Source: Acidobacteriota bacterium (GTDB lineage Bacteria > Acidobacteriota > Thermoanaerobaculia > Multivoradales > JAHEKO01). From it: a stretch of 37,314 nucleotides of DNA. Location: assembly GCA_029862975.1 (NCBI GenBank), contig JAOTWP010000025.1, forward strand, positions 1-37,314, in the 5' to 3' direction. The notes beneath the pieces were generated by a model that worked only from the letters and a program-made list of their open reading frames with translations, ran no database searches and was not told where the DNA came from. Positions within the stretch are counted from its first letter, which is position 1, and each line of letters opens with the position of its first letter. The position numbers and the translations under genes are program-made. Positions 1-37,314 of this stretch are shown piece by piece.

Positions 1-1416
1 GCAGGCCAACCCCCGGCCGACGACGTGGCTCAGGTGGGGGAACTCCCGGCCGAAGGGGCGGGCCGTGCGCCCCTCGATGCCGGCGTGGCACTCCAGGCAG
101 GGCGTTTCGTACGGCGCCTCCGGCCAAGCCGTGCGGAAGCTCGCGAGCCCACGGGCGCCGCGCACCGAGTTGATCTCCTCGTGCGCCGCCCCCAGCAGGG
201 CCAGACTGTAGGGGACGTTGTGGATTCCACGGCCGCGCTCGACGAGCTCGAGGTTGGCCCGCGCGTCGGCCAGGGCTTCGGCGGCCGCGGGGCCGAGCTG
301 CCGCGCGGTGTCGTCGAGCTCGCGGCGCACCGCGGCTCGGCGCTCGGCGACGCTCTCGGACCAGGACGCAAAGAGGGTGCGGTACTCCGGACCGTGGCAG
401 CTCATGCACGACACGGCGCCCGCGGTGCTGGTCCCGGCCCCGTCGTGATCGAAATGGCACCCTTCGCACCGCACTCCGGCGCGGAACATCACGTCGGGCA
501 TCGGCGGCACGCCCTTGCCGGCGATGCCGGCGTAGAGATCGCGCTGCGGGGAATGGCGGCCGGCGTGGCAGGCCGCGCACTCGGACTGTGCGGCCTCCAG
601 GTGGCGGGGAGCGACGTGCTGGATCTCGAGGTGGCAGTTGGTGCACTCGACCTTGTGATCGGTGACGTGGGTCTGATGCAGCAGGTCGCCGTCCTCGTAC
701 TCCGCCAGTCGCGCCGGCTCGTTGTGACAGGTGAGGCACCTCTCCCGCGGCACGCCTCCCTCGGACGCCGCGGGAGGTGTGTGGCAGGAGACGCACTCCA
801 TCCCGAAGCGGGAGACCTCGCCGTGGTCGAACTCGAGACCCGCCGCGTCGACCACGCGGTCGGGAACCTGGTGACAGAGGGTGCACCGCGCCGTGCCCTC
901 CCCGGGTCGCTCGCCCTTGAAGTGGCACAGGATGCAGCTCGTCGTCGTCACGGTGATGTGGCTGCCTTGAACGATCTGCGAGTGGCAGGAGGTGCACTGC
1001 AGCCGCTTGCCCCGCCGCAGCTCGGAGAGATGCGGCCGGTGGTCGAAGAGCACGTCGCCGAAGAGCTCGCTGCCCGACAGCAGGCGGCGATCGTGGCATT
1101 CCAGGCACGCCGCGTCGTCGACCTCCGCCCACGGGTTGGTGCCGTACGTGCCGGTGAAGTAGCGCGCCACCATCGACAGCGCCTCGTACTTCTTCTCGAG
1201 CTCGGCCGTGATGCCGGGGGGGATGTGACAATCGACGCAGGCGATGTCCCCGTGGCTCGAGCTCACCCAGGAGTCGTAGTAGGGCTCCATGATGTGGCAC
1301 GAGCCGCAGAAGGTCGGCGTCGAGCTCACCTCGATGGCGCCGTAGGTGAGGACCAGCCCCAGACCCACGACCATGCCGACCACGTAGCCGGCGATCGTGA
1401 TCTTTCCGAACTTCAT
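1..1416 (-). CDS. NapC/NirT-like multiheme cytochrome c, 3' end cut by window edge
   Basis: This gene is absent from the ORF track because it has no stop inside the window. Reading the complement from ATG at 1416 gives 472 uninterrupted codons. The protein starts MKFGKITIAGYVVG, with one hydrophobic segment at residues 8-26 that is probably an uncleaved membrane anchor. The first heme motif, CGSCH, follows directly, as in NapC/NirT-type quinol dehydrogenases. I count 13 CXXCH motifs (CGSCH, CVDCH, CLECH, CTSCH, CILCH, CTLCH, CVSCH, CLTCH, CTNCH, CAACH, CEGCH, CMSCH, CLECH), and the last visible residues, GLAC, may open a fourteenth. The start overlaps the upstream cytochrome gene by ATGA, implying translational coupling. 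The inferred role is a membrane-tethered periplasmic electron carrier taking electrons from the Rieske/cytochrome b complex encoded upstream. The terminal acceptor is unknown. Confidence 0.9.
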   Translation of the reverse strand, partial: MKFGKITIAGYVVGMVVGLGLVLTYGAIEVSSTPTFCGSCHIMEPYYDSWVSSSHGDIACVDCHIPPGITAELEKKYEALSMVARYFTGTYGTNPWAEVDDAACLECHDRRLLSGSELFGDVLFDHRPHLSELRRGKRLQCTSCHSQIVQGSHITVTTTSCILCHFKGERPGEGTARCTLCHQVPDRVVDAAGLEFDHGEVSRFGMECVSCHTPPAASEGGVPRERCLTCHNEPARLAEYEDGDLLHQTHVTDHKVECTNCHLEIQHVAPRHLEAAQSECAACHAGRHSPQRDLYAGIAGKGVPPMPDVMFRAGVRCEGCHFDHDGAGTSTAGAVSCMSCHGPEYRTLFASWSESVAERRAAVRRELDDTARQLGPAAAEALADARANLELVERGRGIHNVPYSLALLGAAHEEINSVRGARGLASFRTAWPEAPYETPCLECHAGIEGRTARPFGREFPHLSHVVGRGLAC

Positions 1417-2615
1417 CGCCGGCCGCTCGCGCGGCCGAGTCGCCGCCTGTACCCGAACAGGATGACCAGGGTCATCAGGACGTAGAACCAGAAGATCGCC
1501 AGCCCGATGTGGGCGTTGGTGCGGTCCAGCTCGCTGTAGAGCTCGTGCTGGATCTCCTGCCCGATCGACCGCGCCCGGCGCGTCACCTCCTCGACCGGCT
1601 CCACCGAGACGGCGTGGACGATGGTCTGGGCTTCGGTGACGTAGGTACGCGCCTCGCCGAGGCGAGCGAGGTGGTCTTCGACGTCGAGAGGCACCTTCTC
1701 GGCCTCGAGCGTCAGGAGCTCCGCCCGATCGAGCTCCTCGCTCGCGGCACCGATCAGCGCGCGCACCTTGAGGCCGACCTGCACCGCCTCCGAGTCGCCT
1801 TCGTGACACTCGGCGCACAGGCTGCCGAGGTCGGCGTCGTCCAGCGGATGGATGGCGTGGTTCGAATGGCAGGACTCGCACTCGGGCAGATTCGCCGCCG
1901 CCAGGCCCGTGCCGTGCGGCCCGGCCAGAAACGCGACGCGCGCCTGCACGTGGCAGGTGCCGCAGACCTTGCCGACGTCGCCCACGCCGGGGGGCGTGGC
2001 GCCGTGCACGCCGTGGCAGTTGACGCAGGTCGGCGCCGCGACGTTGCCGGCCGCGACCGCTCTGCCGTGGACGCTCGACTCGTAGCGCTCCACGAGCTCG
2101 TGGTCGTGCCCGTAGCGCTCCATCAGGCTGCGATCGCCGTGGCAGCGGCCGCAGGTCGCGCCCAGATTGGCGGGGTTCGCCGGACTCCTCGGGTGGTCGG
2201 GCGCGCGGATGTCGTGCACGCCGTGGCAGTCGGTGCACACCGCGGCGCGCTCGTCACCACCGGCCACGCTGAGGCCGTGCTGCGACGTCTGGTACATCGC
2301 GTACTGATCCACCGGCAGGTTGTAGGGGCGCATCTGCTCGAGGTCGGCGTGGCACGCGGCGCAGGACTTCGGAACTCCGGTCCGGTCGGCCAGGCTCTGG
2401 AAGCCGCCCCGGTGCGCCGCCGCCACGTCGCGGCTCGCCGGATCGCCGCCGTGGCAGCCGGTGCAGCCGACGCCCTCGCTCGCGTGGATGCTCTCCGCGG
2501 CCAGCACCCGCTCCGCCGGGTGACAGAGCACGCAGGCCTCGTCCGCCGCGGCCGCACCCGGTGCCAGGAGCAGAAGCCACACCAACCGCCCGGGAGACGG
2601 AGATCGGACCCCCAT
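1413..2615 (-). CDS. nonaheme c-type cytochrome with C-terminal membrane anchor
   Basis: This 400-residue protein has a Sec signal peptide (MGVRSPSPGRLVWLLLLAPG, then AAAADEAC). It carries nine CXXCH motifs: CVLCH, CTGCH, CAACH, CTDCH, CGRCH, CVNCH, CGTCH, CESCH and CAECH. A Cys-free, probably helical stretch of about 90 residues follows, then a C-terminal transmembrane helix (IGLAIFWFYVLMTLVILFGYRRR). The periplasmic heme wire is thus tethered by its tail. The ORF track shows it fused to an upstream frame (1413-4133), but that extension is antisense-like read-through across cytochrome b. The true start at 2615 overlaps the cytochrome b stop (TGATG), and its end overlaps the next cytochrome by ATGA. 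It most likely replaces cytochrome c1 as electron acceptor of the Rieske/cytochrome b pair. Confidence 0.92.
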   Translation of the reverse strand: MGVRSPSPGRLVWLLLLAPGAAAADEACVLCHPAERVLAAESIHASEGVGCTGCHGGDPASRDVAAAHRGGFQSLADRTGVPKSCAACHADLEQMRPYNLPVDQYAMYQTSQHGLSVAGGDERAAVCTDCHGVHDIRAPDHPRSPANPANLGATCGRCHGDRSLMERYGHDHELVERYESSVHGRAVAAGNVAAPTCVNCHGVHGATPPGVGDVGKVCGTCHVQARVAFLAGPHGTGLAAANLPECESCHSNHAIHPLDDADLGSLCAECHEGDSEAVQVGLKVRALIGAASEELDRAELLTLEAEKVPLDVEDHLARLGEARTYVTEAQTIVHAVSVEPVEEVTRRARSIGQEIQHELYSELDRTNAHIGLAIFWFYVLMTLVILFGYRRRLGRASGRR

Positions 2616-3739
2616 CAGGCCACCTTCGTTCCATACAGGGTGAGAGCCAGCCAGACCGCCACGGCGACCCCGGCCAGCACCATCAGCAGGAGCCGCCCGC
2701 CGCGGCGCTCCAGCGAGCGAGCCCAAAAGGGCACGAGAACGAACGCCGTCGTCGCCGCGAGCAGCACCAGACCGGCCAGCCATCGCGGCAGCCAGCTCGC
2801 CGTGATCTCGAAGAACCCGAACGGCGCCAGCAGGTACCACGGGGGGTGGACGCCGGGGAGCGTGGCGTAGGGCTCGGCGCCGGCGGGCAGGCCGCGCGGC
2901 GCCAGGACCCCGAGGGTGACGAGCGCCGCGACCAGCACGGTCAGCAGGATGGCGAGGTTGACGACGTGCTGGCGGAAGGTCACCCCATCGTCGGAGGCGC
3001 TCGCGCGCACCTTCGACGGGTCGAGCCCGACGCGGCGGATCGAGGAGAAGTGCAGGTAGATCAGCGTCAGCATCGCGATGGGCAGCAGGACGACGTGGAA
3101 GATGTAGAACCGCAACAGCGTCAGCTCCGAGATGACCGCGCCTTCGGTGCCGCTCAGGAAGCTCACCAGCCCGCCGTAGAGGGGAATCGTCTGAACGACC
3201 TCCAGGGCTCGAACCCCGGACCAGTACGCCGTGCCCGTCCAGGGCAGGATCCGCCCGGTCAGCTCGGCGTGAAACGCGACGAGCAGCAGCAGAGAGGCGA
3301 AGACCCAGACCAGCTCGCGGGGAGCGCGATAGACCCGCTGCAGGAAGAACCGCAGGACCCTGAGCGCCAGGATGGCCAGGAGCAGCTGCGCTCCCCAGTA
3401 GTGGACCTGGTGCACGAAGCCCCCGAAGTGCACCTCGCTCAAGATCGTGGCGGCGCTCGCGTGAGCGCCTTCGGGGGTCGGCGAGTAGTAGAACGTCAGC
3501 AGTCCGCCGGTGAAGATCTCGACGCCGATCAGGACCACGGCCGCGAGACCCAGGACCCGAGGCCAGGCGGAGTACGAGGGCATCGGCCGCGCCATCGCCT
3601 CGGCCAGCGCCTCGCGTGGCGGCTTGCTGCTGTCGAGCTCCGCGTGGAAGAAGCCGTAGCTCACCAGGAGCGAGAAGATCTCGGTGAGCACGAGCCTCTC
3701 CGACAGCCAGTCGAGCCATCCCTTGCGCTGTGGGTTCAT
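2615..3739 (-). CDS. cytochrome b subunit of a bc-type quinol oxidoreductase
   Basis: This 374-residue membrane protein joins the b6-like four-helix heme domain to a C-terminal subunit-IV-like part. The family pattern is clear: HYWGAQ at about 113, TGRILPW at about 161, RFYIFH at 210-215, YLHF at 229 and a Qo-site motif PPWY at 299-302. Heme ligand positions by alignment with cytochrome b6 are H113 paired with H215 (Qo-side heme bL) and position 127 paired with H230 (Qi-side heme bH). Position 127 is Arg instead of His (nucleotides re-read and confirmed), so heme bH may be altered or missing. Menaquinol is the likely donor because the Qo motif is PPWY rather than PEWY, but that is an inference. 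The Rieske gene lies 21 bases upstream. The stop overlaps the next cytochrome start. Confidence 0.93.
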   Translation of the reverse strand: MNPQRKGWLDWLSERLVLTEIFSLLVSYGFFHAELDSSKPPREALAEAMARPMPSYSAWPRVLGLAAVVLIGVEIFTGGLLTFYYSPTPEGAHASAATILSEVHFGGFVHQVHYWGAQLLLAILALRVLRFFLQRVYRAPRELVWVFASLLLLVAFHAELTGRILPWTGTAYWSGVRALEVVQTIPLYGGLVSFLSGTEGAVISELTLLRFYIFHVVLLPIAMLTLIYLHFSSIRRVGLDPSKVRASASDDGVTFRQHVVNLAILLTVLVAALVTLGVLAPRGLPAGAEPYATLPGVHPPWYLLAPFGFFEITASWLPRWLAGLVLLAATTAFVLVPFWARSLERRGGRLLLMVLAGVAVAVWLALTLYGTKVA

Positions 3740-3760
3740 CCGGGTCTCCCGACGGTCCGA

Positions 3761-4222
3761 TTAGAGGTGAAGATAGACCTTTCCCAGACTGGTCTCGACG
3801 CGGTAGCGGGTCAGCGGGCGCGGCGGCGGGCCCTTGGTCACGTTGCCGCTGAGATCGAAAGCCCCGTTGTGGCAGGGACAGGCGAGGGCGCTCACGTCTT
3901 CGTCCCAGGTCAGCACGCAGCGCAGGTGGGTGCACACGCCCGACAGCCCCACGAACGTCGACTCGTCCGTGCGCACGACGAAGACCGGGTCGCGGCCGTG
4001 GCGAACCATCCTGGCGCGACCGACCGGCATCGACTCGAGGGGACCCAGCTCGATCACCCGCTGCGTCAAGCTGCGCTGCGAGCGGGGCGGCTTGAGGAAC
4101 GACGTCACGAGCCAGGCGAACCCCAGACCCCACAAAGAGAGGAATCCCCGCGCCAACCAGGTCAGGAGACGGCGCCGGTCCGGCGCGGACTCAGGCGGGT
4201 CGATGGTGCTCGGCTCGTTCAT
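3761..4222 (-). CDS. Rieske [2Fe-2S] protein of the bc-type complex
   Basis: This 153-residue Rieske subunit has a positively charged N-terminus with RRRLL before one hydrophobic segment (residues 25-43), compatible with a Tat-type signal anchor. The cluster-binding motifs are CTHLRC at 97-102 and CPCHNG at 115-120, giving the two Cys and two His ligands plus the two Cys of the stabilising disulfide. It passes electrons from quinol at the Qo site of the downstream cytochrome b to the multiheme cytochromes. It is the first gene of a four-gene minus-strand operon. It lies 82 bases downstream of the aldehyde dehydrogenase gene, with no clear promoter or terminator in that gap, so read-through from that gene is possible. 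Confidence 0.95.
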   Translation of the reverse strand: MNEPSTIDPPESAPDRRRLLTWLARGFLSLWGLGFAWLVTSFLKPPRSQRSLTQRVIELGPLESMPVGRARMVRHGRDPVFVVRTDESTFVGLSGVCTHLRCVLTWDEDVSALACPCHNGAFDLSGNVTKGPPPRPLTRYRVETSLGKVYLHL

Positions 4223-4304
4223 CGCGACTCCTTCGAGGCTACGCTACACGACGCCGCCGGACGGTCTGCCCACTCGCCGGGGTAGTGGCGGGCGACGGCG
4301 GTCC

Positions 4305-5792
4305 TCAGCCGGCGGCGCTCCCCAGGCACAGGTACTTGACCTCGAGGAACTCCTCGATGCCGAGCCGGGACCCCTCGCGTCCCAGGCCCGACTCCTTGAC
4401 GCCGCCGAAGGGCGCGACCTCGGTAGAGATCAACCCCTCGTTGACGCCCACCATTCCGTACTCGAGACCCTCGGCGACCCGCCAGATGCGGTCGGGATCG
4501 CGGGTGTAGAAGTAGGCCGCCAGCCCGTAGGGGGTGTCGTTGGCCAGCCGGATCGCCTCCTCCTCGGTCGCGAAGGGCACGAGGGGAGCGACCGGCCCGA
4601 AGATCTCCTCGTTGACCACTGCCATGCCCGGATCGACACCGGTGAGCACCGTCGGCTCGTAGAAGCTCCCCGCCGCCTCCCGGCGCGGGCCGCCGGTGAT
4701 GGCGCGGGCGCCGCCGGCCACGGCGGCGCGGACCAACGCGTCCACGTCGTGGGCGGCCTTTTCGGTGATCAGCGGCCCGATGGCGACGCCCTCGGCGCGC
4801 CCGTTGCCGACCGGGAGCGCGGCCGCGGCCGCGGCTAGGCGGCGCGCGAAGCGGTCGTAGATCCCCTCCTGCACGAGGAAGCGATTGGCGCAGATGCACG
4901 TCTGCCCCGCGTTGCGGTACTTCGAGGCCACCGCCCCGGCGACCGCGGCCTCGAGGTCGGCGTCGTCGAAGACGAGGAACGGCGCGTTGCCGCCGAGCTC
5001 GAGCGACAGCCTCTTCACCGTGCCGGCGCACTGCGCCATCAGGAGCTTGCCGACGGCCGTCGAGCCCGTGAACGAGAGCTTGCGCACGATCGGGCTCGAG
5101 GTCAGCGCGGCGCCGACCCGCGCCGCGTCGCTCGTGGTCACGACGTTCAAGACCCCGGCGGGGATCCCGGCCGCCGCGGCGAGCGCCGCCAGGGCGAGGG
5201 CCGAGAGCGGCGTCTCGGAGGCCGGCTTGACGACTGCGGTGCAGCCGGCCGCGAGCCCCGGAGCCACCTTGCGCGTGATCATCGCCACGGGGAAGTTCCA
5301 CGGCGTGATCGCCGCGAAGACGCCGACCGGCTGCCGGAGGACGACGATCCGCTTGCCCGGCAGGTGGCCGGGAACGACCTCGCCGTAGACCCGCTTGGCC
5401 TCCTCGGCGAACCACTCGACGAACGACGCCCCGTAGGCGACCTCGCCCCGCGCCTCGGCGAGCGGCTTGCCCTGCTCCAGCGTCATGAGCAGCGCCAGCT
5501 CCTCCTGGCGCTCGAGGATGAGCTCGTACCAGCGCCGCAGCACGGCCGCGCGCTGCTTGGCCGTCCGCGCCCGCCACCCGGGCAGCGCCCGCTCGGCGGC
5601 GGCGATCGCCTCCCGGGTGTCGGCGGCGTCCATGTCGGGCACCCGCGCGATCACCTCCCGCGAGGCCGGGTCGAGCACCTCGAACGTCCGCCCCGAGCCG
5701 GCCCCGACCCACTCGCCGCCGACGTGGGCCCGCTCCTTCAGGATGCCGGCGCGCGAGAGCTCCGCCGTGCCGCTCGCGATCGAGGGTTCCAT
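4305..5792 (-). CDS. gabD: succinate-semialdehyde dehydrogenase (NAD(P)+)
   Basis: This 495-residue aldehyde dehydrogenase has the usual length for GabD. Visible motifs are the PWNFP oxyanion region (about 164-168), VVKPASETP in the cofactor pocket (about 187-195), the general-base Glu in LSLELGGNAP (E265) and the catalytic Cys in GQTCICANR (C299). The CxC pair (C299/C301) is typical of succinate-semialdehyde dehydrogenases, where it forms a redox-sensitive disulfide. EVAPFGGVKESGLGREGS near the C-terminus is also GabD-like. The enzyme oxidises succinic semialdehyde to succinate in GABA and related catabolism. No GABA transaminase lies next to it, so the substrate could be another short semialdehyde. 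It diverges from the molybdenum hydroxylase operon across 174 bases. Confidence 0.9.
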   Translation of the reverse strand: MEPSIASGTAELSRAGILKERAHVGGEWVGAGSGRTFEVLDPASREVIARVPDMDAADTREAIAAAERALPGWRARTAKQRAAVLRRWYELILERQEELALLMTLEQGKPLAEARGEVAYGASFVEWFAEEAKRVYGEVVPGHLPGKRIVVLRQPVGVFAAITPWNFPVAMITRKVAPGLAAGCTAVVKPASETPLSALALAALAAAAGIPAGVLNVVTTSDAARVGAALTSSPIVRKLSFTGSTAVGKLLMAQCAGTVKRLSLELGGNAPFLVFDDADLEAAVAGAVASKYRNAGQTCICANRFLVQEGIYDRFARRLAAAAAALPVGNGRAEGVAIGPLITEKAAHDVDALVRAAVAGGARAITGGPRREAAGSFYEPTVLTGVDPGMAVVNEEIFGPVAPLVPFATEEEAIRLANDTPYGLAAYFYTRDPDRIWRVAEGLEYGMVGVNEGLISTEVAPFGGVKESGLGREGSRLGIEEFLEVKYLCLGSAAG

Positions 5793-5966
5793 CGCTCCAG
5801 TCTAGCTCCGGGAGCGCCTGCGAATCGAGCCGGCCCAAGCCCGCGCGGGGCGCCGCCGGGCGAACCGGGTGTATGATTCGCGGGTTCTCACCAACCCGGA
5901 AGCCTCGGCTGGCGGCCGACGCGGCCGTCGGCGCCGAGACTTCCAGCTCGCACGAGGAGGTGCCAG

Positions 5967-6452
5967 GTGGTGAAGGTCCCGGTCGCTGTCCGAGTCAACG
6001 GCCGCCTCTACGAAAGGGAGGTCGAGCCGCGGCTGCTCCTCGTCCACTTCCTGCGGGATCTGGACGGCCTCACCGGCACCAAGGTGGGGTGCGACACGAG
6101 CCAGTGCGGCTCCTGCACGGTGCTCCTCGACGGCATGACCGTCAAGTCCTGCACCTGCCTGGCGGTGCAGGCCGACGGCGCGGCGATCACGACGATCGAG
6201 GGGCTGGCGGCGGAGAACGGCGCTCTGCATCCCCTGCAGGAGGCCTTCTGGAACCAGCACGGGCTGCAGTGCGGATTCTGCACTCCCGGCATGATCTTCG
6301 CTGCGCACGAGATCCTGCGCACCAGCCCCGACCCCTCGGACGAGGAGATCCGGCACGGCCTCGAAGGCAACCTCTGCCGCTGCACCGGGTACCAGAACAT
6401 CGTGCGCTCCGTGCGCGCGGCAGCCGACGCGATGCAGGAGGGCGAGGGATGA
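5967..6452 (+). CDS. coxS: [2Fe-2S] small subunit of CO-dehydrogenase-like molybdenum hydroxylase
   Basis: This 161-residue protein of the xanthine oxidase/CoxS family has the plant-type ferredoxin cluster motif (CDTSQCGSC, then SCTC) in its N-terminal half. The second cluster in the C-terminal helical domain is seen as CGFCTPGM and CRCTGY. It carries electrons from the molybdenum site of the large subunit to FAD in the medium subunit. The start is one of two adjacent GTG codons (5967 or 5970). A strong Shine-Dalgarno AGGAGG at 5955-5960 suits either, and no ATG is suitably placed. It opens a five-gene operon, and its stop overlaps the large-subunit start by ATGA. Confidence 0.93.
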
Positions 6453-8800
6453 GCGCCAAGATCTTCGGCTCGGGAATCCGCCGGCGCGAGGACCCGCGCC
6501 TCGTCACCGGCAGCGCCACCTACACCGACGACATCACGCTGCCCGGCATGGTCTACGCCGCCATGCTGCGCAGCCCGCACGCCCACGCGCGGATCCGGAG
6601 CATCGACACGGCCGCCGCCGCGGCCGCCCCCGGGGTCCTGGCCGTCTACACCGGGGCCGACACCGCGGAGGCCCTCGCGCCTGTGCCCACGGCCTGGCTG
6701 CTGCCGGATTCCGATCTCCAGGTCGCCGACTACCCGGCGATCGCCAGGGACACCGTCCGCTACGTCGGCGACATCGTCGCCGTCGTCGTCGCGGAGAGCC
6801 GCTACCAGGCCTACGACGCCGTCGACCTCGTCGCGGTCGACTACGAGCCGCTGCCGGCCGTCGTCGACCCCGAGCTGGCCTCGCGGCCCGGGGCGCCGCA
6901 GATCCACGACGGCATCGCCGGCAACCAGGCGCTGCACTGGACGGTGGCCGGCGGCGACGTCGAGGCGGCCTTCGCGAGCGCCGACGTCGTCGTCGAGGAG
7001 CGCATCGTCCAGCAGCGCCTCATCCCCAACGCCATGGAGACCCGCTCCGCCGTCGCCCGGTTCACCCGCGCCTCGGGCGAGCTGACCCTGTGGAACACGA
7101 CCCAGAACCCGCACATCGCGCGGTTCATCTGCTCCGCCGTCACGGGCGTCCCCGAGGACCGGCTGCGGGTGATCGCCCCCGAGGTCGGCGGCGGCTTCGG
7201 CAGCAAGATCGCCGTCTACCCCGCCGACTTCGTGACCGTCTTCTGCGCGATGCGGCTGGGGCGGCCCGTGAAATGGACGGAGACCCGCAGCGAGAACTAC
7301 CAGGCGACGACCCACGGCCGCGATCACGTCCAGCAGGTCGAGCTGGCGGCGACCCGCGACGGCCGCATCACGGGCCTGCGCTGCTCCGTGTGGGCCGGCC
7401 TCGGCGCCTACCTGTCGACGGCCGCGCCCGGCATTCCCACCATCCTGCACGGGCTCATGCTCTCGGGCGTCTACGACATCCCGGCCGTGAAGGAGGACGT
7501 CTACGGCATCTACACCAACGCCACCCCGGTGGAGGCCTACCGCGGCGCGGGGCGCCCCGAGGCGACCTTCATGCTCGAGCGCCTCGTCGACCGCCTGGCC
7601 GGCGAGCTCGGCCTCGACCCGGCCGAGGTGCGGCGCCGCAACCTGATCCCGCGGTTCGAGGACGGCCACCCCGTCGTCACCGGCCTCACCTACGACAGCG
7701 GCGACTACCCGGCGGCCCTCGAGAAGCTCCTCGCCCACGCCGGGTACGACCGGCTGCGCGCGGAGCAGGCGGCGGCCCGCGAGCGCGGCCGCCATCTCGG
7801 GATCGGGCTGGCGACCTACGTCGAGATCTGCGGCCTCGGACCGTCGCAGGTCGCCGGCGCGATCGGCTTCCAGGGCGGCCTGTGGGAGAGCGCTATCGTG
7901 CGCTTCCACCCCAGCGGCAAGGTGCACGTCTTCATCGGCGCCTCGCCGCACGGCCAGGGCGAGGAGACGACCTTCGCCCAGATCGTCGCCAGCGAGGTCG
8001 GGGTGTCGCCCGACGACGTCAAGGTCTTCCACGGCGACACCGACAACACGCCCATGGGCTGGGGCACCTACGGCAGCCGCACGACGGCGGTGGGCGGCGC
8101 GGCCCTGGCCCTGACGGCGCGCAAGATCAAGGAGAAGGCCAAGATTGTCGCCGCCCACCTGCTCGAGGCCGCGGTCGAGGACATGGACTACGAGGACGGC
8201 AACTTCTTCGTCAAGGGGTCGCCCGACCGCGGCAAGACGATCCAGGACATCGCCCTCATGGCCAACGTCTCCTGGAACATGCCGGAGGGGGTCGAGTCGG
8301 GGCTCGAGGCGAGCACCTTCTACGACCCTCCGAACTTCACGTTCCCCTTCGGCGCCCACCTGGCCGTCGTCGAGGTGCATCCCGAGACCGGCCAGGTGGA
8401 TCTCCTGCGCTACGTCGCCCTCGACGACTGCGGGCCGCAGATCAACCCGGTCATCGTCGCCGGCCAGGTCCACGGCGGCGTCGTGCAGGGCATCGGCCAG
8501 GCCCTGTGGGAAGAGGCGGTGTACGACGAGAGCGGCCAGCTCGTCAGCGGCACGATGCTCGACTACGCCCTGCCGCGCGCCGACCGCCTGCCCGAGATCG
8601 AGGTCCTGTCGACCGTGACGCCCTCGCCCCATCACCCGATCGGCGTCAAGGGCGTCGGCGAAGCCGGCACGATCGCCTCGACGGTGACGGTCTACAACGC
8701 GGTCATGGACGCGCTGCGGCCGTTCCGGGTCGGCGCCGTCACGATGCCCCTCACCCCGGAGCGCGTCTGGCGCGCAATTCAGGAAGCTCAAGGAGGCTGA
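6449..8800 (+). CDS. molybdopterin large subunit, form II CoxL-like
   Basis: This 783-residue protein is the molybdopterin cytosine dinucleotide-binding catalytic subunit of the xanthine dehydrogenase family. I start it at ATG 6449 ([15 protein letters not shown]), which overlaps coxS. The longer track ORF from 5873 runs antisense-like through coxS. The active-site loop reads AYRGAGR at 363-369. That is the form II signature; form I CO dehydrogenases have AYxCSFR with the Cys that binds Cu. Other family marks are [20 protein letters not shown] and the catalytic Glu in [10 protein letters not shown] near the C-terminus. The small-large-medium gene order also matches form II clusters. CO oxidation is therefore not assured; the substrate could be an aldehyde, purine or other N-heterocycle. 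Confidence 0.92.
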
Positions 8801-8803
8801 GCC

Positions 8804-9667
8804 ATGTTCGCACCGCAATTCGGCTACCACCGCGCGAGCTCGGTCGCAGAGGCCGGTGAGCTCCTGCGCAGCAACCCGGGGGCCAAGCTGCTGGCGGGCG
8901 GCCACAGCCTCATCCCGGTCCTCAAGCTGCGGCTGGCGGCGCCGCCGGCGCTCATCGACATCGGGCGCCTGGCCGAGCTCCGGGGCATCGCCGTCGACGG
9001 CGGCTCCCTGCGCCTCGGCGCCCTGACGACCCACGCCGAGCTCGCGGCTTCACCCGAGCTGCAGCGGCACGCGCCGGCCCTGGCGCAGGCCGCGTCCGTG
9101 ATCGGCGACCCGGCGGTGCGCAACCGCGGCACGATCGGCGGCAACGTGGCCCACGCCGACCCCGCGTCGGACCTGCCCACCGTGCTGGTGGCGCTGGGAG
9201 CGGCCTTCGAGATCGCCGGCGCGGGCGGCGAGCGCACGGTGCCGGCGGCGGAGTTCTTCCAGGGGATGATGGCGACGGCGCTGGGCGACGGCGATCTGCT
9301 GACGGCCGTGGTCCTGCCGGCCCGGCCGCCGGGTCAGGGCCAGGCCTACGTCAAGTTCGCGCATCCGGCGTCGCGCTACGCCGTCATCGGCGTCGCCGCG
9401 GCGCTCACCGTGAGCGACGGCGCGTGCACGGCGGCTGCCGTCGCCGTCGGCGGACTCGTGCCCGTGCCGCTGCGGGCGCCTTCGGTCGAGGGGGCGCTGG
9501 CCGGCGGTCCCGTGGCGGCGGACGCCCTCGCGGCGGCGGCGGACCGGGTCGCGGCCGACCTCGGCGACGATCTCATCGGCGACGTCTTCGCCTCGGCCGA
9601 GTACCGCAGGGCCGTGGCCGCGGTCTGGGTGCGGCGCGCGCTCGAGGCGGCGGCGCAAGCCGCGTAG
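8804..9667 (+). CDS. coxM: FAD-binding medium subunit of molybdenum hydroxylase
   Basis: This 287-residue protein belongs to the CoxM/FAD-binding family. The two FAD pyrophosphate-contact motifs are present: AGGHSLIPVLKLRLA near residue 31 and TIGGNVAHADP near residue 107. The C-terminal CO-dehydrogenase flavoprotein domain follows. In the complex it accepts electrons from the small-subunit [2Fe-2S] clusters and passes them to the quinone pool or another acceptor. It begins three bases after the large-subunit stop, with a strong AAGGAGG ribosome site inside the end of that gene. It is followed after 21 bases by the MoxR ATPase. Confidence 0.93.
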   Translation: MFAPQFGYHRASSVAEAGELLRSNPGAKLLAGGHSLIPVLKLRLAAPPALIDIGRLAELRGIAVDGGSLRLGALTTHAELAASPELQRHAPALAQAASVIGDPAVRNRGTIGGNVAHADPASDLPTVLVALGAAFEIAGAGGERTVPAAEFFQGMMATALGDGDLLTAVVLPARPPGQGQAYVKFAHPASRYAVIGVAAALTVSDGACTAAAVAVGGLVPVPLRAPSVEGALAGGPVAADALAAAADRVAADLGDDLIGDVFASAEYRRAVAAVWVRRALEAAAQAA

Positions 9668-9688
9668 CCCGCGGCCCGGCGCGACCTC

Positions 9689-10606
9689 ATGGCGCGAGAC
9701 CGAGCCCCGCGCTCGATCGATGAGCTCTGCGAGCTGCTGGCCGGCGAGCTCTACATCGCCGATCGCGGGCTGGCGACGTCGATCTACCTCGCCCTCCAGC
9801 TGGGGCGGCCGCTCCTGCTGGAGGGCGAGGCCGGGGTCGGCAAGACCGAGGTCGCCAAGGTCCTGGCGGGCGGGCTCGGCACGGAGCTCATCCGCCTGCA
9901 ATGCTACGAGGGCCTCGACGTCAACCACGCGGTCTACGAGTGGAACTACGCCCGGCAGCTGCTCGAGATCCGGCTGATGGAGGCGAGCGGCACCCTCGAC
10001 CGCGAGGCGGCCGCCGCCGAGCTCTTCAGCGAGGAGTTCCTCGTGCGGCGTCCGGTGCTGCGCGCCCTCCAGCACGGGGGCCGGCCTCCCGTCCTCCTGA
10101 TCGACGAGCTCGACCGTGCCGACGAGGAGTTCGAGGGCTTCCTCCTGGAGATCCTCTCCGACTTCCAGGTGACGATTCCGGAGCTCGGGACGATCCGCGC
10201 CGAAGCACCGCCGATCGTCATCATCACCTCCAACCGGACGCGCGAGCTCCACGACGCGCTCAAGCGCCGCTGCCTCTACTTCTGGATCGACTACCCCGAC
10301 TACGAAAAGGAGCTGAGCATCGTCACCGCCAAGGTCCCCGCGGCGTCGCGGCGGCTGGCCGAGCAGGTCACGGGCTTCGTCCAGGAGCTGCGGCTGACCG
10401 CGCTCTACAAGGTGGCGGGCGTCTCCGAGACGCTCGACTGGATCGCCGCGCTGACCGCCCTCGACCGCTCGGAGCTCGACGCGCGAACGGTGGACGAGAC
10501 GCTGGGGATCGTGCTCAAGAACCAGGAGGACATTCGCGCCGTGCGCGGCGAGCGCGTCCGGGCGATCCTCGACCGCGTGGCCCACCCCGGCGCCGCCGGC
10601 GCGTAG
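9689..10606 (+). CDS. MoxR-family AAA+ ATPase (CoxD-like maturation factor)
   Basis: This 305-residue MoxR-type AAA+ ATPase has Walker A GEAGVGKTEVAK (about 48-60) and Walker B LLIDELDRADEEFEGF (about 133-148). Sensor 1 is IITSNRTRELHDALKRRC, with its arginine finger region. In characterised CO dehydrogenase clusters the equivalent CoxD is a membrane-bound chaperone that helps install the metal centre. Here it most likely acts with the VWA protein encoded three bases downstream to mature the molybdenum enzyme. The tight spacing after the medium subunit supports co-transcription. Confidence 0.9.
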   Translation: MARDRAPRSIDELCELLAGELYIADRGLATSIYLALQLGRPLLLEGEAGVGKTEVAKVLAGGLGTELIRLQCYEGLDVNHAVYEWNYARQLLEIRLMEASGTLDREAAAAELFSEEFLVRRPVLRALQHGGRPPVLLIDELDRADEEFEGFLLEILSDFQVTIPELGTIRAEAPPIVIITSNRTRELHDALKRRCLYFWIDYPDYEKELSIVTAKVPAASRRLAEQVTGFVQELRLTALYKVAGVSETLDWIAALTALDRSELDARTVDETLGIVLKNQEDIRAVRGERVRAILDRVAHPGAAGA

Positions 10607-10609
10607 AGG

Positions 10610-11824
10610 ATGGGATCGCTCCTCCCCAACCTGCTGCGCTTCGGACGGCTGCTCCGCGCCCTCGGGCTCGAGGTGCCGGCGGGGAGCATGCTGACGGCGG
10701 CCCGCGCGCTCGAGCACGTCGATATCGGCCGGCGCGGCGACTTCTACCACGCGCTGCGCTGCGTGCTCGTCCGTCGCGCCGCCGACCTGCCGCCCTTCGA
10801 CGCCGCGTTCCGTGCCTTCTGGCGCCGCCCTCCCGGGCGGCGGGTGAGGAACCGTCCGCGCGCCATGGGCGAGGAGATCCGCTTCGGCGAGCCGGAGGTC
10901 GATCCCCCGTCTCTGGCGGCGGAAGCGGGGGACGATCCGAGCTCCGGGGGGCCGCTCGCCGAGCCCCGGCACCTCGAGCTGGCCACCCACAGCGCCCGGG
11001 AAGCTCTGCGGCGGAAGGACTTCGCCCTTTACTCCGCCGCCGAGATCGCCGCCGCGGAGACGATGATGGCGCGGCTCGACTGGGAGGTCGGCTCGCGCCG
11101 CACCCGGCGCTGGCTCGCCGGCGCCGGCCCCGGCCTGGACCTGCGCCGGCTTCTGCGCAGCGCCGCGCGCCACGGGCAGGACGACCCGGTGCTGCCTCGA
11201 CGGCGGCGCAAGGTCCGCCGCCGTCCCCTCGTCCTGATCTGCGACGTCAGCGGCTCGATGGAGCGCTACACCCGCATGCTGCTCCACTTCTGCCACTCGC
11301 TGACCGGCGGTCTCGAGGGCGTCGAGTCGTTCGTCTTCTCGACCCGCCTCACTCGCGTGACGCCCGAGCTGCGGCGGGGGCGGATCAACGACGTTCTGCC
11401 CGCGCTGAGCGAGCGGGTGCACGACTGGTCCGGGGGGACGCGGATCGGGGAGGCGCTCGGCTCGTTCGCGCGCGACTGGGCGCGCCGGATCCTCGGCCAC
11501 GGCGCGGTCGTGCTGCTGATCTCCGACGGCTGGGACCGCGGCGATCCCGAGCTCCTGGCGCGGGAGATGGCCCGGCTGCAGCGCTCGTGCCATCGCCTCG
11601 TCTGGCTCAATCCGCTGCTCGGGGCGCCCGGCTACGAGCCCCTGACGCGGGGCATGCGAGCCGCCCTGCCGCTCGTCGACGACTTCCTACCGGTGCACAA
11701 CCTCGAGAGCCTGGAGACGCTGGCGCGCCATCTCAACCGGCTGCCGGAGGCCCGGTCGCGGCGACCGGTCGCGCCGCCGGGTCACGCCCTCTCGCGCCGG
11801 TCCAGGGCGGCGGTGCAGCGGTAG
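10610..11824 (+). CDS. CoxE-like VWA-domain protein
   Basis: This 404-residue protein has a C-terminal von Willebrand A fold with a MIDAS motif (DVSGSM, about residue 208), VLLISDGWDRGD, and the preceding conserved helical region of CoxE-type proteins. MoxR and VWA proteins work as pairs in cofactor insertion and complex assembly, and CoxE with CoxD is required in known CO dehydrogenase clusters. No signal peptide is visible, so it should act in the cytoplasm. It lies at the end of the molybdenum hydroxylase operon. Its last 43 bases overlap the oppositely oriented archaemetzincin gene, which is tail-to-tail. Confidence 0.88.
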   Translation: MGSLLPNLLRFGRLLRALGLEVPAGSMLTAARALEHVDIGRRGDFYHALRCVLVRRAADLPPFDAAFRAFWRRPPGRRVRNRPRAMGEEIRFGEPEVDPPSLAAEAGDDPSSGGPLAEPRHLELATHSAREALRRKDFALYSAAEIAAAETMMARLDWEVGSRRTRRWLAGAGPGLDLRRLLRSAARHGQDDPVLPRRRRKVRRRPLVLICDVSGSMERYTRMLLHFCHSLTGGLEGVESFVFSTRLTRVTPELRRGRINDVLPALSERVHDWSGGTRIGEALGSFARDWARRILGHGAVVLLISDGWDRGDPELLAREMARLQRSCHRLVWLNPLLGAPGYEPLTRGMRAALPLVDDFLPVHNLESLETLARHLNRLPEARSRRPVAPPGHALSRRSRAAVQR

Positions 11825-12399
11825 CAGAAGGCGGCGGTCTTGAGGTCGATTCCCACCACCTCGGGAGAGCTCGCCATGACGCAGCGGCCGTCGGAGCAGT
11901 GGACCAGGCCGCAGGCGTGGCCGAGCTCGTGGATCGCCTCCTTGACGAGGCGGGCCTGGAGCAGCGCGCGGTCGGCCGGCAGGCCGTAGCGCTCCGGGGC
12001 CAGGCGGTGACTCGACACCAGGGCGGCCCGGCCGTCGAGCTGGGCCTCTCCGAAGACGAACGTGAGAACGGGGATGAACAGATCTGCGTCCGTGACCCCC
12101 AGGACCTTTGCCGTTCCCGGATGGTGGCGGAGCAGCAGCGCCAGCAGCAGCCGGGAGTTGTACTGGCCGCGGGAGCCGTCGAAGGCCGTCTCGGGATCGA
12201 AGTTCGGCGCCTGCCGCTCGACCTCGAGCCCGAACGTGGCCCGGAGCTCGCCGGCGAGCGGCTCCAGGAGCGCGCTGCGCTCGCCGCAGTAGAAGGGAAC
12301 CAGGGCGAGAACGCCCGGCCGCGCTTCAGCCGCCGGGCCGGCCGCCGCGGCAGGGCCCGGCGCTCGGGGCAAGCCCGGATCTCGACCGGCAGGCGGCAC
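11782..12399 (-). CDS. amzA: archaemetzincin family zinc metalloprotease
   Basis: This 205-residue protein carries the extended archaemetzincin zinc motif HELGHACGLVHCSDGRCVM (about 156-174) and a downstream FCYRC (about 190). Together these give the HEXXHXXGXXH-type catalytic zinc site and the four-Cys structural zinc site that define the family. The N-terminal part (residues 29-120) has the family's LVPF start. The first 28 residues are Ala/Pro/Gly-rich and poorly conserved, so a later start is possible. No signal peptide is apparent. It may be an aminopeptidase-like cytosolic protease; the substrate is unknown. It lies 13 bases upstream of the sigma-54 regulator's stop-codon end, on the same strand but after that gene in transcription order, so it could be its last operon member. 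Confidence 0.9.
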   Translation of the reverse strand: MPPAGRDPGLPRAPGPAAAAGPAAEARPGVLALVPFYCGERSALLEPLAGELRATFGLEVERQAPNFDPETAFDGSRGQYNSRLLLALLLRHHPGTAKVLGVTDADLFIPVLTFVFGEAQLDGRAALVSSHRLAPERYGLPADRALLQARLVKEAIHELGHACGLVHCSDGRCVMASSPEVVGIDLKTAAFCYRCTAALDRRERA

Positions 12400-12412
12400 C
12401 CCCGTCCTCCGC

Positions 12413-13746
<1,334 letters not shown>

Positions 13747-13750
<4 letters not shown>

Positions 13751-15399
13751 TCTCTTGCCTCCTGGTCCGGCGGGGCGTCTGCCGCCGCCTCTGGCCCGCC
13801 GCGCGGCAGCCGCAGGCGGAAGGTCGCCCCGCGCCCGGGCGACGATTCGACCTCGATCTGGCCGCCGTGGCCGCGGACGATCCCGTAGACCACCGCCAGG
13901 CCCAGCCCCACCCCGCTCGGCTCGCTCTTGGTGGTGAAGAACGGCTCGAAGATCCGGGTCTGGATCTCCGCCGGGATGCCGACCCCGGTGTCCGCCACTT
14001 CGACCACGATCTCGTCCGCCTCCCCTTCGAGCATCCGCACGGTGAGCTCGCCCTCTCCGTCCCCGGCCTCGACCATCGCCTCGACGGCGTTGACGCAGAG
14101 GGCCACGAGAGCCTGCTCGAGCTGGCCGGCGTCGCCCCAGATCGTCGCGTCGGCGAGCTCGCGCTCGGTGCGCAGGCGCACGCCGTGCATCTCCAGGTGA
14201 TGGCGCACGAGGGCCAGGCTCCTCTCCAGGACGCCGTCGAGGTCGACCTGCGCCTTCTCTCCCGCGCCGTGGCGGGCGAAGAGGAGCAGATTGCGCACCA
14301 CGCCGCCGCAGCGGCTGCACTCCGACTCGATCACCCGCAGGTGGTGGCGCAGCTCCTCCGCCACCGTCGCGGCCAGCGGCTGGCGGTCCAGCTCCCGCTC
14401 CACGAGACGGGCGTAGGTGAGGATCCCGCTCAGGGGGTTGTTGAGCTCGTGGGCCACGGTGGCCGCGAGCTTGCCGAGCGACGCCATCTTCTCCATGTGG
14501 AGAACCTGGCGCTGGGTCCGTTGCAGCTCGCTCGTCTTTTCCGCCACGGTCTCCTCCAGGCGCCGGGACCACCCTTCGAGCTCGCCGCGGGCCTGCGCCA
14601 GGTCCTCGGTCATGCTGTTGAAGGCGTGAGCGAGCCGCGCCAGCTCGTGCTCGCCGCCGACGTCGATCCGGGTGCCGAGCTCGCCGGCCGCCACTCGCCG
14701 GGCCCCCTCGCGCAATCGCGACACCGGCTGCTGCACCAGGCGCCGGACCAGGACCCAGACGACCGTGGCGGTGACGAGAAGCAGGAGCGCCGTCGTGACG
14801 AGGAGCTGGCGGCGCACCGAGCGCTCGGCCGCCTCGACGGGAGCGAGCGACATCTCGAGGTCGAGCACCCCGAGGACCGCCCGCTCGGGCGGGTGGGCGT
14901 GGCAGCCCGCCGTGGCGCACACCGTCTCGTTCTCGATCACCGAGAGGTAGCGGACGGCCCGCACGCCGCTCGCCGTGCGCATGGCGGCCGAGGCTTCGGC
15001 CGCCGCGGCGCTCGCCGGCGCGCCGGGGCCGTGACAGCTCAGGCAGGGCGTGTCCTCGAGCTGTGCCGCCAGGCCGATCTCGTCCGGCGACGCCGACAGC
15101 ACGATCCGGCCCTCCTTGTCGTAGACGCGGATGGCCAGGATCTCGGGCCCCTCGGCCATCCGCTCGAGCAGCGCCTGCACCTCGTCGAGCTGGTTGAGCA
15201 GCATGCCGTCGTGGGTGGCGCGCCGCACGAGACCGCTGTTGCGCTTGACCCCGGAGCTGATCAGCGAGGTCAGCTGATCCTGGGCCGACCGGAAGTTCAG
15301 GAAGGTGTGGAGCGCGAGGACGACCGCCACCGTGAGGAAGAGCGGCACCAGCAGGCGAATGCCGAAGGACCCCAGGAGCGACCGGAAGCGACTCGCCAT
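13747..15399 (-). CDS. membrane histidine kinase with periplasmic c-type heme sensor domain
   Basis: This 550-residue kinase has a transmembrane helix at about 12-34. Its periplasmic domain (about 35-198) contains a CXXCH heme motif, CLSCH at 119-123, and a second CX4CH motif, CATAGCH at 161-167. A second helix (about 199-217), HAMP (218-270), a coiled linker, HisKA with [11 protein letters not shown] (H317) and a complete HATPase domain ([19 protein letters not shown]) follow. CX4CH is a known variant heme attachment site in some multiheme cytochromes. The sensor should therefore detect redox state or a small ligand (NO, CO, O2) through heme, though heme attachment itself is inferred. The start at 15399 is chosen because the membrane helix follows it directly; the track ORF extends further upstream. 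Its partner is the adjacent sigma-54 regulator. Confidence 0.92.
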
Positions 15400-15466
15400 G
15401 AATGGCCTCCCCTGCCGCGGGCGTGGTGCCCGTCTCGTCTCGATGCTACCGCGAGGCGCTGAAAAT

Positions 15467-15497
15467 CTCAACGCTCGCTGTTGAGCTCGGCAACAGC
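15467..15497. promoter_or_regulatory. candidate activator operator: overlapping inverted repeats
   Basis: Two inverted repeats overlap here: CTCAAC-N7-GTTGAG (15467-15485) and GCTGTTG-N7-CAACAGC (15477-15497, seven perfect base pairs). The core reads CAAC-N7-GTTG-N7-CAAC, so half-sites recur every 11 bases, one helical turn. The site lies about 130 bases upstream of the expected start of the sigma-54 promoter at 15582, a usual distance for enhancer-binding regulators. It also sits close to the kinase start, so autoregulation is possible. Binding is inferred. Confidence 0.5.
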
Positions 15498-15581
15498 CGG
15501 AACGCCGGCGGCGCTCGACCTCTCGGCGCGTAACTCGCTGCACACAAGATGCTTAGCGCTACGTGACGCGGCGGTGCGCCG

Positions 15582-15597
15582 TGGTCCGCGCCTTGCA
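15582..15597 (+). promoter_or_regulatory. sigma-54 (-24/-12) promoter
   Basis: TGGTCCGCGCCTTGCA matches the consensus TGGCACG-N4-TTGCA at ten of twelve defined positions, with the invariant GG and GC exactly ten bases apart. Transcription would start about 12 bases downstream, leaving a leader of about 33 bases before the GcvH-like gene at 15642. The divergent neighbour encodes a sigma-54 activator, which supports the call. Confidence 0.75.
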
Positions 15598-15641
15598 CAG
15601 CAAGGGGGCGGGGCGACCCGAGCCCCAGACCGGAGGACGCG

Positions 15642-16439
15642 ATGGAACCCCAGAAGATTCGCCTCAGAGAATGTCTCGCCGCCGCCGCCGTGGTTCTCGT
15701 CCTGATCGCCGCCCTGCCCCTGCTGGGGGTGGGTCTGTTCGTCCTCCGCTTCGTCCTCGTGGCGCTCGCCGTGGCGGCGCTGACGGCCGGCGTGGTGGCG
15801 TTCGCGGCGAGCCGGCGCTTCCGCCGCCGCTTCCTGGCCGCGATCGGGCCCCGCTACGACTACAAGGGGCTGCACCTCTCCACCGACGTCGCCCTCGACC
15901 CCGCCCACTCCTGGGCGCTCGTCGACCCGGACGGCGCCTTCGTCGGCGTCGACGATCTCGCCGCGGCCTGTCTGGGGCCGGTCGAGCGGGTCGAGCTGCC
16001 CGCGACGGGGCGGCGGGTGGAGCGCGGCGAGGCCCTGTTCACGCTCAGCCGCGCCGGTCGCGACCTGCCGGTACCGTCTCCGGTCAGCGGCACGGTGAGC
16101 GCCCGCAACGAGGCGCTGGTGAGCGACCCGCAGCGCGTCAACCGCGACCCCTTCGGCCTGGGCTGGGTCGCCCGGCTCCGCACCGACAACCCGCGCGCCC
16201 AGCGCCGCCGGCTGCTGCGCGGCCTGCGCGCCCAGGAGTTCTTCCGCCACGAGGTGGATCGGCTCGTGGGCACGCTGGGCAGCGACTCGTCCGCGATCAC
16301 CTCCCTCGCCGACGGCGGCGCGGTCGTCGCCGATCTCCATCGAGCGATCGACTTCCCGACCTGGCAGCGGCTGCGCCGCCAGTTCTTCGCCGCCGGCCGG
16401 GAGGAAGAAGCCCTTTCGGCGACCCGGGCCAGCGAGTAG
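15642..16439 (+). CDS. membrane-anchored GcvH-like (lipoyl-fold) protein without the lipoyl lysine, I
   Basis: This 265-residue protein has two hydrophobic segments at about 12-56, then a GcvH-like domain (about 85-180). The domain shows AHSW, an LGPVERVELP strand, SPVSGTVSARNEAL and NRDPFGLGWVARL, all matching the glycine cleavage H-protein pattern. Where H-protein has ESVKA with the lipoylated Lys, this protein reads LSRAGRDLPV, and the aligned residue is Gly139. It therefore cannot carry lipoate at the normal site. The C-terminal about 85 residues are unrecognised. It is the first gene of the sigma-54-promoted module and is followed by the HybA-like ferredoxin. I infer a structural or assembly role in that membrane complex; no function is established. 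Confidence 0.82.
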   Translation: MEPQKIRLRECLAAAAVVLVLIAALPLLGVGLFVLRFVLVALAVAALTAGVVAFAASRRFRRRFLAAIGPRYDYKGLHLSTDVALDPAHSWALVDPDGAFVGVDDLAAACLGPVERVELPATGRRVERGEALFTLSRAGRDLPVPSPVSGTVSARNEALVSDPQRVNRDPFGLGWVARLRTDNPRAQRRRLLRGLRAQEFFRHEVDRLVGTLGSDSSAITSLADGGAVVADLHRAIDFPTWQRLRRQFFAAGREEEALSATRASE

Positions 16440-16469
16440 CCCGAGCGCCGCGACCACCTGGAGGATGCC

Positions 16470-17339
16470 ATGGAGCGTCGCACCTTCCTCAAGTTGACGG
16501 CCGCCGCCGGGGCCACGTCCCTGGCCGGCTGCGCCAGCGCCCCCCGTAGCGCCGAGGACGCCGGCGAGGACTACGCGGTCCTCGTCGACCTCACCCAGTG
16601 CGCCGGCTGCCGCATGTGCGAGTTCGCCTGCGCGGAGGCCAACGGGCTGCCGGAGCCCGACTACGACGAGAAGACGGTCGACCAGGTCCGGCGCGAGCCT
16701 TCCGAGAGGCAGTGGCAGGTCGTCAACCGCTTCGAGACCAGCGCCGGAGAGGTCTACGCCCGGCGCCAGTGCATGCACTGCCTCGAGCCCGCGTGCGCCG
16801 CCGGGTGCCTCACCAAGGCCCTCGTCAAGACCGACGAGGGACCCGTGGTCTGGCGCGCCGACAAGTGCATGGGCTGCCGGTACTGCATGATCTCGTGCCC
16901 CTTCGACGGGCCCAAGTTCGAGTACCACAGCCCCGTGCCCAGGATCCAGAAGTGCCAGATGTGCTGGGAGCGCCTGCGCGCCGGGGAGCGACCGGCGTGC
17001 GTGGAGGACTGCCCGATGGAGGCCCTCGTGTTCGGCAAGCGCTCGGAGCTCCTGGAGCTGGCGCGCCAGCGCATCTACGGCAATCCGGGCGACTACGTGC
17101 CCCACATCTACGGCGAGCACGAAGCGGGCGGCACCAGCTGGCTCTATCTGTCCCCGGTTCCCTTCGCGGAGCTGGGCTTTCCCACGAACCTCGGCACGAC
17201 GTCGTACCCCGAGCTCACCCGCGACTTCCTGACCGCCGTGCCGGTGGTCCTCACCGTCTGGCCGGCCTTCCTGCTGGCCCTGCGGCGGGCCAACGTGGGT
17301 GACGACGAAACCGCCGGCAGCCCGGCGAGGGAGGAGTGA
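16470..17339 (+). CDS. HybA/DmsB-type periplasmic ferredoxin with four [4Fe-4S] clusters
   Basis: This 289-residue iron-sulfur protein begins MERRTFLKLTAAAG, a twin-arginine signal with a lipobox-like LAGC, so it is exported folded. Four cysteine groups follow: CAGCRMCEFAC, CMHCLEPACAAGC, CMGCRYCMISC with a conserved Pro, and CQMCWERL...CVEDCPM. These are the four cubane sites of the HybA/NrfC/PsrB family. A C-terminal hydrophobic helix (about 248-265) anchors it. It should relay electrons between a periplasmic redox partner and the NrfD-like subunit encoded next. No molybdopterin or hydrogenase catalytic subunit is encoded beside it. The start is set by GGAGG at 16460-16464, which spaces well only to ATG 16470. 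Confidence 0.93.
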   Translation: MERRTFLKLTAAAGATSLAGCASAPRSAEDAGEDYAVLVDLTQCAGCRMCEFACAEANGLPEPDYDEKTVDQVRREPSERQWQVVNRFETSAGEVYARRQCMHCLEPACAAGCLTKALVKTDEGPVVWRADKCMGCRYCMISCPFDGPKFEYHSPVPRIQKCQMCWERLRAGERPACVEDCPMEALVFGKRSELLELARQRIYGNPGDYVPHIYGEHEAGGTSWLYLSPVPFAELGFPTNLGTTSYPELTRDFLTAVPVVLTVWPAFLLALRRANVGDDETAGSPAREE

Positions 17340-17341
17340 CC

Positions 17342-18595
17342 ATGGCCGTCCTGGACTTCGAATCCCCGCGCGGAGCGCTCGCCGTCCTGCGCCGCGACCT
17401 GCGGCCCAAGGGACGGCTCCTGACCCCGTTCAACGTCGTCTCGGCGCTCATCATGGCGACGACCGCGGTGATCCTGGTCTTCCGCTTCGCCTTTGGCCTG
17501 GGAGCGGTGACGAACCTCGACCAGCGGTTCCCCTGGGGGCTGTGGATCGGATTCGACGTCGTGGCCGGCGTCGCCCTGGCCGGCGGCGCCTACGTCGTCA
17601 CCTTCCTCGTCTACATCCTGAGGCAGGAGCAGTACCGGCCGATCGTGCGGGTCACGGTCCTCAACGGCTTCCTGGCCTACGTCTTCTACGCCGGCGCCCT
17701 CGTGCTCGACCTGGGCCGGCCGTGGAACGTCGTCAATCCCATCATCGGCAACTCCTTCGGCCTCACCTCGGTGCTGTTCCTCGTCGCCTGGCACTTCCTG
17801 CTCTACATGACGGCCGAGCTGGTCGAGTTCTCGCCCGCGATCGCCGAGTGGCTGGGCTGGCGTCGGCTCCATCGGATCCTCGTGGGGATGACCGTCGGCG
17901 CCGTGGTCTTCGGCATCACGCTGTCGACGCTCCACCAGTCCGGGCTCGGGGCCCTCTACCTCATGGCCAAGCCGAAGATCCACCCGCTGTGGTACTCCGA
18001 GCTCATCCCGCTGCTGTTCTTCGTCTCGAGCATCTTCGCCGGCCTTTCCATGGTGATCGTCGAGGGCAGCCTGACCCGCCGGATCTTCGAGGACCGGGTG
18101 GGCTCCCGCCTGCGCCGCTCGCACGACGACATCCTGCTCGGCCTTGCCCGGATCGCCGGCGGCACGATGTTCGTGTACCTGTTCCTCGAGGCGATGAAGA
18201 TCCTGCACGGCCAGCTGTGGCGCGAGATCCGGGAAGGCTGGGGCGCCTGGTACCTGCTCGAGGTCCTCGGCCTCGTGGCCTTTCCCATGGTGCTGCTGCT
18301 CTACGGCGGAGTCCGCGGCAAGCTGCCGGCCGTGCGCGCCGGGGCGGCCCTCGCGCTCGCCGGCGTGATCCTCAACCGGCTCAACATCTCGGTCATCGCC
18401 TTCCGCTGGGACGAGCCGCTCCACTACGTGCCGACGTGGATGGAGCTCGTCGTCACGGCGGGCATCCTCTCCGCCGAGATCTGGGTGTTCCGCTGGGTCG
18501 TGGGTCGGCTGCCGGTGCTGGGTCGTCGGCCCGCCTGGGCCGAAGAACCCGGCCGCCACGGCGCGAGCGTCGAGACACGCCACGAGGCGGCCTGA
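17342..18595 (+). CDS. NrfD/HybB-like quinone-interacting membrane subunit
   Basis: This 417-residue protein has roughly ten hydrophobic helices and the conserved NrfD-superfamily segments FPWGLWIGFD (about 60-69), LDLGRPW, WHFLLYM and STLHQSGLGALYLMA (about 198-212). HybB-type members of this superfamily carry no heme and bind quinone near the periplasmic ferredoxin subunit. I prefer ATG 17342, two codons after the track's GTG start, because the GGGAGGAG ribosome site spaces correctly to it and the upstream gene ends at 17339. The protein should exchange electrons between the quinone pool and the HybA-like ferredoxin. Whether it reduces or oxidises quinone cannot be told from sequence. Confidence 0.92.
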   Translation: MAVLDFESPRGALAVLRRDLRPKGRLLTPFNVVSALIMATTAVILVFRFAFGLGAVTNLDQRFPWGLWIGFDVVAGVALAGGAYVVTFLVYILRQEQYRPIVRVTVLNGFLAYVFYAGALVLDLGRPWNVVNPIIGNSFGLTSVLFLVAWHFLLYMTAELVEFSPAIAEWLGWRRLHRILVGMTVGAVVFGITLSTLHQSGLGALYLMAKPKIHPLWYSELIPLLFFVSSIFAGLSMVIVEGSLTRRIFEDRVGSRLRRSHDDILLGLARIAGGTMFVYLFLEAMKILHGQLWREIREGWGAWYLLEVLGLVAFPMVLLLYGGVRGKLPAVRAGAALALAGVILNRLNISVIAFRWDEPLHYVPTWMELVVTAGILSAEIWVFRWVVGRLPVLGRRPAWAEEPGRHGASVETRHEAA

Positions 18596-18611
18596 TTCAA
18601 GGGAGAAGGAC

Positions 18612-19289
18612 ATGGACTTCCTGCAGACAAAGGGTCTCGAGTACCTGCTGGCGATCGCCTACCTCGTTCTTCTCGTGCCCTTCTGGCGCTTCCTGACGGG
18701 ATCGCGCGGCCCCGCGCCGCAGCCCGCCCGCGCCGTGGCCCGGGCTCAGGACCGCCCGTGGTTCGCCGTCCCCGACGGCTTCCACTTCCACCGCGGCCAC
18801 ACCTGGGCCCGGGAAGAAACGCCTGACCTCGTCCGCGTCGGCATGGACGACTTCGCCCACGTCCTGCTCGGCCCGGTGGACGGCCTCGACCTGCCCGCGC
18901 CGGGCAGCCGGATCACGGCCGGAGAGAACGGCTGGAAGGTGCGGCTCAATGGCGACGAGCTGCCGATTCTGGCCCCCGTCTCGGGCGAGGTGGCCGAGGT
19001 CAACGCCGACGCCGCCGACATCTTCGGGTCCGGACGCGGCGATCCCTACACGGGCGGCTGGCTGCTCAAGGTCCGAGTGCCTTCGGCCCCCGGGGTCCTG
19101 AAGAACCTCCTCCCCGGAAACCTCGCACGGGCCTGGATGGACGACGAGTCGCGGGCTCTCTCGACCGCCATGAGCCCCGAGCTGGGCACCGTCCTCCAGG
19201 ACGGCGGCATGCCGGTGGCCGGCCTGGCCCGCGAGCTGGCCGGCGACGGCTGGCGCGACTTCGCCCGGCGAGCCCTGCTGACGGACTGA
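18612..19289 (+). CDS. membrane-anchored GcvH-like (lipoyl-fold) protein without the lipoyl lysine, II
   Basis: This 225-residue protein has an N-terminal helix (about 8-29), then a clear GcvH-like domain at about 57-155. It shows GHTW, VRVGMDDFAHVLLGPV, LDLPAPG, APVSGEVAEVN and DPYTGGWLLKV. At the lipoyl-lysine position it has Gly114 (VRLNGDELPIL), the same replacement as in the first GcvH-like protein of this operon. One Lys lies five residues earlier and is out of register. The C-terminal 70 residues are unrecognised. It closes the four-gene module, 16 bases after the NrfD-like gene. The two paralogues have different flanks and probably play separate roles, perhaps binding opposite faces of the membrane complex. 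Confidence 0.85.
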   Translation: MDFLQTKGLEYLLAIAYLVLLVPFWRFLTGSRGPAPQPARAVARAQDRPWFAVPDGFHFHRGHTWAREETPDLVRVGMDDFAHVLLGPVDGLDLPAPGSRITAGENGWKVRLNGDELPILAPVSGEVAEVNADAADIFGSGRGDPYTGGWLLKVRVPSAPGVLKNLLPGNLARAWMDDESRALSTAMSPELGTVLQDGGMPVAGLARELAGDGWRDFARRALLTD

Positions 19290-19310
19290 AGCACGGCGCG
19301 CGGGTGGGTT

Positions 19311-19336
19311 CGGCCGGCGCCCCGTCGGGCCGGCCG
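19311..19336 (+). terminator. GC-rich hairpin after the NrfD module
   Basis: CGGCCGGC and GCCGGCCG form a perfect eight-base-pair stem with a ten-base loop, 21 bases after the second GcvH-like stop. No T-run follows, so it is at best a weak or factor-assisted terminator, or a 3'-end stabilising hairpin. Confidence 0.4.
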
Positions 19337-19342
19337 TAACAA

Positions 19343-19358
19343 GGGGTCGCTCCTTGCG
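19343..19358 (+). promoter_or_regulatory. possible second sigma-54 promoter
   Basis: GGGGTCGCTCCTTGCG has GG and GC separated by ten bases, and TTGC at the -12 element. It diverges from consensus in the -24 element (GGGGTCG versus TGGCACG). It lies 85 bases before the start codon at 19444. If real, the 606-residue protein would share the regulon of the NrfD module. No copy of the CAAC/GTTG operator is visible nearby. Confidence 0.35.
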
Positions 19359-19443
19359 CCTGTGGAGAGTGGGCCAACGACCGCGGCGAAGGTGCCTCTC
19401 CGGCCCTGCACCCCGCCGCAGCTAACGAATTGAAGGAGACATC

Positions 19444-21264
19444 ATGTACCTTTTCAGAGGGCGGCTTTGTGGACGCATCTGCCGGGACTGCCCCGAGGAT
19501 CTGGCGGACGTCACGGTCCGCCTCTACCGACTGCGCGAGGACCAGGACGCCACGCGACTGGCCACGGCGCAGACCAAGCAGACCTTCGGCCAGCTCAAGC
19601 CGGCGGAGGTGAAGAAGAAGCAGTCGTCGCTCCTGGCCGAGGCCAGGACGGACCAGAACGGAGCGTACTGCTTCGAGCTCGATCGCGACGACTACGACGG
19701 CGGCGCTTTCGAGGTCGACCTGGTCTTCGAGCGTGCGCCCGGCCAGGAAGAGCCGGCGGCCAAGCCGCTGCAGTTCACGCTCACGACGTTGCAGCCCCAG
19801 TGGCGCCAGACCGAGAAGGGCCTGGTCTGGGGTTGGGACTACTGCCTTCCCCACCGCCTCTGGTGCTTCATCCGCGGCCTGCTCGGCGCCTGGGTGATCT
19901 GCGGCAAGGTCGAGATCTGCGACACCGGCGCTCCGCTGGGCGGCGTGCGAGTCAAGGCCTTCGATCGCGACTGGCTCCAGGACGACGCCCTCGGCGAGGC
20001 CATGACCGACGGCAGCGGCCACTTTCGCATCGACTACACGAAGGCCGATTTCGAGCCCGGCACGTTCCTCGACGTCGAGCTCTTCGGCGGCCCCGACCTC
20101 TACTTTCGGGTCGAGACCGCCAGCGGCGTGCCGCTCCTCATCGAACCGCCCTCGCGAGGGCGCGACGCCGACCGCGAGAACGTCGGTCCCTGCTTCTGCG
20201 TCGAGCTCTGCATCGAGGAGATGCCCGATCAGCCGCAGGACGAGCCGCCGCCGGTCTTCCTGCGGGTCGGAGGCTACGACTACGCCACGCAGATCGACAG
20301 CGCCCCGGCCGGCACCGGCTTGACCACCGGCAGCGGACGGGCCTTCTACTCGAACAATCGGCTCAACGGCGTGCTGCCCAAGAAGCTCAACGGCAACCCG
20401 ATGGAGTATCAGTTCGACACCCGGGAGATCCAGGCCGACGGGACGCCGATCACCGCCTGGGCCACCGTCGGACTGGCGCAGGTCGCCCGCACCCGCATCG
20501 GCGACCTCCTGCACTACGCTCCGGCCTTCCCCGGCGACCCGAACCCGATCAAGGCCCAGGCCTACACGGTCAACGGCGACCCGGGTGAAAAGGAAGCCGC
20601 CGTGGTCGGTGGCTGGATTCGGGTGCCCCAGGAGAGCGACGTGTTCGCGCCTCAGGGGTACTTCCAGCCCAACGGGAACATGATCAACTTGATCTCGACG
20701 AGCCTCGCACCCGACGCCGGGGTGAATCTCGCGGGCCTGGTCGCGGGCAACAGCTCCACGTCGACGGGCGTGCCGCTGGTCCAGAACCGCCACTTCTCCA
20801 TTCGCATGCGGGTGCGAGAGGTCGGCACGATCGGGCCAGGCATTCCGGCGGGCACCTGCCAGCACATCGCGATCAACAACACGCGCTATGACGGCTACGT
20901 GCGGCACCCTTCCTGGATGCCCGACGTAGCGAACAACGAGCTGACCGTCAACATGGTCGACATCCAGCAGTTGCAGGTCAACGGCTGCTCCCAGATCGGC
21001 AACGACCTGGATGTGGTCTTCACCGCCGCACACCCGACCCTGGGGAATGTCACGGTGTGGATGACCGGGCCCGGTGGACCCTACAGCTTCACCGAGCCGG
21101 CGGCCGTGCCCGGAGAGCGCTTCGGGGTCGCCAACCCGAACTTCGTGGTGGCCGACCTGGCGCCCTGTGCCTACGTGGTGCACCTGAGCGTTCAGGTGCT
21201 GCTCACCACCGGCGACTCGATTCCCGTCAACCAGCACGATCACATCGCCTTCACCAAGGCTTGA
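19444..21264 (+). CDS. unrecognised 606-residue protein with transthyretin-like domains
   Basis: I do not recognise a family for the whole protein. Residues 1-105 and about 150-235 each look like a transthyretin/carboxypeptidase-regulatory-like beta-sandwich, with a G.V..C.TG.PL.GVRVKAFD strand and a DGSGHFRIDY turn. Residues 260-606 form a long beta-rich part rich in Gly, Pro, Asn and Thr, with few Lys. The N-terminus is Cys-rich (LCGRICRDC) and has no signal peptide or lipobox, so any export would use another route. The start is supported by GAAGGAG seven bases upstream. A strong hairpin follows the stop. Its position directly after the NrfD module, behind a possible sigma-54 promoter, may be significant. 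The function is unknown. Confidence 0.8.
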   Translation: MYLFRGRLCGRICRDCPEDLADVTVRLYRLREDQDATRLATAQTKQTFGQLKPAEVKKKQSSLLAEARTDQNGAYCFELDRDDYDGGAFEVDLVFERAPGQEEPAAKPLQFTLTTLQPQWRQTEKGLVWGWDYCLPHRLWCFIRGLLGAWVICGKVEICDTGAPLGGVRVKAFDRDWLQDDALGEAMTDGSGHFRIDYTKADFEPGTFLDVELFGGPDLYFRVETASGVPLLIEPPSRGRDADRENVGPCFCVELCIEEMPDQPQDEPPPVFLRVGGYDYATQIDSAPAGTGLTTGSGRAFYSNNRLNGVLPKKLNGNPMEYQFDTREIQADGTPITAWATVGLAQVARTRIGDLLHYAPAFPGDPNPIKAQAYTVNGDPGEKEAAVVGGWIRVPQESDVFAPQGYFQPNGNMINLISTSLAPDAGVNLAGLVAGNSSTSTGVPLVQNRHFSIRMRVREVGTIGPGIPAGTCQHIAINNTRYDGYVRHPSWMPDVANNELTVNMVDIQQLQVNGCSQIGNDLDVVFTAAHPTLGNVTVWMTGPGGPYSFTEPAAVPGERFGVANPNFVVADLAPCAYVVHLSVQVLLTTGDSIPVNQHDHIAFTKA

Positions 21265-21286
21265 GCTCACGGCTCGAGGCCACGGC

Positions 21287-21335
21287 GCCCCCGCCCCTCC
21301 CGCTCACCAGCGAGGCCGGGGCGGGGGCTTCCCGT
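21287..21335 (+). terminator. strong terminator-like hairpin
   Basis: GCCCCCGCCCC (21287-21297) pairs perfectly with GGGGCGGGGGC (21318-21328), eleven base pairs with a 20-base loop, followed by TTCCCGTTT. It sits 23 bases after the stop of the 606-residue gene and before the convergent phosphofructokinase gene. Confidence 0.65.
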
Positions 21336-21442
21336 TTCCCCTCGGGCCCTGGACCCCCGCCGGCCAGCGAGGCTCGACAGGACGTTGCGCTCGAGCTCGC
21401 CGACCGGGAAGGAAAGCCCGGGCTCCGGCGCCGGCCGCCGCT

Positions 21443-22648
21443 TCAGCCCTCGCTGGTCATGAGGAACAGGGGGCGCTTCTCGAAGCTGCGGTAGTGGGGG
21501 CGCAGCCGGTCGACGTTGTAGTGCTTCGCGACGTCCACCACCTTCTTGGTCGAGGTCACGACGTCGATGGGCATGTTGTCGTAGCGCCCGTTGCGCAGCA
21601 CCACCAGCCGGCCGTACTTGCCGTCCATCAGGAGATCGAGGGCGAGGTTGCCGTAGGCCATGGGCACGATCGAATCGAGCGCGTCCGGGTCGCCCGAGCG
21701 CACCAGGTACCCGAGCTTCTGGGTCACGGTGTCGATCTTCTTGCCCTTGTTGTAGGCCGGAGCCAGAGCCTTCAGCCGCTCCGAGACCTGCTCGCCGATG
21801 CCCCCCAGCTTGGCGTGGCCGTAGGCGTCTCGCGCCTCGTCCGCGAAGACCATCTCGCCGCCCTCGAACCTGGCGCCCTCGGAGACGAGCAGCACCGAGT
21901 AGCGGCTGGGATTGCGCCAGCGATCCGCGACGAGCAGCTCGGCGAGCCGCTCGAGCGTGAAGACGTGCTCGGGGATGACGCAGCGGTTGGCGGCTCCCGC
22001 CATGGTGGGCAGCATGGCCGTGAAGCCCGCGTAGCGGCCGAACACCTCGAGCACGAGGAAGCGCTCGTGCGAGCCCGCCGACGTGCGCAGCCGGTTCGTC
22101 ATCTCGATGGTCCGGGTGACGCAGGTGGAAAACCCGATGCAGTAGTCGGTGCCCGGGACGTCGTTGTCCATCGTCTTGGGAATGGCGACCACCTTCACCC
22201 CCTCCCGGTGGAGCCGCACGCCGTAGCTCAAGGTGTCGTCGCCGCCGATCGGAATCAGGTAGTCGATGCCCAGGAAGTCGAGGTTGGCGAGCACCTCGGC
22301 GGTCAGGTCGTTCGTCTCCTCGCGGTAGCGATCCTCGAGGTGGGCGGGGACCTCGGCCCGCCGCACCTTGCCGGGGTGGGTGCGCGACGAGTGCAGAAAG
22401 GTGCCGCCGGTGCGACCCGCCCGGTTCACGGCCTCTTCGGTAAGCACCTGCAGGCAGTCCGAGTTGTCGGCCTCCGGGTCCCGCACCAGCTCGACGAGGC
22501 CGGCCCAGCCGCGGCGGATGCCGAGCACCCGGTAGCCCTCGGCCAGGGCCTCGATGGTCACCGCCCGGATGGCCGGGTTGAGCCCCGGCACGTCGCCGCC
22601 ACCGGTCAAGATGCCGATGACGCCGCGGGTCTTGCCGACCTCCGCCAT
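21443..22648 (-). CDS. 6-phosphofructokinase, pyrophosphate-type by active-site residues
   Basis: This 401-residue group A phosphofructokinase has the phosphate loop GILTGGGDVPGLN, substrate residues PKTMDND (157-163, with catalytic Asp161) and IEMTNRLRTSAGSHER. Two diagnostic positions point to pyrophosphate rather than ATP as donor. GGDDT at 135-139 has Asp where ATP enzymes have Gly, and PKTMDND has Lys158 where ATP enzymes have Gly. The reaction would be reversible fructose 6-phosphate phosphorylation, serving both glycolysis and gluconeogenesis. It follows two GAPDH genes on the same strand, seven bases after the nearer one, forming a small glycolytic operon. Donor specificity is inferred from the residues. 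Confidence 0.92.
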   Translation of the reverse strand: MAEVGKTRGVIGILTGGGDVPGLNPAIRAVTIEALAEGYRVLGIRRGWAGLVELVRDPEADNSDCLQVLTEEAVNRAGRTGGTFLHSSRTHPGKVRRAEVPAHLEDRYREETNDLTAEVLANLDFLGIDYLIPIGGDDTLSYGVRLHREGVKVVAIPKTMDNDVPGTDYCIGFSTCVTRTIEMTNRLRTSAGSHERFLVLEVFGRYAGFTAMLPTMAGAANRCVIPEHVFTLERLAELLVADRWRNPSRYSVLLVSEGARFEGGEMVFADEARDAYGHAKLGGIGEQVSERLKALAPAYNKGKKIDTVTQKLGYLVRSGDPDALDSIVPMAYGNLALDLLMDGKYGRLVVLRNGRYDNMPIDVVTSTKKVVDVAKHYNVDRLRPHYRSFEKRPLFLMTSEG

Positions 22649-22655
22649 CGCCCTG

Positions 22656-23663
22656 CTAAGCGCCGAAGGCGGCCAGCCGACCGATCAGGTCGACGACCCG
22701 GTTCGAGTAGCCCCACTCGTTGTCGTACCACGAGACGACCCGCGCGAAGCCGTCGCCGCGCGACGCCGTCGAGAGGGAATCGAAGATCGAGGAGTGGGGA
22801 TTGCCGATGATGTCGCTCGACACCAGGGGATCCTGCGAGTACTCGACGACCGCCTGCATGGGCCCCTCCGCGGCTCGCCGCACCGCGTCGTTGATCTCCG
22901 CGGCCGTCGGCTTCTTCTCGAGCCGGCAGACGAAGTCGACGATCGAGCCGTCGGGGACGGGCACCCGCATGGCCATCCCGTCGAGCCGCCCGGCGAGCCG
23001 CGGCAGGACCTTGCCCACGGCGCGGGCCGCGCCGGTCGACGTCGGGATGATGTTGTCGGCCGCCGCCCGGCTGCGCCGGATCGACTTGTGCGGCACGTCC
23101 GCCAGGCGCTGATCGTTGGTGTAGGCGTGCACCGTGGTCAGGAACCCCTCCTGGATGCCGAAGGCGTCGTCGAGGATCTTGGCGAGCGGCGCCAGGCAGT
23201 TGGTGGTGCAGGAGGCGTTGGAGACGATCCGGTGGGCGGGCTCGAGCTCGTGGTCGTTGACCCCCAGGACGGCCATGAAGTCCACCTCGTCTTTCGGCGG
23301 CACCGTGAGGACGACCCGCCGGGCGCCGGCCGCCAGGTGCTTCTCGAGCGGCTCCCGGGTCCGGAAGACGCCCGTCGACTCGACGACGACGTCGACCCCG
23401 AGCTCCTTCCACGGCAGGCGCGCGGGGTCGCGCTCGTCGGTCATGGCGACCCGGTCGCCGCCGACGTGCATGACGTCGCCGTCGATCCTCACTTCCTTGT
23501 CGAAGCGCCCCATCACCGTGTCGTAGCGCAGCAGGTACGCGAGCTGCTCGTTGTCGAAGAGGTCGTTGACCGCGACGACCTCGAGGTCCTCCCGGTCGCT
23601 GAGAATCCGGAAGACGCTGCGCCCGATGCGGCCGAACCCGTTGATCCCGACCCGCGCGCCCAT
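22656..23663 (-). CDS. gap: glyceraldehyde-3-phosphate dehydrogenase, canonical copy
   Basis: This 335-residue GAPDH has standard features: NAD-binding GINGFGRIGR at 6-15, VAVNDL (30-35), catalytic SNASCTTNC with C152, TVHAYTND with His179 and the C-terminal WYDNEWGYSNR. It oxidises glyceraldehyde 3-phosphate with NAD and phosphate. The track ORF extends upstream to 24728 through the other GAPDH gene. I take ATG 23663 because it overlaps the stop of that gene (TGATGGG) and fits the family N-terminus exactly. It is flanked by the second GAPDH upstream and the phosphofructokinase downstream. Confidence 0.95.
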   Translation of the reverse strand: MGARVGINGFGRIGRSVFRILSDREDLEVVAVNDLFDNEQLAYLLRYDTVMGRFDKEVRIDGDVMHVGGDRVAMTDERDPARLPWKELGVDVVVESTGVFRTREPLEKHLAAGARRVVLTVPPKDEVDFMAVLGVNDHELEPAHRIVSNASCTTNCLAPLAKILDDAFGIQEGFLTTVHAYTNDQRLADVPHKSIRRSRAAADNIIPTSTGAARAVGKVLPRLAGRLDGMAMRVPVPDGSIVDFVCRLEKKPTAAEINDAVRRAAEGPMQAVVEYSQDPLVSSDIIGNPHSSIFDSLSTASRGDGFARVVSWYDNEWGYSNRVVDLIGRLAAFGA

Positions 23664-24676
23664 CACGCGGCCTCCCGCTCTTCGATGGCGATGAACCGGC
23701 GGATCAGATCGACCACCCGGTGCGCGTAGCCCCAGCCGTTGTCGTACCAGGAAAGGGTCTTCGACACGCGGTCGCCCAGGATCATCGTCGCCTGGGAGTC
23801 GAAGGTGCTCGAGTAGCTGCTGCGCACGATGTCGCTCGAGACGATGGGATCGTCCTCGTAGTGGAGGATGCCCTGCCAGTCGCTCGACGCGGCCGTGCGC
23901 ACCACCTCGTTGACGGCGAACTGCGTCACCGGCTGCTCGTGCCAGCAGACCAGATCGACCACCGAGCCGTTGGCCACGGGCACGTTGATGGCGCCGCCGG
24001 AGATCCGTCCGGCGAGCTCGGGGAGAAGCTCCTCGACGACGTGCGCCGCGTTCGTCGCCTGGGGAATGATGTTCTCGGCGGCGGCGCGGCCGCGCCGCGG
24101 GTCTTCGGAGGGCACGTCCGCCAGCCGCTGCTGGTTGGTGTAGGCGTGGACGGTGCTCAGGAAAGCGCGCTCGATCCCGAACGCGTCGCTCAGGATCTTG
24201 ACGATCGGCGCCGCGCAGTGCGCCGTGCAGGAGGCGTTGGAGATGATCCGGTGCTGGGGACCGAGCTGGTCGTCGTTGACGCCCATCACCACGGTGAGAT
24301 CGGGCGGGTCCTTGGGCGGCGCGCAGAGGATCACCCGCCTCGCGCCGCGCTCCAGATGCTGCTCGAGCTCCTCGCGGGTGCGCTCCCGGCCCGCCGCCTC
24401 GACGACCAGGTCGACGCCCAGGTCGGCCCAGGGGGCGTTGCTCGGCGCGCCGAAGGAGGTCATCGGGATCCGGCGGCCGGCGACATAGAGATGGCCGTCG
24501 CGGATGCTGAGCTCGTCGGGGAACGGGCCGAGGATGGTGTCGAAGCGGATCAGGTACTCGATCGTCGCGTGGTCCGCGATCTCGTCGATGGCGACGATCT
24601 CGATGTCGCGGTTCTTGTAGAGGATCCGGAAGAGGTTCCTGCCGATCCTGCCGATTCCCATCAATCCTATTCGCAT
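23663..24676 (-). CDS. divergent GAPDH paralogue
   Basis: This 337-residue GAPDH-fold protein is in tandem with the canonical copy. The catalytic Cys150 and His177 are kept, but several family-invariant positions differ: GIGRIGR for GFGRIGR, SNASCTAHC for SNASCTTNC, VAIDEI for VAVNDL (so Glu in place of the NAD-ribose-binding Asp), EAAGRE for ESTGVF, and WYDNGWGYAHR at the end. The active-site Thr-to-Ala and the NAD-pocket change suggest a different substrate, cofactor preference or direction. It could be an erythrose-4-phosphate-type or anabolic enzyme, but neither is shown. It is the first gene of the glycolytic set and ends overlapping the canonical gap start. Confidence 0.88.
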   Translation of the reverse strand: MRIGLMGIGRIGRNLFRILYKNRDIEIVAIDEIADHATIEYLIRFDTILGPFPDELSIRDGHLYVAGRRIPMTSFGAPSNAPWADLGVDLVVEAAGRERTREELEQHLERGARRVILCAPPKDPPDLTVVMGVNDDQLGPQHRIISNASCTAHCAAPIVKILSDAFGIERAFLSTVHAYTNQQRLADVPSEDPRRGRAAAENIIPQATNAAHVVEELLPELAGRISGGAINVPVANGSVVDLVCWHEQPVTQFAVNEVVRTAASSDWQGILHYEDDPIVSSDIVRSSYSSTFDSQATMILGDRVSKTLSWYDNGWGYAHRVVDLIRRFIAIEEREAA

Positions 24677-24790
24677 CGGTCTCGTGCCTCACTCGCTGAC
24701 GTCCGCGGCCGGGGGGAGCGCGGAGCATCCACTAAATCGGTTTACTTCTAGCCCCTTCATGCTCCCACGTACGCGCCGCGGCGTCAAGAA

Positions 24791-25648
24791 TCAGGCCCGG
24801 GGCGGCTCGCCGTGCGACACCGCCGGCCCCGGGTACTCGGGAAGGAAGAGGGTGCAGCGGGCGCCCGCCGCCGCGTCCGCCCGGCGCTCGATCGTCCCGC
24901 CGTGCGCCCCGGCCACGCCTTCGGCGAACGCGCGCGCCAGAGCCTGGAGGTCGGGCTCCGCAGGAGGGTCGTAGCGGTCGTAGCCGCCTTCGCGGATCTC
25001 CTCGGCCGCGTCCCCGCCGTCGTGGGCGACCGCCAGCCTGGCGTGGCCCGCCGGGACCCCGTCGTGCGCTCCGGAGCCGCGCAGCTCGATGCGCACGCTG
25101 CCGCCGCGCGGGACGGCATGGGCGGCGTCCAGACCGAGGCCGACGACCAGCTGGTAGAGCTGGTTGGCGTCGCCGCGAACGGCGACGGCCGACTCGCCGA
25201 GGTCGAGCTCGAGCCGCGTCGACGCCGGCAGGGAGGCGCGCAGGAAAGCGCCGGCCTCCGCCACGGCCTGCCGCAGGTCGAACGGCGCGCTCTCCGGCGC
25301 CCGGTCGCGGCCGAACGACGAGAGGCCCGAGACCAGGACGGCGGCCCGGCGGGCCGCCTCGAGCACCTGGTCCAGGTGCTCCGCCGCGCTCGAGTCGCCC
25401 TCCAGGCCGCTCTTGGCGAGCTCCGTGTAGCCGACGATCGTCAGCAGGATGTTGTTGAAGTGGTGGGCGATCCCGCCGGCCATCCGGCCGAGCGTCTCCA
25501 CCCGCTGGCGGTGCTGGAGCCGGAGCGCCCGCGCCTCGCTCTCGGCCGAGCCGCCCTCGGCGGCGAGCGTCGACGGGGGGTCGGCGTCGCCGATGAGGCC
25601 CGGTGCGTTCTGCGATGGATCTGGTCCCACGGCCCGCGATGTTCGCAT
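24791..25648 (-). CDS. soluble histidine-kinase-like protein with degenerate ATPase domain
   Basis: This protein is 285 residues from ATG 25648. The track ORF extends to 25870 but would overlap vapC, so I prefer the later ATG; the true start is uncertain. An H-box, GRMAGGIAHHFNNILLTIVGYTELA, lies about 55 residues in, typical of soluble hybrid-type kinases (HisKA_2/NtrB-like). In the HATPase region an N-box-like helix (QLVVGLGLDAAHAV) can be traced, but the usual DTGxGI and GxGLGL glycine motifs are replaced by DGGDAAEEI and QALARAFAEGV. It may therefore lack kinase activity and act as a phosphotransfer or scaffold protein. No response regulator is adjacent. It lies 114 bases upstream of the GAPDH operon. 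Confidence 0.7.
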   Translation of the reverse strand: MRTSRAVGPDPSQNAPGLIGDADPPSTLAAEGGSAESEARALRLQHRQRVETLGRMAGGIAHHFNNILLTIVGYTELAKSGLEGDSSAAEHLDQVLEAARRAAVLVSGLSSFGRDRAPESAPFDLRQAVAEAGAFLRASLPASTRLELDLGESAVAVRGDANQLYQLVVGLGLDAAHAVPRGGSVRIELRGSGAHDGVPAGHARLAVAHDGGDAAEEIREGGYDRYDPPAEPDLQALARAFAEGVAGAHGGTIERRADAAAGARCTLFLPEYPGPAVSHGEPPRA

Positions 25649-25755
25649 ACACCCGTCGCGCCATTCCAGAGGGCCGGCGGCGGCGACGTGGCGGCGGCGC
25701 TCCGGGCCGCCGCCGAGGCGATGCCCTTCCGGGGCCGGGCGGCGCCTCTTCCGCC

Positions 25756-26175
25756 TCAGAGACCGCTGCCGGCGAGGAGCACCAGGTCGAGACCCGGGAT
25801 GTCCTCGAAGTCCTTCCGATTCCGAGTCAGCAAGGACAGTCCGTGCTGGACCGCTTGACTGGCCATCCACAGATCATGGACACGGAACTCATGCCCGCGA
25901 CCCATCGCCGCCAGCTCCGCCGCCAATCGGCCGAAGATCTCTCCCGTCGTGTCGTCGATGAGGAGGACGGGGCTCCGCCGCAGTCGGCCGAGACCTACGA
26001 GCCGCTTCTGTTTGAGGCCCGGGGCAGCGGCTCGTTGAGCACCGAACTCGAGCTCGGCGATGGTCACGGGAGAGAGGAAAACCGGCTCGGAGCCGGTTAC
26101 CGCTGCCACCTCCGCCGGCGTCAGCCGCCCACGTTCCACGTCGACCCAGATCGACGTGTCGATCAGGAATCCCAC
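25756..26175 (-). CDS. vapC: VapC-type PIN-domain ribonuclease toxin
   Basis: This 139-residue PIN domain has acidic residues Asp6 (FLIDTSIW), Glu in TIAELEFG (about 43) and Asp in HDLWMA plus LLTRNRKDFEDIPGLDL, the Mg-binding set of VapC toxins. The start is a GTG at 26175, 13 bases inside the antitoxin gene, giving the usual coupled antitoxin-toxin arrangement. The track ORF starts at an upstream frame (26343) that would run through the antitoxin. The toxin should cleave RNA when free, and is neutralised by the protein encoded upstream. Confidence 0.92.
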   Translation of the reverse strand: MGFLIDTSIWVDVERGRLTPAEVAAVTGSEPVFLSPVTIAELEFGAQRAAAPGLKQKRLVGLGRLRRSPVLLIDDTTGEIFGRLAAELAAMGRGHEFRVHDLWMASQAVQHGLSLLTRNRKDFEDIPGLDLVLLAGSGL

Positions 26176-26429
26176 GGATTTCGCAGCTCGTCCAACCGCA
26201 ACCCTTCCCGGTCGCGAGAGTCCCGAACCCAGTCGGCGCCGGCGTCCTCGGAAAGCACCCGGTACAGATCGCCCATGGCCTCCTCCGCCGTCTGATGTGC
26301 CGGGCCGGGAACGATGCGGGCGATCTGGTGCTGATTGCGCCACACCAGATGCTCCTCTCTCTGGAACTCGACCCGGTCCAGCACCTCCCGCAGGTTGCGG
26401 GCCAGCTCCGTGGCGGTGACCTGTCTCAT
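26163..26429 (-). CDS. vapB: Phd/YefM-type antitoxin of the vapBC pair
   Basis: This is an 88-residue protein. The N-terminus MRQVTATELARNLREVLDRV matches the Phd/YefM DNA-binding fold (residues 1-55). The C-terminal acidic tail (LRLDELRNPWDS) would wrap the toxin. I start it at ATG 26429, because the long track ORF (26163-28079) reads antisense through the MscS gene. It should repress its own promoter; a vegetative-type promoter lies 50-75 bases upstream. It overlaps vapC by 13 bases. Confidence 0.9.
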   Translation of the reverse strand: MRQVTATELARNLREVLDRVEFQREEHLVWRNQHQIARIVPGPAHQTAEEAMGDLYRVLSEDAGADWVRDSRDREGLRLDELRNPWDS

Positions 26430-26475
26430 GGCTCGTCTTCCTCGACCGGCCTCGGCGGTCGATCTGATTTTATGT

Positions 26476-26504
26476 ATTGTGTTGGCTGCCCCCTGGGAAG
26501 TCAA
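26476..26504 (-). promoter_or_regulatory. sigma-70-type promoter for vapBC
   Basis: On the minus strand TTGACT (26499-26504) is followed after exactly 17 bases by CACAAT (26476-26481). It lies in a locally AT-rich stretch about 47 bases before the antitoxin start, and stands out in this GC-rich region. The -35 matches five of six consensus bases, the -10 four of six. Confidence 0.5.
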
Positions 26505-26530
26505 GGGCGTAAGGGCCGGCCGCGGCGGGG

Positions 26531-27427
26531 TCAGTCCTCGCCGGGCCTCGCGCCCGCGCCCAGCGCCGCGACCACCGGCGGGTCGAGGTGGAGATCGAGC
26601 TGCGGGAAGGCGATCGTCACTCCGGCCTCCTTGAGCGCCCACCAGACGGCCTCGTGCAGCTCGTTGCGGTAGGACTGCATCCGCCACGGATCGCAGATCC
26701 AGACGGAGGTCTCGAAGACGACGGCCGAGTCGCCGAACTCCTTGAGCAGCACCCGCGGCGCCGGCTCCGCCTCGCGCCACGCCAGGTCCTTCGCCGCGCC
26801 CTCGAGGACCTGCCGTACGAGCCGGAGGTCGGCGCCGTAGACGACTCCGACCACGGCCCGCAGCCGGTAGAGCGAGTCCTCGAACGTGAAGTTCTTCACC
26901 GTCGTCGAGACCAGGAGCGAGTTCGGGATGATGATGTCCTCCTCGTCGAGAGTGCGGGCGACCGTGGCGCGAATCCCCATGTCGCGCACCTGCACCATGC
27001 TGCCTTCGACCTCGAGGACGTCGCCCGGCTTGATGACCCGCTCGAGCAGGAGGATCACCCCGGAGACGAAGTTCTGCGAGATGTTCTGCATGGCGAAGCC
27101 GATGGCGACCGCGAAGACCGCCCCGGCGGCGAAGAGCGCCGTGAGATCGATTCCCACGTTGTGGGTCGCGATCCCGAGGCCGATCAGGAGCACCAGGTAG
27201 CGCGCCAGGCGCGAGGCCACGGCGGCGGTGCCCTCGTCGCTCTGCCCCCTCGCCGCGAAGGCCCGGGCGACCCCGCGGCGCACCCAGCCGGCGACGACGA
27301 AGGTCAAGGCCACGATGAGCGCGAAGGTCAGCAACGCGACCAGCGTCACCGTCGCGCCGCCGACGTCGAAGAGCGACACGTCGAGGACGCCGAGCTGTCC
27401 CCTCACCTTCTCGAGCTGCTGGTCCAC
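26531..27427 (-). CDS. MscS-family mechanosensitive channel
   Basis: This is a 298-residue small-conductance mechanosensitive channel. Three hydrophobic helices at about 22-47, 72-92 and 95-125 end in the pore helix with FAVAIGFAMQNISQNFVSG, the family's signature. The beta domain follows (VIKPGDVLEVEGSMVQVRDMGIRATVART, IIIPNSLLVSTTVKNFT), then the alpha/beta C-terminal domain with FPQLDLHL. It should protect the cell against osmotic downshock at the inner membrane. The length matches the E. coli MscS class. It is transcribed divergently from the VWA gene. Confidence 0.93.
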   Translation of the reverse strand: MDQQLEKVRGQLGVLDVSLFDVGGATVTLVALLTFALIVALTFVVAGWVRRGVARAFAARGQSDEGTAAVASRLARYLVLLIGLGIATHNVGIDLTALFAAGAVFAVAIGFAMQNISQNFVSGVILLLERVIKPGDVLEVEGSMVQVRDMGIRATVARTLDEEDIIIPNSLLVSTTVKNFTFEDSLYRLRAVVGVVYGADLRLVRQVLEGAAKDLAWREAEPAPRVLLKEFGDSAVVFETSVWICDPWRMQSYRNELHEAVWWALKEAGVTIAFPQLDLHLDPPVVAALGAGARPGED

Positions 27428-27500
27428 CGCACCCTCTCGGAATCCGGTGACAGGATACCCGCTTCCGCCGCCGGGCGTCGACGATCGGGCGATTGTCCGA

Positions 27501-27509
27501 TGCTAGAAT
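27501..27509 (+). promoter_or_regulatory. extended -10 promoter candidate for the VWA gene
   Basis: TGCTAGAAT is an extended -10 element (TGN-TAGAAT) 58 bases before the start codon at 27567. No good -35 is present at 16-18 bases upstream, which extended -10 promoters tolerate. It lies in the 139-base divergent gap. Confidence 0.4.
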
Positions 27510-27566
27510 CCCCGCCGTTCCGCCACCAGCAGGTCTCGAGATCTCCCCGGCCGAGGAGGGCAGCAG

Positions 27567-28679
27567 ATGCTCCACCAGCGATCGTTTCTCGTTCTCATGT
27601 CCTTCGCGCTCGCGCTCGCCGCCGCCGGCCCGCGCGCCGCGGAGCTCGCGGCGGCGGCGCCGGCGCCGCTGCTCCTGATCCTCGATGCCTCGGGCTCGAT
27701 GTGGGGGCAGATCGAGGGCGAGAACAAGATCGTCATCGCGCGGCGGGTGCTCGCCGGGCTGGTCGACGGACTCGACGACGGCGCGGAGGTCGGGGTCATC
27801 GCCTACGGCCACCGGCGCGAGGGCGACTGCGACGACATCGAGACCGTGGTGACGATGGGGCCGCTCGACAAGGCGGCCGTCAAGTCGACGGTGAGCGGCC
27901 TCGAGCCGAAGGGCAAGACGCCGATCACGAGATCGGTCGAGACCGCCTTCGACTCGCTCGCCGCACGGCCGGGCGGAGCCACCGTCATCCTCGTTTGCGA
28001 CGGCCTCGAGACCTGCGGCGGCGACCCCTGCGCCGCCGTGCGCGCCGCCAAGGAGCGCGGCATCGACTTCCGGCTCCACGTCATCGGCTTCGACGTCGCC
28101 GGCGAGGACGTGTCGCAGCTCGAATGCGCCGCGCAGGCCGGCGACGGCCTCTTCCTGAGCGCCGAGAACGCCGCCGAGCTGGCGGGCGCCCTCGACCGGG
28201 CCGTGGCGCTGGCGCCGGCCGTGCCGGCCGGCCGGCTGTCCGTTCGCGCCGTCGCCGACGGCGAGCTCCAGGACGCCGCGTCAACGGTTCGCCTGACGAG
28301 CGGCACCTACGAGGTCGCGGTCCACTCGGTCGAGATCTCCGGCCGGCCGTCGGCGTCGCTGGGCGAGGTCACCATCCAGCCCGGCGGCAGCGCCGCGGTG
28401 GATCACGACTGGCAGTCCGGCACGCTCGAGATCGGCGCGGCCCGCGGCGGCGAGCTGGTGGATGCCACCCTCGGCATCGTCAGCATCGCCACCGGCGAGG
28501 CCGCGGCCCAAGGGCGCACCTACACGAGCGCGAGCTCGAACCCCAAGACCTTCATCCTCCTGCCGGGCGACTACCGAGTTACCGTCCAGGAGATCCGCGG
28601 CGAGCGTCGCACGATCGAGGTCAAGGTCGTCTCCGGCCAGAGCGTGCAGCACATGGTGGATCCGTCCGGCGGAGGGTAA
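27567..28679 (+). CDS. secreted VWA-domain protein
   Basis: This 370-residue protein has a signal peptide (MLHQRSFLVLMSFALALAAAGPRA) and a von Willebrand A domain at about 33-215. The MIDAS motif is DASGSMWG, with a distal Thr in KTPITRSV and Asp in VCDGLETCGGDPC. The VWA Cys residues (DCDD, CDGLETCGGDPC, LECAA) may form disulfides in the periplasm. Residues 225-370 hold beta-rich repeats with LPGDYRVTVQEIRGERRTIEVKV near the end. It is related to the YfbK/TadG-adjacent VWA proteins that bind metal-dependent ligands, but its partner is unknown. The start is supported by GAGGAGG 14 bases upstream. Confidence 0.88.
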   Translation: MLHQRSFLVLMSFALALAAAGPRAAELAAAAPAPLLLILDASGSMWGQIEGENKIVIARRVLAGLVDGLDDGAEVGVIAYGHRREGDCDDIETVVTMGPLDKAAVKSTVSGLEPKGKTPITRSVETAFDSLAARPGGATVILVCDGLETCGGDPCAAVRAAKERGIDFRLHVIGFDVAGEDVSQLECAAQAGDGLFLSAENAAELAGALDRAVALAPAVPAGRLSVRAVADGELQDAASTVRLTSGTYEVAVHSVEISGRPSASLGEVTIQPGGSAAVDHDWQSGTLEIGAARGGELVDATLGIVSIATGEAAAQGRTYTSASSNPKTFILLPGDYRVTVQEIRGERRTIEVKVVSGQSVQHMVDPSGGG

Positions 28680-28818
28680 CGGCGTCCGACCATGCGTCGC
28701 GCCGGCTCTCGCCGGGGGTGACTCTACGGCAGCGCTCTCGGCCAGGCCGCGTCGCCGGCCCGGTCGGTGAAGAGCCACTCGAGGCTCGCGCGCGATGCCC
28801 GCCGCCTGTGGGGCTAGC

Positions 28819-30138
28819 CTACGCCGGCACGCGCTCCCTCACCCGGCGCAGGCTCGCGAGGACGGCGTCGGCGAGGCGGTCGATCTCGGCCTCGCCCATG
28901 GGGGTCGAGAGGGTTCCGGTGCCGGTGTGGATGAGCACGATCCCTTCGTCGTAAAGGCCGTTGACGAAGAGCTCGAGGGCCTTCGACTCCGTCGCGGTGA
29001 GTACCGAGGACCGGTAGTCGCGTGGCGCGACGGCGCGCAGGTGGATGCGGAAGAGCGAGCCGGCGCCGGTGACGCTGGCCGGCACGCCGGACGCGGCGAT
29101 CGCTTCCTCGAGGCGCGCGCGCGCGAGACGACCGAGGCGGTTCAGCCGCGCCACCGCCTCGGCGTCGAAGAGCCGCATCGCCGCCTGGCCCGCGGCCAGC
29201 GTCAGCGGGTTGGCCGAGAAGGTCCCCGAATGCGGCAGCCGCGGCGGCGCGCCGCTTTGCGACGAGAACACCGACATCACCTCGTCCCGCCCGGCCACCG
29301 CGCCCACGGGCAGTCCGCCGCCGATGATCTTGCCCATGGCGGTCAGGTCCGGCGTCACCCCGTAGCGCTCCTGCATGCCGCCCACCTCGATGCGGAGCGT
29401 TATGACCTCGTCGAAGACCAGCAGGACGCCGTGGCTCGCCGTCCAGTCGCGCAGCGCCTCGACGAACGAACGCTCGGCGGGCACCAGCCCGAGGCGGTGG
29501 GGCATCGGGTCGAGCAGCACGCAGCCGATCTCGTCGCGGTGCTCGTCCAAGACGTCGACCGCGGCCCCGAGGTCGTTGAACGGCAGGACCACGACGTCCT
29601 GCGGCACCGCGGGCGGCGTGCCCGCGGCCAGCGCCACCGAGGACGGTCGGCCGGGAGGGCCCCACAGGTGGGGCGGCGGCGCCTGGCTGACCTCGGCGTA
29701 GTCGTAGCCGCCGTGGTAGCTACCCTCGACCTTGGCTATCCGACTGCGGCCGGTGAACGCTCGCGCCGCCTTGAGCGCGGCCATGACGGCCTCGGTGCCG
29801 GAGTTGACGAAGCGCATCTTGTGGAACGACGACGGCGAGCGTCCGCACAGGTGGCGCGCGTATTGGATCTCGATCTCCGTCGCCAGGGTGAACGCCGTGC
29901 CCCGCCTCACCTGCTCGCTCACCGCCGCCACGATCGCCGGATGGGCATGTCCGTGGATCAGCGCCGCCATGTTGTTGGCGAAATCGAGGCGCTCGACGCC
30001 GTCGACGTCGACGACCCGGCAGCCACGTCCTTCGCTCACGTAGAGCGGGTAGGGGCGGCGCAGCAGCGTGTTGCGGCTGACGCCGCCGGCCAGGACCTCC
30101 TGCGCCTGCCGGAAGAGCTCGGCGCTGCGCTCGCTCAT
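28819..30138 (-). CDS. class III aminotransferase, probably beta-amino-acid transaminase
   Basis: This 439-residue PLP enzyme is of the glutamate-1-semialdehyde aminomutase-like group. Visible motifs are FVNSGTEA (about 109-116), EGSYHGGYDY, VFDEVITLR and MGKIIGGGLPVG, with the PLP Lys in GKIIGG. HSGTFSANP closes the active site. GSA aminomutases and the characterised beta-phenylalanine transaminases share this fold. The HSGTF and VFDEVIT-R pattern, and the position behind a KamA-like aminomutase and CoA-transferase, favour a transaminase that turns a beta-amino acid into a beta-keto acid. A heme-biosynthesis hemL role is less likely, as no other heme gene is present. The start (30138) overlaps the CoA-transferase stop by ATGA. 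Confidence 0.8.
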   Translation of the reverse strand: MSERSAELFRQAQEVLAGGVSRNTLLRRPYPLYVSEGRGCRVVDVDGVERLDFANNMAALIHGHAHPAIVAAVSEQVRRGTAFTLATEIEIQYARHLCGRSPSSFHKMRFVNSGTEAVMAALKAARAFTGRSRIAKVEGSYHGGYDYAEVSQAPPPHLWGPPGRPSSVALAAGTPPAVPQDVVVLPFNDLGAAVDVLDEHRDEIGCVLLDPMPHRLGLVPAERSFVEALRDWTASHGVLLVFDEVITLRIEVGGMQERYGVTPDLTAMGKIIGGGLPVGAVAGRDEVMSVFSSQSGAPPRLPHSGTFSANPLTLAAGQAAMRLFDAEAVARLNRLGRLARARLEEAIAASGVPASVTGAGSLFRIHLRAVAPRDYRSSVLTATESKALELFVNGLYDEGIVLIHTGTGTLSTPMGEAEIDRLADAVLASLRRVRERVPA

Positions 30139-30803
30139 CGACGTCCCCCTTCGCGCGCTGCTCGCAGCGGGGCGGCGGTCTTTTCGATCACCTCTTCCAG
30201 CTCGACGCCCGGCGCGAGCTCCCGCAGCTCGAGGCCGTCGAGCGTCACGTCGATCACCGCGAGGTCGGTGTAGATCGACGAGACCACGCCGCGGCCGGTG
30301 AGCGGGTAGCTGCACTCCGCGATGATCTTGGGCTCGGCGTCCTTGGTGACGTGGCTGGTCAGAACGAAGATCGCACCCACGCCCGCGACCAGGTCCATCG
30401 CGCCGCCGACCGCGGGAATCGCGTCGGGCGCTCCGGTCGACCAGTTCGCGAGATCGCCGGCCGCAGACACCTGCATGGCCCCGAGGACGCAGACGTCGAT
30501 GTGGCCGCCGCGGATCATGGCGAAGCTGTCCGCGTGGTGAAAGAAGGAGGCGCCGGGCAGCGCAGTCACCGGCCTCTTGCCGGCGTTGATGAGCTCCGGG
30601 TCCTCGCGGCCCGGCGGCGGCGGCGGTCCCATGCCGAGAAGTCCGTTCTCCGTGTGGTAGATGAACACCCGCCCCTCGGGGACGTAGCGCGCCACCAGCT
30701 CCGGGATGCCGATGCCCAGGTTGACGTACGCGCCGTCCGGGATGTCGAGCGCCGCCCGCGCGGCGATTCCCTCGCGGCTCCAGCCCTTCTTCTCGCGGCT
30801 CAC
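30135..30803 (-). CDS. 3-oxoacid CoA-transferase subunit B
   Basis: This 222-residue beta subunit has the catalytic Glu in HTENGLLGMGP (about 50-60), which forms the glutamyl-CoA intermediate. GIGIPELVARYVPEG and GAMDLVAGVGAI are standard for the AtoA/PcaJ/ScoB group. It moves CoA from a donor such as succinyl-CoA to a 3-oxoacid. It overlaps both neighbours by ATGA (subunit A upstream, aminotransferase downstream), so the three are translated together. Both 3-oxoadipate (PcaJ) and acetoacetate (ScoB) enzymes look alike here, and the acid cannot be named from sequence. Confidence 0.92.
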   Translation of the reverse strand: MSREKKGWSREGIAARAALDIPDGAYVNLGIGIPELVARYVPEGRVFIYHTENGLLGMGPPPPPGREDPELINAGKRPVTALPGASFFHHADSFAMIRGGHIDVCVLGAMQVSAAGDLANWSTGAPDAIPAVGGAMDLVAGVGAIFVLTSHVTKDAEPKIIAECSYPLTGRGVVSSIYTDLAVIDVTLDGLELRELAPGVELEEVIEKTAAPLRAAREGGRR

Positions 30804-31510
30804 GGGTAGCGCGCCCCCGCGGCGATCAGCTCCGATTCGTGGAGCGGCTCGGGGACCTCAACCACGCGATCGACGAAGATGCCGGGCGTGACGACGTGCT
30901 CCGGGTCGATCGCCCCCGGCTCGACGACCCGGCGCGCCTGGACGATCGTGGTCTCGGCCGCCATACACATGATCGGCCCGAAGTTCCTCGCCGTCTTGTT
31001 GTACACGAGATTGCCCAGGCGATCGGCGACCTCGCAGCGCACCAGCGCGAAGTCCGCCTTGAGCCAGCGCTCGAGCAGATAGGGCCGGCCGTCGAGCTCG
31101 CGCACCTCTTTGCCCTCGGCGAGCGGCGTGCCGACGGCAGCCGGCGTGTAAAAGGCCGGGATGCCCGCGCCGGCGGCGCGGATGCGCTCGGCGAGCGTGC
31201 CCTGGGGCACCAGCTCGAGCTCGATCCGTCCGGCCCGATAGAGCTCGGGAAAGAGCTTCGAGTGGCTCGAGCGCGGGTAGGAGCAGATCATCTTGCGCAC
31301 CTGCCCGTTGCCGATCAGCGCCGCCAGCCCGACCTCGCCGTTGCCGGTGTTGTTGTTGATCGCGGTCAGGTCGCGAGCTCCCCGGTCGATCAGGGCGTGG
31401 ATCAGCTCGATGGGGCTGCCGGCCTCGCCGAAGCCGCCGATCATCACCACCGCGCCGTCGCCGATGCACGCCACCGCTTCCGCCGGGGAGCCGACCGTCT
31501 TGTCGATCAT
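30800..31510 (-). CDS. 3-oxoacid CoA-transferase subunit A
   Basis: This 236-residue alpha subunit has the conserved GGFGEAGSPIELI (about 25-37), NNNTGNGEVGLAAL, ELELVPQGTLAERIRAAGAGIPAFYTPA and NLVYNKTARNFGPIMCMAA motifs of the AtoD/PcaI/ScoA group. The residue run resembles 3-oxoadipate CoA-transferase subunit A most, to my eye. I use ATG 31510 rather than the extended track start, because the family N-terminus fits and the KamA-like stop lies 29 bases upstream. It pairs with subunit B, with which it overlaps. Together they should activate the beta-keto acid made by the neighbouring transaminase. Confidence 0.92.
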   Translation of the reverse strand: MIDKTVGSPAEAVACIGDGAVVMIGGFGEAGSPIELIHALIDRGARDLTAINNNTGNGEVGLAALIGNGQVRKMICSYPRSSHSKLFPELYRAGRIELELVPQGTLAERIRAAGAGIPAFYTPAAVGTPLAEGKEVRELDGRPYLLERWLKADFALVRCEVADRLGNLVYNKTARNFGPIMCMAAETTIVQARRVVEPGAIDPEHVVTPGIFVDRVVEVPEPLHESELIAAGARYP

Positions 31511-31539
31511 CCGTCCTCCCGAGTGGCGATCCAGCGCGA

Positions 31540-33114
31540 TCAGCGGGCCGTGAGCTCGACCAGCCGCGCCTCCAGCTCCTCCTCGATCGCCGCGAGCTCG
31601 GCCTCGAAGAAGAACGCCTCCGTGTCGTAGGGCTCGAGGAGAGCGACGTTGTTGGCCTCCTCGTCGTACTTCGCCAGGAACACCTTGTCGAGCCACCTCA
31701 TGTCGCGGCCCTCGGAGAACTTGAGCGCGAAGAGGGTTTCCCCGTGCACCTCGGCCGTGCCCAGGATCGAGATCTTGCCGGCCGAGGTAGTCATCGAGAT
31801 GTGGCGCGACGGCCGGTTGATCGAGGGCAGGGAGCGATAGATCGTGTCGTACACCTTGTGAATGTCCGCCAGGGGCGCGGTGAAGTAGTGGTGCTCGCCC
31901 GTCGGCCGCGCGCAGTAGATCGAGTGGAAACCGACGTTGAGCATACCGAGAATATTGGCGAGATCGATCCAGTTCTTCGCCGAGCGGGCGACGTCGATGG
32001 CGCCCGTCTCGTCGGCGAAGAGGCTGATGTGCTTCATCATCGGGCTCTGGCTGCGCAGCACGGCGTGGCGCGCCTGCAGCCGGCGGATCGCGGCGATCGT
32101 CAGCGGATTGAGCACCTCGCGCGGCGTCGAGAAGTGAGCCATCCAGGCCACCTGGATGCCGTGGTCATAGAGCCGCTCAAAGAGCTCGAGCATGCCCTCG
32201 TACTTGGGGGAGAGCACGATCTCGGGCTGGTAGGTGAGCGCCCGGCTGCCCAGCCGCACCGTCTTGACGTGGATCAGGGTGGGGTCCTCGAGCAGCGGCG
32301 CGACGTAGCGCGCAAAGCGCTCGGCTGTGAGATACCCGGCGTCGCCCCCGGTGATCAGCAGGTCGTTGACCTCCTCGTGGGCCCGCAGGTAGTCGTGCAC
32401 CTGGTCGACGTCCTCCTGCACGAACATGTCCTCGTCGCCGCGCACCTGGGCGTGCCGGAAGCAGTAGGTGCAGAACGAGAAGCAGTGCTGGGTCTGGCGG
32501 TCGAATATGAGCTGGCACTGCGGGTACTTGTGCTGGCTGCCGTGCAGCACCTCCACTTCGCCCGTCTCGCTGGTGAACCAGGGCTTGTTCAGCAGCTGGT
32601 GGCAGTCGTGCGGATTCGTCTCGTGCATGTAGTCGGCGGCGATCCGCTCGCGCTCTTCGCGGCTGTCTGCCCGACAGTAGGCCTCCACGACCTGGCGACG
32701 GATCATCCCCGGCTGCGGGAAGACCATCTGGAAGATCGAGTCGGCCGTGAACTCCTCCCAGTCGATGCTGTTGAGCGTGTGTCGGGTAGCGAGGAAGCGA
32801 TAGACGTCGATGAAGAGCTCGCGCTCCTCCTGGAAGCCGATCTCGACGCCGTGCTCGCGCAGGATCGCGCAGACCTCGCGGAACCCCTCGAGGCCGGAGT
32901 AGGTCTCCTGGCCGGCAAACAGCGGTGGCGACGTGGGCCGCAACCGAGCGTGCTGTGGGTAGAGCCGCTCGAGCCGGCTCACCAGGCCGTCCGGCAGCAG
33001 CCGTTCGGCGCGGATGGTCGCGATGCTCTCGGGGCGATAGCCGCGCCCTTCGAGCGGCAGCGGGTCGCCGGCGGCGCGGGTCGTCTGGGCGGACTGCGGA
33101 ACGGTCTGCTGCAT
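31540..33114 (-). CDS. KamA-family radical SAM aminomutase of unknown substrate
   Basis: This 524-residue protein is longer than typical lysine 2,3-aminomutases (about 415-470), with extra N-terminal sequence. The radical SAM cluster motif is CFSFCTYC (C211, C215, C218), followed by DLLITGGDAG, which matches the KamA GGDAL strand. SAGKISILG (Lys447) aligns with the PLP-binding Lys in KamA's GGGGK. The two aspartates that bind the side-chain amine of lysine in clostridial KamA (Asp293 and Asp330) align with Ala402 and Ser440 here, so lysine is unlikely to be the substrate. It should move an alpha-amino group to the beta carbon. It heads the CoA-transferase and aminotransferase operon; ribosome site GGAAGGA precedes ATG 33114. 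Confidence 0.85.
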   Translation of the reverse strand: MQQTVPQSAQTTRAAGDPLPLEGRGYRPESIATIRAERLLPDGLVSRLERLYPQHARLRPTSPPLFAGQETYSGLEGFREVCAILREHGVEIGFQEERELFIDVYRFLATRHTLNSIDWEEFTADSIFQMVFPQPGMIRRQVVEAYCRADSREERERIAADYMHETNPHDCHQLLNKPWFTSETGEVEVLHGSQHKYPQCQLIFDRQTQHCFSFCTYCFRHAQVRGDEDMFVQEDVDQVHDYLRAHEEVNDLLITGGDAGYLTAERFARYVAPLLEDPTLIHVKTVRLGSRALTYQPEIVLSPKYEGMLELFERLYDHGIQVAWMAHFSTPREVLNPLTIAAIRRLQARHAVLRSQSPMMKHISLFADETGAIDVARSAKNWIDLANILGMLNVGFHSIYCARPTGEHHYFTAPLADIHKVYDTIYRSLPSINRPSRHISMTTSAGKISILGTAEVHGETLFALKFSEGRDMRWLDKVFLAKYDEEANNVALLEPYDTEAFFFEAELAAIEEELEARLVELTAR

Positions 33115-33240
33115 GGCATCCTTCCGGAACGTACGGTGTCGGGACGTACACCCACCCCTGTCAGCCGCTCGTGCCTCGCTCCAGTGGACTGGACGGCGCG
33201 CCGGCCGTGCAACACCCGAACGGGTGGTCCCCAGGACAGT

Positions 33241-34848
33241 CTACGGCACCGTGAGGCTCCAGGCCGAGGTGTCGCCGCTCTCGAAGCCGTCGGCGAAGAT
33301 CCCGCCCACGTGGAACGATTGCGCGGCGCCCGTCCCGAGGTTGTCCGCCCAGTCGCGGGCCGTGACGAAGTACTCGACGAGCGCGCCGCTTTCCTGGCCC
33401 GGCACGAGGCCGCGGTAGACCTGGCCGCCGCTGTACCTCATCGCGGCCTCGAGCTCGGCCCCGCCGTCGACGCTGTAGTGGAGCGTCACCCCGCGGTCGA
33501 AGAAGTTGCGGTCGGACGTCATGTCGTCGAGCACGAGCGCGCGCACGACGTAGAAGGGCTCCCCGGGCTGCGGGTCGGCCGGCACCTCGGTGGCGACGAT
33601 GCGCGGCGCGCGGTCGTCCGCGGGGCCGCCGTTGACGTAGATCCGGTTGACGAAGCTGCCCGACTCTCCCTGGGCGGTGACGACGTCGAGGCGACCATCG
33701 CCGTCGAAGTCGGCGACGACGAGGTCGAGCGAGGAGTCCGACACCGCCTGGATGACGCCGGGCACCAGCACGAAGTTGCCGTCACCATCGTTCTCGTAGA
33801 CCTTCTCGCTCGTGCCGCCGAGCCGCGCGATGACGAGGTCGAGGTCGCCGTCGTCGTCGTAGTCGAAGAACTTGGAGTCGTTGTCGTCCTCCGACGGGTT
33901 CGGGTCGAGCCGGTTGCTGACGTCGGTGAAGCTCCCGGTGCCGTCGTTGAGCAGCAGGAGCTCGCCCAGCGAGGAGGGGTTGGCGTTGGCGCCCAGCAGA
34001 TCCAGGTCGCCGTCGCCGTCGATGTCGCCGAAATCGTAGGAATAGGCGTTGTTATCCGCCGGGATGCTCGTCGACAGGGCGAAGACGCCGGCTCCGTCGT
34101 TGACGTAGAGCCGGCTGTTGGCGGCCCCGGTGCTGCCGGTACGCACGTCGAGATCGAAGTCGTTGTCGACGTCGCCGAAGATGCAGTCCATGTTTTCGCA
34201 GACGTTCTCGATCGGATGCCGCGCGGCGGTCTCGTCCACGAACGTGCCCAGCCCGTCGTTGACCCAGACCTGGTACTGGCCGCAGCCGAAGCGGCTGCCG
34301 ACGCCGTTCGTGAGATAGAGATCGAGGTCGCCGTCGTTGTCGATGTCGCCGAACTGCGCGCGCGAGCTCGAGAGCGGAAGCGCCGGCAGCTGCTCTGCGG
34401 TGACGTCGGTGAAGAACCCGTTGCCGTCGTTGACGAAGAGAGCCGGCTGGCGGTCGAAGTCCTGGGCGAAGACGAGATCGAGGTCGCCGTCGCCGTCGAC
34501 GTCTCCGAGCTCGGCGCCGCGCGCAAGGGCCGAGAAGCCGAGGCGCGCCGCCGACTCGTCCGTGAAGACGCCCGTGCCGTCGTTGACGTAGACCCTCTGG
34601 ACCTGCGGGCTCCCGGGGCTTGCGAAGTTGCCGCCGTTGGCGAAGACGAGATCGAGATCGCCGTCACCGTCGAGGTCCCCGACCGTCGCCTGGTTGCTGT
34701 AGTCGGTGGCGGCCGGGGTCGGAAACCGCGTCGCCGTCTCGTCGACGAACTGCTGCCCGCCCGCGGCCGCGGCGCCCAACCCGGTGGCGAGGCAGGCGGT
34801 GGCGAGGCAGGCGGCGGCGATCGGGAAGCGGCTCGGGGCGGGGCTCAT
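33241..34848 (-). CDS. secreted FG-GAP/VCBS-repeat protein with DGFESGDTSAWS tail
   Basis: This 535-residue protein has a signal peptide (MSPAPSRFPIAAACLATACL to about residue 31). Seven Asp-rich FG-GAP/VCBS repeats follow, each with a DxDxDGxxD calcium loop (DLDGDGDLD, DVDGDGDLD, DIDNDGDLD, DVDNDFDLD, DIDGDGDLD, DYDDDGDLD, DFDGDGRLD), the usual number for a seven-bladed beta-propeller. A beta-sandwich of about 100 residues and the tail IFADGFESGDTSAWSLTVP close it. The tail recurs in the other secreted protein at 35656. I start at ATG 34848, overlapping the upstream SLOG-like gene by ATGA; the longer track ORF is not credible. It probably binds calcium and polysaccharide or matrix outside the cell. 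Confidence 0.92.
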   Translation of the reverse strand: MSPAPSRFPIAAACLATACLATGLGAAAAGGQQFVDETATRFPTPAATDYSNQATVGDLDGDGDLDLVFANGGNFASPGSPQVQRVYVNDGTGVFTDESAARLGFSALARGAELGDVDGDGDLDLVFAQDFDRQPALFVNDGNGFFTDVTAEQLPALPLSSSRAQFGDIDNDGDLDLYLTNGVGSRFGCGQYQVWVNDGLGTFVDETAARHPIENVCENMDCIFGDVDNDFDLDVRTGSTGAANSRLYVNDGAGVFALSTSIPADNNAYSYDFGDIDGDGDLDLLGANANPSSLGELLLLNDGTGSFTDVSNRLDPNPSEDDNDSKFFDYDDDGDLDLVIARLGGTSEKVYENDGDGNFVLVPGVIQAVSDSSLDLVVADFDGDGRLDVVTAQGESGSFVNRIYVNGGPADDRAPRIVATEVPADPQPGEPFYVVRALVLDDMTSDRNFFDRGVTLHYSVDGGAELEAAMRYSGGQVYRGLVPGQESGALVEYFVTARDWADNLGTGAAQSFHVGGIFADGFESGDTSAWSLTVP

Positions 34849-35417
34849 GACCGTCGCGGCGACGCCGCGGCGGGACCGAAGGAGCGCTCGAAGAGCTCGT
34901 GGATCGCCGTCCGGCCGTCGTCCGTGAGGTTGCGCGTGCCGGTGGCGGCGAAGGGACCGTTGGGGATGACCGGGTCGCTCTCCTGCCAGCTGCCGCCGAT
35001 CCAGGTGTACCACCGCCTCTTGTCCTGGTCGAAGACGCTCACCTTGCGGTGGAAGAACTTGGCCAGCTCGACCCCCCAGCCGGTGCCCCCCTTGACGTGG
35101 TCGTCGGGGAGGATCCAGCCGACCGCGAAGAGCTCGTCGCCCCGCGTCACGACGTGGAACATCGACTGGATGACCCGCCGGATCCCCTTGCCGCGGTGGA
35201 ACTCGCGGCGGAGGTTGGCAAAGACGAAGTCCATGCTGACGTCGCCGCGGGCTAGGTCCGCCTCGCTCAACGTCTCGACTTCGCCCGAGTGCTCCATCAC
35301 GTGGCCCTCGAAGGTGAACGTGGTCTCGGGAATGTTCCAGAGCGCGGCGGCACGGCCGAACTCGGCCTCGGCTCCTCGGTGGCCGCCGCTCACGAGACGG
35401 GCCTTGTGCTTTTCCAT
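34845..35417 (-). CDS. SLOG/LOG-like Rossmann-fold protein
   Basis: This 190-residue soluble protein has no signal peptide. VSGGHRGAEAEFGRAAALW at 9-27 resembles the nucleotide-binding loop of SLOG/LOG-type Rossmann proteins. KGGTGWGVELAKFFHRKVSVFDQDKRRW at about 120-147 matches the distal GGT-x-W-x-VELAK...VxVFD pattern of the same superfamily (DprA/YpsA/molybdenum-carrier-like). I choose ATG 35417 (MEKHKARLVSGG), which places the loop at the family's N-terminus. The track's 35495 start adds a proline-rich leader. Its coupling by ATGA overlap to the secreted FG-GAP gene is unexpected, since one product is cytosolic and the other exported. The ligand and role are unknown. Confidence 0.65.
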   Translation of the reverse strand: MEKHKARLVSGGHRGAEAEFGRAAALWNIPETTFTFEGHVMEHSGEVETLSEADLARGDVSMDFVFANLRREFHRGKGIRRVIQSMFHVVTRGDELFAVGWILPDDHVKGGTGWGVELAKFFHRKVSVFDQDKRRWYTWIGGSWQESDPVIPNGPFAATGTRNLTDDGRTAIHELFERSFGPAAASPRRS

Positions 35418-35655
35418 GGGTTCTGTCCTCGTCGGGAGCGCCCGCGGGCGTCGGAGATCGGTCGGGCCGCGCCGGCAGGCCGGCGGGTGCCGCATCTTCG
35501 CAGAATCGGGCGCCGATGTGGAGGCCCCTCGGGCTACCCGCTCTCCTCGACGAGGTCGCCGGCAATCGGGCCGCGCGGCGTCGCGCCGGCCGTGCCGGGT
35601 GCGCGCGCAGCAACGTGGCCGCCGCGTGCGTCGAGACGGACCGCGCCAAGCGCGC

Positions 35656-37002
35656 CTACCATGGAGCCTCTCGCCTCCAGGGGCAAAAGGGGCCGGACGG
35701 GTGAGGAGCCGGCACGCTGGATCCTGCCGTGTCCGAGCCGAGCGGGCTGGCGACCGTCAGGCTGACGGCGAGCTCCCCCGTGGAGCCCGACCAGGCCGAG
35801 GTGTCGCCGGACTCGAAGCCGTCGGCGAACACGACGTCGCCGAACCGCTGGCCGACGAGATCCCAGTCCGGCCCGACGAGGCGGACGAGGACGAAATCGG
35901 AGGGATTGTCGCTCGAGTGAACCAGCGTGGAGAAGTCTTCGGTGTCCGGGACCGCGAACGTCGCGACGTGGTTGCCCAACGGATCGAAGCGGTCACCGCG
36001 GGGCTCCCCGCCGTACGGGTAGTAGTCGTGCCACACGACCACGAAGTCACCGGTGGGCGCCATCGAGAACGTGTGGTCTTCACTTTCGATTGCCAGTTCC
36101 TTGATCGGACCGGTAGCGCCACCGGCGTCCGTCCGGCGGCCGTAGACCCCACCCCAGGCGAGATTGAGCTGGGTGTGCCAGACGACGAGGAAGTTGTCGC
36201 TCTCGTCGACGCCGACGTCGGGGCGAATGCTGTAGTAGGCCCCGCCCTCCCCGGGGTCCGACAGCTGAAACTCGCCGCTCAGGGGAGATCCGTCCGCGGC
36301 GAAGCGCCTCTGGAAGACGTCCGTGGTGGGCCCGGGACCACCCGCATCGTGCTCGCCCACCCACGCTACGACGAACCCGCCGTCCGAGCGCATGCCGCTG
36401 GCGACGCCCCCGCCGGAGGGGTAGTTGCCCGAGGTGTTGACGACGAACTCCGGGAGTGCGACGGCGCCCGAAGCATCGAAAGCGGCTGCCTTGACGTCCT
36501 CGGAGGAGAGCCGAGCGGCCCACGAGACCAGGAAGTCACCGCTCCCGTTGCGACCTACCGCGACCCATGGCTGCACGAGAGGGGTCTGAGAGTTGACCTG
36601 GAACTCTCGACCGAGAGGCGCGCCATCGGCGGCAAAGAGCCGTGCGAACACCGCGTGATCTTGCTGATCCGGGCCGATCCAGACCACCACGAAGTTACCC
36701 AGCGCGTCCGTCGCGACCCGCGGACGCCACTGGTTGCCCACCGTGGTCTCGTTGACGGTGAACTCGCTGGAGATCGGGTTGCCCCTGGCGGAGAAGAGAC
36801 GCGCCCGTACGGCCGTCCCGTCGCCGTCGGCGGCATCACTCTGCCAGACGACGACGAACGACCGGTTCGGCTGCCGAGCGGCGTCGGCGCCGATCTGCGC
36901 TCCAGGCGTGAGCTCGTTGATCGGAAACGGATCTCCGACCGGGGTCTGCGCCCCTGCCGCGGCGGTCAGAAGACAATGGCCGAGCACGATGAGGCGTCGC
37001 AT
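35656..37002 (-). CDS. secreted repeat protein with DGFESGDTSAWS motif
   Basis: This 448-residue protein has a short signal peptide (MRRLIVLGHCLLTAAAGA). Repeats of about 50-60 residues follow, each with a FVVVWQSD- or FLVSWAAR-like strand (FVVVW at about 50, 100, 285 and 332) and a D..G.P....F.VN hinge, likely a beta-propeller. FADGFESGDTSAWS lies about 50 residues before the end and is followed by SLTVASP, then a 35-residue extension not seen in the related tail at 33241. The extension may be a frame drift or a sorting sequence. I start at ATG 37002 after GGGAGGG; the track's 37119 start has no signal peptide. No enzyme motif is visible. Confidence 0.8.
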   Translation of the reverse strand: MRRLIVLGHCLLTAAAGAQTPVGDPFPINELTPGAQIGADAARQPNRSFVVVWQSDAADGDGTAVRARLFSARGNPISSEFTVNETTVGNQWRPRVATDALGNFVVVWIGPDQQDHAVFARLFAADGAPLGREFQVNSQTPLVQPWVAVGRNGSGDFLVSWAARLSSEDVKAAAFDASGAVALPEFVVNTSGNYPSGGGVASGMRSDGGFVVAWVGEHDAGGPGPTTDVFQRRFAADGSPLSGEFQLSDPGEGGAYYSIRPDVGVDESDNFLVVWHTQLNLAWGGVYGRRTDAGGATGPIKELAIESEDHTFSMAPTGDFVVVWHDYYPYGGEPRGDRFDPLGNHVATFAVPDTEDFSTLVHSSDNPSDFVLVRLVGPDWDLVGQRFGDVVFADGFESGDTSAWSGSTGELAVSLTVASPLGSDTAGSSVPAPHPSGPFCPWRREAPW

Positions 37003-37188
37003 GACGGTCACAACCCTCCCACGGCACTGTACTAGACCCGGTCGAGGCGTCGCCGGCCTGCCCTCGAGATCGGACTCTCTGCTCGGGCGAAGAGAGGGGG
37101 TGAGCAGGGGCTCCGCCATCGGCTCGCGGGTCGCTCGGCTACACTGGGACCAGCCGGTCAGATCAACCGTTCCGATGGAGGTGCCGAC

Positions 37189-37314
37189 ATGCCGCGATTC
37201 ATCGCCCTGATCGACTTCACAGCGAAGGGAATAGGCGCGATCCAGGACACCGTGAAGAGAAGCGACGCCTTTCGGGAGACGGCGGCGCAGATGGGGGCCG
37301 AGATCCGCGAGGTC
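37189..37314 (+). CDS. GYD-domain protein, 3' end cut by window edge
   Basis: Forty-two codons are visible before the window ends, so the gene is absent from the ORF track. The translation begins MPRFIALIDFTAKGIGAIQDTVKR and continues with a helix (SDAFRETAAQMGAEIREV). This matches the N-terminus of small GYD-domain proteins (usually about 95-100 residues), including the IDFTAKGI strand-turn-helix. A strong ribosome site GGAGGT lies just upstream. The GYD motif itself would be beyond the edge. The family function is not established. It diverges from the secreted protein at 37002. Confidence 0.85.
   Translation, partial: MPRFIALIDFTAKGIGAIQDTVKRSDAFRETAAQMGAEIREV

Follow-up and report, generated by a model that had tools for sequence, protein, structure and literature searches.

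Rieske/cytochrome b complexes are usually regarded as sharing a universal core made of a two-heme cytochrome b and the Q cycle. The 37,314-nucleotide stretch of Acidobacteriota DNA analysed here (the window) encodes a cytochrome b in which one of the histidines that should hold heme bH is read as arginine, and the question that this locus raises is what becomes of that heme, and of the low-potential electron, in such a protein. An earlier note on this DNA had left three options: a changed ligand, the loss of heme bH and with it of a standard Q cycle, or a different routing of electrons into the multiheme cytochromes encoded in the same operon.

At the sequence level, the protein matches the Pfam families PF00033 (Cytochrome_B, 105 bits) and PF13631 (84 bits), both with cut-offs of 27, and its matches in the PDB are b6 and bc1 cytochromes b. 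The distances between ligand positions, 14 residues from 113 to 127 and 15 from 215 to 230, equal those of cytochrome b6 (86-100 and 187-202), so Arg127 does not arise from an error of register. Together with the AGG codon, this spacing bears out the earlier placement of an arginine at the heme bH ligand position, and the reading of H113, H215 and H230 as kept also stands, all three codons being CAC (Table 1). An AlphaFold2 model of the cytochrome b reached a pLDDT of 52, too weak to place Arg127 or any substitute ligand.

Table 1. Genes of the operon and diagnostic codons of the cytochrome b gene, in window coordinates.
Feature	Coordinates	Strand	Basis and remarks
Rieske [2Fe-2S] protein, 153 aa	3761..4222	-	Pfam PF00355; CTHLRC and CPCH intact; GxF replaces SxY of high-potential Rieske proteins
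Cytochrome b, 374 aa	2615..3739	-	ORF, Pfam PF00033, codons and clade alignments; bL ligands kept, Arg127 replaces bH ligand
Codon 113, CAC (His), heme bL ligand	3401..3403	-	Invariant
Codon 127, AGG (Arg)	3359..3361	-	Position of heme bH ligand His (b6 His100, bovine His97)
Codon 215, CAC (His), heme bL ligand	3095..3097	-	Invariant
Codon 230, CAC (His), second heme bH ligand	3050..3052	-	His in window protein; Asn in three clade members
Codon 300, Pro of P299-P300-W-Y	2840..2842	-	Replaces Glu of Qo PEWY motif
Nonaheme c-type cytochrome, 400 aa, 9 CXXCH	1413..2615	-	Signal-like N-terminus; C-terminal membrane helix
NapC/NrfH-like multiheme cytochrome, N-terminal membrane helix	1..1416	-	13 CXXCH visible before contig end; 18 in complete orthologues

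The arginine is shared by a whole clade of relatives. This clade comprises 16 sequences from at least eight Acidobacteriota families and was compared with 35 canonical cytochromes b; arginine occupies the first bH ligand position in 16/16 of its members and in 0/35 of the canonical proteins, all of which have histidine there. Seven members are orthologues from the same family as the window protein and are 51-59% identical to it. A scan of named genomes placed the relatives in Acidobacteriota, mostly Thermoanaerobaculia, and gained one further member (L049), and a phylum-wide search of 396 genomes brought seven divergent members from seven further families, all carrying the arginine, whose scores of 295-485 bits are separated by a gap from the next matches, canonical proteins below 200 bits. 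Single-sequence scans of genome contigs and viral contigs returned no relative, and an alignment-based scan did find relatives. Two matches from Chloroflexota (L053 and L055) were rejected as members, having kept the histidine. In a 51-sequence tree, a branch supported at 100/100 separates the 16 arginine rows from all the others, and a single change explains the arginine. Outside the home family the clade is sparse, with 1/142, 1/38 and 3/41 genomes in three classes. The earlier note had asked whether the arginine is fixed among homologues or unique to the window sequence, and this monophyletic distribution settles the matter in favour of fixation. The probability that the residue stems from faulty sequencing or assembly, or that the gene is a decaying pseudogene, is negligible: all the sequences come from draft genomes, several of them with hundreds of contigs, but the same residue recurs in 16 independent assemblies, the frames are open, and dN/dS is about 0.07-0.13 in two close pairs, the cytochrome b gene being therefore maintained by purifying selection. 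The source genome, a draft of 309 contigs, also encodes two other cytochromes b with all four histidines.

The residues around both hemes were mapped on bovine numbering, by means of the bovine reference sequence and the contact roles of its residues. The second bH ligand, His in 35/35 canonical proteins, is His in 12 clade members, falls in an assembly gap in one and is Asn in the other three (L057, L059 and L061, that is, 3 of the 15 readable members), a distribution for which the tree needs three separate changes. Of the glycines at the bH site, that of helix C, which packs against the heme and occurs in 35/35 canonical proteins, is replaced in 10/16 clade members (by Ala in 8 and by Ser and Thr in one each, with Gly kept in 6; six changes), and that of helix A is Gly in 15 and Ser in one, a retention that counts against the loss of the heme. 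The Qi site has lost its acidic residue (bovine Asp228), which is Asp or Glu in 33/33 canonical proteins and has become Leu, Ile or Gln in 16/16. An apparent loss of bovine Phe220 was not relied on, as its column may be off by one. The bL ligands, the bL glycines and the helix-D proline are retained in 16/16 members with no change on the tree. The four histidines required for two b hemes are thus not complete in any member: the bL pair is always present, the first bH ligand is always Arg and the second has been lost in three. If bH and Qi were lost and bL kept, one would expect just such a retained bL site beside relaxed bH and Qi sites, and among the three options of the earlier note it is the absence of heme bH, and hence of a standard Q cycle, that gains support from the loss of the second ligand, the relaxation of the bH glycine, the loss of the Qi acid and the intact bL site. 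In Rhodobacter capsulatus, the H212N mutation is the standard means of removing bH, and Qo still reduces bL in this mutant (PMC4330944). When neither residue of the Lys251/Asp252 pair is protonable any longer, Qi of the same organism is inactive (PMC5001787); the window protein has Asn261/Leu262 at this pair. An N-terminal insertion of about 20 residues (protein residues 14-45), which canonical cytochromes b lack, also marks the clade; its Arg15, Ser23 and Gly29 are invariant, and it could fill an empty n-side pocket.

A conserved histidine elsewhere in the protein would have meant that heme bH is simply re-ligated. The search across the clade found no invariant histidines beyond the bL pair, and re-ligation of bH by another histidine therefore appears unlikely; the changed-ligand option is left without support. 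Three candidates for a replacement ligand, His110, His157 and His258, were rejected, none of them being conserved in all members. Arg127 and Arg130 are both invariant in the clade, and at the heme ligand positions no residue other than Arg127 is both invariant in the clade and specific to it.

The Qo site has been remodelled as well. The Glu of the PEWY motif is Pro, Ala or Gly in 16/16 clade members (three cytochromes b of the comparison set also have Pro), Tyr131 is Arg, Asn or Lys in 16/16, and Arg163, Arg177 and Glu180 have been gained, the last two being invariant. The motif still has its Trp and its Tyr/Phe. Because of this remodelling, with the PEWY Glu lost and Arg163, Arg177 and Glu180 gained, quinol chemistry at Qo is probably altered, and given the lost Glu and the new arginines Qo could also be inactive.

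The genetic context of the cytochrome b is as constant as its arginine. In the window, transcription runs from the Rieske gene through the cytochrome b and nonaheme genes to that of the NapC/NrfH-like cytochrome, and gene order is identical in the orthologous loci whose contigs reach far enough, with 9 and 18 CXXCH motifs in complete copies. A c-type acceptor is thereby encoded with the cytochrome b, the nonaheme cytochrome coming next in every locus that extends that far. The 18-heme partner is found in 15/16 clade genomes vs 0/20 control genomes, and in the sole exception (G017) the operon is present only as a contig-end fragment. Membership of this partner in the NapC/NirT family is indicated by the orthologue of G014, which matches PF03264 with 40 bits against a cut-off of 24.1 and is 71% identical to the window copy, itself cut by the contig end. 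The Rieske proteins of the clade have intact cluster ligands (CTHxxC, or a CTHxxC-like motif, and CPCH), but Gly and Phe take the places of the Ser and Tyr found in high-potential types. Hydrogen bonds from Ser and Tyr near the cluster ligands bear on the potential of Rieske proteins, and Gly and Phe fit a menaquinone-linked cluster of lower potential; a low-potential type is inferred because this Ser and Tyr are missing. Several orthologous loci carry, often directly upstream of the bH-less complex, a gene for a cytochrome that joins 11 hemes to a b561-type (PF01292) membrane domain (L035:2248-4161 and homologues), and the place that this gene often takes in orthologous loci is occupied in the window by an aldehyde dehydrogenase gene. 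In one genome (G174, L090:6630-13484) a full canonical Rieske/cytochrome b/nonaheme set lies head to tail directly before the Rieske/cytochrome b/nonaheme/NapC-like set of the bH-less type, an arrangement that suggests an origin by duplication or a joint function; the two cytochromes b could conceivably form a heterodimer.

The reading that we favour, and consider likely from the pattern of conservation, is that of a Rieske/cytochrome b module without heme bH and Qi and without a standard Q cycle. Menaquinol would be oxidised at the modified Qo, one electron passing to the Rieske cluster and the other to heme bL. Since no bH or Qi would be left, the second, low-potential electron would exit from bL on the periplasmic side into the multiheme chain. 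Such a complex would be unable to send that electron across the membrane to reduce quinone, and it would not translocate charge by a Mitchell Q cycle. For the proposal that both electrons leave on the periplasmic side, we put the chances at about even. The rerouting of electrons into the multiheme chain, the third option of the earlier note, agrees with the fixed operon encoding 9-heme and 18-heme cytochromes, the path beyond bL being our own projection. More speculatively, the clade may represent a natural quinol bifurcation in which the bL electron enters a periplasmic multiheme wire, either as a bH-free, two-potential enzyme working without a Q cycle or with the n-side half moved to a separate b561-type subunit, an idea that is possible but doubtful.

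Other interpretations keep some of these elements and drop others. Were Qo dead, the cytochrome b might be mainly a membrane scaffold or a bL relay, with menaquinol oxidised by the NapC/NrfH-like cytochrome. The changes at the PEWY Glu and Tyr131 in 16/16 members, the gained Arg177 and Glu180 and the NapC domain of the partner are in line with this; nevertheless, the Rieske protein still has its cluster motifs and the Qo motif its W-Y/F, the bL pocket is 100% conserved and the PEWY Glu is likewise missing from some comparison-set cytochromes b (three of them with Pro), so that we deem it unlikely, if deserving of some weight. Less probable still is a split Q cycle, in which the bL electron would pass to the periplasmic hemes and return through a separate CbcL-like subunit (11 c hemes and a b561-type four-helix domain) to quinone on the n-side. 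This scheme draws on the 11-heme/PF01292 gene lying directly upstream of, or near, the Rieske gene in seven genomes (G012, G017, G010, G005, G204, G014 and G189) and nearby in G006, but it is hard to extend to the window, where the aldehyde dehydrogenase gene takes its place and the source genome has just weak homologues (34%), and genomes that lack the bH-less complex (G003, G008, G013 and G025) have the gene too.

Alternatively, His230 might still hold heme bH in a five-coordinate, high-spin state, with Arg127 facing its distal side, and the heme would then work as a high-potential or ligand-binding one. His230 is indeed kept in 12 of the 15 readable members, Arg127 and Arg130 are invariant, and a high-spin heme b (bL) held by one histidine is stable in the R. 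capsulatus H198N mutant (PMC8138165). Against this, three members have neither ligand, the bH glycine and the Qi residues are relaxed across the clade, and R. capsulatus H212N loses heme bH (PMC4330944). For the clade as a whole such a heme is distinctly improbable, although the window protein and the 11 others that keep His230 may have it, and neither ligand is left in the three members with Asn.

The window holds further redox genes on the forward strand. A molybdenum hydroxylase operon (CoxS/L/M-like) with MoxR and CoxE genes lies at 5967-11824; its large subunit carries AYRGAGR, which is the form II motif, and the enzyme is therefore not a typical CO dehydrogenase. Another quinone-linked module, at 16440-18595, consists of a 4Fe-4S ferredoxin-like protein and, after it, an NrfD-type membrane protein.

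A search of an open-access library, which covers few of the subscription journals, turned up no account of a cytochrome b that naturally lacks bH. The clade belongs by descent to the Rieske/cytochrome b complexes yet lacks several defining features, namely the four histidines, the Qi acid and PEWY. If heme bH is absent as proposed, the clade would let Qo turnover without bH, and the fate of the low-potential electron, be tested directly, and its fixed pairing with 27 c hemes suggests a tie to multiheme electron-transfer chains.

Among known systems, the Ext (selenite/tellurite) operon of Geobacter likewise gathers a b cytochrome (ExtP), a Rieske protein (ExtO) and multiheme cytochromes (ExtM/N) in one cluster (PMC5877670). 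The best NCBIfam match of the window protein is in fact ExtP (NF040969), but its 145.1 bits fall below the curated cut-off of 290 and the identification was rejected; ExtP is a short b6-like protein, with partners unlike those of the window operon. As in the membrane quinol dehydrogenases of the NapC/NrfH type, a membrane helix and a NapC/NrfH-like heme domain form the start of the partner cytochrome, but in the clade this protein has grown to 18 CXXCH and belongs to a Rieske/cytochrome b operon. The 11-CXXCH/PF01292 gene often found upstream resembles the CbcL-type inner-membrane oxidoreductases (multiheme c plus b561), although it is absent beside the window operon. With cytochrome b6 of b6f and the fused b-type cytochromes, the clade shares the four-helix heme core, the 14/15 ligand spacing, the bL ligands and glycines, the propionate-side Arg130 and the Pro-x-Trp-Tyr region, and it departs from them in the Arg at the bH ligand, the variable second ligand, the relaxed bH glycine, the missing Qi acid and PEWY Glu and the N-terminal insertion. 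An experimental parallel is cytochrome bc1 H212N of R. capsulatus, whose His to Asn exchange affects the same second bH ligand position as in the three Asn members; that mutant is engineered and non-functional as a Q-cycle enzyme, whereas the clade is natural and combines its exchange with further pocket changes and multiheme partners.
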